A stretch of 46,132 nucleotides of DNA, from positions 1 to 46,132 of the forward strand of contig JAOAEE010000009.1 of assembly GCA_026416955.1 (NCBI GenBank), read 5' to 3'. This DNA comes from Ignavibacteria bacterium (lineage in GTDB: Bacteria; Bacteroidota; Ignavibacteria; Kapaibacteriales; UBA2268). Position numbers and translations under genes: made by a program. Of this stretch, positions 1 through 46,132 are shown piece after piece (the stretch's first letter is position 1; the number at the start of each line of letters is the position of its first letter). The notes under the pieces are model-generated. The model saw nothing but the letters and a program-made list of their open reading frames with translations. It was not told where the DNA came from and did not search any database.

Positions 1-2027
1 AATACTCTATTGGCTGTGTTGTTATATAACCCACCAGTGAGTCCAGCCCCAGTTTGAACATTAAATTGTAATGGTCCATTAAATTGACCAGCAGTTACTG
101 TTCCACTGAATGTTCCATTATTTGCACTAATATTGCCACTAGCAGAAATATTTCCAGTTACAGAAATATTCCCAGTAAATGTACCATTCCTACCACTAAA
201 ATCTCGGCCAATGAAATCAACGGCAGTTACATTGCCACCTGCAGTAACACTTCCAGCAAATGACCCACTAGAAGCAGTAATACCTTCAGTAGCTAATATC
301 GCTCGTGTTACTTGTAGTGTATCATCAACGATTAGTCTTGTTCCAGGATTAGAGATTGTACCGCTAATAATTAAGTTCGCCCCTAAAGTAACATTACCAG
401 TTAAAGTTGAAGTTCCACCTACTGAAAGATTTCCAGTAAACGAACCGTGTCGGCCAAAAATATCAATAGCAGTGATATTTCCAGTAAATGTAGCATTGTT
501 AGCATTTAAATTACCTGTAGTAATAATATTTTGGCTACCAAAATTAGGAACAATCTTTGTACCAGCAATTGCTGCATCGGGAGCAACATTGACGTCTCGA
601 ACTCTATTAGCAACCCAGGCTCCCGAACCGGGGGTTCCACTGAACCAAAGGACAGAACCATTACCTTCGGGCAAAAATGCAGCGTCGTCACGAATCTTTA
701 TTCGGTTACGAGTTACACCATCATCATAACCAGTTCCGACAATCGGACCAACTGTTTTAATTGTATCGGGAACCCAACTTGTACCATTGAACCAATATAG
801 TTGGCCAACTCTATTTGGAGCACTTGCCAATGGGATATTTAACCATCTCCTAACGGTTAAATCTTTATAAGAACCAGTAACATCGCCACCAGCATAAGCA
901 ACTCGCCAATCATTAGTAACTTGATTATAAACATAAATTTGACCATCGAGAGTTGGTCTATCAAACAAAGGAATGTTCCAAAATCTTCTTACAGTATTAT
1001 TATTGATTGGTCCTATAACATCACCAGCAAGATTGGATGGAACCCACAACTTATTCGTTGCGTCATAAATGTATGTTTGACCATCGGTTGGAACAGTGGT
1101 ACTAAGCGGAATACCTCGCCAGCCACCAACTAAGGGATTTGGATACGTCCCATAAAGGTCTCCACCAGCAGGGTCACCAACATTAATGAAATAATCTTTT
1201 ACTTCTTGATTTAAATCTACAAGGTATACCTCGCCATCTTTAATTTTATCAGTTGTAACTGCATCCGCAGCAAGTTTTGGATTTGTAACAGCACCATCTG
1301 CAATTTTAGGAGTAGTAACAGCCCCATCTGCAAGTTTTGGTGTGGTAACAGCACCATTGAAAATTCGGTCGGTTTTTACTGCACCTGGAGCAATAAGTGG
1401 GTCTGGATAAGTTCCAGTCAAATCGCCACTTGCAGGTCCACTTGGTGGGAAAGAAACATTTGGCGCCAATTTGTCTTGGGTAATTGAGCCGGGTGGTATA
1501 TTTCTAACAACAGCACTGGGATTTAAAGTTGGATTTGGATATGTTCCTTGTAAATCACCACCTGCTGGCCCCCAAGGAATAGCTTGAACGCCAGGGGCAA
1601 GTTTTTCCTGGGTAATTGCACCGTCAACAACAGTCAAAGCAATTAATGCTGTATCGGAGGTCGTAGAGGTCAAAGATTTCATTGCATAAGGAGTGGAAGT
1701 TAATGGTGTTCTTGGAAAAGCATTACCACCAATTGAAATCTGAAGCCACAATGGCCGGTCGAACTTAATGTTCAATGGATTTTCTTTCCCAAGATATACA
1801 TTCATAAAACCATTGACCACATCGACAAGTTGGTTTTCACTCCAAATTGGAGTTCCACCAAATTCTTGTTCGTAAATTGCGAAGGTTATTGCTGTTTGCC
1901 CATTAAAGGGGCGGTCGTTTTGGTCCTTTAGATTTGCTTGGTAATTAAGTACTCGTGGTACTTGAGAAAAGACCAAAGATGTTGCTAAAACCAGAACAAG
2001 AACGAGTGAAAAGAAAAACCTTTTCAT
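1..2027 (-). CDS. Secreted fibre-like repeat protein, 3' end beyond window
   Basis: An open frame of 675 codons runs from ATG at 2027 off the left edge with no stop, so the C-terminus is missing. Residues 1-22 form a signal peptide ([20 protein letters not shown], then SQ). Residues about 25-120 resemble the N-terminal domain usual in this family ([10 protein letters not shown], ending TPYAMKS). Then come copies of a GDL.GTYPNP module near residues 153, 197 and 285, with degenerate GDV forms near 330 and 379, and five tandem 10-residue units ([10 protein letters not shown] type) at about 216-266. From residue 490 on it is Gly/Asn/Thr-rich with NATFTGN / GSFTGN repeats, typical of trimeric beta-fibres such as phage tail fibres. 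The signal peptide and lack of phage genes argue for a cell-surface fibre or adhesin. A terminal S74 chaperone or T9SS domain may lie outside the window. Function is inferred. Confidence 0.82.
858..1571 (-). repeat. Dispersed GDL.GTYPNP surface-protein module copies
   Basis: Well-conserved copies lie at about 1531-1571, 1399-1441 and 1132-1176. Degenerate copies lie at about 1000-1040 and 858-900, where the motif is followed by RRFWNIPLF and RRWLNIPLA. Each reads GGDLxGTYPNP or a variant on the minus strand. The module recurs in surface and tail-fibre-like proteins of the FCB group; its role is structural as far as is known. Confidence 0.75.
1231..1380 (-). repeat. Five tandem 30-bp coding repeats (10-residue units)
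   Basis: Five consecutive 30-bp units occupy 1231-1260, 1261-1290, 1291-1320, 1321-1350 and 1351-1380. The three central units are closest to one another (GCACCATCTGCAATTTTAGG type on the plus strand). They encode 10-residue units of the form [10 protein letters not shown] on the minus strand inside the fibre-like gene. Repeats of this kind can change copy number by slippage. Confidence 0.85.
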
Positions 2028-2054
2028 TTTAAAACCCTTTTTTAGTTAAACATA

Positions 2055-2062
2055 CAAATATA
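2055..2062 (-). promoter_or_regulatory. Candidate Bacteroidota-type -7 element for the fibre-like gene
   Basis: On the minus strand this reads TATATTTG, matching TAnnTTTG, 27 nt before the ATG at 2027. It lies in the 73-nt gap behind the T9SS-sorted gene, so the fibre-like gene may have its own promoter. A TTG lies 23 nt upstream (2086-2088), slightly far for the usual -33 element, so support is moderate. Confidence 0.4.
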
Positions 2063-2100
2063 TAATTATAATGATAAACCATTTTCAATTTAGGACTTTA

Positions 2101-2676
2101 CTATTTAACGATAACAAGAATATTTCGATAAGTTTGAGTTTTAGACTCGTTAAATCCAGCAACTTGGCCAGATGTAACAGTCAACTCATAGAAGTAATTT
2201 CCGCTTGGGACATCAATTTGACTATCATTTTTCAAGTCCCAAACAACTTCTTGTTTGCCAGCAGGTTGGAAACCATCAACAAGTACTTTTACAAGGTTCC
2301 CTACCATATCATAGATTTTCAGTGTTACAAGTGAGTTTTCGTCGAGGGTATATCTAAATGTGGTAGAAGTAGAGGCGGGGTTAGGAAAGTTTGAAATTTG
2401 TTGGTTCAATGAAATAGGTTCTGTTACATCTGTGGGGGATTCGGTGGGTACCCAGAAACCTTGATAAAGGATTTTGTCTGCTTTTGAAATTCGGTCAATT
2501 GCAACTTGACCAAAAATTCCTGAAAGTCGAAGATTCGACAAATTTTTAAGTTCGAGCATTCCACCAGAGCCTACCACAGAACGCTCAATCTTAAAACCCG
2601 GAGCAGAAAGAAGGTTTGAAAACTGGATAAACGAAATAAGTAGCAATAATGCGAGTATCTTAAAAAAACTTCTCAT
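2101..2676 (-). CDS. Small secreted protein with T9SS C-terminal sorting domain
   Basis: 191 aa. Residues 1-24 form a signal peptide (MRSFFKILALLLLISFI...). Residues about 35-78 carry a short module with GSGG, LRLSGIFGQ and YQGFW, which recurs in secreted proteins of Ignavibacteria-like bacteria as SGGG...L.G.IGQ...GFW. Residues about 95-191 are a type A sorting domain: NFPNPASTSTTFRY, then LKIYDMVGNLV, a Gly/Lys-rich turn, VWDLKN, and SGNYFYELT. Such domains direct export by the T9SS and attachment to or release from the surface. Nothing else fills the protein, so it is little more than a targeting unit with a small module. It lies 73 nt upstream of the fibre-like gene on the same strand and may be co-expressed with it. 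A TATGTTTG box (minus strand, 2749-2756) is a possible -7 element. Molecular function unknown. Confidence 0.85.
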   Translation of the reverse strand: MRSFFKILALLLLISFIQFSNLLSAPGFKIERSVVGSGGMLELKNLSNLRLSGIFGQVAIDRISKADKILYQGFWVPTESPTDVTEPISLNQQISNFPNPASTSTTFRYTLDENSLVTLKIYDMVGNLVKVLVDGFQPAGKQEVVWDLKNDSQIDVPSGNYFYELTVTSGQVAGFNESKTQTYRNILVIVK

Positions 2677-2936
2677 AAAATCACCTTATATAGTAAAATT
2701 AACATACTAATTTCAAAATATACAAAAAGAAAAATACAATTATTGTGCCAAACATAAAATTGAATTTGTTTTACCCATTATTAATTCATAAAAAAACTAA
2801 AATAATGAAATTTAACTAAAAAACAATATGAACAAGTGAAAAAAAACAATCACAAAAAACCTTTCTAAAAATATCATTAAATGTATCAAAAATTTTTACC
2901 CCCAAAATTGAATAATGCAAAAATAACATTTTTAAA

Positions 2937-2944
2937 TAAATTTG
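2937..2944 (+). promoter_or_regulatory. Candidate -7 element (TAAATTTG) deciding the rsmB start
   Basis: TAAATTTG matches TAnnTTTG and ends 23 nt before the ATG at 2968, the same spacing as at the TPR-gene and MCE promoters. It lies downstream of the in-frame ATG at 2881, so if it is real the protein starts at 2968. No good -33 TTG sits at the expected distance (nearest 2908-2910, 26 nt away). Confidence 0.45.
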
Positions 2945-2967
2945 CAAATAGTTTTACAAAAAAATTT

Positions 2968-4377
2968 ATGAAGTTCGAAACAATAATCGAGCATTGCGTT
3001 GAAATTACAAAAGTTATTTTAAAATCTGCATCTCCTCCAGATGCAATAATGAACGAGTATTTTCGCAAAAAAAAGTACATTGGAAGTAAAGAAAGAAAAA
3101 TTATTTCCGAAGTTGTTTTTATTAACTTGCGTTTCTTGGGGTTTACAAATTTTATTGTAAAAACTTTTAATAAAACTTCTACCACAGACCAACCTCACAA
3201 GGAAAAAATAAAAATTTTGATCTCTTTATTAATAAATATTTTGTTGTATCCCAGAAACTTAAATTCGCTATCAGAAAGTATCGAAAGACTGTATAACTTA
3301 ACCAATGGCACAGAATACCTTCAAAATTATATTATCGACTTTTTGAAACTAAACTTTAATTTTGATGAAACTAAAAATCTAATTCTTGAATTAGACTACA
3401 CTTGCAAGAATATTCCGAACCCTCAAGAACAAACTCAATTACTTTCTGCAAGATACTCAATCCCAGAATTTATTTTATCATCTTGGTTCCGATACACACC
3501 ATACTTAAAAGCCAATCCAATCAAAATTGCCGATAGTCTGCTCTATCCTTCTAATTTTACAATTAGAATTAACAATAAATCATACTTAAGAGAGGAAATT
3601 TGGTCTAAATTTAATAAAGAAGGTTATGATTGTTATCTTACTAAATTTTCACCTTTTGGATTAACTTTTACTGAAAGAGTAAAAATTTTAGAGCATCCGT
3701 ATTATCGACAAGGAATAATCGAAATTCAAGATGAAGGTAGCCAATTAATTTGTATCGCTTGCAATCCCGAAAAAAATAGTAAGATATTAGATGCTTGTGC
3801 GGGTGCTGGAGGGAAAACACTTTTCTTTGCTTTTCTTCAAGAAGATACTGGAGAAATTGTTGCAAACGACATTAACTTACTCAAACTTAAAGAATTGCAA
3901 AAAAGAGCTATACGCTCCGGATTTTCATCTATCAAGACAAATCTTTTACAACCAGGTAAAAAAAAGAAAAATATCTTGAAAGAGAACTACTTCGATATTG
4001 TATTAGTCGATGCACCTTGCTCTGGGATAGGTACTTCCAAACGTAATCCGATGCATAAATGGTGGCTAAACCCAAACAAGTTATTTAGGCTATCCAAAAA
4101 ACAATTGGAACTTTTATCCTTTTATTCACGCTTTCTCAAACGAGGTGGTTATCTTTTTTACTCCACTTGTTCATTGATGCCAGAAGAAAACCAAATCGTT
4201 GCAGAAGAATTTCTGTCCAGTAATCCGCATTTTTCTCCTTCGTCAATTTCCAATGGTTTTCGTTCATTTTCAATAGAAATACCGACGCTGGATGTTGTAC
4301 CTAACCAATTAACATTATTTCCACATATTCACGGAACCGATGGATTTTTCATTGCAAAATTTATTAAAGCGACCTAA
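2968..4377 (+). CDS. rsmB: 16S rRNA m5C methyltransferase, RsmB/NOL1-NOP2-Sun family
   Basis: 469 aa from the chosen ATG; an in-frame ATG at 2881 would add 29 Lys/Phe/Asn-rich residues without homologous character. The protein should methylate C5 of a cytosine in 16S rRNA (C967 in E. coli) using S-adenosylmethionine. The N-terminal ~160 residues are a NusB-like helical RNA-binding domain. The C-terminal half is a Rossmann methyltransferase: SAM loop ILDACAGAGGKT (about residue 273), motif IV DAPCSGIGTSKRNP (about 347) with the helper Cys, and motif VI STCSLMPEEN (about 398) with the catalytic Cys. Length suits the family, and both cysteines are present. Close relatives such as RsmF share these motifs, but the NusB-like half favours RsmB. 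It is followed 75 nt later by the MNT/HEPN pair. Confidence 0.88.
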   Translation: MKFETIIEHCVEITKVILKSASPPDAIMNEYFRKKKYIGSKERKIISEVVFINLRFLGFTNFIVKTFNKTSTTDQPHKEKIKILISLLINILLYPRNLNSLSESIERLYNLTNGTEYLQNYIIDFLKLNFNFDETKNLILELDYTCKNIPNPQEQTQLLSARYSIPEFILSSWFRYTPYLKANPIKIADSLLYPSNFTIRINNKSYLREEIWSKFNKEGYDCYLTKFSPFGLTFTERVKILEHPYYRQGIIEIQDEGSQLICIACNPEKNSKILDACAGAGGKTLFFAFLQEDTGEIVANDINLLKLKELQKRAIRSGFSSIKTNLLQPGKKKKNILKENYFDIVLVDAPCSGIGTSKRNPMHKWWLNPNKLFRLSKKQLELLSFYSRFLKRGGYLFYSTCSLMPEENQIVAEEFLSSNPHFSPSSISNGFRSFSIEIPTLDVVPNQLTLFPHIHGTDGFFIAKFIKAT

Positions 4378-4440
4378 TATGTCAAGAAAATTACACAATC
4401 CAGTAAAAAAAATTGACACTAATCACGTAATTTTTTTCCA

Positions 4441-4448
4441 TAAATTTG
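4441..4448 (+). promoter_or_regulatory. TAAATTTG box directly before the antitoxin start
   Basis: TAAATTTG matches TAnnTTTG and ends only 4 nt before the ATG at 4453. The frame is closed by a TGA at 4447-4449, so no earlier start exists. If the box is used, transcription would begin at or next to the ATG and give a leaderless mRNA. TTGACA at 4413-4418 is 25 nt upstream, longer than usual. Tentative. Confidence 0.3.
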
Positions 4449-4452
4449 ACTT

Positions 4453-4758
4453 ATGCAATTAACAAAGAAAGAAAAAAGAGTAATAATTGATACTATAAGT
4501 AAAAAGATTGATGGGAAAGTAAAAATTTTTCTTTATGGCTCAAGAACAAGGAATATTAAAAACATTGACAGCGATATTGATATACTAATTCTTACTAATA
4601 AACCAATCCCCAATCAACTTATCCGAGAAATAAAAATAGAAATTTCCGATGCTCTTGGAGGAACAAAAATAGATATTGTTAATTCCAGATTCGATAACAA
4701 GACGGCTTTTGTCCAACTCATAGAAGAAACAGCTATTTTACTATGGGAAAGAACATAG
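4453..4758 (+). CDS. mntA: MntA-type minimal nucleotidyltransferase (type VII antitoxin)
   Basis: 101 aa, a minimal nucleotidyltransferase of the DNA polymerase beta fold. It has the MntA signature GSX10DXD exactly: Gly29-Ser30 (YGSRTRN), ten residues, then Asp41-x-Asp43 (SDIDILI). A third acidic residue is Asp74 in GTKIDIV. In characterised HepT/MntA systems this enzyme transfers AMP groups from ATP onto a Tyr of the HEPN toxin and silences it. Here the partner HEPN gene overlaps its 3' end by 16 nt, so the two are translationally coupled, antitoxin first. Length and all three metal-binding acids fit an active enzyme. Its target is inferred from the partner's Tyr. Base composition matches the neighbours, so nothing marks it as a recent arrival. 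Confidence 0.88.
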   Translation: MQLTKKEKRVIIDTISKKIDGKVKIFLYGSRTRNIKNIDSDIDILILTNKPIPNQLIREIKIEISDALGGTKIDIVNSRFDNKTAFVQLIEETAILLWERT

Positions 4759-5213
4759 AAAATAAGAAGTATAAGGAATTTGCAAAAGAAATAGTGGAAA
4801 TACTCTCCCGGTCGTTGGCAAGACTTGAATATTCATTCGAAAAAGTTTCAAAATTTTTACTAAACAAAGCAAACTTTAGTGAAGAGGAGTTAGAAACCAT
4901 TGAATCCTTTTGCTCACGTTTTGCTAGAGCAAATGATATCCTTTTGCAAAAAGCATTTAGATTCTTGGACATTTACGAATATAAAGGTTACGATTTTGAT
5001 GTTCAAAAAAGAATATCAAATGCAAGAAAAAGGGGGTTAATCCAAAATGAAATGGAATTTAAGTACATTCGAGAACTTAGGAATGAAATTGCTCACAATT
5101 ACGCAACCGATTATTACATAGAATTATTCAAGGAAGTCTTCAAATACACACCTAAATTGGTCGAAATCTCCAAAAGAACAATTCAATACTTGCAGTCCAA
5201 TATCAATAACTAA
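4743..5213 (+). CDS. hepT: HepT-type HEPN RNase toxin (type VII toxin-antitoxin)
   Basis: 156 aa, all-helical HEPN domain. The catalytic and regulatory signature RX4HXY is present: Arg113-NEIA-His118-Asn-Tyr120. In studied HepT toxins Arg and His form the RNase site of the dimer and the Tyr is the residue AMPylated by MntA. An upstream helix has FARANDILLQ (about 60-69), typical of this HEPN group. ATG 4743 overlaps the antitoxin gene by 16 nt. The gene ends only 7 nt from the convergent end of mreD, so the module sits against the tail of the mreBCD operon. HEPN toxins cleave RNA (mRNA or tRNA) and can act in phage defence or stress; the target here is not visible. It is somewhat longer than the best-studied HepT proteins (about 130-140 aa). 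Confidence 0.87.
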   Translation: MGKNIENKKYKEFAKEIVEILSRSLARLEYSFEKVSKFLLNKANFSEEELETIESFCSRFARANDILLQKAFRFLDIYEYKGYDFDVQKRISNARKRGLIQNEMEFKYIRELRNEIAHNYATDYYIELFKEVFKYTPKLVEISKRTIQYLQSNINN

Positions 5214-5220
5214 ATAATAA

Positions 5221-5742
5221 TCACCAAAATTTTCTTATCCTAAAAAAGAAGGCTAAAAGAGAAAATGCAAATGTATAGGCAGTACAACCAATTAAATACT
5301 TAAAATACATCGACCACAAACTTGCTTCGGTAAGGTTCATCATTAATAAATAATATATGGCGTTATGGAAAAAAATAGCGAAAAAAATTATTATAAATAT
5401 TTTATTATTTTTTATAATATTCCAAAATTCATTTTCCTTAAAGAAAAAACCAGTAAAGTATGCTACAAGAGTTTTTGTTAAAGCATTAATACCCAAAACA
5501 TTCATAGATAAATAATCGTAAAGTAAACCAATGAAGAAAGCAGAAGTCAATCCTACAATTTTACCATCATAGAGTGTGATCCAAATAACTAAAAGTATCA
5601 CTAAATCTGGGGTAATGCCATCTATCGAAATTAAAAAAGAAAATGACAGCTGAAGCACACAAATTAATAAAGTTACAATTGCATAGTATATTATTTTTAA
5701 ATAAACGTTTTTCCTTGTGGATGAACTACTTTCTACTTTCAT
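5221..5742 (-). CDS. mreD: Rod shape-determining protein MreD
   Basis: 173 aa, very hydrophobic, with about five or six membrane helices (first at about 13-37, last at about 145-167). MreD is an inner-membrane partner of MreC in the elongation complex that guides lateral wall synthesis. Sequence conservation in MreD is low; the call rests on size, topology, the family-like SIDGITPDLVILLVIW segment at about 38-53, and position directly after mreC with a 4-bp ATGA overlap. The gene order mreB-mreC-mreD is classical. The usual followers, penicillin-binding protein 2 (mrdA) and rodA (mrdB), do not follow; the next gene is the convergent HEPN toxin. Confidence 0.85.
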   Translation of the reverse strand: MKVESSSSTRKNVYLKIIYYAIVTLLICVLQLSFSFLISIDGITPDLVILLVIWITLYDGKIVGLTSAFFIGLLYDYLSMNVLGINALTKTLVAYFTGFFFKENEFWNIIKNNKIFIIIFFAIFFHNAIYYLLMMNLTEASLWSMYFKYLIGCTAYTFAFSLLAFFFRIRKFW

Positions 5743-6677
5743 TTAGTTATTTGTCTTTTTTCAATAGAATCTTGTTTTTGCTTTTGTTTTATCATTTCCT
5801 TTGGTTGCAATTTTTGGTTTTTATCGGGGGGAAGATTAATAGTTTTTAATCTCTCTTCGTAATCCTTAATCAACTTCACAATTTCTTCGTCAACAACTTG
5901 TTTAATTACAAATACTTCTTCTAAAAAGGAAAAATTCACAAAAGGCTTCACTACGATTGATGTGAACAACTCGCCTTCTTCCTCGCTTTTAGAAACGACG
6001 GTACCTATTGGAACATAAGGAATAAACTTCAAACTATATTTCGAAGTAACAATAGTATCTCCAATCTTTACATCAAAAAACTTTGCAACATCCCGAAATA
6101 GTAAACGCTTAGAACCATCCCAATTAATAATTCCAAGAACGCCACTTCTTAAATTCATTGCTGGAACCTTCAAGTTTACACTAATAATAGGCTCAACCAA
6201 AGAATAATTGTTCCCACTTAAAACTACAATTCCGACGAGTCCAGCATCGTTTCTTACTGTCATATTTTTATCAATACCATAATTTTTACCTTTATCGATA
6301 AGATAATAGTTTCTCATATCAATTGTAACAGTCCCAACAACTTGGGCAACTTCAACTGAGTATTCCATTCTTTGTTTCAATCCAAGCAGATTTCTTAAAG
6401 TCTGATTTTCAATTTCTGCGATTCTAGCATTCATCACTTTTTGTGAAAGGTTGAAATTTAACTCGCGAAGAGCAGAATTTTCGCTCTTTAAAGCGGAAAC
6501 ATTTGGTATGAAGAAGACTTTCTTTTGGAACCATCCCAACGATGCTACTACTATAGTTCTAAATCCTCCTATTTTATTAATATCACCTAATAAAATTAAA
6601 GATAAAGCAATAAAGAGTAAACCTAAAAAGACAAAATGCTCTTTATTTTTAAGAATGAAGTCAATAAACTTTTGCAT
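5739..6677 (-). CDS. mreC: Rod shape-determining protein MreC
   Basis: 312 aa. One N-terminal membrane anchor (about residues 13-33), a coiled coil (about 60-105, ENSALRELNFNLSQKV region), then the periplasmic double beta-barrel with the family motifs AQVVG (about 112), IDKGKNYGI (about 130), GLVGIV (about 147) and GDTIVTS (about 210). MreC links cytoplasmic MreB filaments to periplasmic wall synthases. The C-terminal ~40 residues are Lys/Gln-rich and look disordered. It starts 13 nt after mreB and overlaps mreD by 4 bp, so it belongs to one transcription unit. Confidence 0.94.
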   Translation of the reverse strand: MQKFIDFILKNKEHFVFLGLLFIALSLILLGDINKIGGFRTIVVASLGWFQKKVFFIPNVSALKSENSALRELNFNLSQKVMNARIAEIENQTLRNLLGLKQRMEYSVEVAQVVGTVTIDMRNYYLIDKGKNYGIDKNMTVRNDAGLVGIVVLSGNNYSLVEPIISVNLKVPAMNLRSGVLGIINWDGSKRLLFRDVAKFFDVKIGDTIVTSKYSLKFIPYVPIGTVVSKSEEEGELFTSIVVKPFVNFSFLEEVFVIKQVVDEEIVKLIKDYEERLKTINLPPDKNQKLQPKEMIKQKQKQDSIEKRQITK

Positions 6678-6690
6678 AGGTAATTAAAAA

Positions 6691-7713
6691 TTAATATCTT
6701 ACCCCACGAATAAGTACTGCGGAATATTCGTTGATATTTTCTAATACCTTGCCAGCACCAAGTACAACCGATTTAAGAGGGTCGTCGGAAATATGCACTG
6801 GTAAACTAGTATGTTCAGAAATAAGTTTATCCATACCTTTCAAAAGGGCACCTCCACCATTTAGGATAATACCATTGTTATAAATATCGGCAGCCAGTTC
6901 TGGTGGAGTTCTTTCCAAAAGCCTCAAGACCGCATCTACAATTTCTTTCAAAGTTGGAGCCAAGGCTTTTCTTACTTCCTCGGATGTAGAGATGATTGAT
7001 TTCGGTAACCCATTAACCAAATTCCTTCCAGTTACCTCAAATTCTGCTTCCTCGTCTAATGGATAGGCAGAACCAATTTCGATTTTAATATTTTCTGCTG
7101 TTGTATCACCAATTATTACATTATGCTCTTTTTTGAAGTAATTCTTTATTGCTTCTGTCATCTCATCGCCAGCAATTTTAATAGATTCGGAGACAACGAT
7201 ACCTCCGAGAGAAATAACAGCAATTTCAGTAGTTCCCCCACCAATGTCTACTACTAAATTCCCTTTTGGCTCGAAAACATCTATTCCAGCACCAATCGCC
7301 CCAGCCATTGGCTCGCTAATTAGGTAAACCTCCTTAGCACCAGCGTGTTCGCAACTGTCGCGCACAGCTCTTTTTTCAACCTCGGTAATTCCTTGAGGGA
7401 CACAAACAACAACTTTTCGAACATATCGCCAAGCAGGTGTTACTGTTTTAATAAGCAATCTCAACATACTTTCAGTGATTTCAAAATCTGCAATGGCTCC
7501 ATCCTGCATCGGTCGAATTATTTGAATATCTCGTGGTGTTCGACCCAGCATTTCTTTGGCTTTTCTTCCAACTGCAATGATATTCTTTGAAACTCTGTGA
7601 AAGGCAACTATCGAAGGTTCATTTAAAACTATCTTGTTTTCCCCAGCAATGTAAATTAAAGTATTTGCAGTTCCAAGGTCAATTGCTAAATCTGCACTAA
7701 GAAATCCAATCAT
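6691..7713 (-). CDS. mreB: Actin-like cell-shape protein MreB
   Basis: 340 aa, full length. Actin-fold nucleotide motifs are in place: phosphate-1 DLAIDLGTANTLIY (about 8-21), phosphate-2 VVDIGGGTTEIAV (about 153-165), and adenosine IILNGGGALLKGM (about 282-294). MreB polymerises on ATP under the inner membrane and positions the elongation machinery, so the cell is probably a rod or filament. The N-terminal MIGFLSADLAI matches the usual MreB start. First gene of mreBCD, divergent from the TPR-protein operon across 140 bp, with a TAATTTTG box upstream. Confidence 0.97.
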   Translation of the reverse strand: MIGFLSADLAIDLGTANTLIYIAGENKIVLNEPSIVAFHRVSKNIIAVGRKAKEMLGRTPRDIQIIRPMQDGAIADFEITESMLRLLIKTVTPAWRYVRKVVVCVPQGITEVEKRAVRDSCEHAGAKEVYLISEPMAGAIGAGIDVFEPKGNLVVDIGGGTTEIAVISLGGIVVSESIKIAGDEMTEAIKNYFKKEHNVIIGDTTAENIKIEIGSAYPLDEEAEFEVTGRNLVNGLPKSIISTSEEVRKALAPTLKEIVDAVLRLLERTPPELAADIYNNGIILNGGGALLKGMDKLISEHTSLPVHISDDPLKSVVLGAGKVLENINEYSAVLIRGVRY

Positions 7714-7742
7714 TGCAAACTCTTTTGTTGAGAAATAAAATA

Positions 7743-7750
7743 CAAAATTA
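7743..7750 (-). promoter_or_regulatory. Candidate -7 element of the mreBCD promoter
   Basis: On the minus strand this reads TAATTTTG (TAnnTTTG), 29 nt before the mreB ATG. No clear -33 TTG lies at 19-21 nt; the nearest is only 9 nt upstream. The position is right for a Bacteroidota housekeeping promoter. Confidence 0.4.
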
Positions 7751-7800
7751 GTAGTTTTTCAAGGATAAAATTCTAAATAATTGTAAAATTTCAATATATA

Positions 7801-7831
7801 TTTGGTAAATTATCTTTATTTGTTATTTTTG
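7801..7831 (+). promoter_or_regulatory. Bacteroidota-type promoter of the TPR/DUF6029/Omp28/GT39 operon
   Basis: TTTG at 7801-7804 (-33 element), a 19-nt spacer, and TATTTTTG at 7824-7831 (-7 element TAnnTTTG) match the Bacteroidota consensus. The box ends 22 nt before the ATG at 7854; GGAGAAG in between can serve as ribosome binding site. This is the best housekeeping-type promoter in the window. Confidence 0.65.
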
Positions 7832-7853
7832 AATTGATTTATTTGGAGAAGTT

Positions 7854-8480
7854 ATGAAGAAATTGTTATTGCTTTTTATTTTTATCTGCTACAATTTATC
7901 ACATACACAAGAACAAGGTTTGATACAACAGGCATACGAATGTTATCAAAAAAAAGATTACCAAAAATCAATTGAGTTGTATTCACAAGTAATACAAAAA
8001 CATAACAAATATGCTCCAGCTTTCTATGGACGTGGTTTAGCCTATGCAAAGCTCGACCAATGCACACAAGCAATCAAAGATTTCGAAAATGCGGTTTCCT
8101 TCGACAAAACACTTTCCGATGCATTCTATGCTAAATCAATATGTGAAATTAAACTTGGTGCAAACGAACAAGCATTAAAATCGATTAACTTAGCAATAGA
8201 CATTTCAAAATCAAAGCCAGAATATTATTATACCCGTGGTTTAATATATTACTACGACAAAGAATGGGAACGTGCAATTGCCGACTTTACAAAAGCTCTT
8301 GAAATCGACCCAAATTTTGGTCTTGCCTACTATGGTCGAGCCTCGGCTTACTACCATTTAAAACAAAAAAACAATGCTTTGAAAGATTATGAACTTTACC
8401 TAAAAATTAGTGGTAACAAACACAACCTTGCTAACGAAGCCCAAAGATTAATAAACGTACTGCAACAACCCGAGGACTAA
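7854..8480 (+). CDS. Secreted TPR-repeat protein
   Basis: 208 aa. Residues 1-18 form a signal peptide (MKKLLLLFIFICYNLSHT), so the protein is periplasmic or surface-exposed. About five tetratricopeptide repeats fill the rest (about 22-55, 56-89, 90-122, 123-156, 158-190). The fourth is nearly canonical (YYTRGLIYYYDKEWERAIAD, then FTKALEIDPN). TPR arrays are protein-binding scaffolds; no enzyme domain is present. It is the first gene of a four-gene unit and ends 1 nt before the DUF6029 gene, so it probably serves the same envelope process. The partner is not visible from sequence. Confidence 0.88.
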   Translation: MKKLLLLFIFICYNLSHTQEQGLIQQAYECYQKKDYQKSIELYSQVIQKHNKYAPAFYGRGLAYAKLDQCTQAIKDFENAVSFDKTLSDAFYAKSICEIKLGANEQALKSINLAIDISKSKPEYYYTRGLIYYYDKEWERAIADFTKALEIDPNFGLAYYGRASAYYHLKQKNNALKDYELYLKISGNKHNLANEAQRLINVLQQPED

Positions 8481-8481
8481 T

Positions 8482-10149
8482 ATGAAAAAAGCTTCCCTAT
8501 TTTTTTTTGCTCTTTTTGAGTTAATAATTTTATCTTTTCCAATAAAATCACAATCCTTACTAGAAAATCTGCAAATTGGTGGAAATTTCCAATCAGATTC
8601 GTACTATTACTTGCCCGATTCAAAAATCGAAGCAGAGCAAGCACCAGAAAAAATTCTTTCGAACAACTACTTATACCTTACTTTTTCTACAAATTACATT
8701 AATGTCTTTTTTAGGTTCGAAAGTTATCAAAATCCCATACTTGGATTCGACCCAAGATATCAAGGTTCTGGTATAGCATATCGTTCGGTTTCTTATAGAA
8801 ATGACTTTCTTGGAGTAACGGTCGGTAATTTCTATGAGCAATTCGGGAGTGGAATGATATTACGAGCATATGAAGAGCGTAACCTTGGTATTGACAATTC
8901 GATTGACGGCGCAAAAATCGAGGTAAACCCGACCAATGGAATTACATTGAAAGGTGTAATTGGAAAGCAAAGGCATTTTTGGTCTTACAGCAAGGCTATT
9001 ATTCGTGGGCTTGACCTAGAAACTTCGTTAAATTCATTGTTCCCAAATGCTTTTGAAAAATTTCCCCTAATCTTGGGAGGTAGCCTCGTAAGTAGATATC
9101 AACCAGATATGGATTCCAAATACAAATTGCCTGAAAATGTACTTGCCTTTGCAACAAGGTTCGATTTATCTTTGGATTGGTTTTCAATAAATTTTGAATA
9201 TGCAAAAAAAATTAATGACCCAACCACAAGGAATAAATATACATATAATAATGGAGATGGTATCAACTTAAGTTTATCTACTTTTACCGAAGGATTTTCT
9301 GTCTTACTAAATTTACATAGATACGACAATATTGAATTTAGAACCGACAGAGAAGCAAAAGGTCTGGAACTATTTTTGAACTACTTGCCTTCTGCAACTA
9401 AGCAACATCAGTATTCCTTACCTGCATTTTACTCTCCTTCGACCCAGGGAAACGGCGAAGTTGGAATTCAATCCGAAATTAATTACACCCTACCTAAAGA
9501 AATCACCCTTTTTTTTGGAGGCAAATTTGAAACAAATATCGTTGCTGGGTTCTCATTGATTAAATCTATTGATACAACAAGAATTGATGAATTTTCATAT
9601 AATTCGAATTTTTGGGGAATTGGAAAAGAATTATTTTATCAAGATGTTTTTTTTGAAATAAGAAGAAGAATTACAAAGGAATTTGAAACAAAGTTAGCCT
9701 ATATTTGGCAAATTTATAACAAGGATGTGATGGAAAACGAAGGTTCACCACTTTATGGTAAAGTAAAAAATCATACGCTTATAGGAGAATTTATTTTATC
9801 TTTTGACAAGAGGAACACCTTGCGTTTAGAACTTCAACATATGTGGTCGAAAAACGACAGTACAGTGGCTAAAGAAGATAAAAAAAATGGGAATTGGTTG
9901 GCTATTCTTGCTGAACACTCTATCGCACCAAATTGGTATTTTTCTATTCTCGACCAATGGAACTACGGTAACGCAAACGATAATTTCAAAACCCATTACA
10001 TTAAGGCTATCGTAACCTATATTCAAAAAGCTACAAGAATTTCATTTGGATTTGGACGTGACGCTGGCGGAATTGTCTGTATTGGTGGTGTTTGTCGTCA
10101 AGTACCAATATCATATGGATTTAGTTTGTCAATTACTACTTCATTTTAG
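8482..10149 (+). CDS. DUF6029-like outer-membrane beta-barrel protein
   Basis: 555 aa with an N-terminal signal peptide (about 1-23, ending SFPIKSQS). The body has alternating short hydrophobic beta-strands with aromatic ends and closes on Phe (GFSLSITTSF), the hallmark of an outer-membrane barrel. The N-terminal part (GGNFQSDSYYY at about 33, FGSGMILRAYEERNLGIDNS at about 129) resembles the DUF6029 family of Bacteroidota, which often sits next to Omp28-type genes. No TonB plug domain is present. It follows the TPR gene by 1 nt and precedes the Omp28-like lipoprotein by 8 nt. Role unknown; a channel or a display barrel for the Omp28 lipoprotein is possible, but that is inference. Confidence 0.72.
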   Translation: MKKASLFFFALFELIILSFPIKSQSLLENLQIGGNFQSDSYYYLPDSKIEAEQAPEKILSNNYLYLTFSTNYINVFFRFESYQNPILGFDPRYQGSGIAYRSVSYRNDFLGVTVGNFYEQFGSGMILRAYEERNLGIDNSIDGAKIEVNPTNGITLKGVIGKQRHFWSYSKAIIRGLDLETSLNSLFPNAFEKFPLILGGSLVSRYQPDMDSKYKLPENVLAFATRFDLSLDWFSINFEYAKKINDPTTRNKYTYNNGDGINLSLSTFTEGFSVLLNLHRYDNIEFRTDREAKGLELFLNYLPSATKQHQYSLPAFYSPSTQGNGEVGIQSEINYTLPKEITLFFGGKFETNIVAGFSLIKSIDTTRIDEFSYNSNFWGIGKELFYQDVFFEIRRRITKEFETKLAYIWQIYNKDVMENEGSPLYGKVKNHTLIGEFILSFDKRNTLRLELQHMWSKNDSTVAKEDKKNGNWLAILAEHSIAPNWYFSILDQWNYGNANDNFKTHYIKAIVTYIQKATRISFGFGRDAGGIVCIGGVCRQVPISYGFSLSITTSF

Positions 10150-10157
10150 GAGGTAAT

Positions 10158-11009
10158 ATGATTACCCCAACCCCCCTTTTAATTTTCTTCTTAGCAATGC
10201 TTTGTTTAATGGGTTGCGATGAAATTCAACCACCATATTTAGAAAATCCTAAGAATGATGATACTACAAAGTATTTGCAAAAAATTTTATTAGAAGAATA
10301 TACTGGATTTCGTTGTGGAAATTGTCCCGAAGCAGCAGAAGTGGCTCATTCTTTGAAGGAAAAATACCCGAACAATGTTATTCTTCTTACAGTTCATTCT
10401 GGACCTTATGCTAAACCTACAGCAACCAAAACTTATGATTTCCGAACAACAATTGGCGAGGAACTCGACAATTTTTTTGGTTGCAGCAAAGCAGGAAATC
10501 CAAACGGTATGGTAAACAGAATTGGTTTTCCTTCTAAATCGCATATCTTAAGGGAAGGCCAATGGGAATCCGCAATTCAAAATCTATTAACAAATAAACC
10601 TAAACTAATTATCAATCTTACTACAAATTTTGAAGAAACAAATAGAAAAATTTCTGCAACCATTGTGATTAAATTCCTTGAAAGGAGTTCACCGAATTAC
10701 CACTTATGTCTTTATATTGTTGAAGATAGTATCGTTCAATATCAAAGAGACGACAGGAAAACCCCACCAGATATTGACAATTATGTGCACAATAATATTC
10801 TCCGCGGTGGTTTAACTTCCACTTGGGGCGAAAAAATTTCCGATATACCGTTGGAACCACAAACAACAATAACTAAAAAATACGAATATCTTATACCATC
10901 GGAAAAGGATTGGAGGCCAGAAAAATTAAGAATAATTGCATTTGTACACGATAAAGACTCTTCATTCGAAATTCTCCAAGTTGAAGAAAGCAAACTTTTT
11001 AATAAATGA
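10158..11009 (+). CDS. Omp28-related thioredoxin-fold lipoprotein
   Basis: 283 aa. A lipobox LMGC puts the lipidated cysteine at Cys20 after a hydrophobic leader. A thioredoxin-like segment follows: EEYTGFRCGNCPEAA (about 46-60), with a CxxC pair Cys53/Cys56 in the position typical of the Omp28 family. GNPNGMVNR at about 116 is the cis-Pro-side loop of that fold. The last third is beta-rich. Omp28 proteins are surface lipoproteins of Bacteroidota with no settled function; the CxxC suggests thiol-disulfide chemistry or a structural disulfide. A strong ribosome binding site (AGGAGGTAAT) precedes ATG 10158. The end overlaps the next gene by 4 bp (ATGA). Confidence 0.85.
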   Translation: MITPTPLLIFFLAMLCLMGCDEIQPPYLENPKNDDTTKYLQKILLEEYTGFRCGNCPEAAEVAHSLKEKYPNNVILLTVHSGPYAKPTATKTYDFRTTIGEELDNFFGCSKAGNPNGMVNRIGFPSKSHILREGQWESAIQNLLTNKPKLIINLTTNFEETNRKISATIVIKFLERSSPNYHLCLYIVEDSIVQYQRDDRKTPPDIDNYVHNNILRGGLTSTWGEKISDIPLEPQTTITKKYEYLIPSEKDWRPEKLRIIAFVHDKDSSFEILQVEESKLFNK

Positions 11010-12721
11010 ACAAAAAAGATATTTTTTTTATTAGCCTATCGGCTTTCATTTTATGTAACATTATTCTTATTTTTAATATCGAAAAAGGCGAAGTTCAACC
11101 TTGGGACGAAGGTTTATATGCCTACCGAGCAAGAGAAATATTAAAAACAGATAAATGGTGGGACCAGGTTGATATTTCATTAGGTGGACTTTATTCTGCC
11201 ACTTATCCACCACTTGTCCCTTGGGCTATTGCTCTTAATATGAAGATTTTTGGAGTTAATCTTTTTTCTATAAGACTTTTTAGCGTGCTTTGCTCTTCTT
11301 TACTAGTATTCTTTTTCATTTTTTTCTTTTCAAGGTGTTTCGACTACCAAATTGTTTTTCTTTTAGGTTTGAATATTCTTTTATCGTCAAATTGGATTTA
11401 TTACTCAAGGCAAGGAATGACAGATATTCCATTGCTCTTGTTTATCATTTCTAATATTTTTGCAAATGTAAAATTCTTGGAGGCAACAAACAAAAAAGAT
11501 AAACTATTTTTTGGAATTTTGATATCCTTTACTTTTTTTCTTTCTTTAATGACAAAAATTGTTCTTTCGTTTATTCCAATAATTGCTTTACTATTTACCC
11601 TTATCTACTTTAACAAAAGTGAATTCAAAAGAGCATTAATATTTTATGTTATCGGATTTGTGTGTGCTTTTCCTTGGTATGCATATATGGGGCTAAAATA
11701 TGGTTGGACTTTCCTTTCATCTTTGATACCACCTCACCTATTTACACCAGTCGAAGGCAATATTAAATCGCTCGGTTTTTTGTATTATTTCAATCAACTT
11801 ATCGTATCTAATCCATTGATAATTTTTGCGTTCTTATATGTTTTATTGAGATTTAAAAGATTTACATTAAAAACTCTTTTTATCACTAACAACTATATAT
11901 CTGATATTTTTTTCTTTTGGTTTCTTGTGGGTACAGTAATTTTCACATTAGCACCCACCAAATTACCCCATTATACATTGTATTTGATTTTACCCGGATT
12001 TTACCTTGCCTTGGAATATTTTTCAATTCATTATGATAAACAACCTCTTACCGAAAAGTTCTTAATATTTATTCTCTTACTATTGTCTGTATTCTGGTAC
12101 TTATCTCCATCCTTTCGGCAATCGATACAATCTTTCCACTTTAACTTCAATCCAATTCTACTTACTTTATTAATTTTATCTTTAATTGTTACTCTACTTA
12201 TTTTCTTTTATGAAAAAAATATAAAAGAAGAAAAGTTTTTCACAAAAAAATCACTTTCTATTTTGATTTATCTTTTTACTATTTCGATTTTAGTCTTTAC
12301 AATTATCCAATTTTCTTTGAAACCAACTGGAAAAATTTTTGGTGGAGAAAAAACGGCAAAATTTCTTTTGCAAAACAATATTCAAAGTTTTGTTTATTTA
12401 TTTCATTTTGTTAACAATTCAGATACATTAAATCCTCAACTTGCTTGGTATACTAATGGTTTCTATTTCAAAAGGTCCAATGAGAAGAAAGTATTTTTTA
12501 TTCCCATCCCCCAAGGAAAAATAGGACTCGAAGAGACTAAAAAACTTCAATTATTCCCCGACAAATATATTGTTTACTATTCTTATTCTAACAAAATCCA
12601 GCGAGGGATAGTCTTTGAAAATCTTATCCAAGACAGAAAAATTGTTCTTATCACTCCAAACTATATTGTTTTTGGGAAAATAGGAAAGAAAAGCCCATTA
12701 ATAGAAGAAATAAAAATTTAA
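11006..12721 (+). CDS. GT39/ArnT-like membrane glycosyltransferase
   Basis: 571 aa, about eleven membrane helices. The first periplasmic loop has the family motif PWDEGLYAYRAREIL (about 32-46) with the Asp-Glu pair used for catalysis or metal binding in ArnT/PMT enzymes, then YPPLVPWAIAL (about 72). Such enzymes take a sugar from a polyprenyl-phosphate carrier and put it on lipid A, protein or another envelope acceptor on the periplasmic side. The last ~150 residues are a soluble periplasmic domain. The gene overlaps the Omp28-like gene by 4 bp, so it is the last gene of that operon. It converges on the flagellin gene; glycosylation of flagellin or of the operon's own proteins is possible but unproven. 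Confidence 0.82.
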   Translation: MNKKDIFFISLSAFILCNIILIFNIEKGEVQPWDEGLYAYRAREILKTDKWWDQVDISLGGLYSATYPPLVPWAIALNMKIFGVNLFSIRLFSVLCSSLLVFFFIFFFSRCFDYQIVFLLGLNILLSSNWIYYSRQGMTDIPLLLFIISNIFANVKFLEATNKKDKLFFGILISFTFFLSLMTKIVLSFIPIIALLFTLIYFNKSEFKRALIFYVIGFVCAFPWYAYMGLKYGWTFLSSLIPPHLFTPVEGNIKSLGFLYYFNQLIVSNPLIIFAFLYVLLRFKRFTLKTLFITNNYISDIFFFWFLVGTVIFTLAPTKLPHYTLYLILPGFYLALEYFSIHYDKQPLTEKFLIFILLLLSVFWYLSPSFRQSIQSFHFNFNPILLTLLILSLIVTLLIFFYEKNIKEEKFFTKKSLSILIYLFTISILVFTIIQFSLKPTGKIFGGEKTAKFLLQNNIQSFVYLFHFVNNSDTLNPQLAWYTNGFYFKRSNEKKVFFIPIPQGKIGLEETKKLQLFPDKYIVYYSYSNKIQRGIVFENLIQDRKIVLITPNYIVFGKIGKKSPLIEEIKI

Positions 12722-12724
12722 AAT

Positions 12725-12747
12725 GGCAAATCCCCCCCTGATTTGCC
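12725..12747 (-). terminator. Hairpin terminator after flagellin
   Basis: GGCAAATC (12725-12732) pairs perfectly with GATTTGCC (12740-12747) around a CCCCCCT loop. On the minus strand it is followed by ATTTTAAATTTTT, so it suits termination of the flagellin transcript. On the plus strand the T-run is missing, so it serves the converging glycosyltransferase gene less well. Confidence 0.65.
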
Positions 12748-12787
12748 TTGATTCGAGGTATCGGTAGGAGCGGTAGGAAGTTTTATA

Positions 12788-13723
12788 TTATCCCCTAATT
12801 AATTGCAAAAATGCTTGTGGATTTGCATTAGCTTGTGCAAGCGAAATCAAAGATGCTTGTTGCAAGAACTGTGCTTTAATCAATTCTAATTGTTCCAATG
12901 CAACATCAGCATCTTCAATTCGAGAGATTGCAGCATTATAATTTGTTATTTGGGCTTTCAACAAATCCTCTTGCGAACTTAATCGATTACTAATACCACC
13001 GAGAAGTGAGGCAACCTTATTTACGTTTTGAAGGGCTTGGTTCAAGCTTTGGATTGTTAAATTAATTTGAGTTGAAGAAAATATTCCGAGGTTATTTGAG
13101 GAAACCGCATCTAAGTCTGTTAAATCCAAATTGCTAACTCCAGCAAAATGTTGAGCAGTCATAGCTTTTATGTCGAAACTTCCACTTGGAATATTATACT
13201 CAACATTATAAGTTGTCAAATCGATTGAAAGGGTAACCAAGTCATAATTAGCGTTCATCCCAATTACAAATGCTGCCGAAAATGTACCATCGAGCAATTG
13301 CCTGCCACCATAAACGGTTGTGTCGACTATTGTTTGAATTTGCTGTGCCATTCGGTATGCTGCTTTTGCAAGCGAAACAAGTTCGTCTGTACCTAGTGCA
13401 CCACTTGCAGCTTGTGAAACAGTATCTTTGATAATCAACAATCTCTGCGAAATATTATCCAAAGCTTCAATTGAAATATTAGTAACAGCAAAAGCATCGC
13501 TAACAGCCAGTAATGCTGCTTTCATTGCTCCATTTCTCGATTGAAGAGCCCGAGAAGTAATATATCCAGCAACGTCATCCCCAGGGTTGTTTATTCTTTT
13601 GCCAGTGGACAGCCTTAATTGTCGGAGTGAAATGTTACGATTAGATATTTCCAATGCATTATAAGCATTCTCTGCTGGAATATTTGTCCTTATTCTTGAA
13701 TTTCCCCCAATTGCAAATGGCAT
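12788..13723 (-). CDS. fliC: Flagellin
   Basis: 311 aa. Both conserved ends of flagellin are present: N-terminal D0/D1 with LRLSTGKRINNPGDDVAGY (about 36-54) and C-terminal D1/D0 with SRIEDADVALEQLE and QQASLISLAQANANPQAFL (about 267-306). Residues about 145-230 form only a short variable part, so this is a compact flagellin without large surface domains. The protein is exported by the flagellar type III apparatus and polymerises into the filament. No other flagellar gene is in the window, so it is an outlying locus. A strong ribosome binding site (AAAGGAGG) lies before ATG 13723 and a candidate sigma-54 promoter 50 nt upstream, suggesting late-class expression. A hairpin terminator follows. 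Confidence 0.95.
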   Translation of the reverse strand: MPFAIGGNSRIRTNIPAENAYNALEISNRNISLRQLRLSTGKRINNPGDDVAGYITSRALQSRNGAMKAALLAVSDAFAVTNISIEALDNISQRLLIIKDTVSQAASGALGTDELVSLAKAAYRMAQQIQTIVDTTVYGGRQLLDGTFSAAFVIGMNANYDLVTLSIDLTTYNVEYNIPSGSFDIKAMTAQHFAGVSNLDLTDLDAVSSNNLGIFSSTQINLTIQSLNQALQNVNKVASLLGGISNRLSSQEDLLKAQITNYNAAISRIEDADVALEQLELIKAQFLQQASLISLAQANANPQAFLQLIRG

Positions 13724-13772
13724 ATTATACCTCCTTTATATTAACTTTAATTACATATTCAAAGTTGAGTTT

Positions 13773-13788
13773 TTCAATCGATGTGCCA
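13773..13788 (-). promoter_or_regulatory. Candidate sigma-54 (RpoN) promoter of flagellin
   Basis: On the minus strand this reads TGGCACATCGATTGAA. Against the consensus TGGCACGNNNNTTGCW the -24 half is TGGCAC, spacing is exact, and the -12 half is TTGAA in place of TTGCA, so one key base (C to A) differs. It would give a leader of about 40 nt ending in a strong AAAGGAGG. Sigma-54 control of late flagellar genes is common in other phyla. rpoN itself is not in the window. Confidence 0.5.
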
Positions 13789-13945
13789 AAGGAAATGATT
13801 GTAATGAATTAATTTATTAACCAATTGATATTCAATGGGTTATAAAAAATTAATTTTTATCCAAATTCAAATTTTGTATAAATTTGAACAAAATTTTGTA
13901 AGAATAAGAAACAACTTTTTGATTAATAATGAACTAATAAAAGAA

Positions 13946-13965
13946 TTTGGCTATTTTTAGCCAAA
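13946..13965 (-). terminator. Hairpin terminator after the histidine kinase
   Basis: TTTGGCTA (13946-13953) pairs with TAGCCAAA (13958-13965) with a TTTT loop; on the minus strand TTCTTTTATT follows. It lies immediately behind the kinase stop codon and separates it from the flagellin gene. Confidence 0.6.
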
Positions 13966-13966
13966 A

Positions 13967-15829
13967 TTATATTGTTAGCGAAGGTTGGAACTTTGGCAAA
14001 ATAACAATAAACTTGGAGCCTTTTCCAATTTCACTTTCAACCTTAATTTTACCACCATTTTTTTCTACAAATTCTTTGCAAAGAAGCAACCCAAGACCAC
14101 TTCCTTTTTCACCATAAGTTCCAGTTGTAGTGATATTTTCACCTAATTTAAACAGTTTATCAATTTGCTCTTTGCTCATTCCAATACCATTGTCTTCGAC
14201 AATTAATTCATATAAATTATCTTTATCTTGTAGATTTATTGTTATGTTTCCACCGGGTTTAGAGAATTTAACAGCGTTAGAGACTAAATTCCGAACGACT
14301 GTTGTTATCATATTCCTATCTACATAGGAATATGAACCTTGTTGAACCAAATTAATAATTTTTACATTTTTTTGTTTTGCATTAGGTTCGTTTATTACAA
14401 TGCTACTTAGTACAACTTCGAAAAGGTCTGTATTTTCTGGTTTAAAAGGAATACTCCCAGTTTGGGTCTTAGCCCATTGTAAAAGATTTTCAAGTAGATT
14501 ATATGACTGGTCCGCATATTCAAGCAAATCCACCAACAATTCTTTAGTTTCTATTGGTGATAGAACTTCGAAATTTTCAATTAACATCTTGGTCAAAGAA
14601 ATTAATCCAGATAAAGGAGAACGAAGGTCGTGTGCTATTATGTTAAAAAATTTATCTTTTGCATAATTAAGTTCTCGTAACCTCTCTTCGGATTCCTTCA
14701 ACTGTTTTTCGTATAGTTTCCTTTGAGTAATATCCCGCATTATTCCCATTACTACAACTTCGCCAGGTTTACCAACGGACACAGTATTTACTTCTACATA
14801 AATTTTTCTTCCAGATTTGTTAATAATTTCCAATTCATATTGATTAGGAATTTCACGACCTTCGAGGCGGGCCCGATATCTTTCTTCGAGAAACTTTTTA
14901 CTCTCGTCGGATACAAAAACACTAAAATCAAAATTCGGCGAGGTCAACTCTTCGTATGAATAACCAGTTAACTCACAAAATCTGGGATTTACGTAGATGT
15001 AACGTCTCCCTTTCATTAAATAGATAGCATCGAAAGCATTTTCAATCAAAGCACGATACAAGGTTGAGCTTTCTTCGTAGAGTTGTCGTATATAATCTAA
15101 TTCGCTAGTATCTAAAGAAATGCAAAAGACAAAACTTTCTCCGCCGAAGTTAATCAAAAATTTACTAACCTCTAAAAAATGTGTTTTACCTTCACTATCT
15201 ATTACCTGAATGTGGAAATGTATTTGGTCTTTTTTCCCTTCGAAAAGTTCTTTGTCTGTTTCTTTTTGTATTCTTGCAACTTCCGTTGAGCCAAAAATAT
15301 AATCAATGCTTTTCCCAATTAATTTTTCTTGTGGAATTCCGACAAATTTTTCGAAACTCTTATTGCAAAGAACTAGATTGGAATTTCTATCCCGAATTAG
15401 TATCCAAAAATCAAACTTATCTAAAACTTCTTTAACATAATTAATATTTCCAAAGATAGTTTCAAATTTTTCAGTTTGCGACAAAGCAAAACGAAAAAGA
15501 GAAACCAAGGTTAATTGTTTACCATCCTGTTGAAAATTACGTAAGGAAACAAAAACGGTAGCACCGTTCCACAAAGAAAGAGGAAAGTCCGTAACTTCGG
15601 ATCTATTTTCAATGAAACTGTAAAATTTCTGAAGTAATTGATTTTCTCTAAAAAGGCCTATTTCTTGAATATTTTTAGGAACCGAGAGGTTAGCACCTTC
15701 TGGTAAAATTTTTGTCAACTCATCATTAAAAGTTATAATGTTAAAACCATCAAGAATTAAGATAGGTGATGGAAATATACATATATCCACTTGATAGTGG
15801 ATTGAATTGTAAAAACTTTCTTTTTCCAT
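13967..15829 (-). CDS. Cytosolic multi-PAS sensor histidine kinase
   Basis: 620 aa, no signal peptide or membrane helix, so it senses inside the cell. Three PAS-like regions can be seen: about 18-120 (weak), about 130-245 (LVLCNKSFEKFVGIPQEKL) and about 252-370 (YIYVNPRFCELTGYSYEEL, ending with the PAC-like GIMRDITQRKLYEKQLKES). The kinase core has the H-box HDLRSPLSG with phospho-acceptor His400, N-box NLVSNAVKFSK (about 514), G1 DNGIGM (about 546) and G2 GSGLGLLL (about 576); all are intact. No response regulator gene is adjacent, so this is an orphan kinase. Its neighbours are the flagellin gene downstream and gap-pgk upstream on the same strand; a hairpin separates it from flagellin. The signal is unknown. 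Confidence 0.92.
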   Translation of the reverse strand: MEKESFYNSIHYQVDICIFPSPILILDGFNIITFNDELTKILPEGANLSVPKNIQEIGLFRENQLLQKFYSFIENRSEVTDFPLSLWNGATVFVSLRNFQQDGKQLTLVSLFRFALSQTEKFETIFGNINYVKEVLDKFDFWILIRDRNSNLVLCNKSFEKFVGIPQEKLIGKSIDYIFGSTEVARIQKETDKELFEGKKDQIHFHIQVIDSEGKTHFLEVSKFLINFGGESFVFCISLDTSELDYIRQLYEESSTLYRALIENAFDAIYLMKGRRYIYVNPRFCELTGYSYEELTSPNFDFSVFVSDESKKFLEERYRARLEGREIPNQYELEIINKSGRKIYVEVNTVSVGKPGEVVVMGIMRDITQRKLYEKQLKESEERLRELNYAKDKFFNIIAHDLRSPLSGLISLTKMLIENFEVLSPIETKELLVDLLEYADQSYNLLENLLQWAKTQTGSIPFKPENTDLFEVVLSSIVINEPNAKQKNVKIINLVQQGSYSYVDRNMITTVVRNLVSNAVKFSKPGGNITINLQDKDNLYELIVEDNGIGMSKEQIDKLFKLGENITTTGTYGEKGSGLGLLLCKEFVEKNGGKIKVESEIGKGSKFIVILPKFQPSLTI

Positions 15830-15893
15830 AAATAATGGATAAAAAAGTAAATTTAAAGAAAAATTAAGAAAAAAACAATATACAGTTAAGAAG

Positions 15894-17087
15894 CTATTCC
15901 CTATCTAAAGCAAGGATACCTGGCAATTTCTTTCCACCAAGAAATTCAAGGGATGCCCCACCACCTGTTGATACGTGGGAAACACTATTTTTCAATCCTA
16001 AAGAGGAAACGGCAGATGCAGAATCTCCTCCCCCAACGATAGTAATTGCACCTCGTTTTGTAGCTTCTGCAAGAGCATAAGCAATAGACTTTGTTCCCTC
16101 GGAAAATTTTTCAATTTCGAAAACACCAAGAGGACCATTCCAAACAATCATCCTCGCTTCCAAGATAATTTCTTTAAACTTTTCACGCGTCTCGTAACCA
16201 ATATCAACTCCCATCCAATCATCTGGGATTGTATCCACAAGAACATTCCTAATAGATGCTGTTTCATCCATTTTATCGGCAACAATAACATCAATAGGTA
16301 GTATTAATTTATTACCAGATACATAGGAATTCTCCAATAATTCTTTTGCTAATTGTATTTTATCCTCTTCCAAAATGGACTTCCCAACGTCGTAACCTTT
16401 TGCTTTAAGAAAAGTGTAAGAGAGTCCACCTCCAATTAATATGTAATCACATTTGTCGTAAAGATTCTGAATTATATCTATTTTCCCAGTTATCTTTGCT
16501 CCACCAATAATAACAACATAGGGTTTAAGAGGGTTCGAAACTGCTTTACCCAAGTAATTAACTTCACTTAATAGTAAAGCACCAGCAAATCTATCTTCGA
16601 ACAATCTTGGTAATGCATCGATACTCGAATGTGCTCTATGGCAAGTACCAAAAGCATCATTTACATAAACATCGCCCAATTTTTTCAATTCCAATGCAAA
16701 ATCGTAAGAGTTTTCTTCCTCCTCCTTATAAAACCTTAAATTTTCTAACAAAACCACTTGACCTGGAATAGCCCCATCAACTATTTTTTTGACACTTTCT
16801 CCAATACAATCTTCAGCAAATAGGACATCATAACCCAATTTATCTTTCAAATAGTTAGCAACTGGAAGTAAAGAATATTTCGGATTTTTTGTGCCTTTCG
16901 GCCTTCCAAGGTGGGACATTAAGATAGGTACACCCCCATCGTCGATGATTTTATTTATTGTTGTTAATGATTCGACAATTCGAGTGTCGTCTGCCACTTG
17001 TTGATTTTCGTTAAGTGGGACATTAAAATCAACTCGAACAAGAACATTCTTGCCCGAAAAATTATAATCATATATTGAGTATATCAT
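15894..17087 (-). CDS. pgk: Phosphoglycerate kinase
   Basis: 397 aa, full length. Transfers phosphate from 1,3-bisphosphoglycerate to ADP in glycolysis (reversible in gluconeogenesis). N-terminal substrate motif VLVRVDFNVPLNEN (about 15-28), SHLGRPKG (about 59-66) and YVNDAFGTCHRAHSS (about 154-168), GGAKITGKI (about 201), and the C-terminal nucleotide loop IVGGGDSASAV (about 355-365) are all present. It lies 16 nt after gap, so the two glycolytic genes form a gap-pgk operon. Confidence 0.97.
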   Translation of the reverse strand: MIYSIYDYNFSGKNVLVRVDFNVPLNENQQVADDTRIVESLTTINKIIDDGGVPILMSHLGRPKGTKNPKYSLLPVANYLKDKLGYDVLFAEDCIGESVKKIVDGAIPGQVVLLENLRFYKEEEENSYDFALELKKLGDVYVNDAFGTCHRAHSSIDALPRLFEDRFAGALLLSEVNYLGKAVSNPLKPYVVIIGGAKITGKIDIIQNLYDKCDYILIGGGLSYTFLKAKGYDVGKSILEEDKIQLAKELLENSYVSGNKLILPIDVIVADKMDETASIRNVLVDTIPDDWMGVDIGYETREKFKEIILEARMIVWNGPLGVFEIEKFSEGTKSIAYALAEATKRGAITIVGGGDSASAVSSLGLKNSVSHVSTGGGASLEFLGGKKLPGILALDRE

Positions 17088-17103
17088 AAATCCAACGAAT
17101 TAG

Positions 17104-18129
<1,026 letters not shown>

Positions 18130-18212
18130 CTAAATTAAGGAAACGAAAAGTTACAAAAAAAAGTGTTAAAATTAAACGAAATCTAATGATTTTCGTTATT
18201 AGCATTTTTAAG

Positions 18213-18220
18213 TAATTTTG
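18213..18220 (+). promoter_or_regulatory. Candidate -7 element (TAATTTTG) before the MCE gene
   Basis: TAATTTTG matches TAnnTTTG and ends 20 nt before ATG 18241. This spacing supports that ATG over an in-frame TTG at 18226 only 5 nt downstream of the box. The -33 region has TTCG at about 18192-18195, a weak match. Confidence 0.45.
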
Positions 18221-18240
18221 ATTTTTTGTTTCGAAAAATT

Positions 18241-19188
18241 ATGAAAAATCTAAAAAAAATTGAACTAAAAGTTGGTATCGTTTCCTTTTTTGCCACTTTA
18301 TTTTTAATTCTGGGAATTATCTTTGGTCGTGGTTATAAAGTATCGGTCTCTACGCAAACAATTAAATTCCGTTTCCCTAATTCTGGGGGACTACAAGTTT
18401 CAAGTCCTGTAGTAGTAAATGGAGTTAAACGCGGCGTCGTTAGTTCAATTCAAAACGACAATGGTACTGTGCTTGTTACTGCTACAATAGACAATACAGA
18501 TGATTTTAAAAAAGATGTAAGAGCAAAAATTACAATTCTGGAAATTACTGGTGGAAAAAAAATCGAGATAGTACCTGGAAATTCGCCTGAACCTTTCGAC
18601 CCTCGAACAGAAATCCCGGGCGAAACAACTGCCGACTTTGCAGTTATTGTTTCAGAGCTTGGTATTATTTTAAACGAAGCGAAACATACATTGAATCAAC
18701 TGGATACAACTCTGACTTCTACAAATAAAATTCTTGGAGATAAAAATTTCATTTCAAATACTAAAGAAGCCCTACAAAACGCAAATCAAACATTATCCAT
18801 TGCTCGTGAAATTCTCGAAAGCAACCAATCCAATATTAATCAAACGATAAAAACTTTAAAAGAAATAACAAGTTTGCTACGCTCTGATTATTCAAAATAT
18901 GAACCCAAAATAAATAATTTAGTCGATAAGTTGGAACAAATATCTTCACAAACTGAAAATTTGCTTACCAAAGGAAACAATACGCTGCAAAAATTGGATA
19001 CCACAGTTTCCTCTATCAATTTTTTACTACACGATATTAAATATGGAGAAAATCTTGCCAATCGGATACTCTACGATAAAAGTTTAGCTTTGAAACTGGA
19101 TACTACATTAGTAAATCTTTCTAACTTTATTAATCTTATTCAGAAATACGGTGTAAATGTAAATCTCCGTTTTGGTACTCGGCCTTAA
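18241..19188 (+). CDS. MCE/MlaD-family lipid-transport protein
   Basis: 315 aa. One N-terminal membrane anchor (about residues 10-30) followed by a single MCE domain (about 38-118) with the typical PNSGGLQVSSPVVVNGVKRG and GGKKIEIVPG segments. A long helical, Asn/Leu/Thr-rich tail with coiled-coil character runs from about 135 to 290. MCE proteins form hexameric rings or tubes that carry lipids between inner and outer membranes, usually with an MlaE permease and MlaF ATPase. Neither partner lies nearby; the next genes are a lipoprotein and a TonB-dependent receptor. It is divergent from gap-pgk. ATG 18241 is chosen over TTG 18226 because of the promoter spacing. Confidence 0.87.
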   Translation: MKNLKKIELKVGIVSFFATLFLILGIIFGRGYKVSVSTQTIKFRFPNSGGLQVSSPVVVNGVKRGVVSSIQNDNGTVLVTATIDNTDDFKKDVRAKITILEITGGKKIEIVPGNSPEPFDPRTEIPGETTADFAVIVSELGIILNEAKHTLNQLDTTLTSTNKILGDKNFISNTKEALQNANQTLSIAREILESNQSNINQTIKTLKEITSLLRSDYSKYEPKINNLVDKLEQISSQTENLLTKGNNTLQKLDTTVSSINFLLHDIKYGENLANRILYDKSLALKLDTTLVNLSNFINLIQKYGVNVNLRFGTRP

Positions 19189-19252
19189 TTACCCCAAAGC
19201 AATAATACATTGTAGAATTCGTAACTAATAATTATTTTTTTAAACTTAGTAG

Positions 19253-19750
19253 ATGAAAATTAGACTATTGCTTTATCTTTCGTTATTATTTTTCATTTCT
19301 TTTACTGGATGTTACGAAGGGGTAAGCCCGTACGATGGTGCACTCGAAAGTTATGTTACCGGTAAAATCATAATCGTTTCTGGTAGAAACAGTTGGCCTT
19401 CGCCAGATTCTGCTAAAGAATTGCGAATTATTGTTGTACCACGGTATCCACCATACAACATCCTTTCCGACATTATTGAAGGAAAGGCTTACCTTTCCGA
19501 TACACTTACAAGATTTATCGACACAATAAATTACAAAGTTAATATCCAAAGGACACCTATGACAGAAGCATACGTTTTAGCTTCGTTAAGGTATGGTACA
19601 ATTTTGCAACAAAGAATGATAGGTTTTTATAAAAAAAACCTTGAAAGTAAAGTACCCGATAAACTTTTTATTAATAAAGGAGTTGAACTCAAAAACCTCG
19701 ATATTTTCATAGACTTTTACAATTTACCTGAACAAAAACCTATCGACTAA
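19253..19750 (+). CDS. Small lipoprotein upstream of a TonB-dependent receptor
   Basis: 165 aa. Lipobox SFTGC with lipidated Cys20. The mature part has short beta-strands (IIIVSG, LRIIVVPRYPPY, YKVNIQRTP, AYVLASLRYG) and no motif I can assign. The gene ends 1 nt before the TonB-dependent receptor and is surely co-translated with it. Its role may be as a receptor partner or substrate-binding lipoprotein, but there is no sequence evidence beyond context. Confidence 0.7.
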   Translation: MKIRLLLYLSLLFFISFTGCYEGVSPYDGALESYVTGKIIIVSGRNSWPSPDSAKELRIIVVPRYPPYNILSDIIEGKAYLSDTLTRFIDTINYKVNIQRTPMTEAYVLASLRYGTILQQRMIGFYKKNLESKVPDKLFINKGVELKNLDIFIDFYNLPEQKPID

Positions 19751-19751
19751 T

Positions 19752-21944
19752 ATGAGAAAATTAATTTTATTTTCAACTATTTTATTTCTTTTTTCCATAC
19801 AATTTCTGTTTTCGCAGTTTCAAATAACTGGGTTTATTTTCGATGCTTTGGATAACAAAAAACTTTCTGGAGCAAAAATCTATCTCGAAGGTACACTTTT
19901 GGGCGCAATTTCCGATAAAGATGGGTTTTATAGAATTGCCAAAATTCCCACTGGGGAGTATTCATTAATAGTTCAGTTAATCGGGTACGATATTTTCAAG
20001 AAAAAAATTATTATCACAAAGGACACAACAATTAATTTTGGTTTAAAAATCAAAGAAATTACAAAACCCGAAGTAGTCGTTTCTGCATCCCGCAGGGTTC
20101 AATCATTTTTCGATGTACCAGTATCAATGTCTATTATCGAAAATGAGTATTTAAAAAACAAAAACTATATCGAGGTCAAAGAATATCTAAAATTCCTTCC
20201 AGCAGTAGAAGTTAATTCTGATAATATCAGTATACGAGGCTCCTCTGGTTTTCAGTTTGGCTCTGGTTCCCGAGTTTCTTTGTTGCTAGACGGTTTCCCA
20301 TTCCTTTCGGGGGACATAGGGGAAGCAAACTTGAATCTGGTCTCCCCAAAAGTAATTTCACAGATAGAAATACTGAAGGGTTCTGGTTCAGCTATTTTTG
20401 GAAATTCTGCAATGGGAGGAGTCGTTAATATAATAACAAAAGAACCCGAAGGCGATTTTTCACTGTCCACTGATATTGTTTCTGGAATTTATACACAACC
20501 AAAATACTCTGAATGGATTTACACGGATAATATTAGAACAAGAAATAACATAGCTGTTACTTCAAAAATTAATAATAGAATTGGAAAGTTTCTTCTTAAT
20601 GCACAATTTACAAATGATGAAAGTTATCGAAAGTTCAACAAAAGCAATACAATCGTTTTCTTTGGGAAATATTCCAAACCATTCAACAATGGAAAAAAAG
20701 TTAATCTTCTTACATTTGCAAATTATAAATATTCAGACGATGCTACTTTTTGGAGTGGTACATATAAAGCAACATCCCCACCAGAGGATTATGATTTGTC
20801 GAGGCGTGTAGAAAGGAATAGGTTTGCAATAGGAGTAGAATACGTCTCTCCTATAGGAACATTTTCATACTTTTCTCTAAAAACATCAATCTTTCGAACC
20901 CATTTTGAATCAAATTTACCCAAAGACAATATCAACTATCGTCAATCCACAAGTTACAGCAATTTCAACGAATTCCAAATTAACCACCACTTGTTTACTA
21001 ATTCAATCATCACATCTGGGGTGACAATAATTAACAATTGGGTAAATTCATTTCAGTATGGAAATAGAAAACAAAGTATTTTATCTGCATTCACCCAAGG
21101 AGAATTCTCTTTAACAAAACTGTTAGATGCAACCGGAGGTATTCGTTTCGATTACGATGTTAGCGAAATGTCGAAAAAATACTTTGAAGTTTCACCAAGA
21201 TTTGGAATAAGCTTAGATATTAATGATAAGATGCAAATAAGAACATCATTGGGCAAAGGTTTTCGCGTTGCAACAATTTCGGAAAGATTCTCCTCAATAC
21301 GTCATAGCGGATTTACCATAGAACCGAATCCAAATTTGGCCCCAGAAAAATCTTGGAATTTTGAATTTGGAACAAAGATTGAAACTAGCATATTGAATAA
21401 AATAATTTTCTTGGACGCTTCATTGTTTTTAGCAAGATTCAAAAATCTAATTGAACCTCAATTCGACACAAATGCAACTTCTCCAACAATAAGATTTCAA
21501 AATATTTCGAATGCAGAAATAAAGGGGATAGACTTTTCTTTACGAACTAAACCTTTCTCCATTCTAGAAGCACACTTCAACTTTACTTTACTCGACCCAA
21601 TCGACTTAGATAGAAAGCAAATATTGAAATTCCGCGCAAAATACTATTTAACTTCTGGACTTCAATTAACTTACGACGAATTTCAAATTTCGCTTTTATA
21701 TAAATATATAAGTAAAATAATTAATGTTGAGGAACAATTACGCTTTGTTTTGAAAGATTATGATGTTCGTGTTCCTGTTCATCTTTTAGATTTAAATATT
21801 AACTACAATCTTCAAAGAATGAATTTACCTATGAACCTTACCTTCTCTGTTCATAATATTTTAGACTACTATTATATAGACCTTGTTGGAAATCTTGCAC
21901 CGACAAGGCTAATATCGATTGGGATTAGTTACAACTTTTTTTGA
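19752..21944 (+). CDS. TonB-dependent outer-membrane receptor with carboxypeptidase-like regulatory domain
   Basis: 730 aa. Signal peptide (about 1-21), a CarboxypepD-regulatory-like beta-sandwich (about 24-100, ITGFIFDALDNKKLSGAKIY), a TonB-box-like stretch (EVVVSASR, about 113-120), the plug (about 120-225, with NISIRGSSGF, VSLLLDGFP and GSAIFGNSAMGGVVNIIT), then a 22-strand barrel ending on Phe (ISIGISYNFF). It takes up a ligand across the outer membrane using energy from TonB-ExbBD. The compact loops and IRGSS plug resemble the cobalamin/haem/siderophore type more than SusC polysaccharide receptors (which are about 1000 aa). The ligand cannot be told; no riboswitch or Fur box was found upstream. 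Confidence 0.92.
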   Translation: MRKLILFSTILFLFSIQFLFSQFQITGFIFDALDNKKLSGAKIYLEGTLLGAISDKDGFYRIAKIPTGEYSLIVQLIGYDIFKKKIIITKDTTINFGLKIKEITKPEVVVSASRRVQSFFDVPVSMSIIENEYLKNKNYIEVKEYLKFLPAVEVNSDNISIRGSSGFQFGSGSRVSLLLDGFPFLSGDIGEANLNLVSPKVISQIEILKGSGSAIFGNSAMGGVVNIITKEPEGDFSLSTDIVSGIYTQPKYSEWIYTDNIRTRNNIAVTSKINNRIGKFLLNAQFTNDESYRKFNKSNTIVFFGKYSKPFNNGKKVNLLTFANYKYSDDATFWSGTYKATSPPEDYDLSRRVERNRFAIGVEYVSPIGTFSYFSLKTSIFRTHFESNLPKDNINYRQSTSYSNFNEFQINHHLFTNSIITSGVTIINNWVNSFQYGNRKQSILSAFTQGEFSLTKLLDATGGIRFDYDVSEMSKKYFEVSPRFGISLDINDKMQIRTSLGKGFRVATISERFSSIRHSGFTIEPNPNLAPEKSWNFEFGTKIETSILNKIIFLDASLFLARFKNLIEPQFDTNATSPTIRFQNISNAEIKGIDFSLRTKPFSILEAHFNFTLLDPIDLDRKQILKFRAKYYLTSGLQLTYDEFQISLLYKYISKIINVEEQLRFVLKDYDVRVPVHLLDLNINYNLQRMNLPMNLTFSVHNILDYYYIDLVGNLAPTRLISIGISYNFF

Positions 21945-21960
21945 CAAAAACTGGAAAATA

Positions 21961-22554
21961 TTAACCAGAAATAAGTTTGTTAATTTCTTCGAGGATAAGT
22001 TTGTCTTCTTTACCAAAAATAAACAAACCACTTTCGTGTCCACCAAGGACAATAACTCCCACTCCCTTGGTTCCACTAATTTGCCATTTTAGTTGACTAA
22101 TTGAATTTGCGAGTTCAATACTACCATAGGAATAATTTTTATTTGTTGTTGGTAAAACATTTTTCAAGCGTTTCCAAATTGAATAGTTATGAAAATGCAC
22201 TGCATAGTTCGCAAATTCAAATGTTCGATATATACTAAAATGAGTCAAAGCCTCGCTCGATGGTGGAAATTTACCTTTACATAAAACAAAATTCTTATTA
22301 AGTTCCACGGAGAAAACAATAACAAAATCCTCCGGAGATAAAACCCTTTGTAGACCAGTATTCGAAGCAGAAATAATAAACTCAGTTTCATTAATTCTCT
22401 TGCTAATATTACCAAAAGATACTTTTCCATCGTATCCTATCAACCCTAAATCGAAAAAGTGGGTTCTCAATTTAATTAGTTCAGCAACTTCATCGTATTT
22501 AGGATAAGCCCCATCAACAATTTTATATTGAAATTTTATGTAACCTTCGTTCAT
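21961..22554 (-). CDS. Class II aldolase/adducin-family protein (MtnB-like)
   Basis: 197 aa. The class II aldolase fold is shown by SFGNIS (about 47), SSEALTH (about 99) with the catalytic acidic residue, the zinc ligands HFH in YAVHFHN (about 117), and a third His in LGGHESGLFIFG (about 169). Members cleave or dehydrate phosphorylated sugars. The gene begins 4 nt after the mtnA stop codon, and MtnB (methylthioribulose-1-phosphate dehydratase) belongs to this family and acts right after MtnA, so an MtnB-like role in methionine salvage is the leading guess. Fuculose-phosphate or rhamnulose-phosphate aldolase activity is the alternative. Enzyme class is well supported; the exact substrate is not. 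Confidence 0.8.
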   Translation of the reverse strand: MNEGYIKFQYKIVDGAYPKYDEVAELIKLRTHFFDLGLIGYDGKVSFGNISKRINETEFIISASNTGLQRVLSPEDFVIVFSVELNKNFVLCKGKFPPSSEALTHFSIYRTFEFANYAVHFHNYSIWKRLKNVLPTTNKNYSYGSIELANSISQLKWQISGTKGVGVIVLGGHESGLFIFGKEDKLILEEINKLISG

Positions 22555-22558
22555 AGTT

Positions 22559-23665
22559 TTACTTCATCTCTGGAAAAAGGGAAAGTAAGCCCTCCTCAGT
22601 AGCAGAACATAATCCACGTTCTGTAATAAATCCAGTAACTAATCTCGAAGGTGTAATATCGAAAGCGTGGTTTAATGCTTGGGAGTTCTCCGGGCAAATT
22701 AATATATCGACAACATTGTCCCCAAATTTTCCCGAAACATATTTTACTTCCTTTTCATCTCTTATCTCTATTGGAATTTCTTCTAATGCATTTTCAATTC
22801 CCCAATCGATGGAAGTCGAAGGAAGTGCTACATAAAATGGTATTCCATTATCGTAAGCAGCAAGAGCTTTTAGGTAGGTTCCGATTTTGTTTGCAACGTC
22901 CCCTTTTCTTGTTGTTCTGTCCGTTCCTACAATGACAATATCGACCAAACCTTTTTGCATTAACAATCCACCAGAATTATCTGTAACAATTGTATGAGGT
23001 ATTCCTTCGTGGAGAAGTTCAAAAGCAGTTAATTTTGCTCCTTGTAATCTTGGTCTTGTTTCGTCAACCCAAACGTGTAAAGGAATCCCTCTTTCATTAG
23101 CAAAATAAATTGGTGCCAATGCTGTTCCGTAATCAATCGTAGCAAGCCATCCCGCATTGCAATGAGTAAGAATATTTACAACTCTTTTCTTTTTTTGGTA
23201 TACTTCTTCTATCAATTGAACTCCATACTCACCAATTTTTTTCGAAATAAATATTTCTTTTTCTTTCAAACTTCTTGCAGATTGAAGAAGAGAATATAGC
23301 TTTTCCTTTAAACTTGTGGTTTTACTAATTTCGTTTATAGAAACTTCAAGAGCATTTTTTAAATTTACCGCTGTTGGTCTGGTCGATAAAATTTGATTGA
23401 CAGAATTATTGAAAATAAATTCAAAGTTCTCTTCCGTACAATCTTTAACAGAAAAAAATAATCCATAAAGAGCAGTTACCCCAATAAGTGGAGCTCCGCG
23501 CACAAGCATTTCATTAATGGCAAAGATGAAATCATTAAGTGTTCGCAGCTCAACTATTTCGAACTTGTGTGGGAGGCTTCTTTGGTCAATTATTGAAATT
23601 GAAGTTGGAATATCATCTGTCTCCCAAATTGTGTGATAATGTTTTCCATTTATTTTCATAGTCAT
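22559..23665 (-). CDS. mtnA: Methylthioribose-1-phosphate isomerase
   Basis: 368 aa, full length, in the eIF2B-alpha/MtnA superfamily. Converts 5-methylthioribose 1-phosphate into the ribulose form in methionine salvage. Key motifs: IDQRSLP (about 26), EMLVRGAPLIG (about 52-62), catalytic Cys169 in LTHCNAGWLAT, VWVDETRPRLQGA (about 198-210), and the acid Asp249 in GTDRTTRKGDVANKIGTY. Some archaeal relatives act on ribose 1,5-bisphosphate, but the bacterial motif set favours MtnA. It overlaps rdgB by 4 bp (ATGA) and is followed by the class II aldolase gene. Confidence 0.94.
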   Translation of the reverse strand: MTMKINGKHYHTIWETDDIPTSISIIDQRSLPHKFEIVELRTLNDFIFAINEMLVRGAPLIGVTALYGLFFSVKDCTEENFEFIFNNSVNQILSTRPTAVNLKNALEVSINEISKTTSLKEKLYSLLQSARSLKEKEIFISKKIGEYGVQLIEEVYQKKKRVVNILTHCNAGWLATIDYGTALAPIYFANERGIPLHVWVDETRPRLQGAKLTAFELLHEGIPHTIVTDNSGGLLMQKGLVDIVIVGTDRTTRKGDVANKIGTYLKALAAYDNGIPFYVALPSTSIDWGIENALEEIPIEIRDEKEVKYVSGKFGDNVVDILICPENSQALNHAFDITPSRLVTGFITERGLCSATEEGLLSLFPEMK

Positions 23666-24267
23666 TCCAATTTTTTCAATGTTTTAAGATACATTAAGAA
23701 ATTGTAAATTGCTTTACCTCTATGGCTTATTGCATTCTTTTCTGCAAGGTCCATTTGTGCAAATGTAACTTCGTAGCCATCGGGTACGAAAATTGAATCG
23801 TAACCAAACCCTTTATCTCCGCGCTCTTCTTCAATAATTTTGCCATAACAAACTCCTTCGAAAAATTTAGGTTCTTTACCGTCATACAAACAAACAACTG
23901 TACGAAATCGAGCTTTCCGTGCATCGCAAGATTTTCCTTGAAGAAGAGAAAGTAGTTTTCGCCGATTTGCTTTATCATCCCCATAAACTCCCGAGAACCG
24001 AGCTGAATGAACCCCGGGCATACCATTCAAAGAAAAAACTTCCAATCCAGTGTCGTCTGCAAAGGAAGTAATTCCAAAAAGTTCGAAGCAGCTTTTGGCT
24101 TTAATTAAAGCATTTTCCTCGAGCGTATCACCTGTTTCCTCAATTTCAATTTTTTCATCAGTAAGGTCCGAAATAGAAAGTAAATCAAGTTCCAGATCGA
24201 ATTCCTTAATTTTAGAAAGAATTTCTTCAATTTTATTCCTATTATTTGTTGCCATCAATAATTTCAT
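23662..24267 (-). CDS. rdgB: XTP/dITP pyrophosphatase (RdgB/HAM1)
   Basis: 201 aa, full length. Hydrolyses non-canonical purine nucleotides (ITP, dITP, XTP) to monophosphates and so keeps inosine and xanthine out of DNA and RNA. Seen: ATNNRNKIEEI (about 6-16), ENALIKAK (about 51-58), SFADDTGLEV (about 68-77), GYDSIF (about 155-160) and the C-terminal SHRGKA (about 186-191). It overlaps the end of meaB by 26 bp and the start of mtnA by 4 bp, so it sits in the middle of a co-transcribed cluster. Confidence 0.96.
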   Translation of the reverse strand: MKLLMATNNRNKIEEILSKIKEFDLELDLLSISDLTDEKIEIEETGDTLEENALIKAKSCFELFGITSFADDTGLEVFSLNGMPGVHSARFSGVYGDDKANRRKLLSLLQGKSCDARKARFRTVVCLYDGKEPKFFEGVCYGKIIEEERGDKGFGYDSIFVPDGYEVTFAQMDLAEKNAISHRGKAIYNFLMYLKTLKKLE

Positions 24268-25267
24268 AATTCAGTTCCTCGAAAAGTTTTTGCACAGCGT
24301 AAGATGGTGAAATTTTTCCGGTAAAAATCTTTTCTTCTAATTCTTGCAACATTTCGCTAACTTTGGAGTTGGAAAAGAATGAGTTCAGAACAGTTTCCTT
24401 GACCATAGAATAGAACCAATCGAGAACTTGTTCACGGCGCCGTAATTGAAATACACCACTCTCGAAAGTAACTTTGCGAAAATTCTCAACAATATTCCAA
24501 AATTCTTCAATACCTACTCCATTTAAAGAAGAAGCAAGAAGCACTTTTGGCTCCCAACCCGAAGTTGCGTTGGAGACATAATGCAATGCTTGTTTATATT
24601 CATTCATAGTAACTTTGGCTAAATGATAATTTTCCCCATCTGCTTTATTAATAATTATTACGTCGGCAAGTTCAACAGTACCCTTTTTGAACCCTTGCAA
24701 TTCATCGCCTCCCCCAGGTAAGATTAGCAAAGCAAATAAATCAACCATCGAGCGTACTAAAATCTCGCTTTGTCCCACCCCTACTGTTTCAACAATTATG
24801 ACATTAAACCCAGCAGCCTCGCACAAAATAATGGACTCTCTGGTTTTCCGTCCCACCCCACCAAGGGCTCCACCCGAGGGAGATGGTCGAATAAAAGCAT
24901 TTGGATGCTTGGAAAGTTGTTCCATTCGGGTTTTGTCCCCCAAGATTGAACCTTTGGAGACTACACTTGTCGGGTCCACTGCAAGAACTGCAACTTTATT
25001 TCCTTTATCACAAAGATACAAACCAAGTTTTTCGATAAAAGTACTTTTGCCTACCCCTGGCGACCCTGTAATTCCAATTCGAATAGAATTTCCAGAATAA
25101 GGTATTACTTTCGAAAGCAACTCCTGGGCTAATTTGGTGTGTTCTTGAAGATTACTTTCCACCAATGTAATTGCCCTTGCTAAAATCGGAATTTTAGATT
25201 GAAGAATTCCTTCAACATAGTCATTTAGTTCTAAATTCTTTACTTTCGTTCTTTTTTTCTTTTCCAT
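24242..25267 (-). CDS. meaB: MeaB/ArgK-family GTPase (methylmalonyl-CoA mutase chaperone)
   Basis: 341 aa. G3E-type P-loop GTPase: Walker A GSPGVGKST (about 68-76), VLAVDPTS (about 94-101), GDKTRM (about 110-115), the MeaB stretch RPSPSGGALGGV (about 127-138), ETVGVGQSE (about 160-168) and base motif NKAD (about 206). MeaB gates cobalamin loading and protects adenosylcobalamin-dependent methylmalonyl-CoA mutase. No mutase gene is in the window, so the partner must be elsewhere. The gene overlaps rdgB by 26 bp. Its start at 25267 lies 13 nt after the Nudix gene. Confidence 0.93.
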   Translation of the reverse strand: MEKKKRTKVKNLELNDYVEGILQSKIPILARAITLVESNLQEHTKLAQELLSKVIPYSGNSIRIGITGSPGVGKSTFIEKLGLYLCDKGNKVAVLAVDPTSVVSKGSILGDKTRMEQLSKHPNAFIRPSPSGGALGGVGRKTRESIILCEAAGFNVIIVETVGVGQSEILVRSMVDLFALLILPGGGDELQGFKKGTVELADVIIINKADGENYHLAKVTMNEYKQALHYVSNATSGWEPKVLLASSLNGVGIEEFWNIVENFRKVTFESGVFQLRRREQVLDWFYSMVKETVLNSFFSNSKVSEMLQELEEKIFTGKISPSYAVQKLFEELNYEIIDGNK

Positions 25268-25280
25268 AATTACTACAAAA

Positions 25281-25922
25281 TCACTTTAAAATTTCATTAA
25301 CAATATCAATAAATTCAGACATTATCATTGCAGTTGCCCCCCAAAGAGGAACGCTTTTGTGTATCTTCCACAATGGAACATCGATAAGGTTACCATTCCA
25401 GTACCATTTTTCGACAACTATATTTTTTTTGTCCAAAAAATATAACATAGGAAATAAAATAATTTCTTCGACTTCTTGATTATTGACAATCAAATTAGGC
25501 AAATTGTTGGTAAATCCGACAACAGGGGTAACAACAGTTTTTGATGGAGGAACATAAAGTGGAGAAAGTTTCCCAATAAGAATCACCTTCAGTGGGTCTA
25601 AACCTATCTCTTCTTTCGACTCTCGGAAAGCAGTAGTTACGAAATCTTCACCTTCTTCGCAATGTCCACCAGGAAAACTAATCTGCCTTTTGTGATGTTG
25701 AACATTTGAACTCCGAAGAGTAAATAATATCTGTAATTCTTCCAGACTTCGACCAATCAAAAGCAACAAAACTGAACTTTTTTTTGTTTTTCCTTGTGGA
25801 ACCAACTCTCGGTAGGGTTGCTCCCCAAGTTTTGGCGACATTTTAATATGGGACTCTATCCCTTTTAACTTCTGAGAATTTAACTTTTCCTTTAATTTAT
25901 CTAAAAATAAGTCCAAAGTCAT
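25281..25922 (-). CDS. Nudix hydrolase, CoA pyrophosphatase (NudL-like)
   Basis: 213 aa. The Nudix box GHCEEG-E-7aa-RESKEEIGL lies at about 86-108. Just before it is the CoA-pyrophosphatase signature FTLRSSNVQHHKRQISFPGG (about 67-86). Members split CoA or its oxidised and acyl forms into 3',5'-ADP and phosphopantetheine derivatives. It ends 13 nt before meaB and starts 4 nt after the permease gene. The downstream neighbour MeaB also concerns CoA-linked metabolism, and the CoA-disulfide-reductase-like gene at 31562-33226 is another CoA-related gene in the region; a link is speculative. Confidence 0.9.
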   Translation of the reverse strand: MTLDLFLDKLKEKLNSQKLKGIESHIKMSPKLGEQPYRELVPQGKTKKSSVLLLLIGRSLEELQILFTLRSSNVQHHKRQISFPGGHCEEGEDFVTTAFRESKEEIGLDPLKVILIGKLSPLYVPPSKTVVTPVVGFTNNLPNLIVNNQEVEEIILFPMLYFLDKKNIVVEKWYWNGNLIDVPLWKIHKSVPLWGATAMIMSEFIDIVNEILK

Positions 25923-25926
25923 AGAA

Positions 25927-27156
25927 TTACTTAATAAACCTTATTGCTCTCACTGGATTAACTTTTGAAGCAATGATTGAAGGTATCAACGAAGTAATAA
26001 TTGTCAAAACAAAAGTAAAAATAATAACAATCAAGTAATTGAAAAGCGATATCGAAATGGGAAGTTTGTCGAAAAAATATACTTTACTGTCCAACCTAAT
26101 TACTCCAAAATACTTTTGTACCAAGGAAAACAAAAAGGAAAGGCCTATACCAATACTTAACCCATAAAGCGAAATCTTCTGCCCAAGATGGAGAAAAACA
26201 AATGCAATTTCCTTCGTTGTTAATCCAATTGTAGAAAGAATACCGATGCTTTTGGTTTTTTCCACTACACAGACAAGTAAAAAAGTAACAACATTAAAGA
26301 TAGCAACAATTGTAATAAGACTTAAAACAATGGGAATTGGTTCTTTTTGAAGTTCAATCCAAGCAAAAATAGAAGAATGCAAATCATAAAAAGTAAAACA
26401 AAAAAATGGATAACCAAGAGTTTTTTCGATTTTAGTGGCTACACTATCCAGCCGTTCTAAATCCTTAACATAAACATCAATCGAGTTGACTAATTGAAAA
26501 GGCTTCTCATCGCCAGAAAGTTTATAGAAAACTGTTCGATTAGCAAAAGCAAATAAATCGTCGTACTTAGCCATACCAGATTCAAAGATACCAATTACTT
26601 GGGCTTTTGTAAAACTAGGGTTAGGTAAATTGTTCTCTTGGTAATTTTTAATAGCAACAAGCAATACAGTATCCCCAAGTTTTAAACCTAACCTTTCTGC
26701 AAGCATTTTTCCGACAAAAATACCTTCTGCTTGATAAATATCCTTGAAAAAAGGCAATGTTTCAATTCTTCTCAAACCATCTAAATTTCTTTTATGTAAA
26801 CTTTGAAGCGAAACACCCTCAACATTTTTTTTGGTTCTAATCAAAACTTCTTTTGAAATTGAAGGATATGCATTGTCAACTTCTGGAATTTCCTCGATAA
26901 TTCTTTTCACGATTAATTCTGGATTAGAAATCGATTGCCTATTGAAAGTATAAATCTTTATGTGAGAAGTAAAACGAATCGCATTTTCTTGAATTGCATT
27001 GTAAAAACCATCTAATACGGAAAGAGAAACAACAAGTGCTACAACACCAAGGGCAATACTAAACACCCCAGCCCACCAAACGAAATTTACAAAGCCGTTT
27101 CTGTTTTTTGAAATAGAAAATTTACCCGACACGAACCTTATTGCATAGAATCTCAT
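25927..27156 (-). CDS. LolC/LolE-type ABC transporter permease (FtsX-like)
   Basis: 409 aa. The topology is that of type VII ABC permeases: one N-terminal membrane helix (about 27-50), a large periplasmic domain (about 55-270), then three helices (about 275-300, 325-345, 375-400). N-terminal FYAIRFVSGKFSISKNRNGF resembles the LolC/E start (A.RFL..K...). In the Lol system these permeases extract lipoproteins from the inner membrane for delivery to the outer membrane. The LolD ATPase is not adjacent. MacB-type permeases are the main alternative. It overlaps the M20 gene by 4 bp. Confidence 0.86.
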   Translation of the reverse strand: MRFYAIRFVSGKFSISKNRNGFVNFVWWAGVFSIALGVVALVVSLSVLDGFYNAIQENAIRFTSHIKIYTFNRQSISNPELIVKRIIEEIPEVDNAYPSISKEVLIRTKKNVEGVSLQSLHKRNLDGLRRIETLPFFKDIYQAEGIFVGKMLAERLGLKLGDTVLLVAIKNYQENNLPNPSFTKAQVIGIFESGMAKYDDLFAFANRTVFYKLSGDEKPFQLVNSIDVYVKDLERLDSVATKIEKTLGYPFFCFTFYDLHSSIFAWIELQKEPIPIVLSLITIVAIFNVVTFLLVCVVEKTKSIGILSTIGLTTKEIAFVFLHLGQKISLYGLSIGIGLSFLFSLVQKYFGVIRLDSKVYFFDKLPISISLFNYLIVIIFTFVLTIITSLIPSIIASKVNPVRAIRFIK

Positions 27157-28340
27157 TCCCTAAGACCAAATCTTAATCCAATCATCATAAACATAGCAAT
27201 TCCGAATTTGATAGCATTTTCATCTGGTTGGAACTTCGAAGAATGCAATCCAAAGAATTCGCCAATGTATCCTTTTGGTTTTACACCTAAAAACCAAAAA
27301 ACCGAAGGAACGTTCTGTGAATAATATGCAAAATCTTCTGCCCACATCTTCGGTGTAAAATTCAACACGTTTTCACTTCCAAGAACTTCTAAACCTACTT
27401 CTCTTACAAATTTTGTCAATTCGCTTTCGTTTACGACTGGAGGATATCCAAGAATTGGCGAAAAAGAAATATCCACATTAAAAATATTACCAACATTAAT
27501 AGAAACATCTTTAATACTTTGAAGCATTTTTTTTCTGGTAACCTCGCTAAAAGTGCGCAATGTTCCCATTATTCTTGCTTCATCTGGATAAATGTTTGTC
27601 GCAACTCCTCCATTAATGGATGTAACCGAAAGAAGCAAAGGTTCAATTGGGTCGCGCATTCTATTTGGCAATTCGTAAAGCAGGTTTGAAAGGAATACGC
27701 TTGCCCTAATCGGGTCGGACCCTAAATGAGGTTGAGCAGCGTGGGAACTTTTGCCCCTCACTATCCAATATAATTCATCAGCAGAAGCCATAATTGTCCC
27801 CGGGGCAAGTGAAACCTTTCCAACTTCAGTTTCAGGGTCTGTATGTTGTGCAAATACAGCTTCAACATTTGGGTTATTGAGTACCCCTTTTTCAATTAAT
27901 AATTTTGCACCACCTGGTAATTTTTCTTCTGCAGGTTGGAAAATAAGTTTCACACAAACCGAAAGTTCACTTTCATATTTTTTTAACAATTTTGCTGTTC
28001 CAAGAAGAATGGCAGTATGAAGGTCGTGTCCACAGGCGTGCATAATTCCTTTGTTATCCGAGGCAAAAGGAAGATTTGTTTCCTCGCTAATTGGCAAAGC
28101 ATCTATGTCGGCCCGGAATGCAATGCAAGGTTTGTTGCTAATATCCCCTACCAAAGCAGCACCACCAGTTTCTGAATATCTTATGAATTCTAATCCAATT
28201 TCCCCTAAATATTTTTGAATAAATTCTGTAGTTTTAAACTCTTGGAAGGATAGCTCTGGAAATTTATGCAGTGTTCGACGAACTTGAACAATTTCATCAT
28301 AAATATTATCAATTTCGGTGAATAATTCGTCAATTTTCAT
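27153..28340 (-). CDS. M20-family amidohydrolase (N-acyl-amino-acid type)
   Basis: 395 aa, full length for M20D carboxypeptidase-like amidohydrolases (hippurate/IAA-amino acid type). Metal ligands are visible: Cys103 and His105 in MHACGHDLHT, Glu138/Glu139 in QPAEEKLPGG, His166 in AQHTDP, and a late His in FFGLHSSKF (about 366). RADIDALPISEE (about 76-87) is also typical. It hydrolyses N-acyl amino acids or similar amides in the cytosol; the natural substrate cannot be told. First gene of the seven-gene minus-strand cluster, divergent from mutL across 62 bp. Confidence 0.92.
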   Translation of the reverse strand: MKIDELFTEIDNIYDEIVQVRRTLHKFPELSFQEFKTTEFIQKYLGEIGLEFIRYSETGGAALVGDISNKPCIAFRADIDALPISEETNLPFASDNKGIMHACGHDLHTAILLGTAKLLKKYESELSVCVKLIFQPAEEKLPGGAKLLIEKGVLNNPNVEAVFAQHTDPETEVGKVSLAPGTIMASADELYWIVRGKSSHAAQPHLGSDPIRASVFLSNLLYELPNRMRDPIEPLLLSVTSINGGVATNIYPDEARIMGTLRTFSEVTRKKMLQSIKDVSINVGNIFNVDISFSPILGYPPVVNESELTKFVREVGLEVLGSENVLNFTPKMWAEDFAYYSQNVPSVFWFLGVKPKGYIGEFFGLHSSKFQPDENAIKFGIAMFMMIGLRFGLRE

Positions 28341-28402
28341 AAGTATTCTTTTTATTAAGTTGCTTAAATTGAAATAAACAAGTTAATATTTTTTGGTTAA
28401 TA

Positions 28403-30250
28403 TTGGAAACAATCAAAGAAAACAAAATACGCATTTTACCAGAATATATTGCTAACCAAATTGCAGCCGGGGAAGTAGTGCAACGCCCCGAATCTGTCGT
28501 CAAAGAATTAGTTGAAAATTCTCTAGATGCAGGAGCAAAAACAATTGCCGTTATTCTCCATAAAGGTGGTAAGCAACTAATTCACGTTGTCGACGACGGA
28601 TACGGAATGAGCAAAGAAGATTTGGCTCTATCTATTAGAAGGCACGCAACAAGCAAAATTTACACTGCAGAAGATTTAGAAGCAATTCTTACTTATGGGT
28701 TTCGCGGCGAAGCACTTGCTTCGATAGCCTCTGTGTCGAACCTTGAAATTCGAACTAAAAGAAAACAAGATGAATTGGGTTGGAAACTTTTATCGGAACC
28801 AAACAAGGAACCAAGCATTGAACCCATTGATATGGATAATGGAACACAAGTGTTCGTAAGAAATTTATTTTTCAATATCCCTGCTAGAAGGAAATTCCTT
28901 AAATCGGATTTAACAGAATTCCGATATATTTCCGATACATTAATGAAAATAGCTCTTTGTAGGAATGACGTTCGTTTCGTATTTTATGATGAAGATTCTC
29001 TAATTTTCGATGTACATCCAAGCACACCAAAAGAAAGAATCAAAGAATTGCTTGGAGAAACAGTTTACTCCTCAATCATTGATGTAGATTTCGAATATAG
29101 TGGAATAAAGATTTGGGGATTTATTGGTTTACCACATCTGGCAAAAGTTTCTAGAAACGAGCAATTTCTATTCTTGAACGGACGTAGCATACGCAACCGT
29201 GCACTTACCTACGCAGTATTCCTTGCTTACGAACATCTACTCGAAAAACAAACAAACCCTTTTTTTCTACTCCATATTGAACTCGACCCCAAACGGTTCG
29301 ATGTAAATGTCCATCCACAAAAGTACGAAGTTAAATTCGAGGATGAAAAGTTTGTTTTTAATGTTGTCAATTCTGCTGTATCGAAAGCATTGGCTGAAAA
29401 TAATCTTGCTCCTTCTGTTTCAATTCAATCACGTTTTGAACAATTACAAAAGATACCTTCTGAACCAACATCAAATAAATCTAACTTTCAACTTGTCAAC
29501 AAATTAACTGGTGAAATTATTGAAAAAGATGATTTTATCGAAAAAAACAAGCATTACAACTTTACAGAAAGAAATAAATTCAAAGTGAAAGGTATTTCCA
29601 AAGAAGCTTTTCAAAAAAATATCGATATTCTTCTAAAGCAAGAAGGTCAATTCGACGCAGAAACCCTATATCAAAAACCTTGGAAAAATGTTTACCAGTT
29701 ACATAATAAATTTATTTTAGTTGAAAAGGAGGATAGGATAGTTTTAATCGACCAACACGCTGCACACGAAAGAATACTCTTCGAAAAAGCAAAAAAAGCA
29801 ATTTACAACAATCAAAGCCTAGTCCAACAACTGCTTTTTCCAATTGTAGTTCAATTAAATCCATTTGAATTTATAGCTATTAAAGAAATCCAGAACGATT
29901 TATATAAACTCGGCTTTCATTTCCAATTAACTACTAATTCAGAAATAGAACTAATAGCTATTCCATTAGATGTTATCCACAATGAACCAACCTCGATATT
30001 GAAAGAAATCCTTGCTTCTTTTATTGAAACGAGCGAAGTAAAACCATCGGACATACGTGAATATCTAATTGCAACCTATAGTTGCAAAGCAGCAATTAAA
30101 ACAGGTCAATCCCTTTCAAAAGAAGAAATGGAATCGTTAATCGAAGAGCTTTTGAACTGCGAAATACCATTTGCTTGCCCGCACGGCCGCCCAACAATGG
30201 TAGAAATGACAATTGATGAACTAGACAAAACATTTTGTAGAAACCTCTAA
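28403..30250 (+). CDS. mutL: DNA mismatch repair protein MutL
   Basis: 615 aa. GHKL ATPase domain at the N-terminus: IRILPEYIANQIAAGEVVQRP (split: about 9-29), ENSLDAGAK (about 38), DDGYGM (about 64), and TYGFRGEALASI (about 97). The C-terminal domain carries the metal-dependent endonuclease motif DQHA(X)2E(X)4E exactly (Asp450, Glu456, Glu461) plus CPHGRP (Cys592), so this is a nicking MutL of the kind found where no Dam/MutH system guides repair. That fits the near absence of GATC in the window. The start must precede IRILPE; the only candidate in frame is TTG at 28403, so a TTG start is inferred. A hairpin follows the gene. Confidence 0.95.
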   Translation: METIKENKIRILPEYIANQIAAGEVVQRPESVVKELVENSLDAGAKTIAVILHKGGKQLIHVVDDGYGMSKEDLALSIRRHATSKIYTAEDLEAILTYGFRGEALASIASVSNLEIRTKRKQDELGWKLLSEPNKEPSIEPIDMDNGTQVFVRNLFFNIPARRKFLKSDLTEFRYISDTLMKIALCRNDVRFVFYDEDSLIFDVHPSTPKERIKELLGETVYSSIIDVDFEYSGIKIWGFIGLPHLAKVSRNEQFLFLNGRSIRNRALTYAVFLAYEHLLEKQTNPFFLLHIELDPKRFDVNVHPQKYEVKFEDEKFVFNVVNSAVSKALAENNLAPSVSIQSRFEQLQKIPSEPTSNKSNFQLVNKLTGEIIEKDDFIEKNKHYNFTERNKFKVKGISKEAFQKNIDILLKQEGQFDAETLYQKPWKNVYQLHNKFILVEKEDRIVLIDQHAAHERILFEKAKKAIYNNQSLVQQLLFPIVVQLNPFEFIAIKEIQNDLYKLGFHFQLTTNSEIELIAIPLDVIHNEPTSILKEILASFIETSEVKPSDIREYLIATYSCKAAIKTGQSLSKEEMESLIEELLNCEIPFACPHGRPTMVEMTIDELDKTFCRNL

Positions 30251-30280
30251 AAATTGAATTAATACTAGCGTTCAATTTTT
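30249..30280. terminator. Bidirectional hairpin terminator between mutL and hemA
   Basis: AAAAATTGAA (30249-30258) pairs with TTCAATTTTT (30271-30280) around a 12-nt loop. The stem is AT-rich, so weak, but ends in a T-run on both strands and lies just at the mutL stop codon in a convergent gap. It probably serves both mutL and hemA. Confidence 0.5.
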
Positions 30281-30323
30281 AGGAAAAAATCGGTTATCGA
30301 TAAAAAAGTAGTTTGTTGGGAGA

Positions 30324-31532
30324 CTATTTATTTTTTTCTTTCAAGATACTGACAAAAATAGCCTTTGTTCGATGTAAAAGTTGGCGTGTAATCTTATCAA
30401 TTTTCTCTAAATCAGTTGGATGAATTTGAATAATATATTCTTCGATAAGTTCTTTGCGAATTCGTTCAAATTTTTCTGCAAATGGTTCAAAAATTTCATC
30501 TGAGGCACTTTCTTGCCAAGCAAGAAACGCATCTACTTCGTCTTTGATTATTTTCTCGCACAATGGAACTTCATCAAGCCGCAACTTCTGTTGGGTATCG
30601 AGATATTCTTTTAACTTTTCAATATCGTAATAAAATATTTGTTCGCATAAACCATCGATTTGCACATCGCGCGGAATAGCCAAATCCAATATTAAAAAGG
30701 GTTTACCAAACTTTTCGAAAACAGAATTTATTGTTGTCGACGAGATAATTTGATTGGGAGATGCAGTTGAAGTAAACAGAATATCTGAAACTTCCAATGC
30801 TTGAGCTAAATTGTCTAATGGCAAAGCAAAACCTCCATACTTTTCTGCTAAAGCTTGGGCTTTATGCAAAGTTCTATTAACATATACAAAATTTTTGAAA
30901 CCTTTCTTGCTTAGTTCCTCTGAAATAATAATTGTATTTTCGTTAACTCCAACAATAGCAACCGAGCTATTATCTTTCAAAAAACTAATAATAATATCTG
31001 CGGCAATTCCAGCAACAGAAAATCTGCCTTTCCCAATAGATGTCGAGTTGCGCACCAACTTCCCGCAACGGAACGCAGCGTGGAACAACTTGTGCAAGAT
31101 TTTGTCAACAGTCTTTACTTGACAGGCTATACTATAAGCCTCTTTCACTTGCCCTTGAATTTGATATTCTCCAATAACAAGTGAATCTAGCCCGGAAATT
31201 ACACGGAAAAGATGCTCTATTGCTCTTTTGCCGGAATAAGAATAAAACAAATTTTTCTTTGAAGTAATGTCTATTTGGAAAAATTGTTTATAAAATTCCT
31301 CGACAATACCCCAAGGATTAATTCCATTATGGTGAGAAAAGTATATTTCGCTTCGGTTACAAGTGGAGACAAAAACAACCCCTTCGATTCCAATTTGCGA
31401 TGCAAAAAGTTTTAGTAGGTGATTAAAATTGAAACGCGGGATTTGACATAATTCCAAATCCTTCACATTAGCAGTTTTAATGTTGAGCCCAACAACAGAA
31501 ATTTGTGTTTCTTCGACCATTGCAACCTTCAA
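30324..31532 (-). CDS. hemA: Glutamyl-tRNA reductase
   Basis: 402 aa. Reduces glutamyl-tRNA(Glu) to glutamate-1-semialdehyde, the first step of C5 tetrapyrrole (haem, cobalamin) synthesis. Catalytic Cys58 in VSTCNRSEIY, the specificity segment ISGLDSLVIGEYQIQGQVKEAY (split; about 112-133) and the domain-joining helix are intact. The NADPH-binding loop reads AIVGVNENT (about 192-200) where the family normally has a GAGEM-like glycine loop; the middle glycine is missing, while the following VNRT (about 214) is normal. No other hem genes are adjacent. It lies 29 nt after the CoA-disulfide-reductase-like gene on the same strand. Confidence 0.93.
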   Translation of the reverse strand: MKVAMVEETQISVVGLNIKTANVKDLELCQIPRFNFNHLLKLFASQIGIEGVVFVSTCNRSEIYFSHHNGINPWGIVEEFYKQFFQIDITSKKNLFYSYSGKRAIEHLFRVISGLDSLVIGEYQIQGQVKEAYSIACQVKTVDKILHKLFHAAFRCGKLVRNSTSIGKGRFSVAGIAADIIISFLKDNSSVAIVGVNENTIIISEELSKKGFKNFVYVNRTLHKAQALAEKYGGFALPLDNLAQALEVSDILFTSTASPNQIISSTTINSVFEKFGKPFLILDLAIPRDVQIDGLCEQIFYYDIEKLKEYLDTQQKLRLDEVPLCEKIIKDEVDAFLAWQESASDEIFEPFAEKFERIRKELIEEYIIQIHPTDLEKIDKITRQLLHRTKAIFVSILKEKNK

Positions 31533-31561
31533 AAAACCAAATTACTATTTTTCATCTCTAT

Positions 31562-33226
31562 CTACAAAACCGCCTTTAACTTTTGTATACCACCAGGTAA
31601 ATAACCCACCCTATCTACACCTAAATGTTTTAGCATAATAGCAACTTCGAGCGAACGCTGACCCTTCTGGCAAACACAAAGAATGCTTTCCTTTAAAGGA
31701 ATTTTCCACAATTCATTCTGAATATTGTCGTAATCTATGTGTAAACAACTAAATTCTAAAGGCATTTTTTGCAATTCGCTATCTCTTCTTAAGTCTATCA
31801 CGACCCAATTACTTAAACTTTCTAAAAAGACATCAGAAGAAATAGGGATAACATCAAACATTTCTTGATTTTGAATAATTCCACCCAAATAATTCAAGGG
31901 ATTAATTGGAGAAGAATGTGGGGGAGTGTATGAGTGCTCAATGTTTAACAATTCTGAATAGTTTGCTTTTTTATCCAACAAGATTGAAAATACATCAATA
32001 TATCTTGTTATTTCTCCTTTGCCACAAATCTGTAATCCCAATAACCCTCCAGAAGATTTTTCATAAAGAATTTTGGCAAACAATACATTTGATTCTGGAA
32101 AATAGTGGGCTCTATCGTAAAAGGAACCTTCCGCAAAATTGAAATCCAAACCATTATCTTTACAACCATTAATATTTAATCCAGTAACCCCAAAAATGAC
32201 ATCAAAAATTTTCAAAGAAATGCTCCCAACAGCACCAACAAATTTGCTTGGTATGCCAATAATATTCTCGGCAACAACTCGCCCTTGACGATTCGCTAAT
32301 GAGCCAAGTGGAAAAATCTCGGGTTTGCCAGTCACTAAATTCTTTGTTTGAATACAATCCCCCGCTGCAAAAATATTTTCAAAATTTGTTCTTAAGTTTT
32401 GGTCGACTAATATTCCACCTGTTTCCCCAAGTTGAACCCCAGAATTTCGCGCCAATTCAACATTTGGTATTACTCCAAGAGCAAGAAAAACAAAATCTGA
32501 AAAGAAAGCACCTTTATCTGTTTCTACTTTTATCGAATTTCCATCCCTAGACACTTGTTCGACATTTACACCTAACTTTACATCAATGCCATTCCTTTTA
32601 AAAATATTTTCGAGCAATTTAGAAAAATCTGAGTCAAAATACCGAGATAAAAGGAAATTTTCCTTTTCCAAGATAGTAGATTTTATCCCCCATAAAGAAC
32701 TGACAGAATAAGCAAGCTCACAACCAACGAAACCACCACCAATAATCATAGCATTTTCAATTTTCCCTCTTTCTGCCAAATGGCGAAAATTTTTTGCATC
32801 TAAAGGAGAATGAAAATACGATATTCTTTCGGAATTATCTACGGGAAACTTTGGTTTAATCGGTTTCGACCCAGTTGCAATTACAAGATAATCGTAATCC
32901 AAAGTGGCTTGTTTCCCGTAATGATCTAAAATTTCGACTTGATTTTTCGTTGGAAGAATTTTTGTACAAGTTGTTTCTACTAGAACTTTAATTTTCTTAG
33001 CATTCCAAAAAAATTCTGGGGAACGAAGTGTCCCCCAAGAAGTAGTCATTAAATCTTCAAAATTGTCAATTTCTCCACCAATAAAAAAAGGCATACCACA
33101 AGCACCAAAAGATACAATTGGGAGTTGTTCAAGAATAATGATTTCAACTTCGGAGTTCAATCGTCGAAGCCGCGAAGCTACTTTGCACCCCGCCGCCATT
33201 CCTCCAATTATTACTACTCTTTTCAT
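31562..33226 (-). CDS. CoA-disulfide reductase/NADH oxidase-like flavoprotein fused to rhodanese
   Basis: 554 aa. FAD-binding IIGGMAAGCKVASRL (about 6-20), redox Cys43 in FGACGMPFFIGG, NAD(P)H-binding MIIGGGFVGCELA (about 160), second FAD motif NIFAAGDC (about 283-290) and the dimerisation domain (about 330-440) define a single-cysteine pyridine-nucleotide disulfide oxidoreductase of the CoA-disulfide-reductase/NADH-oxidase/persulfide-reductase group. The last ~100 residues are a rhodanese domain with active Cys519 in VCQKGQRS. In relatives with this fusion (CoADR-RHD), the pair reduces CoA disulfide, CoA persulfide or polysulfide. It is the first gene of a unit with hemA. The substrate is inferred from the family. 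Confidence 0.9.
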   Translation of the reverse strand: MKRVVIIGGMAAGCKVASRLRRLNSEVEIIILEQLPIVSFGACGMPFFIGGEIDNFEDLMTTSWGTLRSPEFFWNAKKIKVLVETTCTKILPTKNQVEILDHYGKQATLDYDYLVIATGSKPIKPKFPVDNSERISYFHSPLDAKNFRHLAERGKIENAMIIGGGFVGCELAYSVSSLWGIKSTILEKENFLLSRYFDSDFSKLLENIFKRNGIDVKLGVNVEQVSRDGNSIKVETDKGAFFSDFVFLALGVIPNVELARNSGVQLGETGGILVDQNLRTNFENIFAAGDCIQTKNLVTGKPEIFPLGSLANRQGRVVAENIIGIPSKFVGAVGSISLKIFDVIFGVTGLNINGCKDNGLDFNFAEGSFYDRAHYFPESNVLFAKILYEKSSGGLLGLQICGKGEITRYIDVFSILLDKKANYSELLNIEHSYTPPHSSPINPLNYLGGIIQNQEMFDVIPISSDVFLESLSNWVVIDLRRDSELQKMPLEFSCLHIDYDNIQNELWKIPLKESILCVCQKGQRSLEVAIMLKHLGVDRVGYLPGGIQKLKAVL

Positions 33227-33397
33227 TAAGTTAAATAAAAAACAAAATTTAATCCTTATTGATTACTACACTAAATTTAAATATGTTTTGTGACTTTTTT
33301 GTTGTTAAACCTTTACAATAAACTAAAAATAAAATGAATTAATTTCCATAATGTAAATTTTTAAAAATCGTTTATATTAATTTGATTTTTTTAAACA

Positions 33398-34924
33398 ATG
33401 GTGAAAATGAAGAAGTTAATAATTTTACTTTTAACTTTAATAAGTTACAATAGTGTATCGAAAATTAGACTTCCAGAAATAATAAACGAATACCAACCTG
33501 CATTACTCCCTATCATATCTCCTAATGGAGATGAATTGTTTTTCAGTAGAAAATGGCATCCAGAAAACACTGGTGGAATTAGCGATGACGATGACGTATG
33601 GGTATCGATACGAAAAAGCAACAATGAATGGAATAAACCAGTTAAGCTAGAAGAAACTATTAATAAACCGACTAGTAATTCTTTGCTATACATTTTCCCA
33701 GATGGTAATAAAGTCCTACTTTCGGGGGAATACTATAAGAAAGAGGCTCAACTTGCAATAACACAGATAAACGTAAATTACTTTGCAATAGCGAAAAGAA
33801 TAAATGGAAAATGGCAAAAACCAGAACCTTTGTTCATCGAAGATTTTTATAACAAAAGCAAAAACTATTCTGCAACAATTTCGACCGATGGGAAAGTTTT
33901 AATTATGAGTTTGCAAAGAGAAGATTCTTTTGGTTCATTAGATTTATATATTTCTTTTTACAATCCAGAAACTAAAACTTTTTCTAAACCAGCCAATCTT
34001 GGTAACAAAATCAACTCCAAAGGTGTAGAAATTGCTTGTTTCTTAGCATACGACAGTAAAACATTATATTTTGCAAGCAATGGAAGGAATGGCAAAGGAA
34101 AATTCGATTTATACCTTACTCGTAGGTTAGACGATACTTGGGGAAATTGGTCGGACCCCATACCTTTGGATTTTATCAACAGCCAATGGGACGAAAACTC
34201 TTTATCATTAAACTTAACTGGTGATACAGCATATTTTACAAGTGGCGATAGTATTTCCGGACGTGAAGGAATATATTTCGCTGTTTTACCTAACGAGTTT
34301 AGACCTTTACCATATTTGGTAATTCAAGGGGAAATTCTTTCTGTTGATGGAAACTCAACTGCAAAAATTAATGTTCCTGCTGCTTTCAAAATAGATAATT
34401 TTGAAACAGATTATGTTTTCTACGATACAGTTTATAATAGTAATTACAGATTTGTTGTACCAAACAATACACAATACAACTTTTTTGTATCTGCAAAAAA
34501 TTACAATGATTATTCTTTTTCTACATCATCATCAAAATTTGTAGAACCAGCAATTCAAAACTACAACATTACTCTTAGAAGAATTAAGGAGAACAAAACT
34601 TTTATTGGTCGAATATACTTCGAAACAGATAAAGACTCTTTGAACAAAAAATCTTTTATTAGATTAAAAAAACTTATCGAGAAAATAAATCAAGAAAAAC
34701 TTTCCAAGATACTTGTTGTTGGGCATACAGATGAACTTGGGACCGAGGAATATAATCTTCAACTTTCAATAAGAAGAGCCGAAAACACTGCAAAAGTAAT
34801 TAAATCGATTCTTAATCTTCCCGATGATATTTTCGAAATTCAAGGGAAAGGCAAAAGTGAACCTATTTCAAGAGATTTTTCCAAAAATCGAAGAGTAGAA
34901 ATTTATCTTGTTGGTTATGAGTAA
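33398..34924 (+). CDS. OmpA-family protein with PD40-like beta-propeller
   Basis: 508 aa (505 if ATG 33407, MKKLIILL, is used). Signal peptide about 1-22. Residues about 28-310 carry repeated propeller blades of the PD40/TolB-like type (PIISPNGDELFFSR, SATISTDGKVLIMS, CFLAYDSKTLYFASNGRNGKG, NLTGDTAYFTSGD). Then comes a beta-sandwich-like linker (about 312-400) and an OmpA C-terminal domain (about 403-508) with GHTDELGTEEYNLQLSIRRA, which should bind peptidoglycan. The layout (propeller, sandwich, OmpA) resembles PorE of the type IX secretion system but lacks the PorE TPR part and lipobox. Its last 8 bp overlap the next gene, so the products likely work together. Confidence 0.85.
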   Translation: MVKMKKLIILLLTLISYNSVSKIRLPEIINEYQPALLPIISPNGDELFFSRKWHPENTGGISDDDDVWVSIRKSNNEWNKPVKLEETINKPTSNSLLYIFPDGNKVLLSGEYYKKEAQLAITQINVNYFAIAKRINGKWQKPEPLFIEDFYNKSKNYSATISTDGKVLIMSLQREDSFGSLDLYISFYNPETKTFSKPANLGNKINSKGVEIACFLAYDSKTLYFASNGRNGKGKFDLYLTRRLDDTWGNWSDPIPLDFINSQWDENSLSLNLTGDTAYFTSGDSISGREGIYFAVLPNEFRPLPYLVIQGEILSVDGNSTAKINVPAAFKIDNFETDYVFYDTVYNSNYRFVVPNNTQYNFFVSAKNYNDYSFSTSSSKFVEPAIQNYNITLRRIKENKTFIGRIYFETDKDSLNKKSFIRLKKLIEKINQEKLSKILVVGHTDELGTEEYNLQLSIRRAENTAKVIKSILNLPDDIFEIQGKGKSEPISRDFSKNRRVEIYLVGYE

Positions 34925-36629
34925 GTTTTTTTATTTATTCTTCTCTTTTTTCTTTTTTTCGAATATCAATGCCTATTGCTTAAAACCTATTGATTACGTT
35001 GTTATTCCTAAGATAGAAATATTAAAACTTAATTCATATCAACGTGTAAAAATTGAATTCGACAAAAAGTACGAAAAAGGAACACTAATCGTTAAAAGAA
35101 AAAAACTTTTTGAAGATGACTGGCAAAAAATCGACACTGTTCCCCCCAAAAATTCAATCTATTCAGATACACTTAATCAAAAAGACTATTTCGAGTATGG
35201 TTTTTTCTATTTTTCTGATACACTAAATGCCTTCGGCTATTACATAATTGGAAATAAAGAGGAAATAGAAACATACCAAGGAAATATTTTGATTTTAATT
35301 GATTCAACAATTGCTGAAAGTATTGCAAACGATTTTCAAATGTTTACTTCCGATTTAGTGTCGGACGGTTGGTATGTTGAAACAAGAAAAGTCCCACGTT
35401 GCGAAGGTTTTAATCCTATTGAAGTCAATAAAGTGAAACGAATTGTCAACTCATTCAAGAGGCGTTGGAAAGACAAATTTAAAGTTCTTCTAATTGTTGG
35501 TAGAGTTCCTGTCCCTTACACTGGAAATTATACATTCGATGGTCATTCCGACCATTTTGGTGCGTTTCCATCCGATTTAGTTTACGTAGTTGATGATTCA
35601 TTGTTGACAGACGAAATTGAGTACAATCTAACCGCCACAAGGGAAGAAAATTGGAATGTCCCATTCGACTATAAATTCGACCAAATCACACTCCCAAAAA
35701 ATATTTCTATTGCTATTGGTAGAATTGATTTTTCGAATTTGAATTTCTTTAATAGCAACGAAAAAGAACTACTCTCGAACTATTTTAAGAAAAACCATCT
35801 TTTTAGGATTGGTAAAACAAAGATAAATCTTTGCGGATTAATTGATGATGGTTTTGGAACACAAAGTGATGAAATTTTCTCTTCTAATGCTTGGATGAAC
35901 TTTTTTCCTATTTGCGATTCTATAGTAGAAGGTAATATGTTAAATCACGTTAATAAAAACTATTATCACTTTTCCTATGCTTGTAATTCTGGTTCATATA
36001 CATCTGTTTGGTCTTCAATTAACTCAGAGGACTGTGCAAGAAATAACATCTTCTCGACTTTTGTATTTCTTTTTGGCTCTTACTTTTGGGATTGGGATAC
36101 TAAGAACAATTTACTTAGGTCAGTAGTAGCATCATCACCAAATGTTCTATTAGCATCCTGGATTGGAAGACCCTTTTGGCATTTCCACCATTTAGCATTT
36201 GGTTTACCATTTTATTGGTCTTACATTGCTACTGCAAATAACCAATCATTGTATCAAACCACTGGTAAATATGGTTATAAAGGTATGCATATTGAAACAA
36301 TTGGCGACCCCACATTAAGAATCGTTTATCCTAAACCAATCGATAGTTTAGAAGTGTTCACCCACCCTTCAAGGAAAATTTGTATAAAATGGTTAAATAA
36401 CAATATTCAAGATAATTTGATTGGATATCAAATATCAAGAAAAAGAAATAATGAATTTCCTTTTAAAGAAATTGCTTTTGTTGGAAAAGAAATGGAAACC
36501 TTTTGCGAGGACTTTCCCGGACCTGGAACATATCTCTATCAAGTGAATGCAATATATTTAATAAAGAATAAATTTGGAACTTACTTTGCCCGAAGCATAG
36601 GAATTATTAGAGAAGTGGAAATCAAATGA
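34917..36629 (+). CDS. Secreted gingipain-like (C25-type) protein with FN3-like tail, uncharacterised
   Basis: 570 aa from ATG 34917, which overlaps the upstream stop codon; an in-frame ATG at 34908 is the alternative. Signal peptide about 1-19. The central part resembles clan CD/C25 proteins: LLIVGRVPVPYTG with DGHSDHFGAFPSD (about 192-222), SYACNSGSYTS (about 355-365) with a candidate nucleophile Cys, GSYFWDWDT, GRPFWHFHH (about 418-426) and the closing IGDPTLRIV (about 464). I recall this motif set from uncharacterised secreted proteins of several phyla. The usual catalytic GHG of gingipains is not evident, so activity is uncertain. Residues about 475-570 form an FN3-like domain. No T9SS sorting domain is seen. 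Confidence 0.72.
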   Translation: MSKFFYLFFSFFFFSNINAYCLKPIDYVVIPKIEILKLNSYQRVKIEFDKKYEKGTLIVKRKKLFEDDWQKIDTVPPKNSIYSDTLNQKDYFEYGFFYFSDTLNAFGYYIIGNKEEIETYQGNILILIDSTIAESIANDFQMFTSDLVSDGWYVETRKVPRCEGFNPIEVNKVKRIVNSFKRRWKDKFKVLLIVGRVPVPYTGNYTFDGHSDHFGAFPSDLVYVVDDSLLTDEIEYNLTATREENWNVPFDYKFDQITLPKNISIAIGRIDFSNLNFFNSNEKELLSNYFKKNHLFRIGKTKINLCGLIDDGFGTQSDEIFSSNAWMNFFPICDSIVEGNMLNHVNKNYYHFSYACNSGSYTSVWSSINSEDCARNNIFSTFVFLFGSYFWDWDTKNNLLRSVVASSPNVLLASWIGRPFWHFHHLAFGLPFYWSYIATANNQSLYQTTGKYGYKGMHIETIGDPTLRIVYPKPIDSLEVFTHPSRKICIKWLNNNIQDNLIGYQISRKRNNEFPFKEIAFVGKEMETFCEDFPGPGTYLYQVNAIYLIKNKFGTYFARSIGIIREVEIK

Positions 36630-36651
36630 TATTGACTATTCAACTCATTTA

Positions 36652-36678
36652 GCAAATTGTTGCTAATTTGCATTTTTT
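36652..36678 (+). terminator. Hairpin terminator after the OmpA/C25 pair
   Basis: GCAAATT (36652-36658) pairs with AATTTGC (36665-36671) around GTTGCT, followed by A and six T (36673-36678). It closes the two-gene unit and separates it from the DUF2723 gene. Confidence 0.6.
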
Positions 36679-36713
36679 GAATATTAATTGATTTTTAATA
36701 AAAGGTTATTTAT

Positions 36714-39700
36714 ATGACAAGAGAAAAGATGATTAAGTATTTTTTTGGAATACTTGCATTTCTAATAACTTTAATAGTTTATACTCTGACTGTGCAACCA
36801 TCCGTACCGCTTTGGGATTGTGGAGAGTTCTCTGCTGCAACAATTTGGCAACAAGTTCCCCACCCTCCCGGTGCCCCACTATTCTTGATGATAGGTAAAG
36901 TGTTCCACATTTTACTACCTTTTGGGGACCCCGGATGGAGTGTCAATATGGTAAGTGTTTTTTCCACTGCTTTTTTTGTTTTTCTTCTTTACTTAATAAT
37001 AATAAAGGTCATCCAAAATTTTCGAGGTAAAGAATTAAACAAACTTTCCGATGAATTAATGGTTTATGGTTCTGCCTTTGTTGGAGCTATGGCATTTGCA
37101 TTTTGCGACACGGTTTGGTTCAATGGGGTTGAAAGCGAAGTTTATGCTATGTCTCAACTCTTCACCACACTTGTTGTTTATTTTATGATGCTATGGAATG
37201 AAAAGGCCGACGAACCGGGTAGCGAAAAATATCTTTTGATAATGTTTTACCTTATTGGTCTTTCTATTGGAGTTCACCTTTTGGCAATTCTTACTATCTT
37301 TTCTATCTTTTTAACTGTTTATTTTCGTAAATACGAATTTAGCATCAAGTCTTTCATAGTAATGACTGTTCTTGCTGTAATTAGTTTCTTTGTTGTCTAC
37401 AAAGTAATACTAATGTGGATTCCGGGTTTACTTGCTGGCAATTTCCCAATCAAAACAGAGGCAAGAGAATATCCACTTGAAAACAATTTTCTAATGACCC
37501 TCTTGGGAATTCTTCTTATTTTTGGCGGAGTTGCATACTATATTTGGGCTGCAAAAAGAAAGAAACCACTTTTGCAACTTGTTTTAGCATCCTACCTTTT
37601 AATCTTTTTTGGTTTTACTACTTATACGCATATTCTAATTCGTTCAAATGCAAACCCACCAATGAACGAAAACGAACCAAAAAACTTAAAGAAACTTATT
37701 GCATACCTTGGACGTGAACAATATGGTGAACAAGTTCTGTGGCCAAGAAGAACTGATTATAATGATGAACTTAAAATCTATTACTACAATCTTAAAGATG
37801 AAAATGGAAATTATGTTTACGGGGAATGGAATCCGCCGGGAACAAAAGAAGTAATGAGAAAGGATGGTACTATTATTAGCGTACCAATTTGGGATAATGT
37901 TAACTTTGCTGGCGAACTCGCTTATTTATGGAAATATCAAATTGACCATATGTATTTACGCTATTTCTTCTGGAACTTTGTCGGAAGAGAAAGTGATGTA
38001 CAAGATGCACAAGAGGCTTGGTTCGCCGACGGCTCACAACCTATTAACTACAAAAATGGATATGCCGATAAATTCCCTATTAAGTTTTTTGCACTACCTC
38101 TACTTTTTGGAATTTTAGGCCTTTACTACCATTTCAAACGCGACCCCAAAATGGGTTTTGTATTCCTTGCTATGTTCTTGTTTATGGGTGTTCTTGCTGC
38201 TATTGCACAAAATCAACAAAATCCACAACCAAGAGAAAGAGACTATTTCTACACTGGTTCATTTATGGTTTGGTGCCTTTGGATAGGATTAGGCACATAT
38301 TATTTAATTGAATTAGTTAATAAGAAAAAAGAAACTACAATATTAACAGCATTAGCCCTTATTATTTCTATACTCCTCGTACCATTCAATATGTTGATTG
38401 GAGGCTGGAAAACTCACACTCGAGCAAACAATTATTTCCCATTTGACTACTCGTACAACATTCTACAGAGCTTAGAAAAAGATGCTATCGTATTCACAAA
38501 CGGGGACAACGATACATTTCCACTTTGGTTCTTGCAAGATGTAGCGGGTGTCCGACGTGATGTTAGAATAGTTAACCTAAGTTTAGGTCAAACCCTCTGG
38601 TACATCGACCAACTTAAAAATAGAGAACCTTGGGGTGCAAAGAAAATCCCATTAAGTTTCACCGACGAGCAATTACATACAACCGAAGACGACCCAAAAG
38701 CACTTTCTTACGAGTTTGGTGAAGCAAAAGAAATCAAAATACCAGTAAAAAAGGAAATTCTTGCCCAATATACAGACGACACCTCATTGATAAACAAAGG
38801 CTATATGGAATTCACATTTGTTGGGAAAAAGTATACCGAAAGAAATGGTAAACCAATTTACATCTTCTTTGTCAATAATAAACTTATTCTCGATATACTT
38901 CAACAAACCCGTTTCGAAAGGCCAGTTTATTTTTCAACAACTTGTGGTTCCGACGTGTTTTCTGGACTTGGAAGGCATCTTCGTATGGAAGGAATGGCTT
39001 GGAGAGTTTGCCCAGTCCCTCAAAATTCATTAAAAACTGGAATGATGGATGAAGAAATAATGGACAAATGCCTACTACAAATCGACAATTCCAATAATTT
39101 CTTCAAAGAACCTCGTAATGGGTTCAAATTAAGAAATCTTGACGGAAAAGGTAAATATGTTTATTATGACGAGGTTCACAGAAGAATGATACAAAGTTAC
39201 CGACAAATTTATATGAACTATGCTGGTTTTTTAATTGAACAAAAAAAGGATAAGCAAAAAGCTGCAAGAGTACTCGATACTATGAATAAGTATATTTCCC
39301 CAAAACTCTTTCCAATGTATTACGACGAAGAATATCAAATGTCCCTTATTTACAAAGAGGCTGGCGAAATGGACAAAGCCAAATTCTGGGCAACAAATGC
39401 TATTAAAACTTGTAAAGAAATCATAGACAATCCAAAACTTCGCCGATTTCGCTACGACGACATTCGAGAGGAAATTCGTGGAAGAACTGGTCCATACAAA
39501 GTTGCTTCTGCTTCCTACGCTTTGCTTGGTGACTACACTTCCGCAAGAAATAGTCTATTAAAACTTTACGACCTTGTATTTACAGCAATTCAAACTCGAC
39601 AAATAGAAAATATGGAAATCGACGAAAATTCTGTTCGGAACAACCTTTACGATATACTTGGTAATATTATGTACCTTGATGAACAGCAAGTAAACGAGCT

Positions 39701-39869
39701 AATTAAGTCGAATCGTAAAGAAGAAGCCCAAAAACTTGCCGACAGCCTCATTGCAAGTTACAAAAAAGGTAACGACCCTCTGATGCAATCCTTTGCTTCT
39801 ACTGTCGAGACAAAATTGAAATCTTTGATTTCAGGCAAAGAAATCATAGACACCGTTACCGGGAACTAA
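36714..39869 (+). CDS. DUF2723/GT117 membrane protein O-mannosyltransferase-like
   Basis: 1051 aa. The N-terminal half is a multi-helix membrane domain (about ten helices to residue 570). Its first periplasmic loop has the DUF2723 signature LWDCGEFSAATIW then PHPPGAPLF (about 33-56), followed by FNGVESEVYAMSQLF (about 140). Then comes a long soluble part: ITNGDNDTFPLWFLQ-like (FTNGDNDTFPLWF, about 599) and helical TPR-like repeats at about 865-1040 (MSLIYKEAGEMDKAKFWATN). The family is placed with GT117 and is thought to transfer sugar from a lipid carrier to protein, consistent with O-glycosylation of exported proteins in Bacteroidota. It stands alone between two terminators. Acceptor and sugar are unknown. 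Confidence 0.87.
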   Translation: MTREKMIKYFFGILAFLITLIVYTLTVQPSVPLWDCGEFSAATIWQQVPHPPGAPLFLMIGKVFHILLPFGDPGWSVNMVSVFSTAFFVFLLYLIIIKVIQNFRGKELNKLSDELMVYGSAFVGAMAFAFCDTVWFNGVESEVYAMSQLFTTLVVYFMMLWNEKADEPGSEKYLLIMFYLIGLSIGVHLLAILTIFSIFLTVYFRKYEFSIKSFIVMTVLAVISFFVVYKVILMWIPGLLAGNFPIKTEAREYPLENNFLMTLLGILLIFGGVAYYIWAAKRKKPLLQLVLASYLLIFFGFTTYTHILIRSNANPPMNENEPKNLKKLIAYLGREQYGEQVLWPRRTDYNDELKIYYYNLKDENGNYVYGEWNPPGTKEVMRKDGTIISVPIWDNVNFAGELAYLWKYQIDHMYLRYFFWNFVGRESDVQDAQEAWFADGSQPINYKNGYADKFPIKFFALPLLFGILGLYYHFKRDPKMGFVFLAMFLFMGVLAAIAQNQQNPQPRERDYFYTGSFMVWCLWIGLGTYYLIELVNKKKETTILTALALIISILLVPFNMLIGGWKTHTRANNYFPFDYSYNILQSLEKDAIVFTNGDNDTFPLWFLQDVAGVRRDVRIVNLSLGQTLWYIDQLKNREPWGAKKIPLSFTDEQLHTTEDDPKALSYEFGEAKEIKIPVKKEILAQYTDDTSLINKGYMEFTFVGKKYTERNGKPIYIFFVNNKLILDILQQTRFERPVYFSTTCGSDVFSGLGRHLRMEGMAWRVCPVPQNSLKTGMMDEEIMDKCLLQIDNSNNFFKEPRNGFKLRNLDGKGKYVYYDEVHRRMIQSYRQIYMNYAGFLIEQKKDKQKAARVLDTMNKYISPKLFPMYYDEEYQMSLIYKEAGEMDKAKFWATNAIKTCKEIIDNPKLRRFRYDDIREEIRGRTGPYKVASASYALLGDYTSARNSLLKLYDLVFTAIQTRQIENMEIDENSVRNNLYDILGNIMYLDEQQVNELIKSNRKEEAQKLADSLIASYKKGNDPLMQSFASTVETKLKSLISGKEIIDTVTGN

Positions 39870-39893
39870 ATCACCTAATTTTACATTTTCGAT

Positions 39894-39922
39894 ACTGCCT
39901 CGAAACCCGAGGCAGTTTTTTT
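39894..39922 (+). terminator. Strong intrinsic terminator after the DUF2723 gene
   Basis: ACTGCCTCG (39894-39902) pairs perfectly with CGAGGCAGT (39908-39916) around AAACC, followed by a run of seven T (39916-39922). This is the clearest rho-independent terminator in the window, placed between the DUF2723 gene and the efflux operon. Confidence 0.92.
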
Positions 39923-39939
39923 ATTACAATAAAATTTTT

Positions 39940-39985
39940 AAACAAACGTTTGATTGATTTGTTTTTATTAATCAAACGATTGTTT
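39940..39985. promoter_or_regulatory. Paired inverted operator of the TetR efflux operon
   Basis: AAACAAACGTTTGATT (39940-39955) and AATCAAACGATTGTTT (39970-39985) are inverted copies of each other (15 of 16 positions). Each is itself palindromic at its core (CAAACGTTTG, CAAACGATTG). The centres are 30 bp apart, about three helical turns. The pair lies 18-64 bp before the TetR-family gene, which has a strong GAGGAG ribosome binding site, so it is very probably its autoregulatory operator and covers the operon promoter. Confidence 0.8.
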
Positions 39986-40003
39986 AATTTTTGAGGAGAA
40001 AAA

Positions 40004-40648
40004 ATGCCGAAAGAAGATACTTTGGAAAAAGAACCTAAAGAACGTATTCTCGAGGCTGGCGCATTGCTTTTCGCAACCAAAGGATACGCCGCAGTTGGAG
40101 TTAGAGAAATTGCCGAACTTGCTGGGGTCAATGTGGCAATGATTTCATACTATTTCTCTGGAAAGGCTGGCATACTGAAAGAGATAATTTTAAGATATTT
40201 CGACGAAGTAAAAGGAATTTACGACAAGGTACTTGCTCAAAATATAGAACCAGAAATAGCACTAAAAACAATTGTCAAAGAACTTGTTAATTTGATGAAG
40301 AAAAAAACTATCTTTTGCAAGGTTGCAATAACAGAAATGCCTTTCAACCTTCCAGAATTTATGGAATTCAAAGCAGAAGTTGCTCGCCGTCACATTGATT
40401 ATATTAAACAAGGACTTCAATTAATCAAACTTTTCGTAGATGATAACCGATATAATTCAATAATCACCCCGGCAGCAATTTCCTTAATCTTTTCTCACTT
40501 TCTTTTCGGTCCATTTATTCAAAAAGTTTGGAATGTTGAATTAGATGAAAATTATTATAATCTTTATTCCGAAACTATCTCTACCCTTTTACTCGAAGGG
40601 TTGACTGGACTAATTAAAAAGTTGAATAATAAGGGAGAAACCAAATGA
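40004..40648 (+). CDS. TetR/AcrR-family repressor of the efflux operon
   Basis: 214 aa. N-terminal TetR helix-turn-helix: ERILEAGALLFATKGYAAVG (about 13-32), VREIAELAGVNVAMISYYF (about 33-51) and GKAGILKEI. The C-terminal helical domain (about 70-210) would bind the inducing ligand and make the dimer. It is the first gene of the TolC/MFP/RND operon and overlaps the TolC-like gene by 4 bp, so it regulates its own operon, most likely by repression at the paired operator 18-64 bp upstream. GAGGAG 6 nt before the ATG is a strong ribosome binding site. The ligand is unknown. Confidence 0.94.
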   Translation: MPKEDTLEKEPKERILEAGALLFATKGYAAVGVREIAELAGVNVAMISYYFSGKAGILKEIILRYFDEVKGIYDKVLAQNIEPEIALKTIVKELVNLMKKKTIFCKVAITEMPFNLPEFMEFKAEVARRHIDYIKQGLQLIKLFVDDNRYNSIITPAAISLIFSHFLFGPFIQKVWNVELDENYYNLYSETISTLLLEGLTGLIKKLNNKGETK

Positions 40649-41961
40649 AAAACAAAATCTTGTTATCTATTCTATTGGTACCGATTTATTTGTTTTCTCA
40701 AAATTATGATTACACTTTATCGTTAAAAGATGCCGTACACCTTGCTTTACAAAATTCAAAGAATCTAAAAATTGCTGAATCCAAAGTTGTATCCGCAGAA
40801 GCAAAAACCAAAGAAACAAACACCCAGCTTTATCCGACCTTGAAGCTTACATCGGGCTACACAAGGCTTAGCCAAGTTGTTCCATTCAAAATTAATTTTC
40901 AAGGCCGAGAATTCGAAATTTCCCCAACAATCCTAAATAATTACCAAATCCGGCTTGGAATTCAATATCCAATTTTCACTGGTTTCCGATTAGAAAACAC
41001 GTCATCAATGATGGAATTGAACGCACAAGCTTCGAAACAAGATTTAGAATCGGAAAGAACAAAAGTAATTTTTGATGTTCAAACCCTTTATTGGACAATA
41101 AAAAACTTAGAAGCAACATTAAAAAGCATCCAAGAAAATATTCGGCAAGTTCAGTCTCACCTAAATGATATTCAAAATTTTTACAAAGCTGGACTAGCAA
41201 CAGAAAATGAAGTTCTTAAAGTTAAAGTCCAACTTTCAAATTTAGAACTTGCAAAAATAGATATAGAAAACGCAATAAAAATAAATAAAATAAATCTTTG
41301 CATAGTAACTGGATTGCCTACAACTGCGAATTTAATCTTAACCTCGGAACCAAATAAAGAAACCAAAGAATATCCCGATTTACTGCAATTACTAAACATT
41401 GCATATAAGAACAGACCAGAACTAAAAGCATTAGAATTACGAAAAGAAGCAAGTAAAAAGTCCATTGAAGTTGCTAAAAGTGGTTGGTTCCCACAAATCC
41501 TTTTTGGTGCAAACTATTATTACAACAGACCAAACCAACGATTAATGCCTTTGCAAGATAAATTCTATGGTACCTGGGATTTGGGAATTACTCTTTCTTA
41601 TGATATTTGGAACTGGATGTCAACAAAATATCAAACTCAACAAGCAGAAGCAAATTACTACCAAACCGACTTATCAATTCAACAGTTAAAAGATGGTATT
41701 ACTCTCGAAGTTTCGCAAAATTACTATGCATATCTTAGAGCAAAAGAAAAAATAAAGGTTGCAATCGAAGCAGTCGAACAGGCAGAAGAAAATTATCGGG
41801 TAACTTACGAAAAATTCAAAAATGGATTAATTACAAGTTCTGAACTTTTAGACGCAGAAGTTGCACTTCTTAATTCAAAAATCTCCTATAACAATTCGCT
41901 TCTAGAATTGGAAATCACTAAAGCTAAATTGGAAAAATCAATTAATTATGTTGAACAATAA
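40645..41961 (+). CDS. TolC-family outer-membrane efflux protein
   Basis: 438 aa. Signal peptide about 1-19 (ending LFSQ). Two outer-membrane-efflux repeats of long helices with intervening strands: first half about 25-220 (LSLKDAVHLALQNSKNLKIAESKVV), second half about 240-430 (RPELKALELRKEASKKSIEVAKSG, SYDIWNW). It forms the trimeric outer-membrane channel of the tripartite pump with the following adaptor and RND genes. No lipobox is present. Its ATG overlaps the TetR stop (ATGA). Confidence 0.93.
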   Translation: MKNKILLSILLVPIYLFSQNYDYTLSLKDAVHLALQNSKNLKIAESKVVSAEAKTKETNTQLYPTLKLTSGYTRLSQVVPFKINFQGREFEISPTILNNYQIRLGIQYPIFTGFRLENTSSMMELNAQASKQDLESERTKVIFDVQTLYWTIKNLEATLKSIQENIRQVQSHLNDIQNFYKAGLATENEVLKVKVQLSNLELAKIDIENAIKINKINLCIVTGLPTTANLILTSEPNKETKEYPDLLQLLNIAYKNRPELKALELRKEASKKSIEVAKSGWFPQILFGANYYYNRPNQRLMPLQDKFYGTWDLGITLSYDIWNWMSTKYQTQQAEANYYQTDLSIQQLKDGITLEVSQNYYAYLRAKEKIKVAIEAVEQAEENYRVTYEKFKNGLITSSELLDAEVALLNSKISYNNSLLELEITKAKLEKSINYVEQ

Positions 41962-41973
41962 AAGGATTGAGCA

Positions 41974-43038
41974 ATGAAAGGCACAAAGAAAAAAATCACA
42001 ATATTTGCAATTATCCTATTAGCACTTCTTTCGATAGGTTTACTTTTCAACAACAGAAACAAAAATATTGCAAAATCAAAGAAAATTACAATTTTGACAA
42101 CATTCCCAGTATATGTCCACAAAGCAAGTTTCGAAGATATGGATATTAACCTTGAATATAACGGCACTGTATTACCCAATTCAGAACTAAACATTGCTTC
42201 GGAGACAAACGGAAAAGTTGTTGGTGTTTTTGCAAGCTTGGGGAATTTCGTAAAAAAAGGCACCATTCTTGTAAAGTTAGACGACAGAATTCGGTTGGCA
42301 AATCTTCAAACTGCAAAGTCTAATTACGAAAAGACTAAGAAAGATTTGGAACGCTACGAAAAGCTTTTCAAAGAAAACTCTATAAGCGAAACACAATTAG
42401 AAATGGCAAGATTTCAATTTACTAACGCCGAGGCACAATATGCTATTGCAACTAAACAATTGGAGGAAACAAAAATTTCTGCACCTTTTTCGGGTTTTGT
42501 ATCTGCTAAAATGGTCGAAGTTGGCCAAGTCGTATCTCCCGGAACTCCATTACTTACCCTAATTGACATCGGAACAGTAAAAATCCGTTTCCAAGTTCCT
42601 GAAAAAGACATTTTCAAAATCAAAATTGGGGATGTTGTCGAAGTTTCGACCGACTTACTTCCTAATCAGAAATTTTATGGCAAGGTTCATAATATTGGTT
42701 TCAAAGCAGACGAAGCAAAAACTTACCCAGTAGAAGTGGATGTAAAAAATCCAAAGAACCTTCTAAAAGCTGGGATGTTTGTCCAAGTGAGAATTCCCTC
42801 AGCTATGCGAGTTAAAGCTTTGCTAATCCCAAGAGTTGCATTATTTGGTAGTAAATTAGACCCCAAAGTCTATGTTGTCGAGAATAATATCGCAAAAATT
42901 AGACCAATTACTTTAGGAGGTGAATTTGGTGACAAAATTGAAGTAATTAAAGGACTAAAAGAAGGCGAATTGATTATTACCGAAGGGTTAATAAACCTAA
43001 AAGATGGAACACCTGTAAATATTGTCGAACAAAAGTGA
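41974..43038 (+). CDS. RND efflux adaptor (membrane fusion protein)
   Basis: 354 aa. One N-terminal membrane anchor (about 7-25), a beta-barrel/lipoyl part (about 60-110, NSELNIASETNGKVVGVFASLGNFVKKG), a short helical hairpin (about 110-165), the second lipoyl half (KISAPFSGFVSAKMVEVGQVV, about 167-187), then barrel and membrane-proximal domains (LIPRVALFG, about 286). It bridges the inner-membrane RND pump and the TolC channel. The hairpin is short compared with AcrA. It lies 12 nt after the TolC-like gene and 8 nt before the pump gene. Confidence 0.94.
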   Translation: MKGTKKKITIFAIILLALLSIGLLFNNRNKNIAKSKKITILTTFPVYVHKASFEDMDINLEYNGTVLPNSELNIASETNGKVVGVFASLGNFVKKGTILVKLDDRIRLANLQTAKSNYEKTKKDLERYEKLFKENSISETQLEMARFQFTNAEAQYAIATKQLEETKISAPFSGFVSAKMVEVGQVVSPGTPLLTLIDIGTVKIRFQVPEKDIFKIKIGDVVEVSTDLLPNQKFYGKVHNIGFKADEAKTYPVEVDVKNPKNLLKAGMFVQVRIPSAMRVKALLIPRVALFGSKLDPKVYVVENNIAKIRPITLGGEFGDKIEVIKGLKEGELIITEGLINLKDGTPVNIVEQK

Positions 43039-43046
43039 GGGTTAAA

Positions 43047-46000
43047 ATGACCATTACAGAACTTGCAATAAAAAGGCCAACATTAGTTGTTGTAGTTTTT
43101 TCGGTGCTTGGTATTTTGGGGATTTATGGCTTTGCCCAACTCAATTATGAACTTATGCCAAAACTAACTGCACCCGTTATTACAATTCAAACAATTTATC
43201 CCGGTGCCTCTCCTTTCGAAGTTCAAAACAACGTTACAAAACTAATCGAAGACGCTATTACTGGAATGGAATTAATTTCCAATATTCGCTCTTCTTCTCG
43301 CGAGGGTGTCTCCTTCATATTTGTCGAGCTCGAAATGTCCGCCGATGTTGACAAATCCATTCAGGATGCTCTAAGACGTATAAATCAAGTTCAAGACCTA
43401 TTGCCAAAAGACGCAAGAAAACCAGTTGTATCGAAAATTGCATTCGACGAAGTCCCCGTAATTCGTGCAAATATACAAAGCAAACTCGATTCAAAAGAAC
43501 TAACACAATTCGTAAAAGATAATATTCTTCCGTTGATATCGAAATTAAAAGGAGTTGGTCTAATACAAATATTGGGAGCCAACGAAAGAGAAATTTCTGT
43601 TTCTATTGATATGCAAAAATTAAAAGCTTATGGATTATCTCTAAATACTATTACCCAATCAATAATTTCGTCCAATATTGATTTTCCCACTGGTAGCGTT
43701 AAAGAAATCGATAATCAATACGTTGTCCGTGTTGCTGGAAAATTTAACTCCATCGAGGAACTCGAAAACCATATTATTGGAAGAACAAAATCTGGAGGTG
43801 AAATTCGATTAAAGGACATTGCAAATGTTCAAGATGGAATTAAAGAAATCACAAACATAAATAGGTTGAATTTTAACCCATCAATTGGTATTCTTATACA
43901 AAAACAAACAGATGCCAATACTGTAGAAGTTAGCAAGCTTGTTCGTAAGGAATTTTCAAGATTAGAAAAAGAATATTCAGACATTGGACTAAAATTCGAA
44001 ATAGCCCAAGATAACTCAACTTTTATTATGGAAGCTGCAAATGCAGTGAAAAAAGACCTTGCTCTTGCTGTATTAATTGTTGCTTTTGTTATGTTTGTTT
44101 TTCTCCACAGTATTCGAAACTCTTTAATTGTTCTTGTTTCTATTCCAACTTCCTTAATTACAACTTTCTTTTTAATGTACATATTTAATTTCACATTAAA
44201 TACAATAACTCTATTGGCAATGTCGCTCGTAATCGGAATTTTAGTGGACGATTCCATAGTTGTAATCGAAAACATTACTCGACATTTGGAAAAAGGCGAG
44301 GACAAAATTACCGCAGCTATTCGGGGAAGAAACGAAATTGGTTTCGCTGCTTTATCAATCACTTTGGTAGATGTCGTTGTGTTCTTTCCCCTATCCTTAA
44401 TTACTGGAATGATTGGAACATTCCTACGCCAATATGCTCTGGTGGTCGTTTTTTCTACCCTAATGAGTTTGTTTGTTTCTTTCACTGTTACTCCTTGGCT
44501 TGCATCAAGAATCTCGAAAGTAGAAGCAAAGGAATCCAAAGGTTTTCTTAAATCATTCAGTAAGTTTATTGATAAGGTTTATCAAAAACTCGAACAATAC
44601 TATGTCGAGGTCCTTGGTTGGGCTTTAAATAACGGTGGGAAAGTTTTTATCGTGGCTACCATCATTTTCATAAGTTCATTAATGCTCCCCGGACTTGGGT
44701 TCATTGGAACTGAATTTATTCCAAATGTAGACCGTGGAGAAATCATTTTTACCATTGAAACAGAACCTGGTTCAACCATTGAAAAAACAAACCAACTATC
44801 CATCCAAGTAGAAAACTTACTTCGTCAACAACCCGAAGTTGTTAAAATTGTTTCTAATGTAGGTTTTACAAGCGAAGGAATTCTTGGACAGTTTCAACCC
44901 AATACTTCTCAAATCCTTGTCCAACTAGTAGATAAAAATCAAAGAAATATCTCGACTGATGAATTTGCACAGCTAATGAAAGAAAAAATCAATACTATAC
45001 CCGGAATAAAAATAAAGGCACAACCAATCACACTTCTTGGTACAACTGGTCGGACACCAATCCAAATCCGCGTTAGCGGACCAGATTATCAAAGCGTCTT
45101 CAAAGGAGCAGAAATTGTCGACAGCGTAGTTAGGACCGTTAGAGGAGCAACAGATGTGAGTTTGTCCAGCGAACAAGGAAATCCTGAACTCCGTGTTGAA
45201 ATCGACCGCAACAGACTTGCACAATTTGGCTTGTCTATCTTCGACGTATCTTCTGCTCTAAGAATAGCACTCACTGGTAACGACGATTCAAAATTTACTG
45301 AAGAAAAAAACGACATTCCAATTCGTATACAATTAGAGAAATTCGACCGTTACAATGTTGAAGATGTCCAAAATATTCCATTCACAAATCGCGAAGGGAA
45401 AACAATCCTATTAAAACAATTTGCGAACGTTTACCAATCCATCGGACCAACCAAACTTGAGCGGGAAAACCGTGCTCCTTGCGTTTACGTAAATTCAATG
45501 ATTTTTGGACGCGCAAGTGGCGATGTCAGCAACGACATTGCAAAAAAATTAAAGGAGGTTAAACTTCCACCAGGTGTCGATTATGCTTTTGTGGGCGAGC
45601 AAAAATCAATGAGAGATTCTTTTCAAAGTTTGCTCACAGCGATTATTATCGGAACAATATTTGTTTACTTAATTCTTGTTGCCCTCTACAATTCATACCT
45701 TTATCCTTTTGTAATAATGTTTTCTATTCCACTTGCGGCAATAGGAGCATTCTATGGCTTAGCATTCACAATGAAAACGATTAGTCTTTATTCGATTCTT
45801 GGGATGATTACAATTATTGGTTTGGTCGCTAAAAACGGCATACTATTAGTCGATAGAACAAATTATATGAAGTTCGAAATGGGTTATCCAACACGACAAG
45901 CACTTCTCGATGCAGCAAAAGTTCGACTTCGTCCTATTCTTATGACTACATTTGCAATGGTATTTGGAATGATGCCGATTGCATTGGCAAGCTCCGCCGG

Positions 46001-46132
46001 GTCTGAAGCAAAATCGGGACTTGCTGTGGTTATAATTGGTGGTTTGCTCAGCTCTTTGTTCCTTACCTTAATCGTTGTTCCCGTTGTCTACCAAAAATTC
46101 GACAAATGGCGCGAGGCATTCCACAGAATACT
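43047..46132 (+). CDS. RND-family efflux pump, 3' end beyond window
   Basis: 1028 complete codons are open from ATG 43047 (ribosome binding site GAGGG) to the window edge; no stop is reached, but the last helix is already present, so only a short tail is missing. AcrB/HAE-type layout: N-terminal TM1 (LAIKRPTLVVVVFSVLGILG), pore and docking domains, helices 2-6 (about 335-480), second periplasmic part (about 560-860), helices 8-12. Proton-relay residues are intact: Asp401-Asp402 in GILVDDSIVVIEN (TM4) and Lys929 in GLVAKNGILLVD (TM10). It uses the proton gradient to expel drugs, bile-like compounds or lipids via the TolC channel. The HAE group fits best; the substrate is unknown. Confidence 0.95.
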   Translation, partial: MTITELAIKRPTLVVVVFSVLGILGIYGFAQLNYELMPKLTAPVITIQTIYPGASPFEVQNNVTKLIEDAITGMELISNIRSSSREGVSFIFVELEMSADVDKSIQDALRRINQVQDLLPKDARKPVVSKIAFDEVPVIRANIQSKLDSKELTQFVKDNILPLISKLKGVGLIQILGANEREISVSIDMQKLKAYGLSLNTITQSIISSNIDFPTGSVKEIDNQYVVRVAGKFNSIEELENHIIGRTKSGGEIRLKDIANVQDGIKEITNINRLNFNPSIGILIQKQTDANTVEVSKLVRKEFSRLEKEYSDIGLKFEIAQDNSTFIMEAANAVKKDLALAVLIVAFVMFVFLHSIRNSLIVLVSIPTSLITTFFLMYIFNFTLNTITLLAMSLVIGILVDDSIVVIENITRHLEKGEDKITAAIRGRNEIGFAALSITLVDVVVFFPLSLITGMIGTFLRQYALVVVFSTLMSLFVSFTVTPWLASRISKVEAKESKGFLKSFSKFIDKVYQKLEQYYVEVLGWALNNGGKVFIVATIIFISSLMLPGLGFIGTEFIPNVDRGEIIFTIETEPGSTIEKTNQLSIQVENLLRQQPEVVKIVSNVGFTSEGILGQFQPNTSQILVQLVDKNQRNISTDEFAQLMKEKINTIPGIKIKAQPITLLGTTGRTPIQIRVSGPDYQSVFKGAEIVDSVVRTVRGATDVSLSSEQGNPELRVEIDRNRLAQFGLSIFDVSSALRIALTGNDDSKFTEEKNDIPIRIQLEKFDRYNVEDVQNIPFTNREGKTILLKQFANVYQSIGPTKLERENRAPCVYVNSMIFGRASGDVSNDIAKKLKEVKLPPGVDYAFVGEQKSMRDSFQSLLTAIIIGTIFVYLILVALYNSYLYPFVIMFSIPLAAIGAFYGLAFTMKTISLYSILGMITIIGLVAKNGILLVDRTNYMKFEMGYPTRQALLDAAKVRLRPILMTTFAMVFGMMPIALASSAGSEAKSGLAVVIIGGLLSSLFLTLIVVPVVYQKFDKWREAFHRI

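Follow-up and report, generated by a model that had tools for sequence, protein, structure and literature searches.

The window analysed here, a stretch of 46,132 nucleotides from an Ignavibacteria bacterium (contig JAOAEE010000009.1), raises the question of why a gene for a PorE-like propeller protein overlaps a gene for a gingipain-like protein, and whether the pair is a T9SS side branch of PorU and PorE analogues, one of the possibilities raised in the initial annotation, or something else.

Gene pair and genomic setting

Both open reading frames and the 8-bp overlap first read from this stretch were recovered: ORF1 at 33398-34924 (+), 508 aa, and ORF2 from the ATG at 34917 (alternatively a TTG at 34908) to 36629 (+), 570 aa. 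The features of the locus are:

33398..34924, + strand: PorE-like protein, 508 aa (PD40, OmpA and NF052230 matches; AlphaFold model)
34917..34924, + strand: 8-bp overlap of ORF1 and ORF2, ATGAGTAA; overlap retained across the genus
34917..36629, + strand: C25-fold (gingipain-like) protein, 570 aa (translation, domain scans, predicted structure)
36714..39869, + strand: downstream neighbour, TMEM260-like protein O-mannosyltransferase (PF11028, by a scan confined to the window)

The gene pair is not a chance arrangement, because ORF2 has orthologues at 46-57% identity in the four other examined genomes of the genus. An overlap of this type is present in all five (8, 8, 4, 8 and 8 bp with the ATG taken as the start of ORF2; the TTG would give 17 bp). 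A GT4 gene, the PorE-like gene and the C25-like gene are consecutive in four of the five genomes, with the GT4 gene upstream of the pair; no match to the GT4 gene was found in the species of this stretch. Gene neighbourhoods vary: G003 has different genes upstream of the pair, G004 on either side of it. The TMEM260-like gene begins 84 bp 3' of the C25-fold gene, and in G001-G003, though not in G004, a homologue of it (79-87% identity) comes after the pair; it may be co-transcribed with the pair and is not counted in the module proposed below.

Outside these five pairs, 77 loci of C25-fold relatives have no PorE-like gene in their flanks; one of them, L100, holds the paralogue in a genome of the genus. 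Among the matches listed, none of the ten PorE-like loci surveyed outside the genus (L121-L129 and L132; L129, from G029, is short and its match contains two stops) has an adjoining C25-like gene, and the scanned neighbours of orthologous PorE-like loci there are recA, recX, hrcA and similar, not T9SS genes. The recurring link between the two genes that had been envisaged thus holds inside the genus (5/5) and fails in general (0/77 and 0/10); among the loci examined, the pairing is restricted to one Kapabacteria genus and seen nowhere else. A literature search made mostly outside subscription journals returned neither a dyad-less C25 family nor such a gene pair.

The PorE-like protein

Profile scans found again the PorE-like domains that had been recognised in ORF1: PD40 (E 1.7e-8), OmpA (PF00691, E 4.1e-15) and, as the best NCBIfam match, T9SS_PorE (NF052230) at 121.7 bits across profile positions 169-599 of 648. 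An N-terminal signal peptide without a lipobox is followed by a beta-propeller (~20-303), a beta-sandwich (~306-395) in the position of the CRD of PorE, and an OmpA_C-like peptidoglycan-binding domain (~404-508). The AlphaFold model has low to moderate confidence (pLDDT 71.3); its propeller part reaches Z 18 to GH43/GH130-type proteins, which we take to be five-bladed propellers. D445 and R460 of the OmpA_C domain, presumably the DAP-binding residues, are invariant in a four-row alignment (A4).

ORF1 shares the order propeller to OmpA_C with PorE, the peptidoglycan-binding lipoprotein of the T9SS, but lacks its TPR domain and lipobox, and its score stays below the model cut-off of 600. No TPR domain was found in ORF1; the profile match begins at position 169 and the propeller near residue 20. 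By the lipobox rule, under which an N-terminal Cys is judged, the lipobox is absent from all five PorE-like proteins of the genus: two have no Cys at the N-terminus and three have one within the hydrophobic stretch after Leu or Ile. PorE itself is described in PMC7192894 as having an N-terminal TPR domain and a lipidated N-terminal Cys.

Fold and family of the C25-like protein

Sequence searches with ORF2 by itself gave no match, either in Pfam and NCBIfam (E<=1) or among PDB sequences (E<=10). Its predicted structure (pLDDT 93.9) is a C25 (gingipain) plus Ig-like fold, and bears out the clan CD assignment that had been made from motifs. The model matches the gingipains Kgp and RgpB (MEROPS C25, clan CD) with Z 25.1-25.9 across 362-367 residues (4rbm: Z 25.9, 367 aligned, rmsd 4.8; 4ief_D: Z 25.2, 362 aligned, rmsd 4.7), and Foldseek gives E 1.1e-11 against RgpB. 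The T9SS sortase PorU, also of C25, is matched at Z 12.5 with 234 residues aligned (6za2); apart from these, most of the best 50 structural matches fall on the fn3-like domain at the C-terminus, with Z <=13.6. A signal peptide, an N-terminal beta domain (~30-115), the C25 domain (~120-470) and an fn3/Ig-like domain (~471-570) make up the protein. The translation contains the motifs originally picked out (VGRVPVPYTG, ACNSGSYTS, SYFWDWD, GRPFWHFHH and GDPTLR) and, as also noted then, no GHG. ORF2 differs from the gingipains in this missing GHG, in an identity of 10-14% and in having no detectable sorting domain.

A search for related loci with the ORF2 protein alone gave no match. Eighty relative loci were collected via two motifs, one of them with GSYxxDWD, and are not free of selection bias; as a check on this bias, 50/81 rows match the other motif, and 50/50 of those have the GS..D loop. 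Alignment A2 holds 63 rows; the 19 of 81 rows omitted from it (14 of >=763 aa, one of 771 aa being kept, and 5 others) were counted separately for conserved residues, and the resulting set of 82 rows extends into Bacteroidota and Verrucomicrobiota records. The family comprises at least 533 relatives among 589 scanned stretches, and the Pfam and NCBIfam scans run gave no family-specific model for it. PF01364 is found in 15/63 family rows at E<=0.01, not in ORF2 itself. The best 60 of 69 PDB matches to the A2 profile are mostly fn3 and sorting-domain matches and do not include gingipains.

S388, D392, H210, H213, D251, K253, D255 and R269 are present in 82/82 rows, and H458 in 76/82. All of these, together with G387, are unchanged in 38/38 distinct matches that were collected free of motifs from genomes of the same taxonomic order. 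This polar invariance suggests, at the level of sequence, a functional pocket in the ORF2 family.

The catalytic dyad

The catalytic His of C25/clan CD peptidases follows a Gly, as stated in PMC12445089. Two segments of ORF2, with codons counted from the ATG at 34917, are candidates for the former active site:

35982..35993, + strand: codons 356-359 (C-N-S-G), end of strand 350-356; candidate catalytic His site (register R1) or Cys site (register R2)
36075..36098, + strand: codons 387-394 (G-S-Y-F-W-D-W-D), after strand 380-386; candidate catalytic Cys site in R1

Register R1 follows the order of secondary structure in the model and sets S388 at the Cys site, which is expected where the strand after the His strand ends; the reference is the six-strand clan CD order of gingipains. 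The elements of the model run strand 306-311, helix, 335-338, helix, 350-356, helix, 380-386, helix, 412-415, helices, 461-463, an order that, as modelled, can be reconciled with the reference only by taking strand 350-356 for the one that bears the His. Register R2 comes from a broader C25 profile and sets C356 at the Cys site. With profiles of PorU-like proteins only (60 runs), S388 fell on the Cys in 26 runs, C356 in 16 and neither in 18; with 20 more C25 proteins added (40 runs), C356 did so in 33 and S388 in none, while four runs paired the His with 356 or 358 and the Cys with F384, and three gave neither. S388, favoured at first on the PorU-like alignment, stays a candidate successor of the Cys beside C356.

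The underlying hhalign comparisons are of low probability for the ORF2 family against the PorU-like set (15%, E 0.0017) and in a further comparison with C25 (36%); E-values across the broader C25 runs ranged from 8e-6 to 0.12, and a control of the PorU-like set against a second C25 group gave 2.1e-56. Scores of single segments were noisy. For 333-368 the highest values came from the Cys unit of the second C25 group (17.4 and 14.8; no other cell of that template exceeded 12.0), 370-402 did best with the PorU-like Cys unit (10.0 and 11.3), and 400-432 reached 16.0 with the combined template's His unit, in an order that fits neither register.

Neither candidate His site has a conserved His. In R1, none of 63 rows has a His at residues 353-360, and in R2 no column in 296-351 has His in more than 10% of rows save 298 (7/63), both counts covering the 63 rows of A2. 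As a control, PorU-like proteins retain both His239 and Cys274 in 20/20. The position of C356 is a Cys in 71/82 rows; the other 11 have T (5), S (2), A (2), F (1) or N (1), and 5 of the 38 matches collected without motifs deviate as well, with S (2), N (2) or G (1), which rules it out as a universal catalytic Cys. Given these replacements and the uncertain register, the conserved Cys of the initial annotation is not supported as the catalytic residue. Because there is no conserved His at either site and a Cys in only those 71 rows, the canonical His-Cys dyad is, judged by its residues, broken in the ORF2 family, and ORF2 is for that reason best taken as a non-peptidase homologue. The early suspicion of a divergent, non-proteolytic clan CD protein, with no GHG and no conserved His, is supported as probable.

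In these genomes, the PorU-like proteins, whose profile matches 6za2 PorU at E 2.1e-63, align colinearly with the ORF2 family, closing in a common GDPT. Their frames are ~1300-1470 aa long where not cut by a contig end, and PMC10202324 presents PorU as a multi-domain protein with a Cys/His dyad and a CTD of its own; ORF2, by contrast, has 570 aa, no sorting domain and no conserved His.

Loss of the sorting domain

Por_Secre_tail, the T9SS type A sorting domain, is matched by 52/63 family rows, and most other examined family members look like T9SS type A cargo. These relatives share with ORF2 the C25-like and fn3/Ig-like domains and the conserved residues, but have no adjoining PorE-like gene in the loci examined. 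ORF2 gives no match to the sorting domain (TIGR04183/PF18962) at E<=1 and ends, in the model, directly after the fn3-like domain; the sorting domain is missing from the short C25-fold protein in all five genus genomes. Because it lacks this domain, unlike most of its relatives, the ORF2 protein is more likely to be periplasmic than secreted by the T9SS; at first it had been described simply as secreted.

In the tree, the five genus proteins form one clade (100/100) nested among rows that bear the sorting domain, so the loss in the genus is derived. The nearest neighbours are G008a (100/90), then G022a (99/88) and G024a (96/90); the group test leaves out ungrouped rows, and the count of two losses rests on these three forks. 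A long stem leads to the genus clade (0.78 changes per column), which is also compatible with relaxed constraint; 38 of 44 positions near-invariant in 35 other rows are nevertheless kept in all five short proteins. The genome of this stretch (G000) encodes a paralogue of 711 aa with the sorting domain (G000:C76) and keeps a T9SS, with SprA and a PorU-like protein; what was lost is therefore not the system. It also has at least 80 T9SS tail matches (80 of 127 candidates scored). Further short proteins without a sorting domain occur in G027 and G070 (NCBIfam scans, no match at E<=0.001) and in G019 (judged by its end and length), with no PorE-like gene in their fetched flanks. Loss of the domain and pairing with a PorE-like gene are not coupled in general.

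Function of the pair

We put at about even the chance that the pair is an envelope module specific to this genus, with a C25-fold protein that lacks the dyad lying in the periplasm beside a peptidoglycan-binding partner, and not a protease branch of the T9SS. The first gene would encode a PorE relative that is neither TPR-bearing nor a lipoprotein (propeller, beta-sandwich, OmpA_C) and is expected to bind peptidoglycan; the second would contribute a member of the widespread C25-fold family with a broken His-Cys dyad. With its sorting domain lost in the genus, the C25-fold protein would remain periplasmic once exported by Sec, and the propeller/OmpA protein would keep it close to the cell wall in what we infer to be a physical partnership. 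Its most likely role would be that of a ligand- or protein-binding partner, acting through the conserved loops at the edge of the former active site.

The same loops could instead belong to an enzyme that has built a new active site on the gingipain fold and acts as a hydrolase or transferase. Its nucleophile would be S388 (or C356 where present), or it would use Asp/His chemistry drawn from H210, H213, D220, D251, K253, D255, R269, D392 and H458. The invariance of polar residues in the 38 unfiltered matches and the 82 rows speaks for such an enzyme, as does the position of the conserved loops after model strands 188-194, 350-356, 380-386 and 412-415. We nonetheless consider it unlikely: the conserved His is missing from both candidate sites, and in the profile alignment the GDGHYD motif of PorU-like proteins, with its invariant H74 and D76, falls on D208-H210, so that some of the conserved residues look like a structural feature of C25 at large.

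Less probable again is a loose operon, in which a C25-like protein without its sorting domain drifts in the periplasm and is co-translated with the OmpA protein by chance. It would agree with the losses elsewhere without pairing and with the tip branches of the short genus proteins (0.22-0.39, versus 0.05-0.12 for the paralogues with a sorting domain in the same genomes), but the overlap is kept in 5/5 genomes despite the changed neighbours in G003 and G004, and the 38 retained positions also argue against drift.

A T9SS side branch, with the C25-like protein serving as an additional sortase of the PorU type or as a maturation protease and the PorE-like protein anchoring it to the T9SS, is very improbable: both proteins resemble T9SS parts and the genome has a T9SS with many cargo proteins, but the conserved catalytic His is missing, a PorU-like gene of its own (G000:C54, a 1338-aa frame with GHG), SprA and two longer PorE-like genes are located elsewhere in the genome, and among the loci examined the pairing is confined to the genus although 60/60 relatives have T9SS tails.

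The reading as an envelope module concerns a fold that is already known, with loss of the sorting tag and gene overlap in one Kapabacteria genus. A broader reading, possible but held tentatively, is that a widespread C25-fold family with a rewritten dyad (GHG to GCG-like; Cys to an invariant Ser in the GSYxGDWD loop) brings new non-proteolytic chemistry or recognition to the cell surface, and that one Kapabacteria genus has re-routed it to the periplasm and coupled it to a propeller protein bound to peptidoglycan. It is easy to mistake the C25-like proteins of T9SS genomes for proteases, and a large C25-fold family without a conserved catalytic His, as in the rows examined, would alter the reading of T9SS secretomes. 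The genus offers a testable event, in which a T9SS cargo lineage dropped its sorting signal, retained most of its conserved residues and acquired an operon partner that binds the cell wall.

The gene pair and its neighbourhood

The 46132 bases of the window are the whole of contig C27 from a 2.49-Mb genome. They carry the following features:

31562-33226, pyridine-nucleotide disulphide oxidoreductase whose C-terminal part is rhodanese-like, an ordinary gene
33398-34924 (+), protein 1, PorE-like, 508 aa
34917-36629 (+), protein 2, with a C25 (gingipain-like) fold, 570 aa
36714-39869, TMEM260-like (PF11028) protein O-mannosyltransferase, 84 bp downstream of the pair
40004-46130, ordinary RND efflux operon with genes for a TetR regulator, an outer-membrane efflux protein, a fusion protein of the HlyD type and the RND pump

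The two overlapping genes described in the initial annotation are both real and lie at the positions reported there. A TTG at 34908 is another possible start of the protein 2 gene; the ATG at 34917 matches the orthologues of the genus and yields an 8-bp overlap (ATGAGTAA). The genes overlap in all five genomes examined from the genus. Only 171 bases separate the pair from the upstream gene in the window, the oxidoreductase, whose place ahead of the operon is also conserved in G001 and G002, two other genomes of the genus. In four of the five genomes a GT4 glycosyltransferase gene lies upstream of the pair, with a 4-bp overlap or 1 bp apart; it has no match in the window's genome at E<=1e-20. 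The TMEM260-like gene, or a homologue in its place, follows the pair in four of five (the window and G001-G003, not G004), so that, counting the GT4 gene found in sister species, the pair is framed by glycosyltransferases.

The proposed link between the two genes thus holds within the genus but nowhere else that we examined. Among 80 named loci of protein 2 relatives, kept from at least 533, a PorE-like gene occurs in the flanks of three, all of them orthologue loci of the genus. Conversely, no C25-like gene flanks any of the 10 loci of the best protein 1 relatives outside the genus (33-43% identity), where the neighbours scanned include recA, recX, hrcA, a sigma-54 regulator and an EPSP synthase gene.

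Fold and active site of protein 2

The AlphaFold model of protein 2, built on a 63-row alignment of its relatives, is of high confidence (pLDDT 93.9, pTM 0.92). Foldseek retrieves RgpB at E 1.1e-11, and VIA-align matches Kgp (Z 25.9 over 367 residues), RgpB (Z 25.2 over 362) and latent PorU (Z 12.5 over 234); the remaining matches listed are mostly to the fn3-like domain (Z <=13.6). With these matches the objection of a fold unrelated to C25 fails, and the earlier interpretation is supported in part.

Protein 2 can be placed on the C25 active site in two registers. The first, based on how strands and helices succeed one another in the model and on some PorU-like profile runs, puts the His site at 356-358 and the Cys site at S388. 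The second makes C356 the Cys, without a His; it is the preferred outcome in 33 of 40 runs with the broader C25 profile and is also favoured by the resemblance of CNSG to the motif of a second C25 group. We lean with fair confidence to the first, a judgement based on gingipain topology, because the second would require some strand-helix units to have been removed and others added. As the family has no His at residues 353-360 (0/63 rows) and, across 296-351, none above 10% in any column but 298 (7/63), a conserved catalytic His is missing in either register. As a control, His and Cys are kept in 20/20 PorU-like proteins of these genomes.

Cys occupies position 356 in 71/82 rows and in 33/38 matches found without motif selection. 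S388, D392, H210, H213, D251, K253, D255 and R269 are invariant in both sets (82/82 and 38/38), as is H458 in the 38 motif-free matches.

The second C25 group consists of longer proteins (L160, G000:C68:13241-14293, in the window's genome, and L161-L176), with frames of about 1660-2020 aa and SCN/SCQ-type Cys motifs; in most of 24 genomes such a protein occurs alongside the PorU-like one.

Loss of the sorting domain

In all five genomes of the genus protein 2 is short (570-576 aa), and these proteins form one fully supported clade nested among proteins that bear the T9SS sorting domain (CTD). Since the short clade sits inside CTD-bearing proteins, the loss is derived. The short proteins diverge faster than the CTD-bearing paralogue in the same genomes, and keep 38 of 44 near-invariant positions. 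Three more short relatives, from two other genera (L154:4895-6625, L155:5246-6976 and L156:2722-4518; 576, 576 and 598 aa), also end without a sorting domain; the first two have Asn at the C356 position. Because these three sit elsewhere in the tree, the CTD was lost at least twice. The T9SS itself is retained, with SprA in 24/24 genomes and sorting tails in 60/60. A C25 protein above cut-off is present in 24/24, in most of them PorU-like; G005 shows only the second, longer group.

Protein 1 and the possible role of the pair

Protein 1 has PD40 and OmpA domains, and its relatives, paralogues included, occur in 60/60 genomes searched (E<=1e-20). The T9SS_PorE model gives it 121.7 bits, from position 169 of 648 on, far below the cut-off of 600; two further proteins of the window's genome (672 and 680 aa) reach 197.5 and 236.6 bits, also under the cut-off. 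PorE is described in PMC7192894 as a lipoprotein composed of TPR, propeller, CRD and OmpA_C domains; of these features, the TPR domain and the lipobox are absent from protein 1. Its AlphaFold model, from four sequences, is weak (pLDDT 71.3), but its propeller region aligns with GH43/GH130-type propellers (Z 18).

With a Sec signal and neither sorting domain nor lipobox, both proteins would be periplasmic, and protein 1 would, like its family, be held on peptidoglycan by OmpA_C. The gene overlap may couple translation and so favour a complex of the two. For protein 2, which has no conserved catalytic His, the simplest reading is a non-peptidase homologue with a binding role, in which the conserved loops that follow strands 188-194, 350-356, 380-386 and 412-415 would contact the bound partner; the main rival is a rebuilt catalytic site. 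The glycosyltransferase neighbours weakly suggest glycan-related envelope work. According to a review (PMC12871550), the transferase responsible for O-glycosylation in Bacteroidota has yet to be discovered.

Size and spread of the protein 2 family

The fold is already known; new are a family without the catalytic dyad, for which Pfam and NCBIfam scans and literature searches returned no name, and its probable re-routing and its pairing in one genus. Relatives occur in 47 of 60 genomes (E<=0.01), and a motif-based scan of named genomes confirmed at least 533 among 589 stretches. Most of those kept are 645-770 aa long. The T9SS tail PF18962 is found in 52/63 rows and PF01364 (Peptidase_C25) in 15/63 (E<=0.01); among 8 proteins scanned, two relatives (24.4 and 27.1 bits) pass the PF01364 gathering score of 23. 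Record titles of the 80 kept relatives name Bacteroidota, the Kapabacteria/Ignavibacteria/Chlorobi group and Verrucomicrobiota. In Pedosphaera and Bacteroidia MAG records (L065:3542-10156 and L069:4701-11438; frames of 2205 and 2246 aa) the same domain apparently lies inside long multi-domain proteins. The relatives in Verrucomicrobiota-labelled records (L055, L068, L073, L081 and L086) fall beyond the usual T9SS phylum; the three of them in the tree cluster with a Hymenobacter protein (97/98).
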